Positions 1 to 64,000 of a stretch of DNA of 64,000 nt are shown one piece after another. Both the position numbers and the translations under genes were made by a program. Source of the stretch: Rhodothermales bacterium (GTDB taxonomy: Bacteria > Bacteroidota > Rhodothermia > Rhodothermales > VXPQ01). The stretch is from the NCBI GenBank assembly GCA_951812335.1, contig OX638293.1:1534731-1598730 (forward strand), given 5' to 3'. Within the stretch, counting starts at the first letter, position 1. The number at the start of each line of letters is the position of its first letter. The notes beneath the pieces are model-generated. The model saw only the letters and a list, made by a program, of their open reading frames with translations, searched no databases and was not told the DNA's origin.

Positions 1-1593
1 TAGTTCTCCGGATGGGTCCTCCACGATAGTGGGCGTCATGGACGATAACATGCGCTTGCCCGGTTCGATAGCGTTGGCCTCCGAGCCCAGCAGCCCGAAC
101 ATGTTGGGTGCTCCCGGCTTGGCGGAGAAATCGTCCATTTCGTTGTTCATGAAGAAGCCGGCGCCGTCCACCACCACCTTCGATCCGTAGCTGCCGTTGA
201 TCGTGGTGGTTACACTGACGGCCTGTCCGTCCGCGTCTACCACGGAATAATGCGTGGTTTCGGACGATTCGAAGGCAAGCGGGTCTCCATACGCCACAGC
301 TGCACTTGAATCCGCCCGGTTGGGGTCGAACCCCGCCATGCGCTGCCGCATGTATTCCTTCCGGATGAGGGCGGCTATCGGAACCTCGAAATAATCGGGA
401 TCGCCCAGCCACTGCGCCCGGTCGGCGTAGGCACGGCGCATTGCCTCGCCCATCAGGTGGGCCGCGGATGCCGTATGATGGCCCATGCTTGCTATGTCGT
501 ACGGCTCTACGGCATTGAGTAATTGCGCCAGAGCCACGCCTCCGGAAGACGGGGGCGCCATGGCGAAGAACCGGTAGCCCCGGTACGTGCCCGAAAGCGG
601 GGCGCGCTCCACGGCCTCGTAGACGGCAAGGTCTTCCATCGTGATCCATCCGCCGCCGCGCGCCATCTCTGCGGCGATCAGTTCGGCGGTCTCGCCTTCG
701 TAGAATCCGGCCCGGCCCCGGTCCCGGATTCGCCGGAGAACCTCCGCAAGGTCCTGTTGCACAAAGCGTTCTCCCGCTTCATAGCGTTCATCGGGGGCGG
801 ATTTCGTGAAATACTTCGCGGTGCTTTCGAACTGCGTAAAAGCGTCGCGCTGCGCATTCAGTCCCGCCGCATCCCGCCGGCTCAACAGGAATCCTTCCTC
901 CGCAAGGCGAATCGCCGGAGCCATCACCTCCGACAGAGGGAGACGGCCATATTGCTCGTGCGCCATGACCAGTCCCGCCGGAGAACCCGGCACGCCAGAG
1001 GCAAGGTATCCCAGCCGACTGAGTTGGGGCATGGCCTGTCCCTCCTCGTCGAGATACATGTCCCGATGGGCCGCAGCAGGCGCCTTTTCGCGGTAGTCGA
1101 TGGTGGTGACTGTCGGGGCGGGGGATTGTTTCGTTTCATCCCCTGTTTGTCCAGCTCCGCTCCCTGTTTGTCCCGTTTCACTCCGGCCATGTCCCGCTTC
1201 GCTCCGGCCATGTCCCGCTTCGCTCCGGCCATGTCCCGCTTCGCTCCCTGGCCCCCCGTTCTTGTAGCTATCCGCGAAACGGATCACCATGAAGCCGCCG
1301 CCGCCGAGGTTCCCCGCCGGAGGGTACGTAACCGCCAGCGCAAACCCGGTAGCCACCGCTGCATCCACCGCATTGCCGCCTTGCCGGAGCACTTCGACGC
1401 CGGCCTCGGAAGCCTCGATCTTCGCGGAAACGACCATGCCGCGCCGTGCTTCGACCGGCGTGGCGGACTCTTCGACAGGAGTGATCGGCACGGACGGGCG
1501 CGTACATCCGGCGATCCACAGGAGTGTCGCAGCCAGCGCCGCTGCGAAGAGGCGCCTTCCCATGCGGAAGCGCAGAAACTGAAACGAAGGCAT
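1..1593 (-). CDS. ggt: gamma-glutamyltransferase, lipoprotein (3' end outside window)
   Basis: Gamma-glutamyltransferase cleaves the gamma-glutamyl bond of glutathione and transfers it to water or amino acids, normally in the periplasm. The 531 visible residues start with a short n-region, a hydrophobic stretch and a lipobox ending in Cys30 (WIAGC), so I infer a lipoprotein. Family hallmarks are GGNAVDAAVA, GGGGFMV and IDYREKAP in the large subunit, and TTHYSVVD, whose first Thr (about Thr446) is the expected autocleavage nucleophile; most of the small subunit is cut off by the window edge. A low-complexity insert of about 55 residues (about 108-163, SEAGHGR repeats) sits between GGGGFMV and IDYREKAP, where family members normally have a short loop. 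A start at 1563 (MGRR) is equally possible. Confidence 0.93.
   Translation of the reverse strand, partial: MPSFQFLRFRMGRRLFAAALAATLLWIAGCTRPSVPITPVEESATPVEARRGMVVSAKIEASEAGVEVLRQGGNAVDAAVATGFALAVTYPPAGNLGGGGFMVIRFADSYKNGGPGSEAGHGRSEAGHGRSEAGHGRSETGQTGSGAGQTGDETKQSPAPTVTTIDYREKAPAAAHRDMYLDEEGQAMPQLSRLGYLASGVPGSPAGLVMAHEQYGRLPLSEVMAPAIRLAEEGFLLSRRDAAGLNAQRDAFTQFESTAKYFTKSAPDERYEAGERFVQQDLAEVLRRIRDRGRAGFYEGETAELIAAEMARGGGWITMEDLAVYEAVERAPLSGTYRGYRFFAMAPPSSGGVALAQLLNAVEPYDIASMGHHTASAAHLMGEAMRRAYADRAQWLGDPDYFEVPIAALIRKEYMRQRMAGFDPNRADSSAAVAYGDPLAFESSETTHYSVVDADGQAVSVTTTINGSYGSKVVVDGAGFFMNNEMDDFSAKPGAPNMFGLLGSEANAIEPGKRMLSSMTPTIVEDPSGEL
1139..1260. repeat. 21-bp tandem repeat inside ggt
   Basis: Five consecutive 21-bp units plus a partial sixth. 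Units at 1181-1201, 1202-1222 and 1223-1243 are identical; the two on the lower-coordinate side (1139-1159, 1160-1180) are diverged. Being a multiple of three, the array keeps the ggt frame and adds Ser/Glu/Gly/His-rich heptapeptides (SEAGHGR) to the enzyme. A related 22-bp unit recurs at 3785-3828. Confidence 0.9.
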
Positions 1594-1683
1594 GGTCCGG
1601 GTACCGTTCATCGGGTTCGATTTGCAGGGCGTTACGCCGCCAATATAGGCAGGGGGGTGGAATGGCGCACTTCAACCATCCCC

Positions 1684-2667
1684 CTACAACTCCACCTCCA
1701 CTCCCAAACCGCGCTTCTCCGCCTCCTTGACTATATGCGCGGCTGCCGCCAGGTCCTGCGCGGCATTCCCCACCGATTTGAACAAGGTGATTTCGTCCGG
1801 CGAGGTTCGCCCCGCCACATCCCCTGAGACGATCTCGCCTATCTCGCCGTAGATGTGGTTTTCGTCGATGAGTTTCCGATTCAGGGGCTGTATGATGTCC
1901 CCTGCTTCGGCCAGACAGGCTGTGCGCTGATCCACGACCACTTTTGCCGCCTGTATCGTCTCCACAGGAATTTCGGCCATGTCGGGGCGAAAAGAACCCA
2001 CGCCGTTGATGTGCGTGCCGGGGGCCACATCCGCGTGCCCAAAAACCGGAATGCGCGACGAGGTGGCGGTGCATACGATATCCGCCTCGCGTAGTTGTTC
2101 CGGCCCTGTCGCCGGGAGTACCTCATGGTTCAGCAGCGCCGTCATTTCGTAGGCGAACGCCTCGGTTTTTTCGAGGGTCCTCCCGAAAACGTACGTACAT
2201 CGAATGTCGCGCACTGCGCATACGGCTTCCAGTTGCGTCCGCCCCTGCACGCCGGGGCCGAAAATGGCGGCCACCTCGGCGTTCTTTCTCGCGAGCAAAT
2301 CCGTCGCCAGTCCCGCCCCGGCTCCGGTCCGCAGTGCCGTAAGGTATTCGCCATTCATCATGGCGAGAGGGCGGCCGTCTGCAGCGTCCAGCACCATCAC
2401 AAGGGCCTGGATGAAGGGCAACTTTCGATCCGGATTTTCCGGATAGGCCGATACGATTTTAATACTGACCGCCCCGGTGTGCGGCAGCCAGGCCGGCATG
2501 ATCAGGACCTGCCCCTTGTTTTCGGGGATGGGCAAGCTCTGGCGTACGGGTACCGTGGCTCGTCCGCCGGACAAGGCGGCATAGGCTTCTCCCATGCGCG
2601 CAATAGCGGTGGGCATATCCAGCGCTTGCCGGACATCCTCGCGGGACAACAAACGAATCCGGGGCAT
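1684..2667 (-). CDS. delta1-pyrroline-2-carboxylate reductase / ornithine cyclodeaminase family
   Basis: A 327-residue member of the ornithine cyclodeaminase/mu-crystallin family, NAD(P)H-dependent ketimine reductases and cyclodeaminases. Visible features: the substrate-side segment with Lys in VSIKIVSAYPEN, the RTGAGAGLAT stretch, the Rossmann glycine motif FGPGVQGRTQLEA, and GSFRPDMAEIP near the C-terminal half. It lies 16 bp downstream of the trans-3-hydroxyproline dehydratase gene on the same strand. In characterised pairs of this kind the dehydratase makes delta1-pyrroline-2-carboxylate and this enzyme reduces it to L-proline, so I prefer reductase over ornithine cyclodeaminase. The assignment of substrate rests on that neighbour. 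Confidence 0.85.
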   Translation of the reverse strand: MPRIRLLSREDVRQALDMPTAIARMGEAYAALSGGRATVPVRQSLPIPENKGQVLIMPAWLPHTGAVSIKIVSAYPENPDRKLPFIQALVMVLDAADGRPLAMMNGEYLTALRTGAGAGLATDLLARKNAEVAAIFGPGVQGRTQLEAVCAVRDIRCTYVFGRTLEKTEAFAYEMTALLNHEVLPATGPEQLREADIVCTATSSRIPVFGHADVAPGTHINGVGSFRPDMAEIPVETIQAAKVVVDQRTACLAEAGDIIQPLNRKLIDENHIYGEIGEIVSGDVAGRTSPDEITLFKSVGNAAQDLAAAAHIVKEAEKRGLGVEVEL

Positions 2668-2683
2668 GCGTGGCGCAGTTTAG

Positions 2684-3724
2684 TCAGCGTAGCAAAAAGC
2701 CATGACGCAAAGGATCGTCGGGGTCCAGACAGAATGTGCTGCGGCCGGTGATATGGGCCTCTCCGGACACTTCCGGGATAATCGCCTCGTGCGGACCGAA
2801 TGTGGTGGAGGCTTTGACGCGCACGGTGAACGTGCTTCCGATGATGCTTTCGATGATGAGTGGTTCGTCCGGCGCAATTTCTCCCCGGGCATGATGGATG
2901 GCGGCCCGTGCGCTGACTCCCGTACCTGTGGGGGAACGGTCCACCTCGCCTTCGGCAAAGATGCACACGTTCCGGCTGTGCGAGCCGTCATGCTTGGCCG
3001 GACCGATGAAAATCGTCCCATACAGGAAACCCATGTCTTCTTCGAAGGGATGTCGAATGGTGAAGCTATCCATAATGGCGCGTTTGATCGCCATACCCGT
3101 TGCAATGAGTTCCTGCGTATGATGCGCCTCGCAGGCGAGACCGACCTCTTCCGCCTGGACAAAAGCATAGTATGCTCCGCCAAAAGCCAGATCGTAGCGT
3201 ACGGAACCCAATCCCGGCACCTCCACCGTCCGGTCGAGACTATCTACATAAGAGGGCACATTCTCGAAGGAGACACGCCGTACTTGTCCGTTTTTCCAAT
3301 GCCCGAAAGCCGTAACCAGGCCCGCCGGGGTGTCGATGCGCACGCAGGTTACGGAATCGGTTTTGGGAAGCAGGCCTGTTTCGAGCGCCACCCTGGTCAC
3401 GGCGATGATCCCGTGGCCGCACATGGTGCTGTACCCTTCGTTGTGCAGAAACAGGACCCCAAGATCCGCTTCCTCCGTGACCGGTTCCGTAAGCAGGCAT
3501 CCGTACATGTCCGCATGACCGCGGGGTTCCCACATAAGCGCCCGGCGAAGATGGTCCAGGCGTTGTTGCGCATGACGCCTTCGGGCCAGAATGGAATGGC
3601 CTTCGAGGGAAGGGTAGCCGTCGACGATCACGCGCAGCGGTTCGCCCGCAGTATGCGCATCGATCACGGTGATCCGGGGCCATTCCGGCGGCGGTCTCCA
3701 GCGAGAAATGTTTTCGATATGCAT
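2684..3724 (-). CDS. trans-3-hydroxy-L-proline dehydratase (proline racemase family)
   Basis: A 346-residue proline racemase-family enzyme. The first catalytic Cys is present in MCGHG (Cys102), but the position of the second catalytic Cys is Thr (Thr266 in DRSPTGTG). In this family Cys/Thr is the signature of trans-3-hydroxy-L-proline dehydratase, as in human L3HYPDH, whereas Cys/Cys marks proline racemase and 4-hydroxyproline epimerase. The product would be delta1-pyrroline-2-carboxylate, matching the reductase gene that follows. I chose the ATG at 3724 (MHIENISRW); the frame stays open to a TTG at 3778, but that extension (MPDRTPAQ...) resembles no family N-terminus. Confidence 0.9.
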   Translation of the reverse strand: MHIENISRWRPPPEWPRITVIDAHTAGEPLRVIVDGYPSLEGHSILARRRHAQQRLDHLRRALMWEPRGHADMYGCLLTEPVTEEADLGVLFLHNEGYSTMCGHGIIAVTRVALETGLLPKTDSVTCVRIDTPAGLVTAFGHWKNGQVRRVSFENVPSYVDSLDRTVEVPGLGSVRYDLAFGGAYYAFVQAEEVGLACEAHHTQELIATGMAIKRAIMDSFTIRHPFEEDMGFLYGTIFIGPAKHDGSHSRNVCIFAEGEVDRSPTGTGVSARAAIHHARGEIAPDEPLIIESIIGSTFTVRVKASTTFGPHEAIIPEVSGEAHITGRSTFCLDPDDPLRHGFLLR

Positions 3725-3784
3725 GCCGGTTCGATGACCGAGAAATCGCCGGGTCTGCGCTGGTGTGCGATCCGGCAATCTTCG

Positions 3785-3828
3785 CTCCCTGGTTTGTCCC
3801 GCTTCGCTCCCTGGTCTGTGCCGATCGG
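3785..3828. repeat. two 22-bp units related to the ggt repeat
   Basis: Unit 3785-3806 and a diverged copy at 3807-3828 share the core CTCCCTGGTTTGTCCCGCTT with the 21-bp array in ggt about 2.5 kb away. Here the units lie between the hydroxyproline dehydratase start and a truncated cytochrome gene, outside any convincing coding sequence, in the same orientation as in ggt. Confidence 0.7.
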
Positions 3829-3857
3829 CCCGAAAGCTGTTTTGTCGGCGGCGCTGC

Positions 3858-4040
3858 TTACGCCAGGATCTGCCGCACCCCGCCGTGGCATGTTACGCAG
3901 TTTTCGTTCAGGATCGGACGGATGTTCTCGTTGAAATCCACCTCGCTTCCGTCGATCCTAAATACACACAGGACGATGGCGTTCACCGCCAGCACGACGG
4001 CGACCGTCCGGGTTGGGCGGCGGAGCAGAAAAGAGAACAT
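3858..4040 (-). pseudogene. truncated planctomycete-type cytochrome c (PSCyt1) gene remnant
   Basis: A 60-codon frame starts with a membrane anchor (RTVAVVLAVNAIVLCVF) and then the start of a PSCyt1 cytochrome c domain, DFNENIRPILNENC, with the haem motif CVTCH (CXXCH). It stops right after CHGGVRQ. Full-length members of this family (with DUF1549/DUF1553 domains) run to roughly a thousand residues, so nearly everything after the haem site is missing. The remnant ends next to the 22-bp repeat units at 3785-3828, which suggests a deletion with a breakpoint near the repeats. It could be expressed as a tiny membrane peptide but is unlikely to be a working cytochrome. Confidence 0.75.
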
Positions 4041-4134
4041 CGACGAGAGATTCGATGTGGAATATTATTCCGGACGTTTCCGGCGTACAATCACCCGGTA
4101 AAAGGTGTGCAATTCATCAGGAATACGTACTTCG

Positions 4135-5616
4135 TTACCACTCGTTTTCTTCCTTGACGACCGGGGCGTGCACCGGTACCGGATAGTTTCCTGTAAAACA
4201 AGCATTGCAGTAGCTCGCCTCGCCCCGGTTAGCGCTGTGCACGGCCTTCATCAATCCCTCCACGGACAGGTAAGCCAGCGAATCGACGCCGAGCCATTTC
4301 GCGCGCTCCTCGTCGGAGCTGAACTCGTGCGCAAACAATTCGCTGTGGCTGGGAAAATCCATGCCGTAGTAGCAGGGGCTGATTACAGGCGGCGCCGCCA
4401 CCCGGAAATGCACTTCTCGTGCGCCTGCCTCGCGGATCATATTGACAATATACCGGGCCGTCGTGCCGCGCACGATGGAGTCGTCTACGATGACGACAAT
4501 GCGATCCTTGAGTACGCCCTCCACCGTGTTGAACTTGCAGCGTACCCGCATTTCCCGCCGGTCCTGTCCGGGGGCAATGAACGTGCGTCCCACATAGTGG
4601 TTGCGAATGAGGCCGATCTCGAATTTGCTCGAAAAACCCAGTTTTTGGCATTCGCTCACATACCCCAGTGCACTCGTGTTGGACGAGTCGGGCACGGAGA
4701 TGACAATGGGGAGCTTGTTTCCTTTTTTTACGGAGGGGACCGGCGCCTCGCGCGCCAGTTGTTTGCCGATCTGCCGACGCACCTTGTCCACCATCTCTCC
4801 GTAGATCCGCGAATCCGGACGCGAGAAATACACGTATTCGAAGACGCACTGGCTGATCTCGTGCGACCGGGGCAGATGGAAGCTCCGGAATGACCCCGTT
4901 TCGGCTCCTTCCCGGTCGATCACCAGGATTTCCCCGGGTTCCACGTCGCGCACGTATTCGGCCCCGATCAGGTCGAAGGCGCAGGTTTCGCTGGCTACGC
5001 ACCACGAAGTTTCGTTCAGGCGTCCCAGCGATAACGGACGGAATCCGTTCGGGTCGCGGATGGCGACGAGGCTTTCGTCCGTAAGGATAAGCAGCGAAAA
5101 AGCCCCTTCCAACTGGGCGAGTGCGTCCCTGATCTGGTTGATTTGTTTGCTTCGCCGGCTTTGTGCGATGAGGTGGAGGACCAGTTCCGTATCGCTGGTC
5201 GTCTGGAACAAGGTGCCCTGGTCGCTAAAGGACTGGCGTAGCTCGCGTGCGTTCGACAGATTGCCGTTGTGCGAGATGGCGAGATTGCCGTCTTTGTAAT
5301 GCACAACGAACGGCTGGATGTTCGCCTTGTTGTCCGAGGCGCCCATCGTGGAATACCGGTTGTGCCCGATGGCGGCGGCGCCGAGGAGTTTGGTTTCGAA
5401 GAGGGATTGGTCGGCAAAAACATCCAGCACCAGTCCTCGGCCCCGGTGGGCCTGCATGACGGGCCGCTGTTTCGTTTCGTCGTAGGTGGAGGTGACGATT
5501 CCTGACGACTCCTGGCCACGATGCTGGAGAGCGTGCAATCCGTAGTACGTATGCCGCGCCGCATCCTCGGCGTTGAAAATCCCGAAAATGCCGCAATACT
5601 CTCGTATCTGACGCAT
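4135..5616 (-). CDS. purF: amidophosphoribosyltransferase
   Basis: First committed step of purine synthesis: glutamine plus PRPP gives 5-phosphoribosylamine in the cytoplasm. The 493-residue protein has an N-terminal Ntn glutaminase domain whose nucleophile is Cys8 (EYCGIFG) after a short propeptide, with HRGQES and GHNRYSTMG. A phosphoribosyltransferase domain follows with the PRPP loop VVIVDDSIVRGTT near residue 375. Cys residues in SPCYYGMDFP and SYCNACFTGNYP match the Bacillus-type enzyme that carries a 4Fe-4S cluster. It stands alone here, without other pur genes. Confidence 0.97.
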   Translation of the reverse strand: MRQIREYCGIFGIFNAEDAARHTYYGLHALQHRGQESSGIVTSTYDETKQRPVMQAHRGRGLVLDVFADQSLFETKLLGAAAIGHNRYSTMGASDNKANIQPFVVHYKDGNLAISHNGNLSNARELRQSFSDQGTLFQTTSDTELVLHLIAQSRRSKQINQIRDALAQLEGAFSLLILTDESLVAIRDPNGFRPLSLGRLNETSWCVASETCAFDLIGAEYVRDVEPGEILVIDREGAETGSFRSFHLPRSHEISQCVFEYVYFSRPDSRIYGEMVDKVRRQIGKQLAREAPVPSVKKGNKLPIVISVPDSSNTSALGYVSECQKLGFSSKFEIGLIRNHYVGRTFIAPGQDRREMRVRCKFNTVEGVLKDRIVVIVDDSIVRGTTARYIVNMIREAGAREVHFRVAAPPVISPCYYGMDFPSHSELFAHEFSSDEERAKWLGVDSLAYLSVEGLMKAVHSANRGEASYCNACFTGNYPVPVHAPVVKEENEW

Positions 5617-5691
5617 TCGGCTCCGGTTAATTGATGGGAGGCCTGTGCCTGATATTCAAGGTAGGCAATTTCCGCGCCTTATACAATGGAC

Positions 5692-7071
5692 TCAAGCCGC
5701 ATTGTCGGGTGCATTGGCGTCGTTTGCCCGCTTGTCGGAAAGCGGAGCGCGTCGTACATGCACGCGCCCTATCCGGTTGTTCTCGACCGTCACGATCCGC
5801 ATGACGAGACCCTCGATTTCCATCGTGTTGTCTTTCTCCGGGATCGTTCCCATCTCGTGGAAGATCAGCCCTCCGAGCGTTTCGAAATCGTATGATTCGG
5901 TGTCGAGCGAGGCGCCGAGCAGTTCGTTCACGTCGTCGAGATCGATACGCGCATCGAACAGGTACGTAGCGTCGTCGAGACGCTCGTAGAGTTGCTCTTC
6001 GCTTTCGTCGTGCTCGTCGCGGATTTCTCCCACGATTTCTTCCAGGATGTCTTCGAGCGTGACTAGTCCCGCCGTGCCTCCGTATTCGTCGACGACCACA
6101 GCCATATGGGTTTTTTTCGCTTGCAGATCCTTGAGCAGATCGTCCAGTTTCTTGCCCGGAGGCACGAAAATGGCTGGTCGGGCCACGTCCATCCAATCGA
6201 GAGGTGTGTCTCCATTAGCTCCCAGCAGATAGGGAAGCAAGTCCTTGGCGTACACAATGCCCAGCATGTTGTCGAGGTGATCGGCGTACAGCGGAATGCG
6301 CGAATGCCCCGTATTGCGGATCAATTCGAGGGCTTGCCCGATGTCGGCGGTCACCGGAAGCGCCACGATATCGAGGCGACTCACCATGATTTCCCGGACG
6401 GACGTTTCTCCGAACTCTACGATCGAATAAATAAGTTCTTTTTCTTCTTCTTCGAGGGTGCCGTGCGCTTCTCCCACATCGGCGAGCGTTTTCAGGTCTT
6501 CCGGGGAAATGCGCGTCCCTTCGGTTTCGAGGCGCTCGCGCATGAATCGTGTCGAACGAGCCAGGAAGTCGGACAGGGGATACAGGATGCGATGCAGTGC
6601 CGCCAGCGGTCCGGAAACCGCCCGGCTAAAGGCCTCGGCATAGCGTACCGCGAGCAACTTCGGTGTGATTTCGCTCATGACGAGGATGATGAAGGTCAGC
6701 ACCACGACTTCCAGAACGACCGTGACGGCGTAACTCCAGTCCATTGCCGCTGCGACCCTGGCGGTCAGCAGGGCGGCTACGATGGCGGCGGCCACGTTCG
6801 CTCCCGTGTTCAGGATCAGAATGGTGATGAGCAGTCGCCGGGGGCGTTCGAGAAGTTTCAGCACCCGCCTCGACGCGCGGTCGCCTGCTTCCGCAAGAGA
6901 TGCCTTCGCCAAACCGGTGAGCGAAAAAAGCGCCACCTCCGAACCGGAGAAGATTGCCGACATCAGGAGGAGTGCGAGCAGCGCAATGACGCAGGCGGCC
7001 ACGAATGTCCCGCTCAGCAATACGGGCGCATTCTGCAGGAGAATGAATAACGAAGCAGTGTCAGGGTCCAA
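5692..7071 (-). CDS. CNNM/HlyC-CorC family membrane protein with CBS pair (TlyC/GldE-like)
   Basis: A 459-residue integral membrane protein of the hemolysin C/CorC group. It begins with a DUF21 (CNNM) transmembrane domain of about 190 residues with the conserved SEITPK motif, continues with two CBS domains (about 210-330, including GHSRIPLYADHLD and MAVVVDEYGGTAGLVTLEDI) and ends with a CorC_HlyC domain. CNNM relatives export Mg2+; in Bacteroidota one paralogue, GldE, is tied to gliding, but nothing here separates these roles. It lies 75 bp upstream of purF on the same strand, and its own upstream region holds a MITE-like element. Confidence 0.9.
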   Translation of the reverse strand: MDPDTASLFILLQNAPVLLSGTFVAACVIALLALLLMSAIFSGSEVALFSLTGLAKASLAEAGDRASRRVLKLLERPRRLLITILILNTGANVAAAIVAALLTARVAAAMDWSYAVTVVLEVVVLTFIILVMSEITPKLLAVRYAEAFSRAVSGPLAALHRILYPLSDFLARSTRFMRERLETEGTRISPEDLKTLADVGEAHGTLEEEEKELIYSIVEFGETSVREIMVSRLDIVALPVTADIGQALELIRNTGHSRIPLYADHLDNMLGIVYAKDLLPYLLGANGDTPLDWMDVARPAIFVPPGKKLDDLLKDLQAKKTHMAVVVDEYGGTAGLVTLEDILEEIVGEIRDEHDESEEQLYERLDDATYLFDARIDLDDVNELLGASLDTESYDFETLGGLIFHEMGTIPEKDNTMEIEGLVMRIVTVENNRIGRVHVRRAPLSDKRANDANAPDNAA

Positions 7072-7107
7072 CGGAGGGGCGGCAAGTTACTGATGACAGA
7101 TGGAAAT

Positions 7108-7363
7108 GGATACTCTGATTAAGTCTGCAAAGCTCAGAGGCTCAGAGGAGTGCGCTGGCAAGCAATGACGAAGCAGTGTGGCAAGGCCCCACATAATGAG
7201 GAATGACGCGGCCAGCGTGCTCCTCTCAGCCTCCCGAAGGGCGCTTCACGCCCGAAACGCTCCGAATCCGCAGTGTTTTCTGCTGATTTCAACGATGGAA
7301 TCATGACGTCCTTTACGCGTGAAAGTGAAGTGCTGGGCGAAGTGGACTTGATCTAGCGTATCC
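7108..7363 (+). mobile_element. MITE-like element, intact copy 1
   Basis: About 256 bp without an open frame, filling most of the 382-bp gap 7072-7453. The left end 7108-7125 (GGATACTCTGATTAAGTC) is repeated inverted at 7344-7363 with a few differences. Inside, a 21-bp arm at 7139-7159 pairs with 7211-7231 (18 Watson-Crick pairs, two G-T wobbles, one mismatch), and the loop holds a small second hairpin (TGTGG/CCACA). A near-identical copy lies inverted at 53933-54189 and permuted fragments at 15297-15450. No transposase is visible, so it would be non-autonomous. No clear target duplication is seen. Confidence 0.75.
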
Positions 7364-7453
7364 AAAGTAGGGATTTGCGCATACATTCGCGCAGGAATAA
7401 CGGGTGCAGGGAAGTATGGCAGGGATATGCGGGAGCGAGCGCTAAGCCGTCGG

Positions 7454-8221
7454 CTATTCGTACAGGTCGTCGAGATCGGCGTCCGCCAGTTCTTTCAGGA
7501 ACGCCGCGATTTTCGTGGTCACGTCGTCGAAGAAACGCGCTCCCTTATCCGGAGTGGCGCGGGAAGGGTCGCCAACCCCGGTACTCTCGGTTACCTTCGA
7601 CCACTGCCGTTCGGCCCAGACCCATTTTTCCCGCAGCCCCTCGATGTTGAATCGCCGCTCTGCGCCGTCGCCGGCTTCTTCGAGCGGAAGCACCCGTTCG
7701 GGATAAAGGTGCATCATAAGACTCGTTTCCATTTCACCGGCATGATCCCCCGGCATTTCGAAATACTCTGCGGGGTTCATAATCCGGAACCAGTGCATTT
7801 CGCACAGAAACATCTCCGGATGCGCGGCGCCGATTTCCCGGATCGTTTGTCGAAAATCGTTGCCTCCGTGGCCGTTGAGTATAAGCAGTTTACGGATTTC
7901 GGTGTGCGAGACCGCATCGACGACATCCTCGAGGATAGCGGCTTGCGTACTCGGATAGAGGTTCATGTCGAGTTTAATGTCCAGTTGCCCGGTGTTGACG
8001 CCGAAAGGAATCGTGGGCAGGACAATGATATTGGCGCCGGCCTCCCATGCCTTGCGCGCCGCTTCGGCGGCGATATGGTCGCATTCGACCACATCGGTGG
8101 AGTAGGGCAGGTGGTAGTTGTGCGCTTCCGTTGCGCCCCAGGGCAGGACAGCGACATCGTATGCGGTTTGCCGAACGGTCTTCCAGTTCGTGTCGGCAAG
8201 GATATACGGGCGAATGGACAT
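7454..8221 (-). CDS. creatininase-family amidohydrolase
   Basis: A 255-residue member of the creatininase (creatinine amidohydrolase) family of binuclear metal amidohydrolases. The family's metal and substrate signatures are present: PWGATEAHNYHLPYSTD, LNGHGGND and DHAGEMETS. Family members act on creatinine, formamidopyrimidines or peptide-coenzyme substrates; no neighbour here is a creatine or creatinine gene, so the substrate stays open. It follows the DNA methyltransferase gene by 56 bp on the same strand and may be co-transcribed with it. Confidence 0.88.
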   Translation of the reverse strand: MSIRPYILADTNWKTVRQTAYDVAVLPWGATEAHNYHLPYSTDVVECDHIAAEAARKAWEAGANIIVLPTIPFGVNTGQLDIKLDMNLYPSTQAAILEDVVDAVSHTEIRKLLILNGHGGNDFRQTIREIGAAHPEMFLCEMHWFRIMNPAEYFEMPGDHAGEMETSLMMHLYPERVLPLEEAGDGAERRFNIEGLREKWVWAERQWSKVTESTGVGDPSRATPDKGARFFDDVTTKIAAFLKELADADLDDLYE

Positions 8222-8277
8222 GATAGGGGCAAGGCGGTTCGTCGGAGAAAATTACAGGCGTCTTCGGGTAACGCTTT

Positions 8278-9123
8278 TCACTGCCCGCTATGCCGCCGGT
8301 AGGGATCGTATATCGGCTTTCCCATGGGGCGTGTGCGGAGCGTGCCGTCGCGCAGCGCCCGGACCCGCTCGCGGGCGATCGCCACGTATTCGGGCACGAT
8401 ATCGCAACCGTATGCCTTCCTGCCGTGCATCCGAGCTGCGACGATCGACGACCCGACGCCCATGTACGGATCGAAGACCGCATCGCCCGGATCGGTCATG
8501 GACAGTACGAGCCGCTCCGCCAGTTCGACAGGAAACTGGCACGGGTGGATCGTTTTTTCCACGTGATTGCTCTTGACGTTGGGAAATAGCCACACATCGC
8601 TGGGGTTTTTTCCGTTCGGGTTGCCCGAAAGCCGCCCGATGTTAGGCCCCTTGAAATGTCGTTTGTTCGGGTATTTGGCCGGAATTCGTACCGGGTCGAG
8701 GTGAAACGTATAATCGTTGCTCCGGGTCCACCAGTTGATCGTTTCGTAGCGCCCTGAGAACCGCTTCGAGCAATGCAGGCCGTGCCCGAAGTGCCAAACG
8801 ATCCGGTTCCGCATCTTCAGATCGTGCTTGCGGAAAAGCGGGTACAGTACGGTATCGAGCGGGATAATTTCTCCCTGCTCCACATAGTTTCCGACCTGCC
8901 AGCACAGGGAGCCCGAGGGGTGCAGGAGCCGCACGCATTCGGAGATGACGAGATCCTGCCGGTGAAGGTACTCTTCCAGCGGCGCCCGTTTCTCGTAGGA
9001 TTTGCCGAGGTTATAGGGAGGCGACGTGACGATCAGTTTCATCTGCCCGTCCTCGAATTCCCGCATGAATACAAGGTTATTCTTGCATTCCATGACCGGC
9101 GTGTCCTGTCCGTTCGCCTGCAT
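8278..9123 (-). CDS. site-specific DNA methyltransferase (beta-class order)
   Basis: A 281-residue DNA methyltransferase. The catalytic motif IV TSPPYN is near the N-terminus (about residue 34), while the AdoMet motif I region DPYMGVGSSIVAA lies near residue 220. This order (IV, recognition region, I) is that of beta-class amino-methyltransferases. An SPPY core instead of DPPY is commoner in N4-cytosine enzymes but also occurs in N6-adenine ones, so the modified base is not certain. There is no restriction endonuclease gene beside it, so it looks like an orphan methyltransferase. It is third in a tight run with ssb and a deoxyribosyltransferase-like gene, 15 bp behind the latter. Confidence 0.9.
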   Translation of the reverse strand: MQANGQDTPVMECKNNLVFMREFEDGQMKLIVTSPPYNLGKSYEKRAPLEEYLHRQDLVISECVRLLHPSGSLCWQVGNYVEQGEIIPLDTVLYPLFRKHDLKMRNRIVWHFGHGLHCSKRFSGRYETINWWTRSNDYTFHLDPVRIPAKYPNKRHFKGPNIGRLSGNPNGKNPSDVWLFPNVKSNHVEKTIHPCQFPVELAERLVLSMTDPGDAVFDPYMGVGSSIVAARMHGRKAYGCDIVPEYVAIARERVRALRDGTLRTRPMGKPIYDPYRRHSGQ

Positions 9124-9138
9124 GCGGCGCGTTTCGTA

Positions 9139-9624
9139 TCAGGTGGACGTTTCTCCGCGCAACCACGGGATCAGCGCCTTGCCCCTGTCGGCGATCTCCT
9201 CGATGGAAGTATACCACCAGCGTTCCCATCCCTGGGCCGGAAGCCCTGCGAAGAGCATCAGGTTGAGCGGGTAGGTTTCGCTGTCCGTAGAGCGCCGGAA
9301 GTCGTCCCGGAACAGGAAGGTGGGTTTGCCCCAGGCAATAGCCAGACCCAGTTCCACCATGACGCCTTCGTCCGGGGGACAACCGTTTACCACGGCGAAT
9401 ATCCCGTCTGCATCGCGCACATCGCGTACATCCGCCTGGCCCACCTCGTACGCCCAATCTTCGTTGCTGAAGTCGATCTGGCTACTGCGCTCGAAGGGTT
9501 CCCATACTTCCGCGCCGGCTTCGTTCAGCGCCGCTATAAGATCGGCCAGCGGTCCAGCCTTTTGCTGCGCAGAGAAGCCGTAGGGATTGGCGAGATACAG
9601 CGTCTTGCGGGCGTGTTCCGGCAT
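9139..9624 (-). CDS. nucleoside 2-deoxyribosyltransferase-like protein
   Basis: A 161-residue protein of the nucleoside 2-deoxyribosyltransferase fold. N-terminal LYLANPYGFS matches the substrate loop; DADGIFAVVNGCPPDEGVMVELGLA carries the Asp and the expected nucleophilic Glu (VELG); GKPTFLFRDDFR follows the family pattern. Known members swap bases between deoxynucleosides or hydrolyse deoxynucleotides (DNPH1 type); which reaction applies cannot be told. The start lies only 3 bp after the ssb stop and the methyltransferase follows, so it is in an operon with two DNA-acting proteins. Confidence 0.85.
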   Translation of the reverse strand: MPEHARKTLYLANPYGFSAQQKAGPLADLIAALNEAGAEVWEPFERSSQIDFSNEDWAYEVGQADVRDVRDADGIFAVVNGCPPDEGVMVELGLAIAWGKPTFLFRDDFRRSTDSETYPLNLMLFAGLPAQGWERWWYTSIEEIADRGKALIPWLRGETST

Positions 9625-9627
9625 GGG

Positions 9628-10089
9628 TCAGAACGGGAGATCGTCGTCCGGTTCGAACCCCGAGGTAGCCTCGACGGGGGCTTTGTTTGCGGTTGCCGCG
9701 TTCCGGGTCCGATTAGCTCCTCCTCCGGAAGAACCGCCTCCCGATCCGCTTTCGCCTCGCGAGTCCAGCATCATCATTTCGCGGGCGCGGATTTCCGTGG
9801 TGTAGCGCGTGTTGCCGTCGCGATCTTCCCAGGAGCGCGTCTGCAATTGCCCCTCGAAATATACCTTGGATCCTTTTCGCAGGTATTCGCTGCAGATTTC
9901 CGCAAGGCGCGACCAGGTTACGATGCTGTGCCATTCGGTCCGCTCGACCATTTCTCCGTTTGCGTCCTTGTACCGTTCGGTGGTTGCAAGCCGCATGTTG
10001 CACACCGGCGTTCCATTCCCGGTGTAGCGCATTTCCGGATCTTGTCCCAGATTTCCAATGAGAATGACTTTATTGATGGCATATGCCAT
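9628..10089 (-). CDS. ssb: single-stranded DNA-binding protein
   Basis: Binds single-stranded DNA in replication, repair and recombination. The 153-residue protein has an OB-fold domain from the start ([26 protein letters not shown]) to about residue 105, a Gly/Ser-rich linker and the acidic protein-interaction tip DDDLPF at the C-terminus. A GAGGT motif lies about 7 bases before the ATG. It heads the ssb - deoxyribosyltransferase-like - methyltransferase run. Confidence 0.97.
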
Positions 10090-10454
10090 GAGAATACCTC
10101 TGCATGTGTGGTGAGTACGATGCCGGCCGACGAAACAGTGGTTGCAGGCTCGCGCTTATAGACCCGCGCCGCCCTCGAACATAACTCCCGGGACGAATTT
10201 TTTGCTGGCCTCAAGGAGGAAATACCGAGTTTCTACGTTACGCACAAGTTCGGAAATCATGGCGATTAGTTACGCACATTTTTTGGACATGTATCGCTTC
10301 GGGCTGTGGATAAAAGCCTCGAATTCCCCGAGGCCGGTGTACATTTTGTGGAAAAAGAGGGGGTTTGATCAGAGTTTCCTATAGCTATGCGCATCCTTTG
10401 CATACACCGCCCCGTATGATCCTTATAGGACTACTCTTGTGTCGACAATAATAT
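10090..10454. other. intergenic region between divergent ssb and mazG
   Basis: 365 bases with no convincing gene on either strand; short open frames lack family resemblance. It must contain the promoters of ssb (minus) and mazG (plus), but I could not pick one with confidence. The stretch 10365-10379 (TTGATCAGAGTTTCC) resembles the terminal repeat of the MITE-like element at 13 of 15 positions; nothing else of that element is present. Confidence 0.6.
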
Positions 10455-11345
10455 ATGTACATCGAACATATGTCCTCGATTCCCACGAAAAAAGGCTCCA
10501 CGAAAAAAAATGCGTACGATCGCATCGTTGACCCCGTGTTCGCGCCGGGAGAAGAAGAGCAGACGGCGTATGCCGCATTTTCCGCGATTGTCCGGCAGTT
10601 GCGGCGGGATTGCCCCTGGGATCGGGAGCAAACCCACGAATCCGTCAAGCACCTGCTGATCGAGGAGGCCTACGAGACCGTTTCGGCGATCGACGAAGGG
10701 GATATGGAGGGGTTGTGCGAGGAACTGGGCGATCTGCTGCTGCATGTGGCGTTTCATGGCGTAATTGCCGAGGGGGACAAGCGGTTCTCTATGACGGACA
10801 TTATCCGGAAGGAAACCGCGAAACTGGTGCGTCGCCACCCGCATGTATTCGAGGATACGCAGGTGGAAGATGCGGGAGAAGTGGTGCGTAATTGGGAGCG
10901 GATCAAGTTGGCGGAGGGGGCGAAGAAATCGGCGCTGGAGGGCGTGCCCCGGCATCTCCCGGCTCTCCTCAGGGCGCATCGCATCCAGCAAAAAGCCTCC
11001 GGCGTGGGGTTCGATTTCCCGAAGCGGGCAGATGCCTGGGAGAAAGTCGTCGAGGAGATCCGGGAATTTGCGGAGGCGGACGCCCCGGGCGCTTCGCCGG
11101 AAGAAAGGGAGCGCGAGTTCGGCGATGTGCTCTTTGCGCTGGTGAATTATGCGCGGATGAGCGGCCTCAATGCGGAAAATGCGCTCTCCCGCACGAACGG
11201 TACGTTCGTACGGCGCTTCAGGCATATCGAGGAGCGGCTGGCGGCGTCGGGCCGGACCCCCGCCGAATCGGATCTGGCGGAAATGGATGCTTTCTGGGAA
11301 GAGGCGAAGGAACTGGATGCGAAAGGCGGCAGCGGCTCGGTTTGA
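10455..11345 (+). CDS. mazG: nucleoside triphosphate pyrophosphohydrolase MazG
   Basis: Hydrolyses (d)NTPs, including damaged ones, to the monophosphate and pyrophosphate. The 296-residue protein has two MazG helical domains: the first with CPWDREQTHESV, EEAYE and EELGDLLLH (metal-binding Glu/Asp residues), the second with EKVVEEIREF and REFGDVLFALVNYAR. Length and two-domain layout fit the long E. coli-type MazG. ATGs at 10455 and 10470 are both possible; neither has a clear ribosome binding site. Confidence 0.95.
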   Translation: MYIEHMSSIPTKKGSTKKNAYDRIVDPVFAPGEEEQTAYAAFSAIVRQLRRDCPWDREQTHESVKHLLIEEAYETVSAIDEGDMEGLCEELGDLLLHVAFHGVIAEGDKRFSMTDIIRKETAKLVRRHPHVFEDTQVEDAGEVVRNWERIKLAEGAKKSALEGVPRHLPALLRAHRIQQKASGVGFDFPKRADAWEKVVEEIREFAEADAPGASPEEREREFGDVLFALVNYARMSGLNAENALSRTNGTFVRRFRHIEERLAASGRTPAESDLAEMDAFWEEAKELDAKGGSGSV

Positions 11346-11499
11346 CCGCCCTTGTAGCCGAGCCGGTCATTGGCGGCGGAATTTTCTCGCAACCCTTCGC
11401 AATAATCAGTGTCGCCGCATGCATTCCGCAAGGCCCTGAAGCAAAGCGCTCGCGCCCTGCTCTTGCCCGTCCATCCCCTGCGGAAATCCAATCAACCTG

Positions 11500-13380
11500 C
11501 TATCCCACGAGGTCCTTCAATTCTTGCACGCGCCGGATGATGGCCGCCCGTTCCATCGTTCGATATTTTTCGGGCAGCAGGGCCCTGCTTGTGCATTCCA
11601 GCACGGCCACCAGCGTTTGCAACTCCACTTCTTCGGGATAGGCGGGCGGGATGAAATCGCGTACGGCTTCTTCGAGAATCTTTTTTGTAATGGGCTGTAC
11701 GCCGTTCGCCATACCGGCAGAGACCGCGTCGTCTTCTGTCCGTTGCACGCCCGCCCGGAACTTTGCGCGCGTAAACAACGCCTCCATGTCCGCTCCGCTG
11801 AAGGGGCGGTCGCTGTCGAGCAATACATCCGGCATATCGCCCATGTCCAGCCGGGCGCCTGTCCGCCGCATGGTGACGCGAAGCAGTTCCTCTCGTTCTT
11901 CTTTGGCTTCCGGGTAGAACAGGGCGATGTGTTCTTCGGCGCGTCCCTGTCGCTTCAGATCGATGGGCATCAGGTCGGGGCGCGCCGTGACGAGGAAGAA
12001 GAGAATGCGTCCCCGGTGCGACGGGTCGCTCATAAAGGTGGCGATCTGCCCGAATACCCGGCTGGAAACGCCCGAGTCGCCCTGGGCGTCGCGGTTGCCG
12101 AGGGCCGTGTCCGCCTCGTCGATCATTACCGCCACCGGCGTCATGGCCTCGAGCAAATGGAGGATTTTTTCGAGATTGCCTTCTGTGACGCCCTGCCACT
12201 GCGAGCGGAAGTTTTTCAGCGTGACCATCGGGATGCCTATTTCGCCCGCAAAGCAGGTGATCAGGAATGTTTTGCCCGTTCCTACGGGACCGCTGACCAG
12301 ATACCCCATGGGCAATACATCCGGGCGGGAGGCCCGCAACGCCCCGGCGGCCTGCCGGAGATGCTCCTTTGCTTCGCGGTGCCCCGCCACCATGTCGAGG
12401 TTGAGTTCGGTTTCCACGAATTCCAGCATGCCGTACGCTTCCGCTTCGATGAACTCTTTTTTCATGCTGGAAAGCGCCTCGAATGTCAGCAGGGTGCGGT
12501 TTTCGAGCACGTCGGCAAGAATCGTGCGGAGTTGGATATAGCCCAGTCCGGCGGTATGGTGAGCCACAGCTTCCGGGGAGACCTCCGAATGTTGTGCAAA
12601 GATATTCGCCCGATCAAGGAGGGCCCAACGTACGAAGGCGTGCCGGGCTTCCTCGTCCGGCATGGGGATCCGTATTTCCGCCGTGTACGGACTCTGCACG
12701 AGTTGCCGGTTCAGGTCCGTGAGATTTTCCGCAATGAGGCAGAGGGTGAAGTCGCCTTCGAGGAAGAGGGGATCGTGCGCCCATTTCTGGAGGAACACGA
12801 GCGCGTTTCGATCTTCGGCGGAATACATGGACGCCTCGGCCATCGGAACGATGGTTTCCGCAAAATCCACGATACAGGCAATGCGCAAACCGTCGGCAAG
12901 GCGGGTTCGAAAATAATTTTCCAGCACGGAAAACACGCGGACCGGGTCTCTCGGCAAGGCGCGCGCATATTCGGTGCCGAAAATGGCGTCGTACCCCGAA
13001 ACGGCCCGGTGGAAGTCTTTCCGCGACGCTGCGTCGGCAAAGTGGATGCCGGCGGAACGGTCGTAAAAAATCACCACGTCCCGCGCCGCAAACAGGTCGT
13101 TTATCAGAAATTCGCGAAGCGGTGCGTATCCGGGGTCTCCGTCTTCGGTTTCTCCGGGCACGAGATCGCGGACATTGCCGTAGAGGATGAACTGTGTGAG
13201 CGTCTTGGTAAGGTATTTGCGCGCCAGATCGCGGGCCCAGGATGGATACCGGGACCAGGTGTCGGGCATGGGAGCCCGGTTCGGCCCGGCGGGTGCTTCC
13301 CGGGAAGCCTGCTCTGCCGCCTCCCCGGATTCGGGGGAATGCTGTTCCACCGGAGAAGCCGTGTGGCGTTGATCGGTCAT
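11500..13380 (-). CDS. AAA ATPase, Ycf46-like, one active AAA module
   Basis: A 626-residue protein with two AAA-like halves. The N-terminal half (about 40-330) begins TLTQFILYGNVRDLV and has acidic segments such as CIVDFAETIV where a Walker B would lie, but no Walker A. The C-terminal half has a full Walker A, GPVGTGKT at 364-371, and Walker B, VMIDEAD near 416-423, followed by a sensor-1-like FFLVTARPD. A degenerate first module and an active second one is the pattern of the Ycf46 family. The first 38 residues are Pro/Glu-rich and probably disordered. Its role is unknown to me; it lies 65 bp after the secreted amidase gene on the same strand. Confidence 0.8.
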   Translation of the reverse strand: MTDQRHTASPVEQHSPESGEAAEQASREAPAGPNRAPMPDTWSRYPSWARDLARKYLTKTLTQFILYGNVRDLVPGETEDGDPGYAPLREFLINDLFAARDVVIFYDRSAGIHFADAASRKDFHRAVSGYDAIFGTEYARALPRDPVRVFSVLENYFRTRLADGLRIACIVDFAETIVPMAEASMYSAEDRNALVFLQKWAHDPLFLEGDFTLCLIAENLTDLNRQLVQSPYTAEIRIPMPDEEARHAFVRWALLDRANIFAQHSEVSPEAVAHHTAGLGYIQLRTILADVLENRTLLTFEALSSMKKEFIEAEAYGMLEFVETELNLDMVAGHREAKEHLRQAAGALRASRPDVLPMGYLVSGPVGTGKTFLITCFAGEIGIPMVTLKNFRSQWQGVTEGNLEKILHLLEAMTPVAVMIDEADTALGNRDAQGDSGVSSRVFGQIATFMSDPSHRGRILFFLVTARPDLMPIDLKRQGRAEEHIALFYPEAKEEREELLRVTMRRTGARLDMGDMPDVLLDSDRPFSGADMEALFTRAKFRAGVQRTEDDAVSAGMANGVQPITKKILEEAVRDFIPPAYPEEVELQTLVAVLECTSRALLPEKYRTMERAAIIRRVQELKDLVG

Positions 13381-13445
13381 GGTCTCGCGTCCGGGCCTAT
13401 GCGCCCTGGTCAGGGCTTAAAAAACAGCGGCGGCCTTGCCGAAAC

Positions 13446-15182
13446 TCACCGCATTCGCACAAGCGAACGGGTTTCGTTGTAGGCCGTGCCGGAAAAACCT
13501 TCTATCCGTAAACGATAAAAATACGTACCCGACGGGAGTCCGGTTGCATCGAAGGGGATATGATACCATTGTTCGCCTTCCGCCGCTCCTTCGACGAGAT
13601 TCGCCACGCTGCGTCCGAGCGCATCGAACACGGTCAGGTGGACGATGCCGTCCTGGGGCAGATAATACCGGATCGTGGTGGCGTGCAGGAACGGGTCCGG
13701 ATAGTTTTCGGTGAGCACATGCCGTTCCGGGCGTTCGAGGACGGCGGCGACAGTAGCCAGCAACTGTTCTCGCCCTCTTACCGAACGGCCATAGAGCCGG
13801 TACGATATTTGCCCCGGATACGTTGCGCCCCCGTCCGTGAAATCGCCCGGATGCGGCTCCTCTTCCTCGAAAATGATCACGGACGCGCTGCCTTCCACGC
13901 GCTCTACGCGATAGGCGGCGATGTCGCGGGCGTCGAGAAATTCCCAGGACAGATGCACCACGCCGTCCTTGTCGCTCCGGGCGGCAAGCGCGGCGCGGCC
14001 GAGCGGGGCATTGCCGGTTACGAGCAGGGTGCGGATGCGCTTGACCAGATCGTCGAAGATCGCAAGATTGTTCTCCCCCGGGCAGCTCGTAGCGGCGCCG
14101 GGAAACTGGCCGTGTCCGCGCAGGTTGTCCGGCGAGACGCCGTAATTTTCGGAAAGGAACGAAAAGGTAACGGCCAGCGAATCGAAAGTCGGCGGCGCCA
14201 GCGTGTCTATGCACCGGGCGATATAGGGGGGATGGTAGCACCCCAGCATGCATACCCCGATGTTGCCGGTGTTATGGCCGCCCACATGCGCGCCCATCGC
14301 CAGCGCGGGCACGGAATCCAGCGAGGCGTCGCCCTGCAAAAAGGGCCGACCCTGGTAGAGCCGGCCGCTTTGATCCAGTACGAAATGGTATCCGATGTCG
14401 CTCCATCCCCGGATATTCTGGTGCAGGTCCTGGATGGCTTTCAGTTGCTCCAGTCCCTCTTCGTGCGTGGTAGCCCAGAAACCGGCGGCATGGTGGAAGG
14501 CCATGTTCCGGTAATCGGGCCGGGCCAGCGCCACGGGATCGCCCCGGAAGGGGTCGGCGTTCCATGCCGCCCTGTCGTACATGAAGGGCGGGACGATGAT
14601 ACCCGTTTTCTGCAGATGCGCTTCGCCGGTTTCTTCGGGAGGCGCTTCTTCCTGATCGCCTCGTTCCCCTTCGCGCTTCTCGACGGATTCTGCTTCCCGG
14701 TCCGCATCCCTGCGGTTATCGAAAACGCCTGCGGCGGAGAGGCGAACGGACGCCCGCGTTTCGAAGCGCGTCTCGAACCGGCCCGCCGTAAACACGTCCT
14801 CCCCGTGAAAACCGGCGAAGAAGGTATCTCCGGTGGCGGAAAACACGATGCGCAGCGCGCGCCAGGGACCGTCTTCGAAGCGTACCCATCCGGTCAGATT
14901 CCGGTCCGAAGCGGTTCCCTGTACGACGAAGCCGGTAGCCTCGGCGGGGATGGGTTCGGTGATCCATGCCGGTTCTCCCGTTTTGGAGAGAGGGGACGGC
15001 GCCAGCGTGACGGCGTCGGTTCCCAGATCGGCGAACAGGGAAGTCGCAGGCTGCGCGGCGGCGGGAAGGGAGGCCGCAGTCCACCCCATACATCCCAGCA
15101 GGACGGTCATACACAGCGACAATGCGCGCAGCCGCTTTTTCCGGAGTGTCCTGACGGGATACCGCATAAAAGATCGGGTCAT
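13446..15182 (-). CDS. secreted N-acetylmuramoyl-L-alanine amidase (PGRP/Amidase_2) with T9SS tail
   Basis: A 578-residue exported protein: signal peptide (about 1-43, ending AAAQ), a beta-rich N-terminal region, an Amidase_2/PGRP domain (about 205-385) and a C-terminal sorting domain. The amidase domain has Zn-site candidates in MAFHHAAGF and HGQFPGAATSCPG, plus DIGYHFVLDQSGRLYQGRP, and should cleave the lactyl-amide bond of peptidoglycan stem peptides. A fibronectin-like segment follows, then LTENYPDPFLHATTIRYYLP and GTYFYRLRIEG, a recognisable T9SS type A sorting domain, so it should reach the cell surface or medium. A very acidic stretch (EAESVEKREGERGDQEEAPPEE region, about 172-195) links the domains. 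Confidence 0.9.
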   Translation of the reverse strand: MTRSFMRYPVRTLRKKRLRALSLCMTVLLGCMGWTAASLPAAAQPATSLFADLGTDAVTLAPSPLSKTGEPAWITEPIPAEATGFVVQGTASDRNLTGWVRFEDGPWRALRIVFSATGDTFFAGFHGEDVFTAGRFETRFETRASVRLSAAGVFDNRRDADREAESVEKREGERGDQEEAPPEETGEAHLQKTGIIVPPFMYDRAAWNADPFRGDPVALARPDYRNMAFHHAAGFWATTHEEGLEQLKAIQDLHQNIRGWSDIGYHFVLDQSGRLYQGRPFLQGDASLDSVPALAMGAHVGGHNTGNIGVCMLGCYHPPYIARCIDTLAPPTFDSLAVTFSFLSENYGVSPDNLRGHGQFPGAATSCPGENNLAIFDDLVKRIRTLLVTGNAPLGRAALAARSDKDGVVHLSWEFLDARDIAAYRVERVEGSASVIIFEEEEPHPGDFTDGGATYPGQISYRLYGRSVRGREQLLATVAAVLERPERHVLTENYPDPFLHATTIRYYLPQDGIVHLTVFDALGRSVANLVEGAAEGEQWYHIPFDATGLPSGTYFYRLRIEGFSGTAYNETRSLVRMR

Positions 15183-15296
15183 ACGCAGGGGACAGGACGC
15201 TTACGCACCCGCATGGCGGACGGGTTTCCACCGGACAGCCATATATGATTCGGGAGGGCGTTTATGCCGCGCGCACGGTTATGCGAAAGCGCAGTC

Positions 15297-15450
15297 TCCC
15301 GAAGGGCGCTTCCCGCCCGCGATGCCCCGCATCCGAAGCGTTTCTCGCTGATTTCAACGATGGAACCATGACATGGATTCTGATTAAGTCCGCGAAGATC
15401 AGAGGCTGCGAGGGGTGGGCTGGCAAGGAATGACGAAGCAGTGCGGGGCC
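15297..15450 (+). mobile_element. MITE-like element, two abutting partial copies in permuted order
   Basis: 15297-15372 matches the right module of the intact elements (CCCGAAGGGCGCTTC to the CATGAC following TTTCAACGATGGA). It is followed directly by 15375-15450, which matches their left end (GGATTCTGATTAAGTC, then the left hairpin arm and AATGACGAAGCAGTG). The right hairpin arm and the outer right terminus are missing. The order is therefore right half then left half, opposite to the copies at 7108 and 53933. It lies between the amidase and PorV-like genes, just upstream of the amidase start. Confidence 0.7.
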
Positions 15451-15461
15451 TGAGAGCATTC

Positions 15462-16502
15462 TTAAAATCCGAGATCGATCGTGAACCAGTGCGTCTGTTC
15501 GAGGCGCCCGAAATCCGCCCAGGCATAGTCGATGCGGACACGGAGCGCCCTGTCGATACGAAGATTCAGACCTCCTCCCATGGTAAGCCCCTGTTCGCCG
15601 TTTGCCTCGAACAGGTTGCGGTAGCCTGCCCGCAACGCGATCAGATTCCGGAAGTCATACTCTGCGCCGAAGTTCAGGTATTCGTAGTTATCGTTCGGGT
15701 GGGTTGCGTCGGTGGAAAGCACGAAGGTATGATTCGCGGTCTCCAGGGCATCCCAGGACAGGCCGATCCGAAACAGGAGCGGCAGCGGATGCCGGTCCAG
15801 CAGGTATTCGGAATTGACGATCTCCACCACGCCGCCCTGGTTGGGCGTCGGGTCCGTGCTGAACACGATGTCGCGCCCGCCCATTTGCATCTTCGGCCCG
15901 AAGTTCGAGAAACTGGCGCCGAGGCGCAGACGCTCGTAGGGCGTCGTGAACAGCGTACCCACATCGAGGGCAATGGACGACGCCGTGCTGTGCCAGATGC
16001 GTTCCTGAATGAACTTGAAGCTTCCGCCGATGGAGAAGCGGTCCGTCAGCCCTCGCCCGTACGATACCTGGATAGCGTAATTCTGCACCTTGAAGCGTTC
16101 TCCGGTGCCTTCCGGCTGTGCGATCGTCCGCACGAGCATATCCCCGGAGTCGAGGTAGATCAACGAAGCGGCCAGCGTGCCTGCATTGCCGAGCGAAGTA
16201 CCGAACGCAGCGAAATTGTAGGCGATGTCGGCAAGATACCGGGTGTGCGCCAGCTGCACGGAGGCGCCGGACAGAAGAGCGAGGCCCGCCGGATTCCAGT
16301 ACATGGCGGACAGGTCGTTTGCCTGGGCGACAAACGCGCCTCCCAGCGCAATGGGCCGGGCGCCCACGCCGAGTTTCAGGAATTGCGCTGCCGTCGCGCC
16401 CGTTTTTGTAACGGTCTTGTTCCGGGGCGCCGCCGCATTTTCCTGCCCCCGGACTTCAAGGGGCAGCATCAGGAGGACAGCTATCGCAGCGAGATATCTC
16501 AT
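15462..16502 (-). CDS. PorV/PorQ-like outer-membrane barrel protein (cluster A)
   Basis: A 346-residue outer-membrane barrel of the PorV/PorQ family (FadL-like fold). It has a signal peptide (about 1-19, ending RGQE), then the family's typical N-terminal segment AAQFLKLGVGARPIALGGAFVAQANDLSAMYWNPAGLA and a C-terminus ending in Phe (WFTIDLGF) as in many barrels. PorV carries T9SS substrates to the surface in Bacteroidota; many paralogues in this phylum have no tested role. It follows the 1151-residue surface protein gene by 13 bp, so it is very likely in its operon. Confidence 0.88.
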   Translation of the reverse strand: MRYLAAIAVLLMLPLEVRGQENAAAPRNKTVTKTGATAAQFLKLGVGARPIALGGAFVAQANDLSAMYWNPAGLALLSGASVQLAHTRYLADIAYNFAAFGTSLGNAGTLAASLIYLDSGDMLVRTIAQPEGTGERFKVQNYAIQVSYGRGLTDRFSIGGSFKFIQERIWHSTASSIALDVGTLFTTPYERLRLGASFSNFGPKMQMGGRDIVFSTDPTPNQGGVVEIVNSEYLLDRHPLPLLFRIGLSWDALETANHTFVLSTDATHPNDNYEYLNFGAEYDFRNLIALRAGYRNLFEANGEQGLTMGGGLNLRIDRALRVRIDYAWADFGRLEQTHWFTIDLGF

Positions 16503-16515
16503 GTCAGAATATCCG

Positions 16516-19500
16516 TCACTTTATGACGGCGAATTTTCCGATAGCCGATCCTTCCGGCGAATCCACATGGAAAATGTAGAGGCCGTAGGCGATGTTCATG
16601 TTGTCGAGGGTCCGCAGGTCCCAGAAGACCTTGCCGTCGTCCACGGCGCTGCTGTGTTCGATCGTATCGACCAGTTCTCCGGCCAGGGTGTAGATACGGA
16701 TCGTGCATTCCTTCGGCACATTGGCGAAATACAGACGGCGGTCGCCCCGTTCGGTATTCGAAATCGGGTTTCTGGGTTCGATTTCGTTGGTGGCGACGTG
16801 GGGATTGGGCACTACGTAGATATTGTCTAATGCTTCCTGCGCCAGGACGGGGTCCGATCCGGCGGCCGCCGTGCGGAACGTATACGTATCCTCGTCGGCG
16901 AACGGTTTGTTCGTTCGGATGAAAAACACGTCCCCGGCGCCGGGCGGTTCGGCGTCGCCCCCCGCTTCCACCGGAAAGCGGACCTGCCAGGTGGCCAGGT
17001 TGCGTCCGTCAATCGTTTCCACGAAAATGACGGCTTCGTTCAGGTCCCAGACTCCGTTCCGGTTGGCGTCCGGTACGAAGGCCCGGATCGATTCGTTCGC
17101 TTTGGTCAGGTTGACGATTTCGAAAGGAAGATCCAGATTCGTTACGAAGGCCTGCATGACCGTGGCGTCGTCGAACCGTATCTCGTAGTCGCCGGGTTGT
17201 CCGCGCCGCCCCGGTCCGGCGGAGGCCACCCGCACTTCGAACGGCAACGTGGCGTCGCCTTGTGTCCATCCCGTCTGTTCGGCGTCGATCTCCAGGACGT
17301 GATTCTGTACAAACACGTGCAGACCTTCGAAGACGGGGTTGCCTTCCTCGTTTTTCAAGAGACTGCTTTGGTAGACTGGTGCGTACAAAAACGAGGCGAC
17401 AAGCTTCTGGAAGGCCTCGATATTCGCATCGGACAGGATTTCGACGGATCCTGCCTCCGGATGCAGCACATATTCCGATCCGGCTTCCAGCGTACGCCCG
17501 TCTTCCGTGCGCAGCGTGAAGGAATCCGCGACGATATTCTTGTGACCCAGCCCGGAAAACTGTCCCGGCCGCCCGGTCACGGTCACCGTGCGCGGTAGCT
17601 CGTTGGTTACCGTGTAGACCGTTCTGGCGCCCACCTTGTCGAAGTCGATCCGGTACGGGTTGCCGTCCGCTATAGCCGGTGCGTCCACGATCACGATCTC
17701 CAGGTTGCCGGTAGCTACGCCCTGTGTATGATCGAGTTGGATAGAAGGCGCCACATACCCGGCCGCCGGGGGACGGGGTATGGCGGACATGACGTTCACA
17801 TCGAAGACATATTCGTCCGTCGTGGGGTTGTACGTGATGGTCTTGCTCGTTTCCGTGGGGGGAATGCCGCCGGAGAATCCCTGTACGTCGCTGCCTGCAT
17901 AGCCCCGGTCGTAGGCGCTGACCGCATAATAATAGGTCTGTCCGTTGCGTACGTTGTTCGAGTCCACGTAGGTATGGAACAGACCCGTATCGTCTCCGAG
18001 GTCGTAGGCGATGCCGCGGTCGGCGAACGGAATGGGCGATGGGCCGGTAATCCCGTTTTCTAGGTCGAATTTCGCTTCGACGCCCCGTTCGTCGGTGAGT
18101 GGGCGGAAAAGAAATTTCGTGCCGTTGACGTCCGTGACAGTCTGCTGATCGGCGAATTCGTGATCGGTCGAGCGGTAGATCACGTAGCCCTCGAAATCCG
18201 CCTCTCTCGTGAGCGGGTCGAGGGTGCCTTCGGAGCGGGTTCCCCAGTAGAGCGTCACCTTTTTGTCTCCGGGCACGACCTGTACGAGCGGTTTGCGGGG
18301 CGGCTTCGCGAACCGGTACCCCACATCGTAAATCTGCTGCACCGTGCGGGCGTTCAGGCGCAGGTCCGAGAGGTTTTCGCCTACGAGGAGCGCAATGGAA
18401 AAACGCTTCGTTTCGCCGGCGCGCAGCGGGAAGTCTCCGGCCCCGTAGATGAATACGTAGTCGCCCGGCTCGGAGGGGATGTCGTCGAAGCGGCCCGGCT
18501 CCACGAAATTCCATACCCGCGCATCGTTGGAGATGTTGTTGCCGCCGAACGGGGGCGAAGCGAACGACGTCAACCCGATCATGTCGCTTTCGTCAATGTC
18601 CGTGAACTCGAAATTCGGCTCGCCCGGCTTGGTGATGTCGAACTGGGAGCCTCCGGTGGGCATGCCGTCTCCTTCCCCCTGATCTCCCGTGCCGGGTACG
18701 CCGTCAATGCCCACGTCGTCCGTTTCCGGGTCCCAGTCTCCGTCGTTGTCGAGCCCGTCGGTCCACGATTCGTCCAGCATGCCGTCCCCGTCGTTGTCCA
18801 CGCCGTCTCCCGGAAAGAACGTGCCCCCGGACGCTTCGCACGTAGCGGCGTCGGCGCCGCTGCCGTCGATGCATTCGCGGCCTCGTCCGGGACTTTCGAG
18901 GAACTTGTACCCGAAATAGCCCGGCGGCCGCCCGGCTACGTCGGATCGTCCGTCGTCGTCCCAGGCGTAGACCATGTTCAGGGCCGTATCGAAGTTGGCG
19001 AGGTCGTCGTGCCAGTCGCTCGGCCCGCCCACATGCGGATCGCCCCACATGCCGAAACGGACCCGCTCGAGGTTCCTCTCGCTCTTGTTCGTGATTTTGT
19101 AGACGAGAAAAATAGCGTCTTCCGCCAGCGGGTTCGACCACTGGTAAAGCCGCGTTTCGACTTCCAGTCCGAGACCCCTGCGGGTCGGATCGCTCGGAAA
19201 CGGCAGGTATGCGTATTCCCTGTTCGAGTAGTCGTTCATGAAGTACAACGCTTCCTTGTCCGCATTGGAAGCGCCTTGCTGGAGCGCTCCGGGCCACACG
19301 TATTCTCCAAGGTTGACGTTGTACCAGTCTTCCGGCCACGGATCCGGCCTGCCGTCGAGGTCCTTGTCCCGGTCGTCGCTTGTGGGGATCAGTTTCGATT
19401 CGGCATTGACCACCTGGATGCCTTCGAAACTGCCCACCGGTTCGGCGCAGGGGATGGGCTGCCAGCCCCAGCGTTCCTTGCCGTCCGGGGAGACTTCGCC

Positions 19501-19971
19501 CCCGTTCGATGCAAGGCCGTCGGACACGATATGCATCACATACACCGTGTCGCCCGCCGCGTCCCGCACGATCCGGCCGTTCTCGTCGCGTTTCGGCACG
19601 CTTTGCGGGTCTTCCCGGTTCGGATCGACGATCTCGGCGCCCACGAACGGCCCGAATTCGTACCCGTAGCCCAGCCCGTTCCATACGATGTCGGTAATCG
19701 TATTGCCCGGCGAGGAGATCGACCCGAAGTTGGTGATCTGGGTCGTGATCTTGTTGCCGTTCATGATGGCGTCGCGCCGGTTCGTGAAGTCCGGGCATGT
19801 GTTGCTTGCCGCCGGGCTTCCCGATACCGACTGGCGCTCCAGCCAGTTACCCACTTGCCGGTACGACCAGTCCCGCGAACGGCTCTCTACCTGCTGCGCC
19901 CGGGCGCTATGCGCCGAGGGGAGAAGGAGAAAGGCTGTCAGGCAACCAAGGAAGAGGGTGCGAAAGGGCAT
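16516..19971 (-). CDS. large secreted surface protein with C-terminal T9SS-like domain (cluster A)
   Basis: An 1151-residue exported protein with a signal peptide (about 1-25, SARAQ). The middle holds Asp/Asn-rich Ca-binding-type repeats (DGVDNDGDGMLDES, DGLDNDGDWDPETDD), a fibronectin III-like region (VTLYWGTRSEG..., YYAVSAYDRG) and beta-rich segments. The C-terminus VVPNPHVATN ... CTIRIYTLAGELVDTI ... YGLYIFHVDSPEGSAIGKFAVIK is a FlgD/T9SS-like sorting domain. Its C-terminal domain is clearly related to that of the 716-residue protein at 30350. The TonB receptor gene is 40 bp upstream and the PorV-like gene 13 bp downstream. I cannot name a substrate. Confidence 0.85.
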   Translation of the reverse strand: MPFRTLFLGCLTAFLLLPSAHSARAQQVESRSRDWSYRQVGNWLERQSVSGSPAASNTCPDFTNRRDAIMNGNKITTQITNFGSISSPGNTITDIVWNGLGYGYEFGPFVGAEIVDPNREDPQSVPKRDENGRIVRDAAGDTVYVMHIVSDGLASNGGEVSPDGKERWGWQPIPCAEPVGSFEGIQVVNAESKLIPTSDDRDKDLDGRPDPWPEDWYNVNLGEYVWPGALQQGASNADKEALYFMNDYSNREYAYLPFPSDPTRRGLGLEVETRLYQWSNPLAEDAIFLVYKITNKSERNLERVRFGMWGDPHVGGPSDWHDDLANFDTALNMVYAWDDDGRSDVAGRPPGYFGYKFLESPGRGRECIDGSGADAATCEASGGTFFPGDGVDNDGDGMLDESWTDGLDNDGDWDPETDDVGIDGVPGTGDQGEGDGMPTGGSQFDITKPGEPNFEFTDIDESDMIGLTSFASPPFGGNNISNDARVWNFVEPGRFDDIPSEPGDYVFIYGAGDFPLRAGETKRFSIALLVGENLSDLRLNARTVQQIYDVGYRFAKPPRKPLVQVVPGDKKVTLYWGTRSEGTLDPLTREADFEGYVIYRSTDHEFADQQTVTDVNGTKFLFRPLTDERGVEAKFDLENGITGPSPIPFADRGIAYDLGDDTGLFHTYVDSNNVRNGQTYYYAVSAYDRGYAGSDVQGFSGGIPPTETSKTITYNPTTDEYVFDVNVMSAIPRPPAAGYVAPSIQLDHTQGVATGNLEIVIVDAPAIADGNPYRIDFDKVGARTVYTVTNELPRTVTVTGRPGQFSGLGHKNIVADSFTLRTEDGRTLEAGSEYVLHPEAGSVEILSDANIEAFQKLVASFLYAPVYQSSLLKNEEGNPVFEGLHVFVQNHVLEIDAEQTGWTQGDATLPFEVRVASAGPGRRGQPGDYEIRFDDATVMQAFVTNLDLPFEIVNLTKANESIRAFVPDANRNGVWDLNEAVIFVETIDGRNLATWQVRFPVEAGGDAEPPGAGDVFFIRTNKPFADEDTYTFRTAAAGSDPVLAQEALDNIYVVPNPHVATNEIEPRNPISNTERGDRRLYFANVPKECTIRIYTLAGELVDTIEHSSAVDDGKVFWDLRTLDNMNIAYGLYIFHVDSPEGSAIGKFAVIK

Positions 19972-20011
19972 GTCGCGGGGCGTGTGCTTGCGCAGGGGTG
20001 CGGTTCGTGGA

Positions 20012-22843
20012 TCAGAAGGCGACGGTTACGCCGACGCGGATTTCGCGCGGGGCCGAGAAATACTGGGGCCGGGTTTCCCACTCGTCAAGCGTGGGCACGC
20101 CGGGCAGGCCGTAGCCGGGGCGCCATGTGGCGTGCCGGTTCAGTTCCTCGCTCAGCGAATAGGAGGCGCGCCCCGTATCGTTGAACACGAACACCTCGTT
20201 GCGTACGTCCAGCACATTGAAAATCTTGGCGAAAGCGCGCAGGTCGAGGGTTCCTACGGTAAACGTCTTGAAAATCCGGGCGTCCAGTTTCAATTGGGTC
20301 GGTTTGCGCCCGCTGCGCGGCAGATCGTCGATATTCTGGTCGATGAGCAGCGGCGTATACGGGTAGCCCGTGGCGAATCGTCCGATGAACGAAATCCCCC
20401 AACTGGCGGGCCGCGAAACGGTCACGATCGACGAAACGATGTGGCGCTGGTCGAAGTCCGTCGGAATGATTTCCAGTTCCGTTTCCCGTCCGGACAGAAA
20501 ATTGAAGAAGGCCGCGTTCGGGTTGTCGTTGTCTCCCTCGGCGATCTGGTAGGTATAGTCGAGGTTCGCCGAGAGCAGGCCGTTGCGCGCGCGCCGCTTC
20601 GTAAGCGCAAACGTTACGCCTTTCACGTTCACGTAATTCTGGTTCGTGTAGATGCCGTATACGTCCTCGCCGGGGATCGTGCTGTACCGAATCGTACGCC
20701 GCGTCAGATAATCGCGGATATCCTTGAAGTAGCCCGTCAGGTCGAAGGCCAGCGTTTCGGTGAGCTGCTGTTGCAGGCCGATTTCGTACTGCACCGTGCG
20801 CTCCGGGCGCAGGTTGGCATTCCCGAACGTGGGTACGCTGCCCACCGGAAATTCGAACTCCGGGTTGATGTACATATTGCGCAGCCTCGGCATCTGCGCA
20901 AAGTGCCCGTAGGAGAAATGGACGATGCCGCGCGCCGTAATGGGGAACGATACGCCGATACGGGGCAGCACCATCGTTTTGGGGCTGGCGTCCGCCGGTT
21001 CGTTCTGCGGATCGAGCAGGTCGGGGATGTATCGCCCGTTAGGGATGAAATGTTCGGCGCGGACCCCTGCATTGACGATAAAATCGGTGAACTCCAGTTT
21101 GTCCTGGACGTAGGCGGCAAGGTGCGTGGCGTTCTGCTCCGCGCAGTCGTAGCCGTCGTACGCTCCCTCGGTACTAAGGAATTCCGTGCAGCCGTACTTG
21201 TCCCGCGAGGGATTGTCGATGTCCACTACCGTGGGACTGCGGTAACGGTTGCCGTCGTACAGGACCACGAAGTTCTCCCGATCGAGCGTGTGCAATTCCA
21301 CGTCCAGGCCCGCCATGGCCTCGTGCACCAGGCCGAACTGCCGGGTGAAGTCGAGCTTCGCGCGCAGCGACGCCGCGTCCTCGTAGATATGGGATTTTTC
21401 GTTCCCGGCGAAGAGGAAGTTGGTTCCCGGAAAACCGATCATGTTTCCCTGGCCGATGCCGTTGCGGTCCACGACGTAGCGGCTGTCCTGCGGGTCCTCG
21501 TAGCGATACTGCCGGTACCGGTTTTTTGCGTACGAGAACCGGGCCGTGTAGAAGGACCGATCGCTAAGGGTGTGCGTCCAGTGCAGGGCATGATTCCAGC
21601 TGTGATCCCTGTAGGGCGCGTTGCCGTCGGGATTATACCGGTAGCTGAAATCGAAGGGCGTTCGCCGTACGCCGTCGCGCAGGTGGCTGTATTCGATTTT
21701 GGCGCCCCGGAAGGGCCGGAAGGTGATCTTTCCGAGGATGTTGAAACTTTCCCTCGGATTCAGGGCGACGATTTCGTTCGGCAGGGCCTGCGTCGAATCC
21801 GCCGCGTATTCCCACCACGGGCGCCCGTGCATTTCGTAGTACCAGTTGGGACCGTCGTAGTCGGGGAGATATTCCCGGATCGTTCCCAACCGGTCGAGGT
21901 CCGCATTGAAGTTCGCCGAATCGGACGGGAGGAAGCGCCGCCATCCGTAGATATGGCCCCGGTCCACGTCCCGGCGCCCGGAAACGAAGAAGCGCAGTTT
22001 GTCCGAAAAAAGCGGCCCGCTCAGAGAGCCTTCCAGCACGTATACGTTCAGGTCTTGCCCATCGGGCGTGCCGTAGGCGGTCTTGTTGTTCGTGAACGTA
22101 TCGCCGCCATAGACGCTGACGGACCCTTCGAAGGAATCGCCGCCTTCCTTGGTGACGAGATTCACGATCCCGGACATGGCCTTGCCGTACTCGGCGTTGA
22201 AGGCGCCCGAGATCACGGTCATTTCCTGGATGGCGTCGGCAGCCACTTCGGTGGCGAGGCCGTTCGTGTTGAAGGGATTCCCCACCGACATGCCGTCGAC
22301 GAGATAGGCGATCTCGTTGGAGCGTCCTCCCCGGATGTGGAAGGCCCCGCCGGGTCCCTGCGTGACGCCCGCCTGGGTGGCGAGTACGCCGAAGAAACCC
22401 TCCACGGGCAATAGTTCGATTTCCTCGGCGACGGTCGTTTTTCGCGAGGACGTCAGGTCCTTGCGGATGAGGGGCCGGTCGGCCACGACAACGATTTCCT
22501 CGCCCTCGATGGTCTCTTCCGCCATCTCGACGTCGATACGCGTGGTGTGGTCCGAGGAAATCTGCACCTCCTGGACTACCTGCCGCGCAAACCCGATGTA
22601 GGTGAAGGCCAGCGTATATTCGCCGGGGCGCACGTTCAGGATGACGTACTGACCGCTGGCGTCCGTGGTGGCGCCTTGGGTCGTGCCCTCGATGACCGCG
22701 TTCACGCCGATGAGCGGCTCGCCGTTTCCGGCGTCGGTCACCTGTCCGGCAATCTTTCCCTGTCCGTATGCGGGGAGTGCCGCGCCGAGTCCTGCGAGGA
22801 GTACTACTGCACAGAGAAGGGGAAAGCCGGTCGTCTTGCGCAT
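20012..22843 (-). CDS. TonB-dependent receptor with carboxypeptidase-regulatory-like N-domain (cluster A)
   Basis: A 943-residue outer-membrane receptor for TonB-driven uptake. After the signal peptide (about 1-27) comes a CarboxypepD_reg-like domain (GKIAGQVTDAGNGEPLIGVN ... TDASGQYVILNVRPGEYTL), then a plug domain (LPVEGFFGVLATQAGV, FHIRGGRSNEIAYLVDGMSV, GAFNAEYGKAMSGIVNLVTK) and a large barrel ending in Phe (IRVGVTVAF). The plug and N-domain resemble those of the receptor at 27201. There is no SusD-like partner; the downstream partners are the 1151-residue surface protein and a PorV-like barrel. Substrate unknown. Confidence 0.93.
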   Translation of the reverse strand: MRKTTGFPLLCAVVLLAGLGAALPAYGQGKIAGQVTDAGNGEPLIGVNAVIEGTTQGATTDASGQYVILNVRPGEYTLAFTYIGFARQVVQEVQISSDHTTRIDVEMAEETIEGEEIVVVADRPLIRKDLTSSRKTTVAEEIELLPVEGFFGVLATQAGVTQGPGGAFHIRGGRSNEIAYLVDGMSVGNPFNTNGLATEVAADAIQEMTVISGAFNAEYGKAMSGIVNLVTKEGGDSFEGSVSVYGGDTFTNNKTAYGTPDGQDLNVYVLEGSLSGPLFSDKLRFFVSGRRDVDRGHIYGWRRFLPSDSANFNADLDRLGTIREYLPDYDGPNWYYEMHGRPWWEYAADSTQALPNEIVALNPRESFNILGKITFRPFRGAKIEYSHLRDGVRRTPFDFSYRYNPDGNAPYRDHSWNHALHWTHTLSDRSFYTARFSYAKNRYRQYRYEDPQDSRYVVDRNGIGQGNMIGFPGTNFLFAGNEKSHIYEDAASLRAKLDFTRQFGLVHEAMAGLDVELHTLDRENFVVLYDGNRYRSPTVVDIDNPSRDKYGCTEFLSTEGAYDGYDCAEQNATHLAAYVQDKLEFTDFIVNAGVRAEHFIPNGRYIPDLLDPQNEPADASPKTMVLPRIGVSFPITARGIVHFSYGHFAQMPRLRNMYINPEFEFPVGSVPTFGNANLRPERTVQYEIGLQQQLTETLAFDLTGYFKDIRDYLTRRTIRYSTIPGEDVYGIYTNQNYVNVKGVTFALTKRRARNGLLSANLDYTYQIAEGDNDNPNAAFFNFLSGRETELEIIPTDFDQRHIVSSIVTVSRPASWGISFIGRFATGYPYTPLLIDQNIDDLPRSGRKPTQLKLDARIFKTFTVGTLDLRAFAKIFNVLDVRNEVFVFNDTGRASYSLSEELNRHATWRPGYGLPGVPTLDEWETRPQYFSAPREIRVGVTVAF

Positions 22844-22915
22844 ATCTCCGGCGTAGATAAGAAGGGAGCGCCGGGGCCTGCCGGGTATGTCCGACAGGCC
22901 CCAACGCAGGAGGGG

Positions 22916-24868
22916 TTACTTGAGGAGGATCATGGCTTTGACGTCGCGGCGTCCGAGATATTCCAGACTATAGAAGTACGTACCGCTGGCCAGGGTTTGG
23001 CCCCCGTCGCCGGTCCCGTCCCAGACTATTTCATAGGTACCCGGAGTATGCGATTGTCCGTGGATCAATGTTTTTACGATGCGCCCGGTAATGTCGTACA
23101 CGCGCACCGTCACGTTCGTCTCGGACGGGATCGTATATCCGATGGTTGTGCTCGGGTTGAACGGGTTCGGATAGTTCTCGTGCAGCTCGAAGCCAGTGGG
23201 AAGAGTGTTCGGATCCTCTTCCACTGAGACCACGAAACTCGCATCGAATTCGTAGATGCGCACGAAGGCGCGTACAGGGGACGGAAAGGTCTCCCGGACC
23301 GTACGATCGAACCGGGTACTGTCGGGATTGTATACCTCGTCGATCACCTGCAGGCTATCGTCGACACCCTGGAAGGAAAGGGCGACCTCGTTGAACCCGT
23401 CGTAGTCCGCATCTCCGAGGAAGACCACGCCGGACGGAAAGACAGGATCGCCGGCGTTGGATGCCGTGGTTCCTCCTTTCGATTGCGCCACCTCATAGTA
23501 ACTGCTCATTGTGCCCAGCGAATCGCGGTAGACGCGGTTGAATCCCGTCGAGTCGATAGAGGCGCTTGTGTCGATAAGGTGCAACGTATAACTGGCGGAA
23601 CTGGTTGGGTCGCCGCCATTGTATTTCGCGAAATGCAGAAAATTGGATGGTTCGCCTTGCATGAAACTGGCCGCGCTGTACCCGGAGCCGCCCACGAGGA
23701 CATCCATCTTTCCATCCTGATCCAGATCGCCGAGGTCGGCGCCTCCCGAGCCGGCGCCCTCGATGACGCCGGTTACGAAGTCATCCGCTGTAATGGAGAG
23801 TACGCTTTGATTGTCGTCGTAATCCATCACGGCAACATTGCCGGTATGCCAATTCGGGTAGAAGGCCTCGTCGTTTCCATCCCCGTCAATATCGCCCATT
23901 ACTCCTCCAAAAAGAGCTACGTGGTCGCCGATTCCGGCGGTTGCCTGCAGAAAAGGATTGGACGTCGAGGCGTCTGGTAGAACCACCGTATTCGGGCCTG
24001 TCACCGTTCCGTTGAAGAAGTTGAAGCTATTCCATGCGTGGTACGAAATGTCCATCATGCCGTCGCCGTTCATGTCGCCGGCAAGCATGGCGTTGGGACT
24101 CCCGCCTCCCAGTTCATGCTCATCGCCCTCATCGCCGCGAGCGTTCACTCTCGATTCGATGTTCCAGGTGGCGAACGTGTTTTCGGCCTGTCCCGTTTCG
24201 ATATCTCCGGTCAGGGACAGCACATAGAACACGTCATGGCTGCTTGGTCCGTTTGCAGGGATGAGTAGTTCTTGCTGGTCGTCGTTGTCTATATCGAGGG
24301 CTGTCATGTTCTCGGCGCCCGCATTAGCCGATGCAAGCCCGTCGAGTTCATAGAAATTGCCTACGGCTGCGGGGAAGTCGCCATAGTTATCGGAGCCTTG
24401 TCCGTCGTACTCCCATACATACGCTCCTACGGTCAAGATGGCGTTCGTAGTGTCGTAAGCGGATCCGGCTACATAGACGATTTCTCCCATGCCGTCTCCG
24501 TCAAGATCTGCGCCTGTGGCGTATCGCGCATTCCGATCAAAGTTCGTGGAGTCGATGATAGCAGTCGAGTAGACGTGTTTCCAAGCGTCTATTCCCTGAT
24601 TTTCGATGACGTGCACCCGGCCCCCGGCAGAGTGTTGGGCCACCAGGATTTCGATCTTGCCGTCTCCGTCCAGGTCGAACGGCCCGGAGATTCCGCGGGC
24701 GCCATTCTGAACGCCCACGGCAAAGGCGTCCACGGCAAAGGGGTTCGAAAATTCAGCGTCTTCGGGCGAAAAATAGTATTCCAGATTCTGCGCCGAAGCC
24801 GTCCCGGCGCCGGTAACGAGCAGGACGAGAAGCGAAAGAAAAGAAAAAGAGGTGGTAGCGAATTTCAT
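22916..24868 (-). CDS. secreted FG-GAP/VCBS beta-propeller protein with T9SS sorting domain
   Basis: A 650-residue exported protein: signal peptide (about 1-26, GTASAQ), then many FG-GAP/VCBS-type repeats with Ca-binding DxDGDG motifs (DLDGDGKIEILV, DLDGDGMGEIVYV, DMNGDGMMDISY, DIDGDGNDEAFY, DLDQDGKMDVLV, DADYDGFNEVAL), which usually fold as an integrin-like propeller. The C-terminus has FELHENYPNPFNPSTTIGY and GTYFYSLEYLGRRDVKAMILLK, a textbook T9SS type A sorting domain. It lies 72 bp upstream of the cluster A receptor on the same strand. It may bind or hold a ligand at the surface; no catalytic domain is visible. Confidence 0.9.
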   Translation of the reverse strand: MKFATTSFSFLSLLVLLVTGAGTASAQNLEYYFSPEDAEFSNPFAVDAFAVGVQNGARGISGPFDLDGDGKIEILVAQHSAGGRVHVIENQGIDAWKHVYSTAIIDSTNFDRNARYATGADLDGDGMGEIVYVAGSAYDTTNAILTVGAYVWEYDGQGSDNYGDFPAAVGNFYELDGLASANAGAENMTALDIDNDDQQELLIPANGPSSHDVFYVLSLTGDIETGQAENTFATWNIESRVNARGDEGDEHELGGGSPNAMLAGDMNGDGMMDISYHAWNSFNFFNGTVTGPNTVVLPDASTSNPFLQATAGIGDHVALFGGVMGDIDGDGNDEAFYPNWHTGNVAVMDYDDNQSVLSITADDFVTGVIEGAGSGGADLGDLDQDGKMDVLVGGSGYSAASFMQGEPSNFLHFAKYNGGDPTSSASYTLHLIDTSASIDSTGFNRVYRDSLGTMSSYYEVAQSKGGTTASNAGDPVFPSGVVFLGDADYDGFNEVALSFQGVDDSLQVIDEVYNPDSTRFDRTVRETFPSPVRAFVRIYEFDASFVVSVEEDPNTLPTGFELHENYPNPFNPSTTIGYTIPSETNVTVRVYDITGRIVKTLIHGQSHTPGTYEIVWDGTGDGGQTLASGTYFYSLEYLGRRDVKAMILLK

Positions 24869-25062
24869 GAGTCTCTATTGGTCGGAGATGGAGTGGTTAA
24901 CAAGCATGGTACGTACAAACGCAATAAAGGTAGCGAGAGGCACCCATGTTTTCAAGATGCTACCTTCGAGCGGGTTCCAGGAACCGGAAAACAGGAAATG
25001 ATTCAGTATCTCTGAAAAATGCTGAAGCGTTTCAGCGTTCCGCTACAGCGAAGGTCGCATTT

Positions 25063-26919
25063 CTATCGCCCCCTGATCATTCCCTTCGAGGCCCGGTGGT
25101 TTCCGGCGTCGAGTACATAGTAGTACGCGCCGGAAGCGACAGAGCGGCCTGCCGCATCCCGGCCGTTCCAGCGCAGGGTATGGAGACCTTCCGGCATCCA
25201 TTGCGCCTCGGATAGTCCCACGACTTCTCTGCCCAGCGCATCGTATATGCGCAGGGTTACAGGGGCGGGCTGCCGCATTGAAAACCGGATTTCCACCGTT
25301 TCCCGGAACGGATTCGGGTAACTCTGGAAGAGGGCGAACGCTTTCGGCTGTTCGGTTTCCACCCCGGTCGGGTCTGCGTCAAGGGATACCGCATTGCTTG
25401 CCCCGCTTTCGATAGAATTTGCGCTGACCGACGTCACGAAATAATGCAGAGGATCCGCACCGGCAAGCATTTCGGGACGATCCGTGAAGGACGTTTCTCC
25501 TGTCACGGCGATCAGGTTGTTCGGATCGTCCACCGCAAAGGCCGTGGGCGGGGGCGCAGGAGAACGTACCCGGTACACTGCGTAGCGCCGCACGTCGGGC
25601 ATGGAAGATGCAGGCGTCGTCCAGGAAAGCACTACTTCGTCTGAGCCGGTCCGTGCGAAGGTCAGCGTGCCGGGCGCCTCGGGCGCGGACATATCTTTCC
25701 AATCCATGGGCGGCGTGAGCGCCGGGGTATAGTACAGATTCGTACGCAGCGTGTCCGCGAAGCCCCTTGACGAAAAGACGCTGATGTTTTTCGCCCGGAA
25801 GAACACGCTTCCCTGAATGTCGTCGCGGGCGCGATTAAAGCGAACTTGCCGGGGCACCTCGCTGGTCGAAAACAAATTGCCGCTGAAGGTGGCCCTGTCG
25901 GCCCGGTACAGGCCGTGGCCCGTATACAGATGGCGATTCGTTTCCTGGGTGCGGGCGGCCCACCAGGGCGCCAGTTTGGCGTAATCCTGTCCGCCCCCGA
26001 ATGCCCAGTAGAGTTGCGGGACGATATAGTCCACCGTTCCGGCTTCCAGCCAGGCCGTCGCGTCGCCAAAGATCACGTTATACGCGTCCAGCCCCACAAT
26101 GCCCAACGGGACTCCGTTTTTCCAGATGCCGAAGGGGCTGATGCCGAATTTTACGGACGGGCGGATCGCGTTCACGCTGTCCGCCACCTGGGCCACAAAA
26201 AGATCTATGTTATCGCGTCTCCAGGCCCCGATACTGATAAATCCTCTCGGGTCGTTGTTGAAGGTTTCTCGATCCTCCGATCTGATTTGGTTGGGCGGAT
26301 ACGGGTAGAAATAATCGTCGAAGTGGACCCCGTCGATGTCGTAGCGCCGGACCACATCCGCAATAACGGTCGCAACATGATCGCGCACTTCCTGCAATCC
26401 CGGGTTTGCTACCGTTAGATTTCCGATCGTAAGCGTCCATTCGGGATGTTGTACCGAGATGTGCGAGGCATGGTTTGTATACCCCGAACCGCGCACGGCC
26501 CGATAGGGATTGAACCAGGCATGCAGTTCCATACCGCGTTTGTGCGCTTCCTCTACGGCGAAGGTCAGGGGATCGTAGAAAGGATTGGGAGGAACGCCTT
26601 GTCTGCCCGTAAGCCAGTAGGACCATGGCTCATACGGTGATTCGTACATGGCGTCGGACTCCGACCGCACCTGAAAGAAGACGGCGTTGATGCCGGCTTC
26701 CTTAAGCTTGTCCAGCATGGTGGTGAGTTGTGCCTTCTGCTGGTTACTTATAGAGGCGCCTCGCGAACTTGGCCAGTCGAGATTGATGACCGTAGCGATC
26801 CATGCTCCCCGGAACTCGTGCTTGGGGGCCGGTTGCGCGGATACAGGCTGCACGAGCCCCCCAGTGAGCGCAAGGAGCAATACCACCGCGCCGCAGGCGA
26901 TGTGTTTTTTGGAAGCCAT
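25063..26919 (-). CDS. secreted GHL10-type glycoside hydrolase with T9SS sorting domain
   Basis: A 618-residue exported protein. After the signal peptide (about 1-29, PVSAQ) comes a GHL10/DUF187 (YngK-like) barrel: EFRGAWIATVINLDWPS, GINAVFFQVRSESDAMY, MELHAWFNPYRA, DGVHFDDYFYPYP, KFGISPFGIWKNG and DYIVPQLYWAFGG. A fibronectin-like domain follows, then a T9SS domain (ALFQSYPNPFRETVEIRFS, VASGAYYYVLDAGNHRASKGMIRGR). GHL10 proteins are predicted glycan hydrolases, with peptidoglycan discussed as a target. I chose the ATG at 26919 (MASKKHIACG) because it gives a normal signal peptide; the frame is open to 26970. It lies divergently to the cluster B receptor. Confidence 0.88.
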   Translation of the reverse strand: MASKKHIACGAVVLLLALTGGLVQPVSAQPAPKHEFRGAWIATVINLDWPSSRGASISNQQKAQLTTMLDKLKEAGINAVFFQVRSESDAMYESPYEPWSYWLTGRQGVPPNPFYDPLTFAVEEAHKRGMELHAWFNPYRAVRGSGYTNHASHISVQHPEWTLTIGNLTVANPGLQEVRDHVATVIADVVRRYDIDGVHFDDYFYPYPPNQIRSEDRETFNNDPRGFISIGAWRRDNIDLFVAQVADSVNAIRPSVKFGISPFGIWKNGVPLGIVGLDAYNVIFGDATAWLEAGTVDYIVPQLYWAFGGGQDYAKLAPWWAARTQETNRHLYTGHGLYRADRATFSGNLFSTSEVPRQVRFNRARDDIQGSVFFRAKNISVFSSRGFADTLRTNLYYTPALTPPMDWKDMSAPEAPGTLTFARTGSDEVVLSWTTPASSMPDVRRYAVYRVRSPAPPPTAFAVDDPNNLIAVTGETSFTDRPEMLAGADPLHYFVTSVSANSIESGASNAVSLDADPTGVETEQPKAFALFQSYPNPFRETVEIRFSMRQPAPVTLRIYDALGREVVGLSEAQWMPEGLHTLRWNGRDAAGRSVASGAYYYVLDAGNHRASKGMIRGR

Positions 26920-27060
26920 GGTGTCCCGTGCTCGGATTTCTTTGGGCGGGCACTGCGCGGAAAATATCAAAAAATATCTAGCGGTGCTTCTTTATTCATG
27001 CCCCATGGCGGTGCCATTATTCGAAAAATTAATGAACGAAATGGAATGATATGGGCGGGG

Positions 27061-27089
27061 TTGAATATCTGTTTTGTGATGCTATATTG
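27061..27089 (+). promoter_or_regulatory. candidate Bacteroidota-type promoter for the cluster B receptor
   Basis: TTG at 27061-27063, a 19-base gap and TATATTG at 27083-27089, close to the phylum's TTG-N17-23-TAnnTTTG pattern. It lies in an AT-rich part of the 281-bp divergent gap 26920-27200, about 110 bases before the ATG. It is a weak match found by eye. Confidence 0.3.
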
Positions 27090-27200
27090 TAACTCTCATT
27101 GTAACAAGAGCCGATTCATCCCGTAAAAAAATCGGGGTGTTGTCTCTTGGCTCCATGCGCACCGGAAAACCCCCTGTGTAGACCGGAAAGGTACCAAGGC

Positions 27201-30200
27201 ATGAAGGACCATCTTCCTTCCTTTCTTCTGAGCGTAATTCTGGCGCTCCTGACCGCTTCAGCATCTCTTGCGCAATCCGGCAAAATCGCCGGACGCATCA
27301 TCGACGCAGCCGGAGAGCCGATTCCGGGAGCCAATGTAGTGATCGATGGCACGGTCAGGGGAGCAGCGTCGGATGCCGACGGGTATTATGTGATCCTGAA
27401 TGTGTCGCCCGGCACCTATGCGCTCCGGGGCTCCTTTATCGGCTCTACGCCGCAAACGATACAGGATGTTCGGGTCAACATCGACCAGACGACCGTCATC
27501 GACTTCCTGTTGACCGAGGCCGCCGTCGGGCTCGACGAGGTCGTGGTCACGGCCGATCTTCCCGTCGTGCAGGCCGACGTGTCCAACAGCCAACTGAACG
27601 TATCTTCGGACCAGATCGAGGCGCTGCCTGTCTCCAGTATATCCAGTGTAGTGGGTCTGCAGGCCGGCGTACAGGGGTTGTCCGTGCGGGGAAGCGGCTC
27701 CGACGAGCTGGCTTTCATGGTCAATGGCCTGGGCCTCCGGGACGAACGCAATAATGCGCCCTTCACCAACATCAGCCTTACCTCCGTGCAGGAAGTGCAG
27801 GTGCAAACCGGCGGTTTCAATGCCGAATACGGCAATGTGCGTTCCGGAGTCGTCAACGTCGTCACCAGGGAAGGAAACCCGAACCGGTATGAGGTGGACG
27901 CCATCGTTCGTTACAGTCCGCCCGCCCAGAAACACTTCGGCGCTCGCGCCGACGATCTGAATGCCTACTGGATTCGTCCGTTTATGGACCCGGACGTAGC
28001 CTGGCTTGGCACGGAAAGCGGGGCATGGGATGAAGCCACCCAGCAGCAATATCCCAATTTCGAGGGGTGGGTTGCCGTATCCGATCAATTGCTGCGAGAC
28101 GACAATCCCGACAACGACCTGACGCCGGAAGCGCTTCAGAAAGCGTTCCTGTGGCAACACCGGAAAGAAATGGAGGTCGTTACGCCGGACTACAACATAG
28201 ATGTGGGTCTGGGCGGCCCTCTTCCGATCGTTGGAAAATCATTGGGCAACCTTCGTTTCTATGCCTCTTTCCGAACCGATCAGGACATGTACCTGATCCC
28301 GCTTCACACCGATCGGTTCCGGGCGCATACGGGCCACATAAAATTGACGAGCAACGTCGCTCCCGGCATGAAATTGACGGTGGAAGGTTTACAGGGCCGC
28401 ACCACAGGCACGGCAAGCAGCCGGGCCGGGCAACCGGGCATCTTCCGCTCTCCTTTCAGCATCGCTGCACAACTGAACCGGGTCAGTTTTATCGATTCCC
28501 GCACCTTCTCGACCGACTATTGGGGTCCTACGACTGTGAACACGTGGATGGCCGGCGCCAAATTCACGCACTTACTGAGCAATGCTTCGTTCTACGAAGT
28601 GCGATTCAATACCTTTGGATCCCACTACGATTCCAATCCCGGTCCGCTGCGTGACGAAACGCCTGTTGTAACGTTCGGGGGCGTAGGTTTCGATGAAGCG
28701 CCTTTCGGTTTCCAGCCCAAACCCACTTTCGGCGTGGACGGCATGAGAACCGGTGTCGGCATGAGCAATGCCCGCGACAGCAGCCGCGTCATCACCTATA
28801 ATCTGCAGGGCGATTACACCAGCCAGTTAAACCGTTTTCTGCAATTGAAAACGGGACTGGAATTCAATCTCGCCGATACCCGGGTGAATTACGGGCGGTA
28901 CGACGCATTTCTTCCCAGCGGCAACTCGCACTCGACTTGGGAGAAGACGCCTGTACGGGGCGCAGCCTATGCCCAGAGCAAACTAGAATTCAGGGGCATG
29001 ATCGCCAACCTCGGATTGCGGCTCGATTATTTCAATGCGGGGGGAGACTGGATTACCTATGACGATCCGTTCACCAATGCATTCTCGGCCCGATTCGCCC
29101 ATCAGATCGATTCGTTGCTTGCGAAGGAACCGACTGCCAGACTCGTCAAGTTGAGTCCCCGCATGGGGGTTTCGTTTCCAGTGACTGCTGTAAGCAAACT
29201 GTTTTTCAATTACGGGCACTTCCGGTCGCTCCCCGATCCCAACAATATTTATCTGATTCGCCCCTTTACGGAAACCGGGCAAATCAGTCGGGTGGCGAAT
29301 CCCAACAATCCGCTGCCGAAGACGATTGCGTACGAACTCGGATACGAGCAGGCTTTCTTCGATCAGTTTCTGGCCCGTCTGGCGGGGTATTACAAGGACG
29401 TATCGCTGCAACCCTACCTGGTCGAATACATCAGCCGTGACGGACAGGTCAATTACGACGTAACGGAACCCAACTCCTATGAAGACATCCGGGGATTCGA
29501 GGTTACGCTTTCCCGGACGCGCGGGCGCTGGGTGCAGGGGTTCGTCAACTATACCTACATGGTTTTCACCTCGGGGTATTTCGGTCTGCGGCGCAATTTC
29601 GAAAACCCGACGGCGCAGCGGGAATTCGAGGAAAGCGACACGGAGCGGCGGCGCGCTTCCTCAAGACCCGTGCCCAGACCGTACGGACGCTTGAATATCG
29701 ATTTCCTTTCGCCCCGCAACTTCGGACCGGATGTGGGCGCGTTTTATCCCCTGGGCGGCTGGCGGGCCAGCTTTATCGGAAGTTGGCAACAAGGCAGCAA
29801 ATATACCTGGACGGGGGGAGGCGCCGTCCCGGGCGTGTTGAACAATGTCTCGTTCCGGGATTCCTGGAACCTGAATCTGCGCCTTTCGAAACAGTTCGAT
29901 ATCAAAGGGCGGCGGGCGCAATTTTTTGTCGATGTTTTCAATCTGCTCAATCGCAAGACGCTTTCGTTTTCCGGATTTGTGAACGGCAACGACCAGAATG
30001 CCTATCTCCGGTCGATTCATTTGCCCGAATCGGACGATTACAACACCAACATTCCGGGCAAGGACAAGATCGGCGCATACCGCAGTTACGACACGCCCTT
30101 CCAGCCTATGGAACGCATCCCTCAGCGCTCCAGCGTGACGGCGCCCGATCCCGGCGTGATCTACTGGGAGTACGATACCCGAAGTTGGCTCGAATACCGG

Positions 30201-30341
30201 AATGGCGCGTGGACTCCTGCCGATCAGCAAAAGGTCGATGACGCGCTGGAAAACAAGGCGTACATCGACATGCCCAACCAGAATTATTTGACGTTCCTGA
30301 ACCCCAGAGACATTTACTGGGGCATCCGGATCACGCTGTAG
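27201..30341 (+). CDS. TonB-dependent receptor with carboxypeptidase-regulatory-like N-domain (cluster B)
   Basis: A 1046-residue outer-membrane receptor. The signal peptide (about 1-25, ASLAQ) is followed by a CarboxypepD_reg-like domain (GKIAGRIIDAAGEPIPGAN ... SDADGYYVILNVSPGTY), a plug (LDEVVVTADLPVVQADVS, VRGSGSDELAFMVNGLGL, GGFNAEYGNVRSGVVNVVTR) and a long barrel. I chose the ATG at 27201 because it is preceded by AAGG and opens a proper signal peptide; the frame runs back to 27147. The gene is followed 8 bp later by the 716-residue surface protein, the same order as in cluster A. No SusD-like gene is present. Confidence 0.93.
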   Translation: MKDHLPSFLLSVILALLTASASLAQSGKIAGRIIDAAGEPIPGANVVIDGTVRGAASDADGYYVILNVSPGTYALRGSFIGSTPQTIQDVRVNIDQTTVIDFLLTEAAVGLDEVVVTADLPVVQADVSNSQLNVSSDQIEALPVSSISSVVGLQAGVQGLSVRGSGSDELAFMVNGLGLRDERNNAPFTNISLTSVQEVQVQTGGFNAEYGNVRSGVVNVVTREGNPNRYEVDAIVRYSPPAQKHFGARADDLNAYWIRPFMDPDVAWLGTESGAWDEATQQQYPNFEGWVAVSDQLLRDDNPDNDLTPEALQKAFLWQHRKEMEVVTPDYNIDVGLGGPLPIVGKSLGNLRFYASFRTDQDMYLIPLHTDRFRAHTGHIKLTSNVAPGMKLTVEGLQGRTTGTASSRAGQPGIFRSPFSIAAQLNRVSFIDSRTFSTDYWGPTTVNTWMAGAKFTHLLSNASFYEVRFNTFGSHYDSNPGPLRDETPVVTFGGVGFDEAPFGFQPKPTFGVDGMRTGVGMSNARDSSRVITYNLQGDYTSQLNRFLQLKTGLEFNLADTRVNYGRYDAFLPSGNSHSTWEKTPVRGAAYAQSKLEFRGMIANLGLRLDYFNAGGDWITYDDPFTNAFSARFAHQIDSLLAKEPTARLVKLSPRMGVSFPVTAVSKLFFNYGHFRSLPDPNNIYLIRPFTETGQISRVANPNNPLPKTIAYELGYEQAFFDQFLARLAGYYKDVSLQPYLVEYISRDGQVNYDVTEPNSYEDIRGFEVTLSRTRGRWVQGFVNYTYMVFTSGYFGLRRNFENPTAQREFEESDTERRRASSRPVPRPYGRLNIDFLSPRNFGPDVGAFYPLGGWRASFIGSWQQGSKYTWTGGGAVPGVLNNVSFRDSWNLNLRLSKQFDIKGRRAQFFVDVFNLLNRKTLSFSGFVNGNDQNAYLRSIHLPESDDYNTNIPGKDKIGAYRSYDTPFQPMERIPQRSSVTAPDPGVIYWEYDTRSWLEYRNGAWTPADQQKVDDALENKAYIDMPNQNYLTFLNPRDIYWGIRITL

Positions 30342-30349
30342 CCGCCGCA

Positions 30350-32500
30350 ATGAACCCCCGGGAAATACATTACAAATCAGGTATAGGCAGCCGACTGCAT
30401 CGAATATACCTCGGTGCGGCCGGTCTTGCTTTCCTTGTACTGGCCTTTGCAGGCGGGATGCGCGGAGCCCAGGCCCAGTTTGCGAACAAATGGCTTTCCG
30501 CCGGCTCCATGCACAACTGGTATTCCGAAATCGGGAGCGAATGCGAAGGGTGCGGCTTCGTAGGAACTCAGCAGGACGGCCTGCGCTGGCCCGGCATCTA
30601 TCGCTTTACCGACATGCAGGCGGCCAAGTCGCTATGGATCGCAGCCGCCAACGTAACAGACGAATTGGGCACCACGTATCCCGCGCGCGTGGTGCATGCC
30701 GGTCCCCGGGTTTCAGGCTCCGGAGAATTTTTCCCGTTGCGTTTCGAAATGATAAGCCGCCGGGATCCTCCGGCGGTGTTCGTGGATGGGGCCCTCTCGA
30801 TACCGGAAGCGGAAATGGCCAACGACAATGTGGATCCGGAGCAACTCCCCGATGTGATGATCGTGAATGAGGCGAACACGCTTCTCGGCATTACGATGGA
30901 GCGCAAAATCATGCAGTTCAGCCAGGAATATCACGACAATTATCATGTGCTGGAATATACCTTCACGAACACAGGGAATACGGACGGCGACCCCGACATC
31001 GAATTACCCAACCAGACGCTGGAAGGGGTGTATTTCTTTTACCAGTGGCGCTTGTCCGTAGCGAAGGAAACCCGCTACGTGATCGGTAACGGCACCGGTT
31101 GGGGCCTGAACGCCATGCTGGATACGCGCGGCGATGGTGTCAAGCCCGATCCTCCCGAGGAGGATTTCCGGGCGCAGTTCGTCTGGCATGGCAAATTTCC
31201 TCCCTTTACGGCTTATGACAACGTGGGCGGCCCGATTCTACCCCAGGTCTTGCCGGCGGTGAACGTTGCACCGACCGACACGCTCGGGCGTCTGGGCGCT
31301 TCCCAGTTCGTCGGTGTGGTTACGCTGCATGCGGACACGTCGCCCGCCGATCCGGTGGACGATACCAGCCAGCCGACCACGACCACCTGGGTCGGTTCGG
31401 ACGAGCCCTACACGTCGCAGAACGATGCATTCAATCCGGCGAAAATGGATGTGGAATACGGCGTCATCACGAGCGGGCACCGATCTCCGCGTCATGCCGA
31501 TGTGGTGGAACCTTCCGGCATGGACGGTTTCCTGAGTCCGACCGGCGATCCTTCTCTCGGTACGCCCGGCGGATTTTCCAATGCGAACGGTTACGGTCCT
31601 TATACGCTGGGGCCCGGCGAAAGCGTCCGTATCGTCATTGCGGAAGGCGCGGCGGGCCTCAGCCGGGAGGCTAACATCGCCATCGGACGGGCCTACAAAG
31701 AATCGGGCGCGAACGACGATCTGGCGATTTCCTACGAAGTGGACGGATCCGTCCATTCGATGACGAAAAACGAATGGGTTTTCACCAGCCGGGATTCGCT
31801 CTTTCAGATGTTTCGGCGAGCGCAGGCCAATTTTAACTCGGGATATGCGATTCCGCGGCCGCCGGCGCCTCCCGCCCAGTTCGAAGTAAACGGCGGGGGC
31901 GACCGCATTGCGCTTTCCTGGCAGCCCTATGCATCGGAACCCCTGCCGGACAGTTGGGAAATTTACCGGGCCCGTGGGCGCTTCGACAGCACCTACACGC
32001 TCATTCACACGGCCGGAAGCGGCGATACTTCCTTCGATGACACGACCCCCATACGGGGTATCGATTACTATTACTATATCGTGGGGGTGAGCCAATCCGG
32101 CGATACGAGCGGACTTACGCCTTCCGGTCCGCTGCGGAGCAGCCGCTATTTTTCCCAGACCTACACGCCCACACGGCTCAAGCGTCCAGCCGGGGAAATG
32201 CTGTCCGACATACGGATCGTACCGAATCCGTTCAACATCGCGTCCTCGCCCGACGTACGCTTTCCGGACCAGACCGATAAACTGGCCTTCTTCAACATTC
32301 CCGGGCAGTGCACCATAGAAATATTCACTACCCTCGGGGAATTCGTCGACCGCATCGAGCACACCGACGGCAGCGGGGACGAATTTTGGGATCACACCAC
32401 TGCTTCTCGTCAAGTAGTTGCCAGCGGACTGTATATCGCGGTCATTACGGACACGGAAACGGGCGAGCGGGCGATCAAAAAGTTCGTCATCATCCGTTAG
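30350..32500 (+). CDS. secreted surface protein with Fn3 and C-terminal T9SS-like domain (cluster B)
   Basis: A 716-residue exported protein; hydrophobic signal segment about 21-42 (ending GAQAQ) after a longer basic N-terminus. Beta-rich body, a fibronectin-like segment (FEVNGGGDRIALSWQPY ... YYYIVGVSQSGDTSG), then a C-terminal sorting-type domain (IRIVPNPFNIASSPDVRFP ... CTIEIFTTLGEFVDRIEH ... SGLYIAVITDTETGERAIKKFVIIR). This domain parallels that of the 1151-residue cluster A protein, including the CTI(R/E)I(Y/F)T pattern. It sits between receptor and PorV-like barrel genes with gaps of 8 and 15 bp. Function unknown. Confidence 0.85.
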   Translation: MNPREIHYKSGIGSRLHRIYLGAAGLAFLVLAFAGGMRGAQAQFANKWLSAGSMHNWYSEIGSECEGCGFVGTQQDGLRWPGIYRFTDMQAAKSLWIAAANVTDELGTTYPARVVHAGPRVSGSGEFFPLRFEMISRRDPPAVFVDGALSIPEAEMANDNVDPEQLPDVMIVNEANTLLGITMERKIMQFSQEYHDNYHVLEYTFTNTGNTDGDPDIELPNQTLEGVYFFYQWRLSVAKETRYVIGNGTGWGLNAMLDTRGDGVKPDPPEEDFRAQFVWHGKFPPFTAYDNVGGPILPQVLPAVNVAPTDTLGRLGASQFVGVVTLHADTSPADPVDDTSQPTTTTWVGSDEPYTSQNDAFNPAKMDVEYGVITSGHRSPRHADVVEPSGMDGFLSPTGDPSLGTPGGFSNANGYGPYTLGPGESVRIVIAEGAAGLSREANIAIGRAYKESGANDDLAISYEVDGSVHSMTKNEWVFTSRDSLFQMFRRAQANFNSGYAIPRPPAPPAQFEVNGGGDRIALSWQPYASEPLPDSWEIYRARGRFDSTYTLIHTAGSGDTSFDDTTPIRGIDYYYYIVGVSQSGDTSGLTPSGPLRSSRYFSQTYTPTRLKRPAGEMLSDIRIVPNPFNIASSPDVRFPDQTDKLAFFNIPGQCTIEIFTTLGEFVDRIEHTDGSGDEFWDHTTASRQVVASGLYIAVITDTETGERAIKKFVIIR

Positions 32501-32515
32501 AGAGGCCACGACGCC

Positions 32516-33568
32516 ATGAAAGGATCGGTACTCATTGCTATCGGATGCTGCATGCTCGTCTTTTCGGCGTTCGTGCCCTGCGCACACGCCCAACAGGATA
32601 AAATTGCCCAGACCGGCATGAAATTCCTCAGTTTTTCGCCCAGTCCGAGGGCTGCCGCCCTTGGCGACGCCATGACGGCGATGGAAGGCGATGGACAGAA
32701 CCTGTTCTACAACCCTGCCGGCATGGCGTGGCAGCGTTCGGTCGTGAGCGCATCTATGGCCACCACCCAGTGGATTGCCGGGATCGAATATTACGCCGGG
32801 AGTTTGTCCCTCCGGCCTGGCGGGGGGCGCCTGGGCGTGTTCGGTTTTTCCTTCATGACCGCCGATTTCGGAGACCTCGAAGAAACGATCCGGTTCGATA
32901 ACGACCAGGGATTTCTGGACATCGGTACGTTCAATCCCGCGTCCTGGGTTTTCGGCTTTGGGTATGCGCGGCCCTTGAGCGATCGCTTCTCCGTGGGTGG
33001 GCAAGTCAAGTACGCTACGGAGAATCTGGCCGAAAGCATTACCGGCTACGATACAGCCGGGGGAAACGATTACGTTCGCTCCGACAATAGCGCCAGCGTG
33101 TACGCTTTCGATTTCGGCGTGCTGTACAAAACCGGCTTCCGCAGTCTGAATTTTGCCGTCAACGCCCGCAATTTTTCGGAGGAAATATCGTACGAGGAGG
33201 AGAGTTTTCAGATTCCCCTCACGCTTGCCATCGGGGTATCGATGGATGTCATGGACTTGCTGACCAGGCCGGGGACAGGGGACGTGGCCGGCGCGCGGAA
33301 CCGCAAAACGCATGCGCTGCGCATCTCCCTCGATGCGTCCAACCCGCGCGATTTTTCCGAACAGATCAAGGTGGGCGGCGAATATTCGTTCCTGCAAACC
33401 TTCTCCTTGCGGGCCGGATACGTATTTCCGACGGATGTACAGGGCGTCACGCTCGGCGTCGGCGTACAGCGGTTGTTCGGAAACGGCGGTTTCGCGGCGG
33501 ATTACTCCGCCACCACCTTCGATATTTTTTCCACCGTGCACCGAATTTCCCTTTCGTTGTCCATCTAA
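32516..33568 (+). CDS. PorV/PorQ-like outer-membrane barrel protein (cluster B)
   Basis: A 350-residue barrel protein of the PorV/PorQ family, paralogous to the one at 15462. It has a signal peptide (about 1-25, CAHAQ), the family start IAQTGMKFLSFSPSPRAAALGDAMTAMEGDGQNLFYNPAGMAW and repeated amphipathic strands to the C-terminus (TVHRISLSLSI). By analogy with PorV it could carry or dock T9SS cargo such as the adjacent 716-residue protein, but that is inferred from order alone. The next gene starts 13 bp later. Confidence 0.88.
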   Translation: MKGSVLIAIGCCMLVFSAFVPCAHAQQDKIAQTGMKFLSFSPSPRAAALGDAMTAMEGDGQNLFYNPAGMAWQRSVVSASMATTQWIAGIEYYAGSLSLRPGGGRLGVFGFSFMTADFGDLEETIRFDNDQGFLDIGTFNPASWVFGFGYARPLSDRFSVGGQVKYATENLAESITGYDTAGGNDYVRSDNSASVYAFDFGVLYKTGFRSLNFAVNARNFSEEISYEEESFQIPLTLAIGVSMDVMDLLTRPGTGDVAGARNRKTHALRISLDASNPRDFSEQIKVGGEYSFLQTFSLRAGYVFPTDVQGVTLGVGVQRLFGNGGFAADYSATTFDIFSTVHRISLSLSI

Positions 33569-33581
33569 CGCTCTGCGTGCC

Positions 33582-34823
33582 ATGAACCCGGGATCCTCGG
33601 CGCCGCACCATAGCAACAGTTCTGGCAGAAAACCGGTTTGCATACCGTGCATACCGGCCGGCCGGCTGTATGCATTGCTCGCGGCTCTTCTTCTGGGCGT
33701 TGTCATTGCGGGGTGCGATTCCGGGCCTGCCCCCAGCCTGTACGATCCGGACAGGGCTTCGGCGCCGGATCCCGTCATTACCTCCATCTCTCCTGAAGGA
33801 TTTGCGCTTGCCGGAGTGGATGTCGTAACGATTGACGGAAGTAGCTTCTCGGCGCAAGTTTCGGACAACCTGGTGTATTTCAACGAGGTGCGCGGCGAGG
33901 TGCTGGAAGCTTCGGCCACGCGCCTCCGGGTGCAGGCGCCCGCGACGCCTGGCGCCGACATCGAGGTCCGGGTGTCCGTACTGGGCGCGGAAAATTACAG
34001 CAATGGCATTGCCTACCGGCTTGAAGCGGCGGTCGAACCATTCGGCGATATCGCCGGGTTCGAAGAACCGTTTTCCATTGCTTCCGATCCGGCGGGCAAC
34101 CTGTATGTGTCCATGAATTCCGACAACCGCTCCGTGGGAGTGCTGCGCATGGCTCCCGACGGCGCCCGCAGCCCGTTCGTCGAATCGACCTTTATATGGA
34201 CGGACATGGCGTACGGTACGGACGATATGCTGTACACGGTGCGCGCAGTGCGCGCGGTGTTCCGGTTCGCGGAAGGGGGGAGGCAGGAGGTCTGGGGTAT
34301 TGTTCCGGACAACTCCGTCAGACTCTCGGCGATTACGTTCGATCCGGAAAACAACCTGTGGGCCGGCGGCAACAACGCCAACATTTACCGCATTGCCCCG
34401 GACAAATCGGTGGAAGCCTTTCCTTTCGAGGCGAACGTGCGCTCTCTGCGTTTCTTCGAAGGGTATTTATACGCTGCCGCTACTCGGGATAACGCAAGCG
34501 GAATATGGCGCTGGCCTGTCACCGGAGGGCGCGCCGGCGAAGCCGAACTGTATTTCGACGTGACCGGAGAGACCGGCGCGGAAGCGCTGGCGCTCGCCTT
34601 TGCTGCAAACGGCGATCTGTTCGTCGGTACGAACGGGGCGGACCCCGTGCTTTTGGTAGCGCCGAACGGTCAGGCGGATGTGTTCTATCCGGGCTTGTTC
34701 ATGCCGGCGGCGACCGCGTTCGCATGGGGCGCTTCCCCCAACCTGTATATGGTGCAGGGAAGAACGGATACGACCCCTCCCGGTTTGTTTCGAATCAACA
34801 CGCGCCGGGAAGCAGCGCAATAA
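33582..34823 (+). CDS. IPT/TIG-domain lipoprotein with beta-propeller
   Basis: A 413-residue lipoprotein: hydrophobic segment LYALLAALLLGVVIAGC with a lipobox (VIAGC), then an IPT/TIG domain (PVITSISPEGFALAGVDVVTIDGSSF ... LRVQAPATPGADIEVRVS). The remainder has NHL/SMP-30-like propeller repeats (FSIASDPAGNLYVSMN, SAITFDPENNLWAGGN, LALAFAANGDLFVGTN). IPT domains often pair with surface glycan binding in Bacteroidota, so a ligand-binding role is a reasonable guess. I chose the ATG at 33582, 13 bp after the PorV-like stop; upstream reading in this frame overlaps the barrel gene and looks non-coding. It completes the cluster B operon. Confidence 0.8.
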   Translation: MNPGSSAPHHSNSSGRKPVCIPCIPAGRLYALLAALLLGVVIAGCDSGPAPSLYDPDRASAPDPVITSISPEGFALAGVDVVTIDGSSFSAQVSDNLVYFNEVRGEVLEASATRLRVQAPATPGADIEVRVSVLGAENYSNGIAYRLEAAVEPFGDIAGFEEPFSIASDPAGNLYVSMNSDNRSVGVLRMAPDGARSPFVESTFIWTDMAYGTDDMLYTVRAVRAVFRFAEGGRQEVWGIVPDNSVRLSAITFDPENNLWAGGNNANIYRIAPDKSVEAFPFEANVRSLRFFEGYLYAAATRDNASGIWRWPVTGGRAGEAELYFDVTGETGAEALALAFAANGDLFVGTNGADPVLLVAPNGQADVFYPGLFMPAATAFAWGASPNLYMVQGRTDTTPPGLFRINTRREAAQ

Positions 34824-34891
34824 ATTACCTTTTCCTGCATAAAATGGTGCGTGGACTTGCGTCTTTGTAGCATAGCGCATTTATTACTTCG

Positions 34892-34922
34892 TTGTTAACA
34901 ACCACTTGCCGGCCTTACTTTG
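34892..34922 (+). promoter_or_regulatory. candidate Bacteroidota-type promoter for the 477-residue propeller gene
   Basis: TTG at 34892-34894, a 20-base gap and TTACTTTG at 34915-34922, one mismatch from TAnnTTTG. It lies about 115 bases before the ATG at 35039 in a 215-bp gap that separates this gene from the cluster B operon. Confidence 0.35.
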
Positions 34923-35038
34923 CTTGTCCTGGCGTATTTCCGGAAAAAAGGTACGGCGTTTTTGCGTCGCCGCAAGTAAGGAGTGTTCCTGTTCCGAAGC
35001 GTGCTGCGTTGCCTCTGTGAACCACACCCCCTGAAAAC

Positions 35039-36472
35039 ATGAAACGATTTCTACTGATTCTTTTTGCGATCCTGCTTGCTCCGGCCACAGCCTTCGGGCA
35101 ATGGACCTACGAGGGCAGCGTTTCTCCTGTGGCGGAAGACGCCGACGGGAATCCGCTTCAGTGGAGCAGCGTGCATGGCGTGGCCGTGGACCCGGACGGA
35201 AAGGTTTGGGTACAGCCGTTCGGCGCCAAGGACAGCGTGCAGGTTCCCCAGATGGACAATGCCTGGCAACCTACTCGTGTCATTTACGTGTTCAATGCGG
35301 ATGGCACCCCGTCCGACTTATCGCCCATCAAGTTCGTGTCCTCAGGCGATGGGGCCATTGACGATACGCTCGGGGGTTTCTGGAACGGGACCGCCTGGGA
35401 GGGCAAAAGCGGACGCGGCCTTTCCACGGACATGGATGGGAATATCCTCGTATCCCAGTGGACAACGCTCTATAAGCTGGACTATAAAACGGGCGTGGCC
35501 ATGGCCAAAAACACATTCTCTGACTTCTGTAGTCTGGCGGAAGCAGCGGCCAGCAACGACAACATCTTCGTGGCCGCCGTATGTCCTGCGCAGCCCATAA
35601 TTATGCTGAATCCGGATGATTTGTCCGTTGTGGGCAATGCGGTAGATGCAGCTCAGGGCTTTTCGCGGGATTTCGCCGTTTCTCCGGACGGGCACCGCAT
35701 CTTCTGGGCAGGTTATACGAACAGAGGAGTCACCGAATACGCTCGTCCCGACGAGTTCTCTCCGTATGATTCCTTAGGCACAGTGATTCCGGGCGTTTCC
35801 GCGGAATCGTTCGGCTTTGATCCGGCTGGGCGCCTGTGGGTAGGCGCCGGTTCGGCAAACGATGCGGCGAACACGTACGTAGACGCAGACGGCAACCCCG
35901 TTGCAACGTCCTGGTCGATCCAGACCCATTACGCGTTCAATATCGATGATCTGGCCGTGGACATGATTCCCACGGCGCTCGATAGCATCAAATGGGATAT
36001 ATCTACCCCGGAAAATCTTTCCGACCTTGCCGGGGCGGATGGTATTCCGGATGGGCGTCCTCGGGGCATTGCCTTTTCTCCGGACGGAAATACGGCGTAT
36101 GTATGCCAATTCAATCAGCTTCCGCCGTCTGTGCAGAAATTCTCGCGCATGGGGCCGACGAGCGTAGAAGATGCGCCGTCCGAACTGCCCGACCGGTTCG
36201 TACTCCACCAGAACTACCCGAATCCGTTCAATCCCTCCACCACCATCGAGTACGAACTCGGAGAAGCGGCTTCGATTACGCTTCGCGTGTACGACAGCAT
36301 GGGCCGCACGGTGGCTACCCTGGTGAACAATGTCGTACAGCAGCCAGGCGCGTACAGGGTGCAATGGAACGGGCTCTCGGATGCCGGCATACGGCCCGCA
36401 AGCGGCATCTATTTCTATGCGCTCCAGGGACCCGGTTTCCGTCAGGTCCGGCAGATGGCGTTGCTGAAGTAG
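35039..36472 (+). CDS. secreted beta-propeller protein with T9SS sorting domain
   Basis: A 477-residue exported protein: signal peptide (about 1-20, TAFGQ), then NHL/YVTN-like propeller repeats (GVAVDPDGKVWVQPF, GLSTDMDGNILVSQW, DFAVSPDGHRIFWAG, SFGFDPAGRLWVGAG, GIAFSPDGNTAYVCQ) and a T9SS type A tail (FVLHQNYPNPFNPSTTIEYEL ... IYFYALQGPGFRQVRQMALLK). The repeats resemble those of the IPT lipoprotein before it, so the two may have related ligands. No enzymatic motif is visible. Confidence 0.88.
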   Translation: MKRFLLILFAILLAPATAFGQWTYEGSVSPVAEDADGNPLQWSSVHGVAVDPDGKVWVQPFGAKDSVQVPQMDNAWQPTRVIYVFNADGTPSDLSPIKFVSSGDGAIDDTLGGFWNGTAWEGKSGRGLSTDMDGNILVSQWTTLYKLDYKTGVAMAKNTFSDFCSLAEAAASNDNIFVAAVCPAQPIIMLNPDDLSVVGNAVDAAQGFSRDFAVSPDGHRIFWAGYTNRGVTEYARPDEFSPYDSLGTVIPGVSAESFGFDPAGRLWVGAGSANDAANTYVDADGNPVATSWSIQTHYAFNIDDLAVDMIPTALDSIKWDISTPENLSDLAGADGIPDGRPRGIAFSPDGNTAYVCQFNQLPPSVQKFSRMGPTSVEDAPSELPDRFVLHQNYPNPFNPSTTIEYELGEAASITLRVYDSMGRTVATLVNNVVQQPGAYRVQWNGLSDAGIRPASGIYFYALQGPGFRQVRQMALLK

Positions 36473-36531
36473 GTTGTCTGTTCAGGACGGTCCGTAATTC
36501 CTGTTCGCAGGGATTGGGGAAAAAAGGAAAA

Positions 36532-36561
36532 GGCGCCTCTCCTTTCGCGAGGAGAGGCGCC
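36532..36561 (-). terminator. intrinsic terminator for minus-strand transcripts
   Basis: A perfect 12-bp inverted repeat (GGCGCCTCTCCT at 36532-36543 and its complement at 36550-36561) with a 6-base loop. Read on the minus strand, the stem is followed by TTTTCCTTTTTT. On the plus strand no T-run follows, so it should stop DUF433-side transcription only. Confidence 0.75.
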
Positions 36562-36624
36562 CTCGAAGCGTTCTGCGAGTTCGACCAGCGTGCTGTCGCC
36601 GCGCATGGCGTCGAGGGCAGAGGT
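36562..36624 (-). mobile_element. possible IS3-family transposase OrfA scrap
   Basis: About 20 codons read SALDAMRGDSTLVELAERFE, which resembles the helix-turn-helix start of IS3-family OrfA (ALxALRGxxTLxELAxxY). It begins right after the DUF5615-like remnant and ends exactly at the terminator stem. Too short to be certain; no other insertion-sequence parts are nearby. Confidence 0.4.
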
Positions 36625-36625
36625 G

Positions 36626-36691
36626 GTTCGGTTTGATTGGACAGATTTCGGCAAGTTGTGTGCTTAAACACTCATCAATTAAAAATTTCAT
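36626..36691 (-). pseudogene. 5' remnant of a DUF5615 (PIN-like) gene
   Basis: The frame starts MKFLIDECLSTQLAEI, the typical N-terminus of DUF5615/Mut7-C-like PIN proteins with the early Asp-Glu, but after about 20 codons it runs into Arg-rich out-of-frame sequence and the possible transposase scrap. It lies 24 bp after DUF433; DUF433 and DUF5615 commonly form toxin-antitoxin-like pairs. I infer the toxin-like partner has been destroyed here. Confidence 0.6.
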
Positions 36692-36715
36692 GCAATATCA
36701 GGTAATTCATGCAAA

Positions 36716-36970
36716 TTAATTTTTAGTGGAGGAAAGCAGTTTTTTCTTTTCCCAACCGGATACCTTGCGAGGGCGGCCACGGCGAGGATAGGCTGAGGCA
36801 TAGATGATAGCGCTCTCTATCTTATCTTTCGTCAAAGCCGGATATGCTTCCAGCAGGTCAGGAATCGCATCTCCGTTGGCAACCATATCCGCGATGTCGT
36901 GCCCACGTATCCGCGTCCCCGGAACCCCTTCATCCCCGAATCGTGCATGAGGCACGCCCGGCTTTCGCAT
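36716..36970 (-). CDS. DUF433-family protein, probable antitoxin-like partner
   Basis: An 84-residue DUF433 protein: [48 protein letters not shown] matches the family's GTRI and YPxLT pattern, a small winged-helix-like domain usually encoded beside DUF5615 PIN-like proteins. I chose the ATG at 36970 (MRKPGVPH); the open frame continues into the divergent acyl-CoA dehydrogenase gene, which is unlikely. The two divergent starts are only 19 bp apart. The C-terminal tail is Lys/Arg-rich ([15 protein letters not shown]). Confidence 0.75.
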
Positions 36971-36989
36971 TACAACCTGTTCCCATGCT

Positions 36990-38201
36990 ATGGCCTCCCC
37001 GCACCTGAATCCCGACGACGCATATCTTCTCGAGTCTCTGTTGGCGGAGGAAGACCGCCTGATCATGGAATCGGCCCGGGAGTATGCGCAGTCCCGGCTG
37101 GAGCCGCGCGCCCTCGAAGGTAATCAGGACGAAGTATTCCATGAGGAAATCGCCCGCGAGATGGGGGAACTCGGCCTCCTCGGCGCTACCATCTCGGAGG
37201 AATATGGCGGCGCCGGCGCGAGTCATACGGCGTACGGCCTCATTGCGCGCGAACTCGAACGGGTGGATTCGGCCTACCGGTCGTTCGCGTCGGTGCAGAG
37301 TTCGCTCGTCATGCACCCCATCTGCCTTTTCGGTACGGAGGAGCAGCGGCAACGACTCCTGCCGCTCTTGGCGTCCGGCGAGTACGTCGGCTGTTTCGGA
37401 TTGACCGAGCCGGATCATGGATCGGACCCCGGCTCGATGGAGGCGTCGGCGCTCAGGACCAGCGGGGGCTGGATTCTGAATGGCGCCAAATCGTGGATCA
37501 CGAATGCCTCCATTGCAGATGTCGCAGTGGTCTGGGCGAAAGCCCGCACAAACAAGGGGGAGCAGGGGCGTATCCGGGGATTTCTGCTCGAACGCGGCAT
37601 GGAGGGGTTTTCCACGCCGAAAACGCACCACAAGATGTCGCTTCGCGCCTCCATAACGGGAGAGATTGTTATGGAGGATGTGTTTGTCCCCGACGAGAAT
37701 GCGTTTCCGGATATCGAGGGGCTGCGCGGGCCGTTCGAATGCCTGAACAGCGCCCGGTTCGGCATCGTGTTCGGAGCGCTGGGCGCTGCCGAAGATTGTT
37801 TCCGGCGCGCGCGCCGCTACGTGAGCGAACGGCGGCAATTCGGCCATTCGCTTGCTTCCATGCAGCTTGTTCAGACGAAACTGGCGCACATGCTGACGGA
37901 AATCACCCAGATGCAATTGCTGGCCTGGCGGCTGGGGGCGCTCAAGGACGAGGGGCGGCTGGCGCCGCCCATGATTTCGCTGGCCAAGCGAAACAATTGC
38001 GGCAAGGCCCTCGAGATCGCCCGGATGGCGCGCGACATGCTCGGAGGCAATGGCATTTCGGGAGAATACCGCGTGATTCACCACATGGTGAACCTCGAGA
38101 GCGTCAACACCTACGAAGGCACGTACGACATCCACGGCCTCATTCTGGGCCGGGAATTGACCGGCGTCCAGGCCTTCGTGCCCCGGGGTAACGAGGGGTA
38201 G
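36990..38201 (+). CDS. gcdH: acyl-CoA dehydrogenase, glutaryl-CoA dehydrogenase type
   Basis: A 403-residue FAD-dependent acyl-CoA dehydrogenase. It has all three ACAD domains, with [16 protein letters not shown] and the catalytic Glu in [20 protein letters not shown]. That last motif and the N-terminal [12 protein letters not shown] are typical of glutaryl-CoA dehydrogenase, which oxidises and decarboxylates glutaryl-CoA to crotonyl-CoA in lysine and tryptophan breakdown. No other genes of that pathway are nearby. The start is only 19 bp from the divergent DUF433 start. Confidence 0.88.
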
Positions 38202-38239
38202 CGATCCTCTGCTGTTTTTCGCGTACGCTTCCTTGGCTC

Positions 38240-40906
38240 TTATGCCTCGTTCAGCGCTTCCTGCGCCGCCGCAAGGCGGGCGATGGGTACGCGGAAGGGC
38301 GAGCAGGAGACATAGTCGAGGCCGATTCGGTAGCAGAATCCGATCGAGGAAGGCTCTCCGCCGTGTTCGCCGCAGATGCCGACCTTGAGATCGCTGCGCG
38401 TGGCCCGCCCGCGTTCGGTGCCGATCTGCACGAGCTGCCCGATACCCTTCTGGTCCAGTGACTGAAAGGGATCGTCCGGGAGGATCTTATAATCGACATA
38501 GTAGGGCAGGAATTTCCCGGCGTCGTCCCGGCTGTACCCGAAGCCCATCTGGGTCAGGTCGTTCGTGCCGAAGGAGAAGAAATCCGCCTCCTGGGCGATC
38601 TCGTCGGCGACCAGCGCGGCGCGCGGCACCTCGATCATAGTACCTACCAGGTAATCGACGGAAGCGCCCTTTGCAGCGAAGACATCCGCCGCCGCCCGGT
38701 CGATCACGGCCTTCTGGTTTGCAAACTCCTCAAGCGTGCCGATGAGAGGCACCATGATTTCGGGAAGCACTTCAATGCCTTCTTCCGAGAGTTCGACCGC
38801 CGCCTCGAGAATGGCGCGGGTTTGCATCTCCGTAATTTCCGGGTAGGTGATGCCCAGGCGGCAACCCCGGTGTCCCAGCATCGGATTGAACTCATGCAGA
38901 AACGTCACTTTCGCCTTTACATCCTCGAGGCTGATGCCGAGGGAATCTGCCATCTCTTTCTGCCCGGTTTCGTCGTGCGGCAGAAATTCGTGCAGCGGCG
39001 GGTCCAGCAGGCGCACCGTCACCGGCTTGCCGGCCATGGCCCGAAAGATGCCCAGGAAATCTTCTTTCTGGTAGGGGAGCAGTTTTGCCAGAGCCTTACA
39101 CCGGTCCTTTTCGGATTCCGCCAGGATCATTTCCCTGACGGCCTGAATGCGTCCCCCTTCGAAGAACATATGCTCGGTGCGGCACAGGCCGATCCCCTCG
39201 GCGCCAAACTCGATCGCCTTGGCGGCGTCCGCGGGCGCGTCGGCGTTCGTACGCACCTTCATAGTGCGGAATTCGTCGGCCCATTCCATGAACTGTCCGA
39301 AGGCGCCGCCCATCTTGGGTTCCACAAGCGGCTGCTTCCCGGAGATCACTTCCCCTGTGGCGCCGTTGATGGAGAGCCAGTCGCCTTCCTGGAAAGTGGC
39401 CTTGCCGTTCGTGAAGGATTTCTCCCGGTAGTTGATCACAATCTCGTTACAGCCCGCCACACAGGGTTTCCCCCAGCCCCGGGCCACGACGGCGGCGTGC
39501 GAGGTCATACCGCCCCGCGACGTCAGGATGCCCTCGGCGGCGTCCATGCCTCCCACATCTTCCGGGCTGGTCTCGATACGCACCAGGATGACCTGTTTGC
39601 CGTCCGCTTTCCAGGCTTCGGCCTCGTCGGCGGAAAAAACGACCTGTCCGACGGCGGCGCCCGGCGATGCCGGCAGCCCCTGTCCGATCACATCGCTCTT
39701 GTAGGCGTCCATGTCCTTGAATTGCGGATGCAGCACCTGATTCAGCTGATTCGGCTCCACAAGGTCCCGCACCGCCGTTTTCTTGTCTACCAGTCCTTCC
39801 CGCACCATATCCACCGCAATGGTCATCGCAGCCGTGCCGGTGCGTTTTCCGTTGCGTGTTTGCAGGATGAAGAGCCGGTTATCCTGTACCGTGAACTCGA
39901 TATCCTGCATGTTCTGATAATGTTTTTCGAGGCCGTCGGTGACCTCGAGCAGTTCCTTATAGGCGTCGGGAAAATGATCCGCCATCCGGCTAATGTCTTC
40001 GGGCGTGCGGATACCGGCTACGACATCTTCTCCCTGTGCATTCACCAGGAATTCGCCGTAGAGGGCGTGCTCTCCGGTGGAGGGGTTGCGCGTAAAGCAA
40101 ACGCCTGTTCCGCTGCTCCGGCCCATGTTGCCGTAGACCATGGCCTGCACGTTTACCGCGGTACCCAGCAATCCCGAGATTTTGTTGATGCGTCGGTATT
40201 TAACGGCTCGTTCCGCATCCCAGGAAGAAAAGACGGCGTTAACGGCAAAGCGAAGCTGTTCCCGCGGGTCCTCGGGGAACATGTGGCTGGTGTTCTGCCG
40301 GTAGATCGCCTTGTAGCGTTCCACCAACACCTTAAGGTCGTCGCCCGAGAGGTCCACATCGTTCTCGACGCCCCGCTCTTTCTTGAGCGCTTCGATCGCT
40401 TCCTCGAAATGTTCGTGAGGGACGCCCACCACGACATCCCCGAACATGTCGATGAACCGGCGGTAGGCGTCATAGGCGAAGCGCACGTTGCCGGTGCGGC
40501 GGGCCAGCCCTTCCGCAACCTCGTCGTTCATGCCCAGATTCAGCACGGTATCCATCATGCCCGGCATCGAGATCGCCGCGCCGCTGCGCACGGAAACAAG
40601 CAGCGGATTATCCGGATCGCCCAGCTCGGCCTGCATGTCGGCCTCGAGACGGGCAATAGCTTCTTCGATTTGTTCTTTCAATCCGGCAGGCCAGGTGTGT
40701 CCCTCCGAGGAATAATACTGGCAAGCCTCGGTGGAGATGGTGCATCCCGGCGGCACAGGCAAGCCAATGGCGCTCATCTCAGCCAGATTGGCCCCCTTAC
40801 CACCCAGCAGGGATTTCATGCTTCGGTCGCCTTCCGCACGGCCTCCCCCGAAACTGTATACATATTTGATTGCTCGTGCTGTATCGGTTTGTGCGTGCGT
40901 TTTCAT
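38240..40906 (-). CDS. ppdK: pyruvate, phosphate dikinase
   Basis: Interconverts pyruvate, ATP and phosphate with PEP, AMP and pyrophosphate. The 888-residue protein has the N-terminal nucleotide-binding domain ([28 protein letters not shown]), the swivelling phosphohistidine domain with the catalytic His in [19 protein letters not shown], and the C-terminal PEP/pyruvate barrel with the catalytic Cys in [10 protein letters not shown]. Length is normal. It stands alone on the minus strand and faces away from topA across a 265-bp gap. Confidence 0.97.
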
Positions 40907-41171
40907 GGGCAGAGGGCTGGTTGCAATTCAAGCGTTCCGGGCGAGTATCGACGACCCGCTCAGGGTTTGTGTACGGGCGCTGCAGGAGTATCCTTGACGC
41001 CAAGCCGAAAAAAGGCCTATCCTCACAAACTACGAAACATCTTGAAAACAGTCGAGCAGTAATATTTCCGTCCATTTGTTCGTTTCCTGCATCCGGGAAC
41101 GATGCAAGGGGGATAGCGTGAGAGGGGCGCGCATCCCATAGAAGTTTACGCACGCATAACTTTCTCTACGA

Positions 41172-43766
41172 ATGAAGCGACTGGTTGTCGTCGAATCTCC
41201 CACCAAAGCCCGGACGATCCGGAATTTTCTGCCCGCGGATTGCCAGGTGGAGGCAAGCATGGGGCACATACGCGATCTGCCCCAGTCCGCCTCCGAAATA
41301 CCGAAGGCCCGCCGGGAGCAATTATGGAAGCACTATGGCGTGGATGTAACCAAAGGGTTTGCTCCCGAATATGTTATTTCTCCCGAGAAAAAAAAGGTCG
41401 TGGAGCGGCTGCGCAAGGCGATCAAGTCGGCCGATGAACTGTATATCGCCACGGACGAAGACCGCGAGGGCGAATCTATAGGGTGGCATCTCGTCGAGGT
41501 GCTGGCGCCCAGGATTCCGGTGCGGCGCATGGTGTTTCACGAAATCACGCGGGATGCCATCCAGCGCGCGCTGGAGGAAACGAGAAGCATCGACCGAAGT
41601 CTTGTAGACGCCCAGGAGACGCGCCGCATTCTCGACCGTCTTGTCGGGTACAGCATTTCTCCGCTGCTTTGGCGAAAAATTGCCCGGGGTCTGTCGGCGG
41701 GGCGCGTGCAGAGCGTGGCTACCCGATTGCTCGTACATCGGGAGAAAGAGCGAATGGCTTTTGTGCCGGCGGCCTGGCTCGACCTGAAGGCCCTTCTCGC
41801 GATACGCGGGGAGACGTTCAAGGCGGAGATGACGCATTACGGAGGGGTGCGGCTCGCCGTGGGCAAGGATTTCGACGATCACACCGGGCAACTCAAGGAG
41901 GGCCTCGTTCCTGGCAAGGATCTGTTTCTGTTGGGGGAAGAGCAGGCCGGGGCGCTGGCTGCTGCGTTGCCGAAGCGGTCATGGCGCGTTGTCGGGGTAG
42001 AGGACCGGTTAACTTCCCAATCTCCTTATCCGCCTTTTATCACGTCTACCCTGCAACAGGAAGGAAGCCGCAAACTGGGGCTTTCTGCGCGCCGGACCAT
42101 GCAAATAGCGCAGCGCCTCTACGAGCAGGGACTGATCACCTATATGCGGACCGACTCGACCCAGCTTTCGGACGAGGCCATACGCGGAAGCCGGAAAGCG
42201 GTCGAAAGGCGGTACGGCAAAGAATACCTGAGTCCGAAACCCAGACGCTACCGGGGTAAGGTTGCGAACGCTCAGGAGGCGCACGAGGCGATCCGGCCTG
42301 CGGGCAGCGCCATGAAAACGAAGGACGAACTGGGCTTGACCGGCGCCGAGGGCGCCTTGTACGATCTTATCTGGAAGCGTACGGTGGCTGGCCAGATGGC
42401 CGATGCGCGGGTGCGCCGGGTGACGGCCCGCATCGAAGCCGGCGAAGGGGAAGAAGCGGCCCGGTTCCGCGCATCGGGAAAGCGGGTCGAATTTCCAGGG
42501 TTCTACCGTGCCTATGTGGAAGGGTCCGACGATCCGGAAGCTGCGCTGGAGGATCGTGACAATCCATTGCCGCAGATGGCTGAAGGCGCCGAGCCGGATT
42601 GCCGCAAGGTGGAAACCGTGGCGCACGAGACGAAGCCCCCTGCTCGCTACACGGAGGCCACACTGGTCCGCATGCTTGAGAAAGAGGGTATCGGACGACC
42701 CAGTACCTATGCTTCGATTATAGAAACGATCGTCCGCCGGGACTATGTGCGCCGCAACGGCTCGCAACTGGCGCCCACGTTCACGGCGTTTGCGGCCGTC
42801 CAGTTACTCGAAGACCAGTTTGAGCAACTGGTCGATGTGCGGTTTACTGCGGGCATGGAACAGATTCTGGACGACATTGCGACAGGAGATCGTGCATCGG
42901 CGGGTTGGCTGGAGGATTTTTATTTCGGCGATGGGGGACTCGTACAGCAGGTGCAGGACGGACAGGAAGGCATTGACCCACGAAAAATATCGACGATCGA
43001 TTCGCCGAAATGGGATGATATGGTTGTGCGTGTCGGAAAGTACGGTCCGTATGTAGAAGGGAAACTGGACGGTGCATCCGTCCGGGCTTCCATTCCGAAG
43101 GAACTACCGCCCGCCGACATCTCCGCAGAAGATCTGCAGGCTCTGCTTAAAACGTCCTCCGAGGGAAACGAAGAGCGCACAGTCTGTACGCATCCGGGCG
43201 AAGGGCTGGACGTACTGGTTCGCAATGGCCCCTATGGCCCCTATGTACAACTGGGCCGGGCAGAGGACACGAAAGGCAAGCCCAAGCGTGTTTCGTTGCC
43301 TAAGGGTACGCCCATGGACGCCGTGGATCCGGAGATGGCGCTTTCGCTTCTGGAGTTGCCGCGGGTGCTGGGCAAGCATCCCGAAACGGGCAAACCGATT
43401 CTCGCAAATATCGGTCGTTACGGTCCTTATGTGCAGCACGAACGCGCCTTCGTTTCGCTCACGGAAGCAGACGATGTGCTGTTTGTTAAACTGGACCGCG
43501 CCCTTTCTCTTCTGGCGCAATCCAGGAAGGCGGCGGGCCCGCTCCGTGTACTGGGGAATCATCCGGAGAGCGGCGATCCGGTCGATGTGCGGGAGGGCCG
43601 GTACGGTCCCTATGTGAAGCACGGGAAAATCAATGCCTCGCTTCCGAAAGACCTGTCTCCGGAGGAAATTACGCTGGAAAAGGCGCTAGACCTGTTGGCT
43701 GCGAAGGCCGGCGCCAAAAAAAGCGTGCGCGGAGGATCGCGCAAAAAGCGGGCGGCAAAGAAGTAA
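41172..43766 (+). CDS. topA: DNA topoisomerase I
   Basis: Type IA topoisomerase that relaxes negative supercoils. The 864-residue protein starts with the TOPRIM domain (KRLVVVESPTKARTI, ATDEDREGE) and has the active-site Tyr in LITYMRTDSTQLS. After the core (about residue 600), the C-terminus has four repeats with the pattern GKYGPYVE / GPYGPYVQLG / GRYGPYVQH / GRYGPYVKHGK (topo C-terminal repeats) in place of Cys4 zinc ribbons, and a Lys/Arg tail. This is a normal layout for many non-proteobacterial TopA proteins. Confidence 0.97.
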   Translation: MKRLVVVESPTKARTIRNFLPADCQVEASMGHIRDLPQSASEIPKARREQLWKHYGVDVTKGFAPEYVISPEKKKVVERLRKAIKSADELYIATDEDREGESIGWHLVEVLAPRIPVRRMVFHEITRDAIQRALEETRSIDRSLVDAQETRRILDRLVGYSISPLLWRKIARGLSAGRVQSVATRLLVHREKERMAFVPAAWLDLKALLAIRGETFKAEMTHYGGVRLAVGKDFDDHTGQLKEGLVPGKDLFLLGEEQAGALAAALPKRSWRVVGVEDRLTSQSPYPPFITSTLQQEGSRKLGLSARRTMQIAQRLYEQGLITYMRTDSTQLSDEAIRGSRKAVERRYGKEYLSPKPRRYRGKVANAQEAHEAIRPAGSAMKTKDELGLTGAEGALYDLIWKRTVAGQMADARVRRVTARIEAGEGEEAARFRASGKRVEFPGFYRAYVEGSDDPEAALEDRDNPLPQMAEGAEPDCRKVETVAHETKPPARYTEATLVRMLEKEGIGRPSTYASIIETIVRRDYVRRNGSQLAPTFTAFAAVQLLEDQFEQLVDVRFTAGMEQILDDIATGDRASAGWLEDFYFGDGGLVQQVQDGQEGIDPRKISTIDSPKWDDMVVRVGKYGPYVEGKLDGASVRASIPKELPPADISAEDLQALLKTSSEGNEERTVCTHPGEGLDVLVRNGPYGPYVQLGRAEDTKGKPKRVSLPKGTPMDAVDPEMALSLLELPRVLGKHPETGKPILANIGRYGPYVQHERAFVSLTEADDVLFVKLDRALSLLAQSRKAAGPLRVLGNHPESGDPVDVREGRYGPYVKHGKINASLPKDLSPEEITLEKALDLLAAKAGAKKSVRGGSRKKRAAKK

Positions 43767-43784
43767 GTGTGCGGCCCTTGTCGC

Positions 43785-44771
43785 TTAGCGTCCCACGTCC
43801 TTGTCTCCGAGACGGATAGCGTCGAGGATATTCATGTAACTCTGGTAGCGCTGCTCGGAAATACCGCCTTCCTTCACACCTTGCTTGACCGCGCAATCCG
43901 GCTCGTGATCGTGGGTACAAGTGGGAAATCGGCATCCCTCGATGTACGATTTGAACTCGATAAAATAGTGCGACAGCTCCCAGGGGTCTATATACAGGAC
44001 GCCGAACTCGCGGACCCCCGGGGTGTCGACGATGCAGCCGCCGCTTGTCAGGGAGAAGAGCGTTGCGCAGGCGGTCGTGTGTCGCCCTCTGCGCGTTTTT
44101 GTGCTCACATGCGACGTCCGGATTTCGAGGTTGGGTTCGAGCACATTGATCAGCGATGATTTTCCAACCCCCGACGGTCCGGTGAATACGCTTGTTTTTC
44201 CAGCGAGATGCTCCCTGAGAGTATCCATGCCTTCCCCGGTTTTGGCGCTAACCGTCAGGACGGGATACCCGATGTGCGCGTAGTTATTACGCAGTTCCGC
44301 AATGGTCCCGGTGTGTTTTCCCCGTATCAGATCCGACTTGTTGAGCACAATACCCGCCGGAATTTCGCTTGCTTCCGCAGTGACCAGCACCCGATCGACA
44401 AAACCCGCATTTGGGCGGGGTAACCTGATCGATTGCACAATCCATACGCAATCGATATTTGCTACCAGAATATGCTCGCGCCCCACACGCCGTCCGGCGC
44501 CGCGCCGTCCGAGCTGATTCTTTCGGTCGTCAATATGGGTGATGATCCCGGTGGCGTCCGCATTTCGTTTCACCATGACCCGGTCTCCGACAGCGACCGG
44601 GCTGGTGGCGCCGTGTTCTCCGAGTTGAAACCGTCCCCGTACTCTTGCAGGGATCGTTTCCTCGTCGGTGCGTACATCGCACCAGCTACCTGTCGATCGA
44701 ATAACCGTCCCCGCCACAAGGTCGATGGGGGGAATATCCGAAGTGCGATCCGTTTCAGGCGAAGAAGTCAT
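43785..44771 (-). CDS. rsgA: small ribosomal subunit biogenesis GTPase RsgA
   Basis: Checks and matures the 30S subunit. The 328-residue protein has an OB-fold N-terminus, then a circularly permuted GTPase domain with G4 NKSDL first, followed by G1 GPSGVGKSSL and G3 DTPG, and a Zn motif at the C-terminus (CRFPTCTHDHEPDC). I chose the ATG at 44771 (MTSSPETDR); the frame is open back to 44867, but that part is not family-like. It converges on topA with an 18-bp gap. Confidence 0.96.
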   Translation of the reverse strand: MTSSPETDRTSDIPPIDLVAGTVIRSTGSWCDVRTDEETIPARVRGRFQLGEHGATSPVAVGDRVMVKRNADATGIITHIDDRKNQLGRRGAGRRVGREHILVANIDCVWIVQSIRLPRPNAGFVDRVLVTAEASEIPAGIVLNKSDLIRGKHTGTIAELRNNYAHIGYPVLTVSAKTGEGMDTLREHLAGKTSVFTGPSGVGKSSLINVLEPNLEIRTSHVSTKTRRGRHTTACATLFSLTSGGCIVDTPGVREFGVLYIDPWELSHYFIEFKSYIEGCRFPTCTHDHEPDCAVKQGVKEGGISEQRYQSYMNILDAIRLGDKDVGR

Positions 44772-44884
44772 GGGCGCCAGGTATAGGAGGGTGCTGTGAA
44801 ACCTGTGCGTATATTTTCCGTCTACAAAGGTCGGGTAGATCCATCGTATAACGGTATTGCAATACACATATCCTGAAAAAGGTC

Positions 44885-45334
44885 ATGAGCGATAACGGCA
44901 AAGAGAACGGGAACGAAGAGTATCAACGCATTCGCTCCGATTTCGATGCGCTTTCTCCTCAAGAAAAGGTTGTTTTTCTTGCGGAGGCTGCGTCGGCTAC
45001 GGTAGTTCGAGGCTTCCAGCAATTCGGGCAGGCGCTTTCGCACGAAATCGATGATATGCTCAGCAAGCGTTCGCGAGAGGGGGAAGAACGGCGAAACGAA
45101 GACGGTCCGGAAGCGGATGAGGAGGATGTTTCGCCGGTGGATGCGGCGGTTGCAGTAGTGCGCAGTCTTCAGCGCTTTGGGCAAGCTCTTTCGCACGAAG
45201 TCGAGGATATGCTCGGCAAGCATTCAAGAGCAAGCGATTCTTCCAGGGAAGAGAGTTCGGAAGTGGACAAGGAGCAGGTCGTCGATGCAGGCGATTCGGA
45301 AGCCCCCGGAGATGCCAACCATCCATCGTCATGA
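44885..45334 (+). CDS. uncharacterised acidic protein with internal duplication
   Basis: I do not recognise this 149-residue protein. A segment of about 25 residues occurs twice: VVRGFQQFGQALSHEIDDML (about 40-59) and VVRSLQRFGQALSHEVEDML (about 91-110), both predicted amphipathic helices and both followed by a (K)xSR stretch. Between and after them the sequence is Glu/Asp/Ser-rich and probably disordered. No signal peptide. It overlaps the next gene by ATGA, so the two are translationally coupled and likely work together. Confidence 0.75.
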   Translation: MSDNGKENGNEEYQRIRSDFDALSPQEKVVFLAEAASATVVRGFQQFGQALSHEIDDMLSKRSREGEERRNEDGPEADEEDVSPVDAAVAVVRSLQRFGQALSHEVEDMLGKHSRASDSSREESSEVDKEQVVDAGDSEAPGDANHPSS

Positions 45335-45555
45335 ACGAGTCGGAAGTAAATCGGGAAGAGCGTCTGGTCGAGTTCGAGCGGCTCAATATGCTCGGTAGAC
45401 TGGTATGCCTTGGTGGCCTTGCCGCTCGGTTTACCACCGGTGCGATCCACGCTGCGGCCCGGCGGGCTACCGACATCTACACGGATGCCGAAAAAGCCTT
45501 TAAGGAGGGCCGGGATCCGAATGTCGAGGACGCCCGGATACTCGATGAGGAATAA
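45331..45555 (+). CDS. uncharacterised small protein coupled to the previous gene
   Basis: A 74-residue protein starting within the stop of the gene before (ATGA overlap). It has a short hydrophobic middle (LNMLGRLVCLGGLAARFTTGAI), then a charged helix (TDIYTDAEKAFKEGRDPNVEDARILDEE). The hydrophobic part is too short and polar to call a firm membrane span; membrane association is possible. I know no function. Confidence 0.7.
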   Translation: MNESEVNREERLVEFERLNMLGRLVCLGGLAARFTTGAIHAAARRATDIYTDAEKAFKEGRDPNVEDARILDEE

Positions 45556-45603
45556 CAGGACGTTTTTCGTAAAGGACCCTGCCTGAACGGGTATGGTGCT
45601 CCG

Positions 45604-48150
45604 TTACGCAATCTCGACATCCACATCCACTACTGTCGAGCCATTGGCGTCCTGTGCAAGCGGCTTCCCTGTACGCTTTTCCTCGGGAGAGACGCAGAAC
45701 ATCTTCTGTATATCCGTCGCCGGCTCTTCCTCCAGCACCTGATCGAGGACATCCTCTACGCGGTGTGCAAAAAGGATTTCCAGATCGTCCAGTGCATCGT
45801 CGGTAATTTCCTTGATGTCCTTTTCGTTTTTCTCCGGAAGCACCACGGTTCGGATGCCTGCCCGCCTCGCGGCCAATACTTTCTCCTTGATACCTCCAAC
45901 CGGCAGGATCAGTCCTCGCAGCGTGATTTCACCCGTCATGGCCACATCATGCCGGATGCGTCGCTGCGTATAGATAGATACCAGCGCGCTCAGCATGGCG
46001 GCGCCGGCAGAGGGTCCGTCTTTCGACACCGCTCCTGCAGGCACATGTACGTGTACGTCCCAGTGCCGAAACGCATCTCCCGGGATACCGAGGGCGTCTG
46101 CGCGCGATTTGACGTACGAAAGAGCTGCCTGGGCCGATTCTTTCATTACTTCACCCAGTTTCCCCGTCAGGATGTGTCTTCCGGTCCCTCTGGATACGGA
46201 TGCTTCTATAAAAAGAATGTCCCCGCCCACCGGGGTCCAGGCCAGACCCGTTGCGACGCCGGGGACCTCGGTGCGTTGGGAAACCTCTGGAAAATGCTTA
46301 CGCCCGCCCAGATAATTTTCAAGATCTTGCGCCCGGATCGTTGCGGAGTCGGCTTCGCCCGTGGCTATCTGTTTGGCGACTCCCCGCGCCACAGCTCCTA
46401 TCGTGCGTTCCAGCTTGCGCACGCCTGATTCGCGTGTGTATCCATCGATGATGGTGCCGATAGCTTCGTCTTCAAGGATCATTTGTTCTGGCGTAAGGCC
46501 GTTATGCTCCAATTGACGGGGCGCGAGGTATTGTTTCGCGATCCGGAGTTTCTCCTCCTGTGTGTATCCGGTGATTTCGATACTCTCCATACGATCTTGC
46601 AAAGGTCCGGGAATCATTCCCGGAAAATTCGCCGTCGCGATGAAGAAGACCTTCGACAGATCGTAGTCGAGTTCTACATAGTGGTCGTTGAAATTGTCGT
46701 TTTGCTCCGGATCCAACACTTCAAGCAGGGCACTTGACGGATCCCCTCGAAAATCCGCCCCGATTTTGTCTACTTCGTCCAGCATGAAGACAGGGTTATT
46801 GACCCCCGCTTTTTTGATTCCCTGGATGATTCGCCCCGGAAGGGCCGCCACATAGGTGCGACGGTGGCCGCGAATTTCCGCCTCGTCCCGGATGCCTCCC
46901 AGACTCATCCGGACGAATTCCCGCCCGATGGCGCGAGCAATACTTTTACCCAGGCTCGTTTTTCCAACGCCCGGGGGGCCGTGCAGGCAAAGGATGGGCG
47001 CTTTCATGTCCCCCTTCAGATGCAGGACAGCGAGGTATTCCAGGATGCGCTTCTTAACCTGGTCCAGCCCGTAGTGATCTTCGTCGAGCACCTCGGCGGC
47101 ACGCGCAATATCCAGGTCGTCTTCCGAATATTCGAGCCAGGGCAATTCCAGCAACCAGTCTACGTAGTTGCGTGTGACGGCATAATCCGGCGAGGCGGGG
47201 TTAGAGCGCGCCAGACGTGCTATTTCCTTGTCCAGCGTTTCCCGCACATGGTCCGGGAGTTCTTTCTTTTCGGCCCGGTTTCGAAGTTCCTGCACATCGT
47301 TGCCGCCGCTGTCGCTTTCGCCCAATTCGTCCTGGATGATTTTCATCTGCTGGCGCAGCAGGTATTCGCGCTGCTGCTTGTCCACGTCCGTCCGTACGCG
47401 GCTGCGGATGTCTTCGGAAACCTGCAGCACCTGGATCTCGCGATTCAGGTACTCCATTAGCTTGTCGGCTCGCCGGGTCAGTTCGTTGAGTTCGAGGAGC
47501 GCCTGTTTTTCCTCGACACTGATCTGAAGATTAGAGGCGATAAAATGGATAAGCAATGGCGGCGAGTCGATCTGCTGAATGGCAAGAGCGGCTTCACCGG
47601 GCAGGTGAGGCGACAAATTGATGAACTGGATCGCCAGTTCCTTGACCGATCGGATACGAGCTTTCAGTTCCACCTCGTCCGTAGCCCAGTCCTCCGCTAC
47701 GGGGGACACCCTTGCCTTGAAATACGGCTCGGTTTGTATGTACTCCCTGATCTCGAACCGGCGCTTCCCCTGGATAATCATGGAGTTGGGGCCACCCGGA
47801 ATTTTGATCAACTTGAGAATGTCGGCCACCGTGCCGAGGCGATACAAGTCTTCTATACCGGGGGTTTCGACCTCGCTCCTTTTCTGTGCAACGGCTCCGA
47901 TGATGCGTTTTCCGGCAAAAGCATCTCTTACAAGTTGCATGGAAGTATCCCGTCCGAGCGTAATAGGCAGTACCACGCCCGGGTACAACACCGTATTGCG
48001 GAGGGCCAGCACGGGCAATTCTTCCGGTATATCCGACATGCCCATTTGCTTTTCTTCGTCGGGCGTCGGGAATGGAATGGATTGCTCGGCGTCATCGACG
48101 TCGTGGACGCTATAGCTGTTTGTATACGGATATGTGTCCCGCGGGGGCAT
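45604..48150 (-). CDS. lon: ATP-dependent protease Lon
   Basis: Cytoplasmic ATP-dependent protease for misfolded and regulatory proteins. The 848-residue protein has the N-terminal substrate-binding LAN domain ([19 protein letters not shown]), an AAA module with Walker [14 protein letters not shown] and FMLDEVDKI, and a protease domain whose dyad is Ser714 ([10 protein letters not shown]) and Lys757 (GGIKEK). A 40-residue N-terminal extension and an acidic C-terminal tail are common in this phylum. It faces away from cystathionine beta-synthase. Confidence 0.97.
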
Positions 48151-48467
48151 AAAAGGTGTTCCGGTGTGCGAGGAGGCAGGCGAAGCAGGTTAGCAGGCGC
48201 CCGCGAGCCCTGGTCGGTGCATGGAGAAAATACGACGCGTCAGGCGTATGTATGCAATCATACCGTAGCGCGCAAAAAACGGGCGGGAAAACACGGTATC
48301 ATCAAAAACCGGGCCAACAACATTGTCTGTCAATATGCGGGTATTTTTCAGGGCTATTCCGGTTTTGGCGCAATACCGTCGTTTTTTTCTGTCCGGTTTC
48401 TCGTTACAAGAATTTTACAATCGGGCACGGGCGCGAGGCGAGCAAAACGTAATCTGATGCGTACCAC
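48151..48467. other. intergenic region between divergent lon and cystathionine beta-synthase
   Basis: 317 bases without a supported gene. It must hold both promoters. There are AT-richer tracts around 48285-48420 but no promoter match good enough to report and no riboswitch-like fold that I could recognise. Confidence 0.6.
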
Positions 48468-49886
48468 ATGCGCAAGACAATACAATCGGAAAGCGGCATT
48501 ATGTGGCACGACAATATCATTGGTACCATAGGCAAGACCCCTCTCGTACGGCTTCGCAGGATTACGGCGGACTGGCCCTGTACGGTGCTGGCCAAACTGG
48601 AGTATTTCAATCCGGGCGGGTCTGTCAAGGATCGCATCGGTATGGCTATGATCGAAGAGGCCGAAAAAAACGGTTTGTTGGGGCCGGGAGGGACCATTGT
48701 CGAGGGTACGAGCGGGAATACAGGCGCAGCGCTGGCAATGGCGGCCGTGACGCGTGGATACCGGTGTGTTTTTACGACCACCGACAAGCAGAGCCAGGAA
48801 AAACTGGATGTTTTGCGGGCCTTGGGCGCCGAGGTGATCGTATGTCCGACCAACGTAGCCCCTGAGGATCCGAGGTCCTATTACTCCGTGGCGCAGCGTT
48901 TTGCCGAAGAAATCCCCGGTGCGGTATACCTGAACCAGTACGACAACCCGGCAAATCAGGCAGCTCATTACGAAACGACCGGGCCCGAGATATGGGCGGA
49001 CACCGATGGACGGATCACCCATTATGTGGTGGGTGCGGGCACGGGCGGAACGCTTTCCGGCGTATCGCGCTATCTCAAAGAGCAGAATCCGGAGGTGCAG
49101 ATTATCGGCGTCGATCCTTGCGGCTCGATCTATCACGGATATTTCCATACCGGGCAGGTTGCCCCGGGCGACATTTACCCCTACCTGACGGAAGGGGTCG
49201 GCGAGGACTTGCTGGCTGCAAATATGGATTTCGATTTGCCGGACGATTTCGTGCAGGTAACGGATCGGGAGGCGATGCGGATGACGCGCCGACTTGCCGC
49301 GGAAGAAGGCCTGTTTTGCGGGCAATCTTCCGGCATGGCGCTTGCAGGGGCGCTGTCGTGGATGGAGGCACACGCCGAAGAGCTTTCCAGCAACGATGTG
49401 TTCGTGTTGCTTTTGCCCGATTCGGGATTCCGGTATCTTTCGAAGACGTACAATGACAATTGGATGCGTAATCACGGTTTTATGTCGAGCATGCCGGAGG
49501 TTACGGTGGACCGGGTTCTGGGTGCTAGGGATGACAACGAGCAGCTGGCATATGCTACGCCCGAAGACACGCTTGGCTCGGTAATCGGAGTCATGGCCGA
49601 GCGCGGCATCTCGCAGATGCCCGTGATGCGAAACGATGAGCTTGTCGGAAGCCTTACGGAAAGTGTGATTATGGACCGCCTCGTCAAAGACCCGGAAACG
49701 CGAGACCAGCCTGTGGAAGACATCATGGATGCGCCTTTTCCGGTGGTTCCACGTACACTTGGCCTTGAGCATCTTTCCATGTACCTTGAGCAGGGAGGCG
49801 GGGCCGTGCTTGTTAAATCGGCGCCGGGAGAGACGTATCAGATCATCACCAAAAGCGACCTGATCGGCGCCTTGGCGCCGTCATGA
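48468..49886 (+). CDS. cystathionine beta-synthase
   Basis: PLP enzyme that condenses serine (or O-acetylserine) with homocysteine or sulfide. The 472-residue protein has the PLP Lys54 in NPGGSVKDR, the SGNTG loop (EGTSGNTGAAL), GAGTGGTLSG and a C-terminal pair of CBS domains (about 345-470). This layout fits cystathionine beta-synthase better than plain cysteine synthase. A second possible start is ATG 48501 (MWHDNIIGTIG), which fits the usual N-terminus. Its last codons (KSDLIGALAPS, stop) are the first unit of a 35-bp tandem array, and the stop overlaps the ATG of the next mini-frame. Confidence 0.9.
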   Translation: MRKTIQSESGIMWHDNIIGTIGKTPLVRLRRITADWPCTVLAKLEYFNPGGSVKDRIGMAMIEEAEKNGLLGPGGTIVEGTSGNTGAALAMAAVTRGYRCVFTTTDKQSQEKLDVLRALGAEVIVCPTNVAPEDPRSYYSVAQRFAEEIPGAVYLNQYDNPANQAAHYETTGPEIWADTDGRITHYVVGAGTGGTLSGVSRYLKEQNPEVQIIGVDPCGSIYHGYFHTGQVAPGDIYPYLTEGVGEDLLAANMDFDLPDDFVQVTDREAMRMTRRLAAEEGLFCGQSSGMALAGALSWMEAHAEELSSNDVFVLLLPDSGFRYLSKTYNDNWMRNHGFMSSMPEVTVDRVLGARDDNEQLAYATPEDTLGSVIGVMAERGISQMPVMRNDELVGSLTESVIMDRLVKDPETRDQPVEDIMDAPFPVVPRTLGLEHLSMYLEQGGGAVLVKSAPGETYQIITKSDLIGALAPS

Positions 49887-49921
49887 AAAGCGACCCGATC
49901 GGCGCCCTGGCGCCGTCATGA
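49883..49921 (+). CDS. mini-frame 1 of the ATGA-linked chain (12 residues)
   Basis: Encodes MKSDPIGALAPS and stops. Its ATG overlaps the stop of cystathionine beta-synthase (ATGA) and its stop overlaps the next ATG. The peptide repeats the enzyme's own last residues. Translation is not shown by sequence alone. Confidence 0.35.
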   Translation: MKSDPIGALAPS

Positions 49922-49956
49922 AAAGCGACCCGATCGGCGCCCTGACCCCGTCATGA
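49918..49956 (+). CDS. mini-frame 2 of the ATGA-linked chain (12 residues)
   Basis: Encodes MKSDPIGALTPS; linked by ATGA overlaps on both sides. Differs from mini-frame 1 by Ala to Thr. Confidence 0.35.
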   Translation: MKSDPIGALTPS

Positions 49957-49991
49957 AAAGCGACCTGATCGGCGCCCTGACCCCGTCATGA
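49953..49991 (+). CDS. mini-frame 3 of the ATGA-linked chain (12 residues)
   Basis: Encodes MKSDLIGALTPS; linked by ATGA overlaps on both sides. Pro at position 5 is Leu, as in the enzyme's own tail. Confidence 0.35.
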   Translation: MKSDLIGALTPS

Positions 49992-50026
49992 AAAACGATC
50001 CGATCGGCGCCCTGACCCCGTCATGA
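49988..50026 (+). CDS. mini-frame 4 of the ATGA-linked chain (12 residues)
   Basis: Encodes MKNDPIGALTPS; linked by ATGA overlaps on both sides. It has one further synonymous change (GAC to GAT). Confidence 0.35.
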   Translation: MKNDPIGALTPS

Positions 50027-50106
50027 AAAACGACCGGTGCTTTGTCCGCCGCAAGCGTACCCTAAAGGATTGCCGGTTCTTCCGAACCATCTCTCAAATC
50101 GCGTGA
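50023..50106 (+). CDS. last frame of the ATGA-linked chain (27 residues)
   Basis: Starts like the others (MKND) but leaves the repeat and reads on as a basic, Cys-containing peptide (RCFVRRKRTLKDCRFF...) to a TGA at 50104-50106, 7 bp before the iolG ATG. It resembles no family I know; its possible value is to bring ribosomes to the iolG start. Confidence 0.3.
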   Translation: MKNDRCFVRRKRTLKDCRFFRTISQIA

Positions 50107-50113
50107 ATCCAGG

Positions 50114-51115
50114 ATGAGGTTGCCGATCGTATTGATTGGAGCTGGTCGCATTGGACGGATCCACGGCGCCAATGCCAGTGCGGACAACCGCATCGAGTTG
50201 CGGTACATCGTTGATCCAGTCGCGGATGCGGCAGCAGAGTTGTCCGCCATGACCGGAGCCAAAGCCGTATCTCTGGACGAGGCCCTTGACGACAGGGACG
50301 TTGCCGGCGTGGTGATTGCCAGCGCCACGCAAACCCATGCAGACCTCATCGAACGTATCGCCGCCCTAAGTATCCCAATCTTTTGCGAGAAGCCTCTCGA
50401 CCTTTCGACAATCCGCGCCAAAGCTTGCGTCGATGCTGTCACAAAGAGCAACATTCCTTTCGTACTCGGCTTTAATCGGCGCTATGACCCCGATTTTGCA
50501 AGACTTCACGCATTAGTAAGAGATGGCGTTTTAGGAAATATCGAGTCTATTCAAATCATCAGTCGGGATCCTTCTCCTCCATCGCTTGACTACATCCGGG
50601 CAAACGGGGATTTGTTTCGTGATATGGCGATTCATGATTTCGATGTTGCACGCTGGCTGTTGGGAGAGGAGCCCGACGAAGTTAGCGCCAGTGGCAGCAG
50701 CATCGTGGATCCTGCGATTGGCGAAGCCGGTGACATCGATACCGCTTTGATCGCACTTCGGACATCAAGCGGCCGATTGTGCAGTATCAGTAATAGTCGA
50801 CGTACCTCGTATGGATACGACCAGCGCGTCGAGGTACACGGTTCCTTGCGGACCGCACGCGTTGAAAATCAACCGGAGACACAGCTCCTCGTTTCCGGTG
50901 ACGAGGGACGAACCGGATCCGGGATCAAGCACTCTTTTCATGATCGTTATGCAGAAGCGTATCGCATGGAGATGAGGCACTTTGTTTCCGTAATAACGGG
51001 CAGTGAGACGCCGCGCACAACCGTTCGGGATGGCTTGCGGGCGCTGGAGCTCGCCGATGCTGCGGCGCAGTCACTGAAAGAAAAAAGAACTGTTCAAGTG
51101 CAGTACGTTCGGTAG
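50114..51115 (+). CDS. iolG: inositol 2-dehydrogenase-like Gfo/Idh/MocA oxidoreductase
   Basis: A 333-residue NAD(P)-dependent oxidoreductase: Rossmann motif VLIGAGRIGRIHGAN, the CEKPLD segment with the catalytic Lys, and the substrate-side Asp/His region FRDMAIHDFDVARWLLG. This last motif is typical of IolG, which oxidises myo-inositol to scyllo-inosose. The assignment is strengthened by the iolD, iolE and iolB genes that follow. It starts 7 bp after the last mini-frame of the ATGA chain. Confidence 0.88.
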   Translation: MRLPIVLIGAGRIGRIHGANASADNRIELRYIVDPVADAAAELSAMTGAKAVSLDEALDDRDVAGVVIASATQTHADLIERIAALSIPIFCEKPLDLSTIRAKACVDAVTKSNIPFVLGFNRRYDPDFARLHALVRDGVLGNIESIQIISRDPSPPSLDYIRANGDLFRDMAIHDFDVARWLLGEEPDEVSASGSSIVDPAIGEAGDIDTALIALRTSSGRLCSISNSRRTSYGYDQRVEVHGSLRTARVENQPETQLLVSGDEGRTGSGIKHSFHDRYAEAYRMEMRHFVSVITGSETPRTTVRDGLRALELADAAAQSLKEKRTVQVQYVR

Positions 51116-51204
51116 CTGACGGCTCCTTGAGAATTTTCGTACATTAGTTCACGTGCGGCAAAGCGCCTGAAATTGAACACCTGGAACCATCGGGAGATAC
51201 ATCT

Positions 51205-53043
51205 ATGCAGTTGACGATGTCGCAAGCACTGGTGCGATATCTCGCCAACCAGTACATCGATGACGACGGCGATATCCACCCGTATTTTGCCGGAGTCTGG
51301 GCCATTTTCGGCCATGGAAATGTTGCGGCAATGGGCGAAGCCCTTTTCGCAAACAAGGACATTCTGCCGACCTACCGCGCCCACAACGAGCAGGGAATGG
51401 CGCTGGCTGCCATCGCTTATGCCAAGGCGTTGATGCGTCGGGGGGCGATGGCCTGCACGACGTCCATTGGGCCCGGCGCCACGAATCTGGTCACAGCGTC
51501 GGCACTGGCTCATGCCAATCGCCTGCCGGTGCTTTTTTTGCCGGGGGATGTTTTTGCCAATCGTCGTCCGGATCCTGTACTGCAGCAAATCGAAAGTTTT
51601 AGTGACGGCACGGTGAGTGCAAACGACTGTATGCGCCCCGTATCCAGATACTTCGATCGGATCACGCGACCCGAACAGATCATCACCGCCTTGCCCCGGA
51701 CGATGACCACATTTATGAATGCATCGCGCTGCGGCCCTGTCACGCTCGCGTTGTGTCAGGATGTGCAGGCGGAGGCCTATGATTATCCGGAAGCCTTTTT
51801 TGAAAAACGGATATGGAAGGTGCAGGCGCCTGATTCAGCGATGTCGGAAGTTCACGATCTCGCACAGCGCGTGAGATCGGCGAAGCGCCCGTTGATAATT
51901 TGCGGCGGGGGCGTGCTCTACAGCAAGGCAAGTAACGCATTGGCGTCTTTTATGGACGCGGTCGGTATCCCATGCGCCGAAACGCAGGCCGGAAAAGGCG
52001 CATTGCATTGGAAAGATCCGCTCAATATGGGCGCGATCGGAGTGACCGGATCGGCCGCGGCCAATGCGGCGGCGGCGGAAGCCGACCTGGTTATCGGCAT
52101 CGGCACAAGGCTGCAGGACTTCACCACCGCGTCGAGATCCCTGTTCAGCAATCCGAATCGGGAACTGGTGCAAGTCAATGTGAATCCGATGGACGCCGGC
52201 AAACATGGCGCCACGCCGATTTTTTCCGATGCGAAGCGTTTGCTGTCAAGTCTTCAATCGGCCCTGGGCGGGTACGCCGTCGATGACGCCTGGCGGTCCC
52301 TGTCGATTAAAAGGGCCGACGAATGGCGGGCCGTGGTCCACCATGCGCTCACCGACTCCGGCGATCCGCCGTTCTCCTACGCACAAGTTCTGGGCGCCAT
52401 CGATAGGGTGGCGGACGAAAACTCGGTGGTGGTTTGCGCAGCGGGAACGCTACCCGGTGAGCTTCACAAACTTTGGCGAACGTCGAAGCCCGGCGGATAT
52501 CACGTCGAGTATGCGTATTCCTGCATGGGGTATGAGATTGCGGGCGGCCTCGGTGCAAAACTGGCTCTGCCGGATCGCGAAGTATTTGTCGTCGTCGGGG
52601 ACGGCAGCTACATGATGATGAATTCCGAACTGGCCACAGCAGTAATGATGGGCCAAAAGATCGTCGTCGTCGTATGTGACAATCAGGGTTACGCCTGTAT
52701 CGACAATCTGCAGCGTAGCGCCGGTTCACCCGGCTTCAATAATATGTTCGAGGATACGGTGCACGAGGAGCTGCCGGCCATCGATTTCGTTGCTCATGCG
52801 AAAAGTATGGGCGCCGATGCCGTGCACGTCGATTCCATCGACGCCCTCGGATCCTCGTTGAAGGAGGCACGGACGGCCGAACGTTCGACGGTAATTACCG
52901 TTGCCGTCGGACGTGCCGGAAGCGGCGATATCGGCGGCGCCTGGTGGGATGTGGCGGTTCCCGCCGTATCCGATCTGGATACGGTTACGGATGCCCGCGC
53001 AGCCTACGACGCCGCGACAAAGAAACAGCGCGTGGATGGGTAG
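51205..53043 (+). CDS. iolD: 3D-(3,5/4)-trihydroxycyclohexane-1,2-dione hydrolase
   Basis: ThDP-dependent enzyme that opens the inositol-derived diketone ring to 5-deoxy-glucuronate. The 612-residue protein shows the ThDP-family layout: Pyr domain with the catalytic Glu in YRAHNEQGMALAAIAYAK, a central domain, and the PP domain with the ThDP/Mg motif GDGSYMMMNSE ... CDNQGYACIDNLQ. The N-terminus (TMSQALVRYLANQY...DGDIHPYFAGVWAIFGHGNVAAMGEAL) is specific for IolD. It follows iolG after 89 bp and precedes iolE by 4 bp. Confidence 0.96.
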   Translation: MQLTMSQALVRYLANQYIDDDGDIHPYFAGVWAIFGHGNVAAMGEALFANKDILPTYRAHNEQGMALAAIAYAKALMRRGAMACTTSIGPGATNLVTASALAHANRLPVLFLPGDVFANRRPDPVLQQIESFSDGTVSANDCMRPVSRYFDRITRPEQIITALPRTMTTFMNASRCGPVTLALCQDVQAEAYDYPEAFFEKRIWKVQAPDSAMSEVHDLAQRVRSAKRPLIICGGGVLYSKASNALASFMDAVGIPCAETQAGKGALHWKDPLNMGAIGVTGSAAANAAAAEADLVIGIGTRLQDFTTASRSLFSNPNRELVQVNVNPMDAGKHGATPIFSDAKRLLSSLQSALGGYAVDDAWRSLSIKRADEWRAVVHHALTDSGDPPFSYAQVLGAIDRVADENSVVVCAAGTLPGELHKLWRTSKPGGYHVEYAYSCMGYEIAGGLGAKLALPDREVFVVVGDGSYMMMNSELATAVMMGQKIVVVVCDNQGYACIDNLQRSAGSPGFNNMFEDTVHEELPAIDFVAHAKSMGADAVHVDSIDALGSSLKEARTAERSTVITVAVGRAGSGDIGGAWWDVAVPAVSDLDTVTDARAAYDAATKKQRVDG

Positions 53044-53047
53044 TGGC

Positions 53048-53932
53048 ATGGAAATACGATTTGGCGTCAATCCCATTGCATGGTCGAATGACGACTTGCT
53101 GTGGTTGGGCGGCGACACTCCTCTTGAGACCTGCCTGGCCGATACGGCGGAACTCGGCTTCGCTGGTATTGAATTGGGCAATAAGTTTCCACGTAATGCG
53201 CCCGAACTCCGGCCGATTCTCGACAAGTACGGACTTGCCCTGATTGGCGGCTGGTATTCGGGCAACATTCTGCAAAACGATGTCGATGCGGAAATTGTCG
53301 GCCTCCAGGATCACCTTGCGTTGCTGAAAGCTCTGGATTGCGAGGTGTTTATCTATGCGGAATGCAGCAACACGATTCACCCGGACATAAGCAAAGGTAT
53401 GCAGGAAAAGCCGGTCCTGGACGGAGAAACCTGGCCGCTTTTCGGACAGCGTTTAAGTGGGGTGGCGGACTATATCCAAAAGAAGGGACTACGCTTCGCC
53501 TATCATCATCACACAGGCACTGTGGTTGAGACGGCGGCGGAACTCCAGCGCTTTTTTGCCGAGACCTCGGATTCGGTCGGTATCGTTCTGGATACCGGTC
53601 ACGCATATGTTGGCGGTATCGATCCGGTTGAAATAACCCTTTTATTCCCGCAACGGATAGCTCACGTGCATTGCAAGGATGTCCGTCCGGCGGTTCTTTC
53701 GGACATCCGTGCAAGGAATGCCAGCTTCCTGGCTGGCGTTATCGAGGGGATGTTCACGGTTCCCGGGGACGGCGTTATTGCGTTCGACCCGGTGATCGGT
53801 GCTTTGAAAGAAATTGGATATAGAGGCTGGGTGGTGGTGGAGGCTGAGCAGGATCCCGCTAAAGCAGACCCAAGACGATACGCCGAGTCGGGATTGTCCG
53901 CTCTGCATGCATCGGTTCGAACGGCATCTTAA
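53048..53932 (+). CDS. iolE: inosose dehydratase
   Basis: Removes water from scyllo-inosose to give the diketone used by IolD. The 294-residue protein is a xylose isomerase-like TIM barrel: FGVNPIAWSNDDL at the start, GFAGIELGNKFP, AYHHHTGTVVET, and VLDTGHAYVGG with HVHCKDVRP (metal ligands). I chose the ATG at 53048, 4 bp after the iolD stop; the frame is open upstream inside iolD. A MITE-like element begins at the base right after the stop codon. Confidence 0.95.
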   Translation: MEIRFGVNPIAWSNDDLLWLGGDTPLETCLADTAELGFAGIELGNKFPRNAPELRPILDKYGLALIGGWYSGNILQNDVDAEIVGLQDHLALLKALDCEVFIYAECSNTIHPDISKGMQEKPVLDGETWPLFGQRLSGVADYIQKKGLRFAYHHHTGTVVETAAELQRFFAETSDSVGIVLDTGHAYVGGIDPVEITLLFPQRIAHVHCKDVRPAVLSDIRARNASFLAGVIEGMFTVPGDGVIAFDPVIGALKEIGYRGWVVVEAEQDPAKADPRRYAESGLSALHASVRTAS

Positions 53933-54189
53933 GGATACTCCGATCAAAATCACTTCGCCCGGCACTTTACTTTCGCGCATAAAGGACGTCATGATTCCAT
54001 CGTTGAAATCAGCAGAAAACACTGCGGATTCGGGGCGTCGCGGACGTGAAGCACCCTTCGGGAGGCTGCGAGGGGCACGCTGGCCGCGTCGTCCTTCCTC
54101 ATTATGTAGGGCCTGCCACACTGCTTCGTCATTCCTTGCCGGCGCATCCCTCTCAGCCTCTGAGCTTTGCGGACTTAATCAGAGTATCC
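53933..54189 (-). mobile_element. MITE-like element, intact copy 2 (inverted)
   Basis: About 257 bp, near-identical in order and length to 7108-7363 but inverted. Termini 53933-53951 (GGATACTCCGATCAAAATC) and 54171-54189 (complement of GGATACTCTGATTAAGTCC) form terminal inverted repeats. The 21-bp hairpin arms are 54064-54084 and 54138-54158; several positions that differ from copy 1 still pair, some as G-T wobble. It separates iolE from iolB and starts directly at the iolE stop. No transposase and no clear target duplication. Confidence 0.78.
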
Positions 54190-54213
54190 CTCAGTAACAC
54201 GGAGAAAGCGACG

Positions 54214-55020
54214 ATGAGCAAGTTAGTGGCGCCAACGGTCGAACGAAACGCGGACGGACGAGTGTTAAGCGTTACCCCCCAATCCGCCGGCTGGCAATAC
54301 GTAGGATTTTCCGTGTACAATTTGCTTTCCGGGCAAAGCCTGAAAATAGAGGCGAGCGACCGGGAAACCTGCATCGTTCTCTTGACCGGAAAGGCCACGG
54401 TCGTTGCGGGTGGAAAATCGTTCATGACGATTGGAGCGCGCGATGACCTGTTCGATGGTCCCCCCACAGCCGTTTACGTTCCCCATAAGACCGCATTCTC
54501 GATCACGTCCGATACCGATCTGGAGGCGGCGTTGTGCACGGCGCCCGGTGGCGGCGATTACGAACCGCGGCTGATCGCGCCGGGCGAACACCCTCTTGAG
54601 ATTCGTGGGGCGGGAACGAATACGCGGCACGTGCAAGACATTCTCCCTGAGTCGGAGCCGGCGCATAGCTTGCTGGTGGTGGAAGTGATTACTCCCGCTG
54701 GACATTGGTCCAGCTACCCGCCCCATAAACACGACGTGGACGCACTGCCAGAGGAGTCTGCGCTTGAAGAGACGTATTACCACCGGCTTCGCCCGAAACA
54801 GGGGTTCGCATTTCAGCGTGTCTATACCGACGACGGATCGCTTGACGAAACCGTCTCGGTACACGACGGCGACTGCGTGATGGTACCCCGTGGCTACCAT
54901 CCTGTTGGCGCCCCTCATGGGTACGATCTCTATTACCTTAATGTTATGGCCGGACCCAAACGCAGATGGATCTTCAGAGACGACCCGAAGCATGCGTGGA
55001 TTTCCGAGCGCACTGTCTAA
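54214..55020 (+). CDS. iolB: 5-deoxy-glucuronate isomerase
   Basis: Converts 5-deoxy-D-glucuronate to 2-deoxy-5-keto-gluconate in inositol breakdown. The 268-residue protein is a bicupin of the KduI/IolB family with metal-site His/Glu residues in SYPPHKHDVDALPEESALEETYYHRL and a closing VPRGYHPVGAPHGYDLYYLNVMAGP. The ATG at 54214 has a GGAGAAAG ribosome binding site. Although separated from iolE by the MITE-like element, it lies on the same strand and may still be read with the operon. Confidence 0.94.
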   Translation: MSKLVAPTVERNADGRVLSVTPQSAGWQYVGFSVYNLLSGQSLKIEASDRETCIVLLTGKATVVAGGKSFMTIGARDDLFDGPPTAVYVPHKTAFSITSDTDLEAALCTAPGGGDYEPRLIAPGEHPLEIRGAGTNTRHVQDILPESEPAHSLLVVEVITPAGHWSSYPPHKHDVDALPEESALEETYYHRLRPKQGFAFQRVYTDDGSLDETVSVHDGDCVMVPRGYHPVGAPHGYDLYYLNVMAGPKRRWIFRDDPKHAWISERTV

Positions 55021-55074
55021 TGGCATCGGGGTCGTAAACGACAAAAAGGCATCGGTATTCACAGGAGGTTTGCA

Positions 55075-55395
55075 ATGAACGACGCAGATAACCAGAAATC
55101 AGACAATCAACTCAACATAGAACTGGATGAGAAAACGGCGGAGGGCGTCTATGCCAACCTGGTGATGATTTCTCATTCTCCCGAAGAATTCATTCTGGAT
55201 TTTATTCGGGTGATGCCCGGCGTTCCGACGGCGCGCGTCAAAAACCGGGTCATCGTAACCCCGCATCATGCGCGCAGATTTCTGCGGGCGTTGCACGACA
55301 ACATCGAGAAATACGAGGCGATACACGGCGAAATCGAGGAGCGGGAGCATCCCGGGCAGTCTATCCGGTTCGGCGGCATGGCCGGGCAGGCGTAG
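55075..55395 (+). CDS. DUF3467 protein
   Basis: A 106-residue protein of the DUF3467 family (IELDEKTAEGVYANLVMISHSPEEFILDFIRVMPG ... KNRVIVTPHHARRFLRALHDNI). Members are small, widespread and of unknown function. A strong AGGAGG lies 6 bases before the ATG. The C-terminal GQSIRFGGMAGQA tail is usual for the family. It converges on the LptF/G-type permease gene. Confidence 0.88.
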   Translation: MNDADNQKSDNQLNIELDEKTAEGVYANLVMISHSPEEFILDFIRVMPGVPTARVKNRVIVTPHHARRFLRALHDNIEKYEAIHGEIEEREHPGQSIRFGGMAGQA

Positions 55396-55404
55396 CGTAG
55401 GCGC

Positions 55405-56487
55405 TTATTTCCGCACCCGCACCAGCAGGAAAATAGCCGCGGCGAGAAACAATGCATGAGGTAGCCCTACCGCTACGGAAGGGGGTAATACCCCCGTATA
55501 TCCCAACGGCTCTGTGAGCTTTTGCACGGTAAGGTATAGAAAGGCGACAAAGAGTCCGATACCCATCTGCATGGCTTGCCCGCCTCGCCGCCGGATTGCC
55601 GCGAGCGGCATACCGATCAGGACGAGAATCAGGTTCGCGAAAGGCCAGGCGAATTTGGCGTAATATCCGACTTGCGCGCGTCCGAGTCCACTGGCGCCGG
55701 AGCGCTCAATATCGCTAATGTATCTTGCAGCGGCGGGGATCGTCATGGATTCCACATCGCGCTCGGTGCGGGCGAGATCGCGCGGCAGGATCGTCAAGGC
55801 CGTGTCGATCCGGGCCGGGACCTGCCGTGTCTCGACGCCATTCGAAAAGGTGCGCACGACCGGTTGGTGAATTTGCCAGATCGACAGGGAATCGACCCAA
55901 CTCATGCGTATCCCGTCCACGCGCTGTGCGAGACGGTCCGTTTCGTTGAAATGCTGCAGGGAAATTCTATGGGCGGTCTTGTTGCGTCGATCGTAATATC
56001 CCACGGAGATATACGAGTCCGGGCTATGTTGCCGGTGGATGTTGTTCGTTTCTATGATCCGGGGGGCATCCTTCAGAAACCGCAGCTCGAATTCGAGCAC
56101 GGTACGGTTGGTCTCGGGTACGACCCAGCCGTTGAACCAGAACATGCACGCGGTAACGGCGATACCGGTTGCGAGATAGGGGACCAGGAGCCGATAGAGG
56201 GAGACGCCGCTGGTCTGAAGCGCGGAGAGTTGCAGGCTTTGGGACAGATGCCCGGTCAGATATACGCACGCCAGAAAAAGCGCCAGCGGCGCCGTAAGTC
56301 TGGCGATTTCCGGGATATAATTGGGATAATAGACAAGAAAAACTTCGCGCGTCGTAGCGCCTCGATCCAGGAAATCGTCAATGAATTCGACGTAATGAAG
56401 GACAATGAAAAACACGATCAACGCCGCGACGAGCGCTGCAAAACCGCTTAGAAGTCGGAAAACAATATGGCGGTCGAATCGGTTCAC
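55405..56487 (-). CDS. LptF/LptG-family LPS export permease
   Basis: A 360-residue YjgP/YjgQ (LptF/LptG) permease, part of the LptBFG transporter that extracts lipopolysaccharide from the inner membrane. Three N-terminal membrane spans (LLSGFAALVAALIVFFIVLHYV..., ARLTAPLALFLACVYLTGHL with SQSLQLSALQTSGVSLYRLL), a periplasmic beta-jellyroll (about 130-260) and three C-terminal spans (FAWPFANLILVLIGMPLAAIRRRGG...). I cannot decide between LptF and LptG; the other subunit is not in the window, but lptD is 2.4 kb away. Confidence 0.9.
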   Translation of the reverse strand: MNRFDRHIVFRLLSGFAALVAALIVFFIVLHYVEFIDDFLDRGATTREVFLVYYPNYIPEIARLTAPLALFLACVYLTGHLSQSLQLSALQTSGVSLYRLLVPYLATGIAVTACMFWFNGWVVPETNRTVLEFELRFLKDAPRIIETNNIHRQHSPDSYISVGYYDRRNKTAHRISLQHFNETDRLAQRVDGIRMSWVDSLSIWQIHQPVVRTFSNGVETRQVPARIDTALTILPRDLARTERDVESMTIPAAARYISDIERSGASGLGRAQVGYYAKFAWPFANLILVLIGMPLAAIRRRGGQAMQMGIGLFVAFLYLTVQKLTEPLGYTGVLPPSVAVGLPHALFLAAAIFLLVRVRK

Positions 56488-56585
56488 GGGTACTTTGCAG
56501 GGGGTGGGATGGATTCTTCGAACGTGTGCCGTACCTTGCTAATCGCCGTTCTGCGCTGCGTATTTGAATTTAGGGTATACACACC

Positions 56586-57764
56586 ATGAAACTGCACGAA
56601 TTTCAGGCCAGGGATATCCTTGAAGGATACGGCGTTGCCGTACAGCCGGGGAGTGTGGCGTACACTGTAGGGGAAGCAGTGGCTGCTGCGGAAGCGTTGC
56701 AGGAGGCGGGGATATCCTCGTTTGTCGTGAAGGCCCAGATCCATGCAGGCGGACGGGGAAAGGGAGGGGGAGTCAAACTGGCCAGAGGGCTTGAAGAGGT
56801 ACGCGAGAAGGCGGAGGCCATTCTCGGGATGCAACTGGTTACACCCCAGACCGGACCCGGAGGACAGCAGGTGCGGGCGGTGTTGATTGCCGCGGCTGCC
56901 GATATCGCGAAGGAATATTATGCAGGCGTAACGCTCGACAGGCAGCGGGGCATGAACGTGATTATGGTTTCTACCGAGGGGGGCGTCGAGATCGAGAAGG
57001 TGGCGGAGGAAACTCCCGACAAGATAAGCAAGGTGTGGGTGGACCCCATGACCGGCCTGCAGCCGTTTCAGGCGCGGGCCGCAGCGTTCGCACTAGGGCT
57101 TGAGCGAGCGGCTTTCAAACAGGGTATTCGTTTTATTACCGCCCTGTATGAAGCGTATGCAGGCATGGATGCCTCGCTGGCGGAGATTAACCCTCTTGTA
57201 CGGACAGCGAGTGGGGATTTGCTGGCTATAGACGCCAAGATCAATCTCGACGACAATGCACTCTATCGCCATACGGATCTTGCTGCTCTGCGCGATTTGC
57301 ACGAAGAAGATCCGCTTGAGGTAGAGGCGGCGGAGCATCGCCTTAACTATATTCGCCTCGACGGCGATGTAGGGTGCATGGTGAATGGCGCCGGCCTTGC
57401 CATGGCTACCATGGACATGATCAAATTGGCCGGGGGAGAACCGGCAAATTTTCTTGATGTGGGCGGCGCTGCAGGCGTGGAAACCGTGGAGCAGGGCTTT
57501 CGAATCATCCTGAAAGACCCCAATGTCAAAGCGGTGCTCGTGAATATTTTCGGCGGTATCGTGCGGTGCGACCGGGTGGCGGCAGGCATTGTGGAGGCTG
57601 CGGCGAATGTGAACATTACGGCGCCGCTCATCGTGCGCCTTCAGGGCACGAATGCAGAAGAAGGACAGAAAATTCTACAGGAGAGCGGTCTCGAACTGCA
57701 GACGGCCGTCTTGCTGAAGGAAGCTGCTGCAAGGGTTACGCACGCACTCCACGGGGCGGCGTGA
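56586..57764 (+). CDS. sucC: succinate-CoA ligase (ADP-forming) beta subunit
   Basis: TCA-cycle enzyme subunit that binds nucleotide and makes ATP from succinyl-CoA. The 392-residue protein has an ATP-grasp domain (MKLHEFQARDILEGYGV, VKAQIHAGGRGKGGGVKLA) and a ligase domain with NFLDVGGAAGVETVEQGF and VNIFGGIVRCDRVAAGI. Length is normal. The alpha subunit gene sucD is not beside it; an ABC ATPase gene follows after 46 bp. Confidence 0.97.
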   Translation: MKLHEFQARDILEGYGVAVQPGSVAYTVGEAVAAAEALQEAGISSFVVKAQIHAGGRGKGGGVKLARGLEEVREKAEAILGMQLVTPQTGPGGQQVRAVLIAAAADIAKEYYAGVTLDRQRGMNVIMVSTEGGVEIEKVAEETPDKISKVWVDPMTGLQPFQARAAAFALGLERAAFKQGIRFITALYEAYAGMDASLAEINPLVRTASGDLLAIDAKINLDDNALYRHTDLAALRDLHEEDPLEVEAAEHRLNYIRLDGDVGCMVNGAGLAMATMDMIKLAGGEPANFLDVGGAAGVETVEQGFRIILKDPNVKAVLVNIFGGIVRCDRVAAGIVEAAANVNITAPLIVRLQGTNAEEGQKILQESGLELQTAVLLKEAAARVTHALHGAA

Positions 57765-57810
57765 GTTGCTCCGCTTTCCGGTTTTGCGTTCGTCAGTACG
57801 CATCGGTGCG

Positions 57811-58863
57811 GTGAATCAAAAAGATCGGATTGTTGAATCGGCCGTAACGCTTGAAGGCGTTACGAAGCGGTACGGCACTACGGTGGCGGTGGATGACGTA
57901 TCGCTGGAAGTGAGAACGGGCGAGTTCTTTTCATTGCTTGGGCCGTCCGGGTGCGGAAAGACTACCCTGTTGCGAGTGGTAGGCGGTTTCGAGCGGCCCG
58001 ATGCAGGCACGGTGCGCATTGCCGGTCGCGATATGACCAGCACATCCCCACGTCGCCGGCCCACGGCTATGGTGTTCCAGAACTACGCGCTTTTCCCCAA
58101 CATGACCGTTGGAGAGAACGTGGCCTATGGGTTGCGTGTGCGCAAGGTGCCGCTGGCTCGTCGTCGGGAGCGTGTACACGAAGCGCTCCGGCGGGTCGAG
58201 ATGGATGCGTTGGTGGACCGGCCTGTTACAGCGCTTTCCGGTGGACAGCAGCAACGCGTGGCTCTGGCGCGCGCCGTGGCCGTGGAGCCGGACGTACTGC
58301 TTTTCGACGAGCCGCTTTCCAATCTCGACATTGCGCTGCGCGAGCAGACGCGGCGGGAATTGAAGGTGCTTCAGCACCGCCTGGGTATTACCAGTATCTA
58401 TGTGACCCATGACCAGCAAGAGGCGCTGGCGTTATCGGATCGCATCGGGGTCATGAGAGCGGGGCGTCTGGTGCAGTCGGGGGATCCCGAGCGCCTGTAC
58501 CGGGAGCCGAAAACGGCGTATGTGGCCGAGTTTCTGGGGGGGAGCAATATCGTGAGAGATCGTCGTCTTGCGGCGCGGCTGGCTCCGCAAGAGGATTCGC
58601 CGCCAGGATGCGTTTTGTCTATTCGTCCAGAGCATTTTGAGGTATCCCCGGACGGCGTCGAGGCGCGGATTGTAAGCCGGCAGTTTTTGGGAACCCTAAC
58701 CGAGTGGTGGGTGGAGATGGACGGACATCCCTTGCGGGCGTGGCTGGATCCGCAGGAGACGTTCTCGGAGGTCGTAACTTTACGCCCCTCGTCGGTGCGA
58801 TGGGTCTTCGACGACCGGAAAGAAGGCTACCAGACAGGCAAAGAGTATCCCAGGGTGCGTTAG
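57811..58863 (+). CDS. ABC transporter ATP-binding protein (PotA/FbpC type)
   Basis: A 350-residue ATPase: Walker A GPSGCGKTTLL, Q-loop FQNYALFPNMTVGENV, signature LSGGQQQRVALARA, Walker B VLLFDEPLSNLD, then a TOBE-like C-terminal domain (about 250-340; SIRPEHFEVSPDGVEARI...). This type drives uptake of iron, polyamines, sugars or sulfate together with two permeases and a binding protein, none of which are nearby. I prefer the GTG start at 57811; the frame also opens at a TTG at 57766, one base after the sucC stop. Its stop overlaps the stop of the convergent lptD gene by 4 bp. Confidence 0.88.
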   Translation: MNQKDRIVESAVTLEGVTKRYGTTVAVDDVSLEVRTGEFFSLLGPSGCGKTTLLRVVGGFERPDAGTVRIAGRDMTSTSPRRRPTAMVFQNYALFPNMTVGENVAYGLRVRKVPLARRRERVHEALRRVEMDALVDRPVTALSGGQQQRVALARAVAVEPDVLLFDEPLSNLDIALREQTRRELKVLQHRLGITSIYVTHDQQEALALSDRIGVMRAGRLVQSGDPERLYREPKTAYVAEFLGGSNIVRDRRLAARLAPQEDSPPGCVLSIRPEHFEVSPDGVEARIVSRQFLGTLTEWWVEMDGHPLRAWLDPQETFSEVVTLRPSSVRWVFDDRKEGYQTGKEYPRVR

Positions 58864-61439
58864 TTTCGCAGCCTGCCGAACCGTCCCTTTATGTCGGAAC
58901 GCGGTTGTCGGAGGCGAAGCAGGTCGCGTAATTGTCCGCTTTTCACGTGCAGATCGAAGCTGTACGACTGGTACGGCCCGAATGGCACCCAGTTGATGGC
59001 CATTTCCCAGCAGTCGAAATCGCGAAAAACGGACACGCTGGTATAGATGAGTTTTTTCGCTTCGAAATCGTACCCGGAGCGGCCCTGTATTTTCCAGTCC
59101 GGCGTCAGGTTGAAATCGAATTGGGCGTTCAGCGCTGCGGTTTTTCTGGCTTCGCTGAATAATTTGGAATAATTGTAACTGAGGTCGAGGCGCAGGGACC
59201 ACGGAATAGCAAAGTCGGCATAACTGTCCAATGCCCCCGAATAGGAGGACCGGAACGTGTCGTTTCCGGTGAATGGCGCCCCTCCCGGTATGCCTGCGCC
59301 GGCGGGCAGATCACGGGAGCGCAGTCTGTTGAAGGGGCGTTCCGGGCCGGTTCGTTTGCTTTGGAACGACGTGTTCAGGCTCATCCTGAACAAGGTGGCT
59401 CGTACGGGGAGCCACGGTCGGTCAGAGAAGAGGAATCGACCGACTACACGGGTACCCTCGCTGTTCAGCGTATAGGGAGAGAGGGTTGCCCCCATGTTCA
59501 AATTGAGATTGCCGGCGATGCGCGTGCGTGCGTTCAGGCGCAGATCCCCCAGTTTCATGGAGTCGGCGGCGAAGTTGTAGCCGGTTGCTATGCCGGTGTT
59601 CAGTATCCGGACCACATTTCTGCGTTCTGTCCCGGTGGAGTCGGTGGAGATGTGGCGCGTCTCGAATACGTTATCGACCGAAAAACTCATGCTTCGTTGT
59701 CCGAGGCGCTGTACGCCGGGGACGAGCGGATATTGCTGGCGTTCTCCGTTCGCATCGGTATACGAGGATGTATAGCCCCAGGCGTCCGCATAAAAATCAG
59801 GGCGGTAATTGAAGCTCATGCTGGGGCGGACGGTATGGCGCAACCCGTCCAGGGGCCCCACCCGAAAAGGAAAAATCCCGTAGAATGTCGTATTCATGGA
59901 AACCCCGGTCGAAAACTGCCGCAGGGCAAGAAAATTCGGTGTTTTTTCGACGGCAACCCGGCCTGTTTCGTCAACCTGTCGGCGTTCCGTCTGGATAAAC
60001 CAGTCTTCCGTGTACTTGACGTTAGGAACGAGATGCAGAGGCAAGGCCCTGGAAAGGGCTGGAAACCCGGCGCCAATATTGACCCGATGCGCTGCTTTGA
60101 AGGCAAATGGCTCCGACCCGCCGGTGGCCTCCCGGTATTTCGAAGGAGAGATCAGCGCTTCGTACCATGCGATATCCGTCGAATCGTTCGGGATAAAGTT
60201 GTACCGATTGTCCGTATTCAGGCTGTAATCGTACGTGATGTGTTCGTACCATCGCCCGCTGCCCGGGCTGTTCTCGCGCGCAAAGGGCTTGCGGGTGTTC
60301 TGTCGGAACGTAAGACTGGGCAACACCACCCGGACACTACCGTTTTCGAGGTTTTGCCGGTGGCTAAGGTTCATGGCCAGATTGCGTCCTGCTCTACGCC
60401 AGGTTTTACTGAATCCTGCGCTCGACTGGACCGTTTGCCGGACACGGTCGTCGTACTGTTCCGAAGAGGTGCGCAGGTAGCTCGAGGAGGACAAATCGAC
60501 ATTCGCGCGAAGCCTGGTGGTCGGGTTCAGTTCCTGATTGTGTCTCCAGCGTAGCCGCCCCGTGCCGAATTCCGAAAAATCGGGATCGCCTCGTTCCCCG
60601 TTCCGGTTCTTAAGGTAGTCCACGAGAATCTGCCCGGAATAGCGGTATCGCTTTGCGTAACGGAATTGCGGCGTAACCTGGAAACTGCCTCGCGTCCACA
60701 GCCCGAATTCAAGCCGGGCGTCCATATAGTCGTTGATGGCCTGATACCACCCCCAGTTGCGCAGATAGAATCCCCGTTCGTCTTCTCCGTAGCGGGGGGG
60801 CAGGGGGCCGCTGCGTCGCCCCTCCTGGGCAGGCACAAACCCGAACGGCAGCCACAGCGGCGTGGGGATGTTGAACAGATAGAGACGAATAGGTCCCGTG
60901 TAGATCCATTCCTGATCGACGATTTTCATTTTGTCCGACCGGAGCGAGTACGACGGGTCGTCCAGGCATTCGCAGGTCGTATAGACCCCTTCCGCTACAT
61001 GCAGCGTGCTGTCTTCCCCGACTTTCACCACATCGGCTCGTATAAACCCCTCGTCGAGGGTAGTGCGTGCGCCGGTTACCCGCCCCCGCTCCGTGGCCGC
61101 ATTAAAGGAGATTCGATCTCCCTCGAAGCTTTCGGATCCCTGGGTAAAGGATGGCCTGCCGACCGCGCTGGTATCACTTTGGAGACCGGATGCATGCAAT
61201 TCATCCTGGTCGAAAAGGATGTCTATGCGAAATGCGTATAGTTCAGCTTCCTTGTATGCAATTTCTGCATAGTTGTACAATTTCCCTATATCGTTCTCTT
61301 CGTTGAAGGAAATCACCAGCGAGTCTTTTGCGGAAAACCTGATGGGGGCGTCTGTATTCTGCGCCAGACATGGAATGGGCAAGGCAGTGCCTGCGAGAAA
61401 AAGCAGCGCAGCAAGAAATGGTCGGCGAACCCCGATCAT
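58860..61439 (-). CDS. lptD: LPS-assembly protein LptD (Bacteroidota type)
   Basis: Outer-membrane protein that inserts lipopolysaccharide into the outer leaflet. The 859-residue protein has a signal peptide (about 1-26, CLAQN), an OstA/LptA-like beta-jellyroll (about 35-190: AEIAYKEAELYAFRIDI..., SLRSDKMKIVDQEWIYTGPI) and a large barrel with the family motif PTPLWLPFGFVPAQEGRRSG and NWGWYQAINDYMDARLEF. A Cys pair in YTTCECLDD may form the disulfide typical of LptD jellyroll regions. It follows the ROK kinase gene on the same strand after 67 bp. Confidence 0.93.
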   Translation of the reverse strand: MIGVRRPFLAALLFLAGTALPIPCLAQNTDAPIRFSAKDSLVISFNEENDIGKLYNYAEIAYKEAELYAFRIDILFDQDELHASGLQSDTSAVGRPSFTQGSESFEGDRISFNAATERGRVTGARTTLDEGFIRADVVKVGEDSTLHVAEGVYTTCECLDDPSYSLRSDKMKIVDQEWIYTGPIRLYLFNIPTPLWLPFGFVPAQEGRRSGPLPPRYGEDERGFYLRNWGWYQAINDYMDARLEFGLWTRGSFQVTPQFRYAKRYRYSGQILVDYLKNRNGERGDPDFSEFGTGRLRWRHNQELNPTTRLRANVDLSSSSYLRTSSEQYDDRVRQTVQSSAGFSKTWRRAGRNLAMNLSHRQNLENGSVRVVLPSLTFRQNTRKPFARENSPGSGRWYEHITYDYSLNTDNRYNFIPNDSTDIAWYEALISPSKYREATGGSEPFAFKAAHRVNIGAGFPALSRALPLHLVPNVKYTEDWFIQTERRQVDETGRVAVEKTPNFLALRQFSTGVSMNTTFYGIFPFRVGPLDGLRHTVRPSMSFNYRPDFYADAWGYTSSYTDANGERQQYPLVPGVQRLGQRSMSFSVDNVFETRHISTDSTGTERRNVVRILNTGIATGYNFAADSMKLGDLRLNARTRIAGNLNLNMGATLSPYTLNSEGTRVVGRFLFSDRPWLPVRATLFRMSLNTSFQSKRTGPERPFNRLRSRDLPAGAGIPGGAPFTGNDTFRSSYSGALDSYADFAIPWSLRLDLSYNYSKLFSEARKTAALNAQFDFNLTPDWKIQGRSGYDFEAKKLIYTSVSVFRDFDCWEMAINWVPFGPYQSYSFDLHVKSGQLRDLLRLRQPRSDIKGRFGRLRN

Positions 61440-61506
61440 GAAACAGGGCGGATGGTGGACATGCGAGCCCTCTCAAGGGTGCAGGCGGCTATCGGGATGT
61501 CGGCGG

Positions 61507-62496
61507 CTATGCGGGCGACCTGACCGCCTCTTCGTCGAGAGACTGAAAGACCAGATGGGCGGCTCCGAGCATACCCGCTTCGTTGCCGAGGGTTTCTCGC
61601 ACGATCTCGATCTCGTCCCGGTGATCCGGAATGACGTATTCGCGAATGCTTTTCCGAGCTGCCTCAATGATAAAATCGCCTGCGGCCGAAAGCCCGCCGC
61701 CTATCACTACCTTGCGAATGTCCAGGAGATTGATGGATGCCCCGAGCACTACGCCCAGTTTATGGCCCGCCCATCTCAGAATTTCCCGGGCAGGTTCGTC
61801 CCCGTTGCAGGCTGCTTCGTAGAGCATGAGAGGGGTAAGATTTTTCAGGTCCTTCCCCGCCATCCGGTGTATGATGCTTTCGTGCCGGGTGAGCAGTTTG
61901 TGGCGTCCGTAGCGGGACAAATATTTCTGACCCAGGTAGGCCTCGATCGAACCTGCAATGCCATATCGGTCGATGTCGCCCGCAAAATTGATCGTCATAT
62001 GCCCGATCTCGGCAGCGGCCCCGGTGGTTCCACGGAATATTTTCCGGTCGTAAATGATGGCGCCGCCTACACCTGTGCCCAGCGTGACCATGATGAAGGA
62101 AGGGTAGGGGCGTCCCCTGCCGTAGTGTGCCGAACCAAGCCCGGCCAGATTGGCGTCGTTTTCTACGAATACGGGAAGTTCGTCGCCCAGGCGCGCCTGT
62201 AGCGCTTCCCGGAGATTTACCACACCCCATCCAGGCAGGTTGGGTGGTTGTACGACCGACGTACGTTCCCAGTTGATTGCCCCTGGCGCTCCGATACCGA
62301 TGCCGCTGATGACCGCATCCGGGGCCTCGTCTGCGACCGAACGGATAAGCTCCGCAATACGGTCCAGTACATGATCGGGGCCGTGGCTTGCCTCGGTGTC
62401 GCGTGCTTTCTCGACAACGAGTCCCTCACCACGCTGGACCAGGGCCGCCTTGATCATGGTCCCTCCGAGATCGATCCCTATTGCGAGCCGATTCAT
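61507..62496 (-). CDS. ROK-family sugar kinase (glucokinase-like)
   Basis: A 329-residue ROK protein that probably phosphorylates glucose or a related hexose. It has the ATP site IGIDLGGTMIKAALV, NDANLAGLGSAHYG with the catalytic Asp, GTGVGGAIIYD, and the ROK His in EIGHMTINF. The three Cys of the usual ROK zinc site are absent: where CxCGxxGC would follow, the sequence reads FAGDIDRYGIAGSIEAY. No helix-turn-helix domain, so it is a kinase and not a repressor. I chose the ATG at 62496 (MNRLAIGIDLGG). Confidence 0.9.
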   Translation of the reverse strand: MNRLAIGIDLGGTMIKAALVQRGEGLVVEKARDTEASHGPDHVLDRIAELIRSVADEAPDAVISGIGIGAPGAINWERTSVVQPPNLPGWGVVNLREALQARLGDELPVFVENDANLAGLGSAHYGRGRPYPSFIMVTLGTGVGGAIIYDRKIFRGTTGAAAEIGHMTINFAGDIDRYGIAGSIEAYLGQKYLSRYGRHKLLTRHESIIHRMAGKDLKNLTPLMLYEAACNGDEPAREILRWAGHKLGVVLGASINLLDIRKVVIGGGLSAAGDFIIEAARKSIREYVIPDHRDEIEIVRETLGNEAGMLGAAHLVFQSLDEEAVRSPA

Positions 62497-62564
62497 GCCG
62501 AGATTTTTTGATACAGGCGCCGAATCATTCCGGGGGGTCCGTGAGAAAATTTGTGTCGGAAGGG

Positions 62565-63029
62565 TCAATCTTTTGCAATGCGTTTGCGGCCGGACGCATT
62601 GTCCGGAGATTCGTTCATGGCTTTACGTTGCCGATTTTCCGGAGCATTCTTTTTGGCGTGGGTGCGTTCTTCGACGGGATACACCGTTTCGCCGGGACGA
62701 TGCATTCCATATTCTTCACGCGCGATTTTTTCTACCGCTTCGTCGGAGAGGCCTTCGCTAACTTCTTTTTCGAGTTGTTCGATGTCGGTCCGCAGCCTTT
62801 CGTTTTCCTGACGCACTTCCGTGTATTCGTTGCGCCACGTCATACGCTTCAGGAGACTGTGGCTGTCGAGGAATGCGAACGAGCCAAGCGCAGCCGCTAC
62901 GATAGCCCACAGGATTATTTTTCGCAGGCGCCGTTTCGTATCCGTAGACAGAGATAACAGAGATAACGGAGAAGACGGCGTATCCGATCCGATTCGATCC
63001 GACGAATGCTTGCGGGATTTCTTCTTCAT
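62565..63029 (-). CDS. FtsB/DivIC-family septum formation initiator
   Basis: A 154-residue single-span membrane protein: cytoplasmic basic N-terminus (about 1-35), one membrane helix (KIILWAIVAAALGSFAFLD), then a periplasmic coiled coil (about 66-100, NEYTEVRQENERLRTDIEQLEKEVSEG) and the typical EKIAREEYGMHRPGETVYPV end. FtsB/DivIC works with FtsL and FtsQ in division. The C-terminal 40 residues are charged and longer than usual. It lies 4 bp after enolase, a pairing common across bacteria. Confidence 0.9.
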   Translation of the reverse strand: MKKKSRKHSSDRIGSDTPSSPLSLLSLSTDTKRRLRKIILWAIVAAALGSFAFLDSHSLLKRMTWRNEYTEVRQENERLRTDIEQLEKEVSEGLSDEAVEKIAREEYGMHRPGETVYPVEERTHAKKNAPENRQRKAMNESPDNASGRKRIAKD

Positions 63030-63033
63030 GCAG

Positions 63034-64000
<967 letters not shown>

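Follow-up and report, generated by a model that had tools for sequence, protein, structure and literature searches.

The window, by which we mean the whole 64,000-nucleotide stretch of DNA analysed here, contains two full copies and one scrambled relic of a MITE (Table 1). Copy 1 is intergenic, located between two genes that we take from their translations to encode a CNNM/CorC-like membrane protein (5692-7071, minus strand) and a creatininase-like protein (7454-8221, minus strand). Its left end, GGATACTCTGATTAAGTC (7108-7125), has an inverted, imperfect partner that terminates at 7363, as the first-pass annotation had described, and the same 18-mer recurs on the minus strand at 54172-54189, against a chance expectation of 0.01 matches. 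The hairpin between these ends (P2) was likewise real, yet its arms span 23 bp rather than the 21 bp originally given, including a single C-C mismatch and two G-T pairs; the second small hairpin and the two AATGACG boxes that had been placed in its loop were both confirmed. The predicted RNA fold of copy 1 is markedly stable relative to dinucleotide shuffles (z = -6.8). Copy 2 has the same layout on the minus strand, again as annotated, and its target duplication reads CTCA on the right and, with one additional A, CTTA on the left. The third place noted at first proved to be a relic in which two parts of the element are joined out of order. Full copies measure 254-257 bp and lack coding capacity: no open frame belongs to the element and it has no transposase gene of its own, in agreement with the earlier reading.

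Table 1. Coordinates of element copies and their parts in the window
Feature	Position	Strand	Remarks
Full MITE copy 1, 256 bp	7108..7363	+	From genome DNA search, empty site in G003, G004 and G005, and flanking ORFs
Left target-site duplication, copy 1	7104..7107	+	AAAT
Left terminal inverted repeat and inner P1 strand	7108..7135	+	GGATACTCTGATTAAGTC...; about the outer 18-20 bp shared with the IS
P2 hairpin, 5' arm	7137..7159	+	Pairs with 7211-7233
P2 5' internal loop	7160..7175	+	AAGCAATGACGAAGCA (family AAGGAATGACGAAGCA)
AATGACG boxes, copy 1	7164-7170 and 7202-7208		
P2 tip hairpin	7176..7194	+	GTGTGG/CCACAT; arms 7176-7181 with 7189-7194
P2 3' internal loop	7195..7210	+	AATGAGGAATGACGCG
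P2 hairpin, 3' arm	7211..7233	+	Pairs with 7137-7159
P3 stem, 5' arm	7240..7249	+	Pairs with 7325-7334
Distal part of P3	7250..7324	+	Unstructured, fast evolving
P3 stem, 3' arm	7325..7334	+	Pairs with 7240-7249
Right terminal inverted repeat and inner P1 strand, copy 1	7335..7363	+	Imperfect, GACTTGATCTAGCGTATCC
Right target-site duplication, copy 1	7364..7367	+	AAAG
Scrambled relic	15290..15446	+	Element positions 117-199 (15290-15372), then 7-74 (15379-15446)
Full MITE copy 2, 257 bp	53933..54189	-	Layout as copy 1

The motif AATAACGAAGCAGTG at 7046, just outside copy 1, was considered as related and set aside as chance; it overlaps a gene start and was the sole such case outside copies in the sample. 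Elsewhere the window contains a 35-bp tandem repeat at 49851-50035 (5.3 copies, 94 % matches), 21-22 bp tandem repeats with a TGTCCCG/CTTCGCTCC motif at 1132-1250 and 3780-3823, and a gene at 8278-9123 that carries a TSPPYN motif and resembles a stand-alone DNA methyltransferase.

Copy number and distribution

The genome of origin (G000) is a chromosome in one contig of 2,686,407 bases (2.69 Mb). A DNA search of it listed 43 matches, about 40 of them near full length with 83-100 % identity, whilst a pattern search for the ends returned 460 sites compared with 3 for a reversed control. A covariance model of the P2 hairpin, built on 19 rows after removal of a single inserted base from two of them, gave 142 matches, approximately 139 of which were strong. 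The family thus comprises at least about 140 copies in this genome and is not restricted to the three places first noted. The stretches of G000 that were sampled lie near known ends, which biases local density, and the genome-wide figures are those of the pattern search and the hairpin model. Almost all copies were intergenic, with 82 of 86 falling outside long ORFs when genes were defined by a crude ORF call.

A DNA search detected the family in each of the six genomes of the genus, whereas 34 genomes representing other families of the order had none. Outside the genus, the hairpin model gave nothing convincing among 114 genomes of the order, where its one match was weak (E 0.006) and no stand-alone copy outside the element was found. 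Named genomes carrying the end pattern were mostly Rhodothermales MAGs. Viral contigs gave no match to the exact core pattern, plasmids gave none by blastn, and Rfam returned no match at gathering scores and, at permissive thresholds, two weak ones far below theirs. A literature search found no paper combining the full MITE name with Rhodothermales. As known so far, the family is confined to one genus of uncultured Rhodothermales bacteria.

Mobility and the transposase partner

Both ends of the element carry GGATACTCTGATNAAG, and the helix they form (P1) is 97.4 % paired across 86 copies. In 91 copies, the 4 bp before the left end matched the 4 bp after the right end at a rate of 0.679 versus 0.468 in shuffled comparisons (z 10.5); the excess occurred at length 4 alone and the target was TTAA-like. 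Both window copies have a matching site that lacks the element in three congeners (G003, G004 and G005). For copy 1, where the duplication is imperfect, the empty site reads GGAAAAGTAGG; for copy 2, GGCATCTCAGTAAC in G004 corresponds to GGCATCTTAA-element-CTCAGTAAC, with a similar empty site in G003 and G005. At least one other insertion, by contrast, is common to G000 and G004 with the same flanks (L006 and L032), and the insertions are therefore of mixed age. In the G002 region matching window position 7108 (L169), we observed intergenic TIR-like scraps, GTATCC...GGTACTCTGA, perhaps from an older insertion.

Some MITE copies lie inside others. One such composite of approximately 517 bp occurs in inverted orientation on both sides of a ruvB-like gene (L059:13531-14047 and 15439-15954; about 563,530-565,953 of G000), indicating that nested elements moved or were copied as a unit. 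Short derivatives without P2 are also present in G000; two 37-bp elements (L058:9397-9433 and L064:14719-14755) contain little beyond the two terminal repeats. Taken with the transposase relics described below, these features make mobility of the family well supported and define the element as a MITE, as the first-pass annotation had proposed among other readings.

The genome G004 carries three DDE_Tnp_1 relics, and transposase relics there are bounded by the same ends as the MITE. One of them (L075) is an internally deleted element of 666 bp with ends GGATACTCTGATTTAATCC and CCGGATTGATCAGAGTATCC; its protein pieces match the NCBIfam IS5-family model, at 5e-40 for a G004 piece. In G000 the partner IS is reduced to a decayed 3' end, and the genomes of the genus yielded no intact transposase with MITE ends. 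An intact-looking homologous IS (L153, G029) comes from a different genus of the order; it is 72 % identical over the searched piece and matches the NCBIfam IS5 family at 1.6e-100, with diverged ends (GGAATGTCTGATCAA) and no clean duplication in its flanks. The MITE and the IS have only about 18-20 terminal bp in common, and the sole blastn similarity between the element and the transposase loci was a separate MITE copy in L071. Simple internal deletion of the known IS5 copies consequently does not account for the MITE, whose interior does not derive from them. With its IS5-type ends, own sequence and P2/P3 core, it constitutes a new MITE family. The matching ends suggest that an IS5 transposase recognized the MITE ends in trans and moved the element; current mobility is putative, only relics of the partner having been found in the genus.

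Three further candidates for the partner were rejected. DDE_3/IS630 gave no real match. An IS5-like IS at G000:636280, with ends GGGCGTGTTAACAC, is itself inserted into a MITE end. Long TIR pairs of 1.3-4.3 kb in the sampled stretches, considered as an autonomous element, enclose ordinary genes and are mostly chance end matches. The IS5-like IS rejected above, around position 636280 of contig C1 (L068; ends GGGCGTGTTAACACTAA), has counterparts in G001 and G002 in the form of similar transposase matches.

A conserved folded core

In an alignment of 86 copies the structure consists of P1, formed by the terminal repeats, of P2 and its tip stem, and of P3. Across these copies 95.5 % of cells were paired, versus 93.0 % when shuffled and 33-47 % when partners were slid, and both sides had changed in 22 of 63 pairs, versus 10.9 +/- 1.8 in shuffled and 8-13 in slid alignments (141 cells versus 42). 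The arm differences that had been noted to preserve pairing in the window copies are therefore real and above chance. On a tree we counted 51 both-sided, pair-keeping changes versus 0-4 for slid partners, although event counts may be inflated by recombination between copies. Covariation in P1 should be discounted because both ends must fit one transposase; P2, tip and P3 without P1 retained 40 WC-to-WC events. Compensated variants of the tip stem in other copies include ATGTGG/CCACAT, GTGTGG/CCACAC, GCGTGG/CCACGT, GCATGG/CCATGT and GCTTGG/CCAAGT.

The most conserved part of the element is the pair of P2 loops. Across the 86 copies, mean column identity was 0.988 in the 5' loop (9 of 16 columns invariant) and 0.933 in the 3' loop (6 of 16), compared with 0.807 in the distal P3 region, which is unstructured (mean z about 0). 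Alleles common to at least three copies numbered 3 in the loops (32 sites), 107 in the distal region (75 sites) and 63 in the stems (126 sites), whilst singletons per site were of the same order in all three classes, a pattern that we read as probable constraint on multiplying lineages with decay of single copies. Natural variants also retain the core: in one subfamily distal P3 is inverted and the P3 stem kept, as judged by eye in the alignment (L056:773, L047:3658, L130:5498 and L078:2112), and in a 187-bp subfamily, of which seven copies were read in G003 and G005, distal P3 is deleted with P1, P2 and P3 kept. The element thus has a conserved folded core, to which a function may be ascribed. 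The first-pass annotation had offered selection on the fold or youth of the copies; copies differ from each other by 11-20 %, the stems covary and the P2 loops are near invariant, which favours mainly constraint on the fold over youth.

Of the two strands taken as RNA, the plus strand folded better for 24 of 29 hairpins and for 9 of 10 full copies. G-U cells outnumbered A-C cells 358:90 across P2, tip and P3. Counted as events, WC-to-GU versus WC-to-AC changes in the same stems stood at 88:50, close to the background of 105:67 for substitutions of the same types at distal sites that do not pair, and the asymmetry was discarded as evidence that would establish an RNA strand. In orientation, 19 copies were sense to their flanking genes and 29 antisense, indicating no preference. 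Because of these two results, the plus strand is only suggested to be the RNA strand. The other reading in the first-pass annotation, a structured RNA that moves as a MITE, is a possible one, given a conserved fold with greater stability as plus-strand RNA. Majority G-T pairs persist across species at columns 47-125, 48-124, 148-246 and 17-259, and the tip pair at columns 73-95 switches from UA to CG with no intermediates seen.

Interpretation and comparison with known systems

We consider it probable that the family is an IS5-mobilized MITE whose folded core is kept and most likely acts at the RNA level. An IS5 transposase of the genus would have recognized the ends in trans and moved the gene-free element, whose interior, made up of P2 (including the tip stem) and the P3 stem, is no remnant of the known IS copies. 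Lineages that keep the folded core would go on multiplying, whilst single copies would decay after insertion. A read-through or own plus-strand transcript could fold into the core, which may keep the insertion tolerable or the element competent, as proposed for BOX, RUP, ERIC and Correia. A single jump does not strictly require the core, since short derivatives without P2 exist in the genome.

The main alternative shares the MITE but assigns the fold to DNA only: folding of single-stranded DNA, or a cruciform, would juxtapose the two ends for the transposase, or the arms would be corrected time and again through template switching at imperfect palindromes, with no RNA involved. The lack of orientation bias and the event-level G-U excess, no stronger than background, fit this explanation, and the switch at the tip pair is what concerted correction or conversion would give. 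Correction should nevertheless remove the majority G-T pairs that persist at several positions across species, conservation peaks in the P2 loops although they do not pair, and of the two strands the plus folds better; we regard a DNA-only fold as a possible but distinctly less likely explanation. Improbable in our view is an RNA in the service of the host, either a structured RNA gene or a cis-regulatory RNA, which happens to be carried within IS5-type ends. Conserved loops, covarying stems, a core kept in the 187-bp subfamily and the lack of such a family in Rfam at its thresholds would all suit a host RNA, but single copies gain unique loop changes about as often as elsewhere, sites and orientations vary, both window copies are missing from sister species and the order yielded no stand-alone copy.

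A similarly doubtful idea is that the element encodes a trans-acting non-coding RNA as a mobile gene, whose P2 loop core would bind a protein or another RNA and drive spread and retention in the genus beyond mobilization by the transposase. A dispersed repeat that is no transposon, whether spread by recombination, REP/BIME-like or a CRISPR-like array, could account for copies that adjoin or sit inside each other; empty sites accompanied by duplication have already refuted it, and the 4-bp length of that duplication, the cleanness of the sites and the relics with the same ends leave it a negligible probability.

Folded MITEs are common, but selection on their fold, as RNA or DNA, is rarely testable. 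The value of this family is that some 140 copies in one closed chromosome occur alongside congeners with empty sites and transposase relics with matching ends. Natural variants delete or invert one arm and keep the rest, such that the question of why folded mini-transposons keep their fold becomes directly testable.

The family resembles IS5-family elements (NCBIfam NF033581), to which the relics belong, in its 4-bp target duplication, but is a MITE without a transposase gene that has only the terminal 18-20 bp or so in common with them. REPINs of Pseudomonas are also non-autonomous, hairpin-forming and present in many copies, and their populations keep a conserved core whilst single copies decay; unlike the MITE described here, they depend on RAYT (Y1) transposases and are without IS5-type ends and target duplications. 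BOX, RUP, ERIC and Correia, as high-copy, strongly folded repeats that are sometimes transcribed and processed, are by analogy the nearest kinds. BOX and RUP of Streptococcus pneumoniae share with this family a high copy number, mostly gene-free intergenic copies and terminal repeats that pair in a strongly folded transcript, and copies of BOX have been shown to be transcribed (PMC3049150). They differ in host and sequence; the present family has IS5-type ends with 4-bp TTAA-like duplications, and its most conserved part is formed by two paired-off internal loops within a long hairpin. ERIC and Correia (NEMIS), which we set beside this family by description as MITE-like, high-copy folded repeats, reach up to hundreds of copies, and their folded transcripts affect mRNA processing, through RNase III for Correia and RNase E for ERIC (PMC10969869).

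What the first reader, a model, noticed from the sequence alone, without database searches (positions are those of the whole stretch)
15297..15450. Permuted version of the MITE-like element
The right module of the element is followed directly by the left end of an element in the same orientation; the outer right end and the right hairpin arm are missing. Two tandem elements later trimmed, or a circular intermediate, would give this order. It tells something about how the element moves.
Basis: partly seen in the sequence, partly recalled or inferred. Interest (0 to 1): 0.5.

Follow-up and report, generated by a model that had tools for sequence, protein, structure and literature searches.

The report
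Worn relic of nested mobile elements
The odd back-to-front order is best read as the worn remains of one small mobile DNA element that had landed inside another copy of itself, an ordinary kind of event in this element family that needs no circular intermediate.

Summary
The order is real. Window 15290-15374 matches element positions 117-201 (E 6.6e-21). The next base starts the left end of another copy, matched to 15446 (E 7.9e-20).

The element is a ~254-bp MITE found in 6 of 6 genomes of one uncultured Rhodothermales genus and 0 of 24 others searched. It has 4-bp target duplications and shares its ends with broken IS5-family genes in a sister genome.

An interior-to-left-end junction at position 201 recurs inside nested copies. 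Three G000 loci, copies of one composite, hold outer 1-201, a complete inner copy, then outer 202-254. A fourth has CATGACAT|GGATAC around a 15-bp relic, with outer 202-254 still downstream. One 516-bp nested unit is absent from two sister genomes, whose empty site shows a clean CATA duplication, so nested units move whole.

The locus is shared with the nearest sister genome and empty in three others. Best reading: a nested insertion eroded by deletions; neither circle nor head-to-tail array is needed. New family of a known kind; modest interest.

The parts
15290..15374 (+). Outer copy: element positions 117-201 (left 1-116 lost; starts inside the right hairpin arm)
   Evidence: nhmmer 69.7 bits, E 6.6e-21
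15375..15448 (+). Inner copy: left end GGA(--)CTCTGATTAAG... to about position 80, with the left hairpin arm at about 15404-15426
   Evidence: nhmmer 66.1 bits, E 7.9e-20 for 15378-15446; G004 reads GGACTCTGATTAAG
15449..15461 (+). Worn right end (TGAGAGCATTC against TCAGAGCATCC); cannot tell whether it is the inner's or the outer's
   Evidence: 9 of 11 matches abutting an xTAx site; 1 of 2 such sites among 3,837, the other being a true end
15462..15465 (.). TTAA, the remaining copy of the target site; CTAA in the empty relatives G001, G002, G005; overlaps the stop codon of the PorV-like gene
15462..16502 (-). Neighbour gene: PorV/PorQ-like outer-membrane protein, 346 aa (name from my own reading, no family search made)
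   Evidence: 90-99% identical in the five other genomes of the genus
13446..15182 (-). Neighbour gene: amidase-like protein, 578 aa (name from my own reading)
7108..7363 (+). Intact standard-order copy; its site is empty in G003 and G004
   Evidence: 280.0 bits
53933..54189 (-). Intact standard-order copy
   Evidence: 287.6 bits

Best explanation
The locus is the eroded remains of a nested insertion of an IS5-family MITE. One copy (inner) sat at about position 201 of another copy (outer), in the same orientation. The nested unit, or the part from the outer's left end to the inner's right end, inserted at a CTAA target over the stop codon of a PorV-like gene in the common ancestor of this genome and G004. 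Two deletions then wore it down. One removed the left target copy and outer 1-116, with possible GC(A/G)CAG microhomology. The other joined inner position about 82 to about 246 of the inner's or outer's right end. Shown: the order, the orthologous filled and empty sites, interior-to-left-end junctions at 201 in nested copies elsewhere, and movement of a nested unit as a whole. Inferred: that this locus descends from such a unit, and the two deletions.
For: Junction at outer 201 in three loci with both halves of the outer copy around a full inner copy, 563530-564045, 565438-565952 and 1303986-1304501 (three copies of one composite). The junction CATGACAT|GGATAC lies inside an otherwise complete element at 1657925. 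A 516-bp nested unit in L031 is absent from G004 and G003, whose empty site reads ...CAGCATAATCGG against CATA[unit]CATA in G000. The second unit of L031 is flanked by ATAA and TTAA where G003 has one ATAA and no insert; G004 has at that site only a left-end relic of about 42 bases with part of the right flank gone, so inserts do erode in this way. Filled site of the finding shared with G004, empty in G001, G002 and G005. Right-end relic abutting the target site. Internal deletions are common: 10 such joins. Family-wide 4-bp duplication: 14 of 59 full copies perfect, against a shuffled mean of 2.9 and maximum of 10 (a few of the 59 are copies of one composite).
Against: The outer 202-245 is gone here, so nesting is inferred from other loci. 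In the three copies of the L031 composite there are 3 extra bases (TAT) between outer 201 and the inner copy and 4 (ATAG) after it; these do not form a duplication (TTAT/ATAG, 2 of 4 bases) and uninterrupted siblings lack them, so how that junction first formed is not resolved. At the finding and at 1657925 there are no extra bases. The inner left end has lost two bases. The outer part here is not especially close to the copy at 1657925 (85 of 101 columns over outer and junction; not among the 11 nearest other places), so shared descent with that junction is not shown. A search of six genomes for that junction with up to 3 mismatches finds only 1657925; it cannot see junctions as worn as the finding. 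No left target copy remains.
Confidence: 0.74

Rival explanations
1. Two separate insertions side by side: an older copy to the left and a shortened copy at the stop codon, joined by a deletion that removed the outer right end and the inner's left target copy.
For: Shortened copies and an adjacent head-to-tail pair at 206728-207239 exist.
Against: The deletion would have to stop exactly at the inner left end and also at outer position 201, the coordinate found in the nested copies. My rough estimate for that coincidence is of the order of 1 in 1,000 (not computed by a call).
Confidence: 0.14
2. Circular or self-inserted intermediate: the left end attacked position ~201 of the same copy, giving a circle with junction 201|1 that was later opened and inserted.
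For: It predicts a 201|1 junction and the lack of 202-245. A junction at this coordinate occurs in two sequence lineages besides the finding.
Against: In all 5 other interior|left-end junctions seen the outer continues after the inner copy. A right-end relic sits at the target site here. None of the 9 of 11 head-to-tail pattern matches that I looked at showed two full copies. Circle junctions in reads could not be checked.
Confidence: 0.07
3. Trimmed head-to-tail array of full copies.
For: One adjacent full pair exists (206728-207239).
Against: A trimmed array would give a 254|1 junction or random breakpoints, not 201|1. One such pair among 61 full copies in the held sequence.
Confidence: 0.05

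Closest known systems
MITEs of IS5-family insertion sequences (IS5_4 model NF033581)
   Same: Ends shared with IS5-family transposase remnants in a sister genome, 4-bp target duplication with central TA, no coding capacity, high copy number
   Different: No intact transposase with these ends was found in the six genomes of the genus (several are fragmented assemblies); 254 bp with a long internal hairpin that is not obviously derived from the IS
Elements inserted into elements in Haloquadratum walsbyi (PMC3119063)
   Same: Mobile elements found inside other mobile elements (192 events in its Table 5; passages seen); some MITEs that moved although no working copy of the matching transposase was found
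   Different: There the MITEs sit in other element classes; here a copy sits in a copy of the same family and the nested unit moves
Composite units bounded by two miniature elements (TIME-COMP, PMC13367494)
   Same: A unit carrying more than one miniature element moves as a whole (only the search listing with the start of the abstract was seen)
   Different: Tn3-derived, bounded by two copies; here it is one copy inside another

Membership tests
MITE | Short, non-coding, terminal inverted repeats | tested here: met
   254-bp consensus with ends GGATACTCTGATTAAG / TTGATCAGAGTATCC
MITE | Target-site duplication | tested here: met
   4-bp: 14 of 59 perfect, shuffled mean 2.9, maximum 10; clean CATA at one empty site, ATAA/TTAA at another. 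The empty site of 7108 is ambiguous at 2-4 bp
MITE | Dispersed repeat with recent mobility | tested here: met
   357 end matches in the genome, 0 in the reversed control; 18 full copies in 400,000 bp of roughly evenly placed stretches; empty sites in sister genomes
IS5-family MITE | Ends shared with an autonomous IS5-family element | tested here: met
   L100 in G004: GGATACTCTGATTTAATC ... GGATTGATCAGAGTATCC around a broken transposase. The sister fragment L093 scores 142.9 bits on NF033581, cut-off 140; L097 134.6, just below; an intact relative in G029 336 bits. The remnants themselves are not autonomous
IS5-family MITE | Functional transposase acting on these ends | not testable with these tools
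   No match to the parent transposase in this genome; the three G004 copies are incomplete
Nested insertion | Both halves of the outer copy flank the inner copy at this locus | tested here: not met
   Outer 202-245 is absent here; met at 563530, 565438, 1303986 and 1184255-1184700 and at the relic of 1657925
Circular intermediate / head-to-tail array | Right end joined to left end through a short spacer between two copies | tested here: not met
   Not at this locus. One adjacent full pair elsewhere; 11 pattern matches in six genomes, 9 looked at, no full head-to-tail pair

The most novel reading that the evidence does not exclude
Nesting at preferred internal sites (about 201, 176 and 146) makes new units with mixed ends. 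Units of inner left end plus outer right end (full copy + TTA(A) + positions 176/177-254) occur at four places in the held sequence, one with a perfect TATA duplication. The window locus would be the mirror type, outer left end plus inner right end. The family would thus breed permuted derivatives by choosing among alternative ends, and the 201 site may even be a self-insertion hot spot.
Probability: 0.25. Interest if true: 0.45.

Novelty: new member of a known kind. Interest (0 to 1): 0.27.

Why it matters
The locus itself is a relic. Its use is that this genus offers orthologous filled and empty sites for a high-copy IS5-type MITE. They show that copies land in copies, that the nested unit then moves as one piece, and that the permuted order needs no circular intermediate. 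This gives a simple account that could be tested for modular, permuted short repeats in other genomes.

Tried and rejected
Rfam scan of the window: 0 matches at gathering score. The TTAT/ATAG flanks of the nested inner copy as a target duplication: not supported by uninterrupted siblings. Flanks of the hybrid unit at 1136144 in G003, G004 and G005: the region is rearranged in G003 and G004 and only one flank matched in G005, so no clean empty site. A MAFFT alignment of the orthologous intergenic regions misplaced the filled and empty sites; I read them by eye. A letter search for the empty site of the second unit of L031 returned nothing; a BLAST of its flanks found it. A pattern for right module before left end gave 14 matches in 4 genomes, of which I recognised 4 as element interior; the other 10 look like ordinary flanks and were not read further. 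Literature searches for nested, composite or IS5-type bacterial MITEs gave general parallels only; they do not show that mixed-end units are unreported. The taxonomy look-up only fixed the class name. L147 and L148, fetched, gave no profile match and were not used.

Full report
Observation. In the window the family has two intact copies, 7108-7363 (+) and 53933-54189 (-), and one odd locus. A profile built from 52 distinct full copies places 15290-15374 at positions 117-201 and 15378-15446 at positions 6-74. Bases 15375-15377 are GGA, so the inner left end starts directly after outer position 201, two bases short. After position about 80 the sequence jumps to CCTGAGAGCATTC and then TTAA. Only this site and the true end at 53933, of 3,837 xTAx sites on both strands, follow an 11-mer with at least 9 of 11 matches to the family's right end. 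The TTAA overlaps the stop codon (15462-15464, minus strand) of a PorV-like gene.

The family. The window's genome is one contig of 2,686,407 bp. The 18-base left end with up to 3 mismatches gives 357 matches, the reversed control 0; right ends also match within 3 mismatches, so this is roughly 180 elements or pieces. Twenty 20-kb stretches (400,000 bp, roughly evenly placed) held 18 full copies, about 120 if extrapolated. A copy from the window finds relatives in 6 of 6 genomes of the genus and 0 of 24 other genomes of the order. Named records of the same or near genomes are Rhodothermales metagenome assemblies: OX638295.1 has the contig length of G004, JAJECT010000037.1 and JAJDWX010000037.1 those of the G001 and G002 contigs. 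Four-base duplications are perfect in 14 of 59 full copies, against a shuffled mean of 2.9 and maximum of 10 in 200 shuffles. Other lengths stand out less: at 2 bp 7 copies match against a mean of 3.0 and a maximum of 7, at 3 bp 3 against 2.7. A few of the 59 are copies of one composite. The flanks favour TTAA, CTAA, CATA and similar sites.

Parent. Three transposase remnants in G004 carry the same ends: L100 has both, L093 and L097 the right end. L093 scores 142.9 bits on the IS5-family model NF033581 (cut-off 140), L097 134.6 (below), and an intact relative in another genus (L103 in G029) 336 bits. The ends of the latter read GGAATGTCTGATCAA and GGATGTTCTGATTTA. No match to this transposase was found in the window's genome. 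The one PF01609 match in this genome (636280-636654) has no such end, with up to 5 mismatches, in its 3.4-kb locus. That IS5 elements favour CTAG-like 4-bp targets is recalled, not from a call.

History of the locus. The PorV-like gene is 90-99% identical in all five genus relatives. G004 (99%) has the same permuted insert. In G001, G002 and G005 the stop codon TAG (CTAA on the plus strand) is followed by ordinary spacer without an insert; the G005 contig ends 57 bases beyond the gene but reaches across the site. G003 has lost the spacer from the stop codon to near the next gene. So there was one insertion on the branch to G000 and G004, or before G003 split with loss there. The left flank continues as GCGCGGTT...GCGCAG against GCACAG in G005, so the left target copy and outer 1-116 may have gone in one deletion, perhaps by microhomology (read by eye).

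Why nested. One search lists same-strand joins in 570,883 held bases (124 profile hits, 61 full copies; not an unbiased sample, as many stretches were picked for hits). Element interior to left end: 201|1 at 563731, 565752 and 1304187 with 3 extra bases between, 146|1 at 1184554, and this locus. The profile hides one more inside a copy counted as full: 1657925, found by pattern and read, with CATGACAT|GGATACTCTGATTAA followed by the outer's 202-254. In all 5 others the outer continues downstream. Three are copies of one composite, so there are three lineages. A pattern of the last junction with up to 3 mismatches hits only that place in six genomes. Nested units move: the 516-bp unit at L031 1531-2046 is flanked by CATA on both sides, while G004 and G003 read one CATA and no insert. 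The second unit of L031 (3439-3953) has ATAA and TTAA at its borders; G003 reads one ATAA and no insert, and G004 has only a left-end relic of about 42 bases there with part of the right flank lost, an eroded insert much like the finding. In G004 another nested unit (L135) is flanked by TATA on both sides.

Mixed-end units. Four G000 loci (1072024, 1136144, 2255845, 2643505) have a full copy, TTA or TTAA, then positions 176/177-254, with no outer left half. At 2643505 the unit is flanked by TATA on both sides. Of 70 copies spanning the region, 17 carry CTAA or TTAA at about 170-183, a fitting target. By symmetry the window locus could be the opposite mixed unit, outer left plus inner right. 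I cannot separate this from a complete nested unit with one deletion.

Results against. The inner copy of the L031 lineage is not bordered by a clean duplication within its outer, and siblings lack the extra TAT and ATAG. The outer part of the window locus is not closest to the copy at 1657925. The empty site of the 7108 copy fits a duplication of 2, 3 or 4 bases. Of the four mixed-end units only 2643505 has a perfect duplication; the others read TTAA/TTAT, TATA/TGTA and CATG/CGTA.

Literature. Passages of PMC3119063 report 192 events of one mobile element inside another, and some MITEs that moved although no working copy of the matching transposase was found. A passage of PMC3852290 separates nested elements as a step of its pipeline. 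In the review PMC10969869 the tool counts no occurrence of nested, tandem or circular in the main text. Passages of PMC3049150 describe modular pneumococcal repeats. PMC13367494 was seen only in the search listing.

Verdict. A real, ordinary relic of a new IS5-type MITE family (new to me; no search of IS or MITE databases was possible). The order is explained by nesting plus two deletions; a circle or head-to-tail array is not needed.

Noticed in passing
G000 563530-564045, 565438-565952, 1303986-1304501: The inner copy and both junctions are nearly identical in three nested units while the outer halves of one (565438-565952) are diverged, as if the inner copy with short flanks had been spread by gene conversion (read by eye).
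   Followed up: partly
G000 738280-738467, 844171-844350, 2088706-2088892: Recurrent derivative of about 180-188 bp with an internal deletion near 143/205; many ~142-bp matches to positions 1-145 in G003 and G005.
   Followed up: no
L139 around 690-706, L141 around 580-591, L142 around 588-600: Copies sitting 3-4 bases after a lone GTATCC with no element upstream; possibly footprints of older copies or a target preference.
   Followed up: no
49811-50035: Tandem array of a 35-bp unit (TCATGAAAAGCGACCCGATCGGCGCCCTGGCGCCG type), five or more copies.
   Followed up: no
7042-7066: Weak match to element positions 53-79 (E 1.1) just upstream of the intact copy at 7108; may be an older relic or chance.
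   Followed up: no
L135 (G004) 768-1280: Nested unit whose outer copy also carries an inverted piece of the element (positions 136-227 on the other strand), flanked by TATA on both sides.
   Followed up: partly
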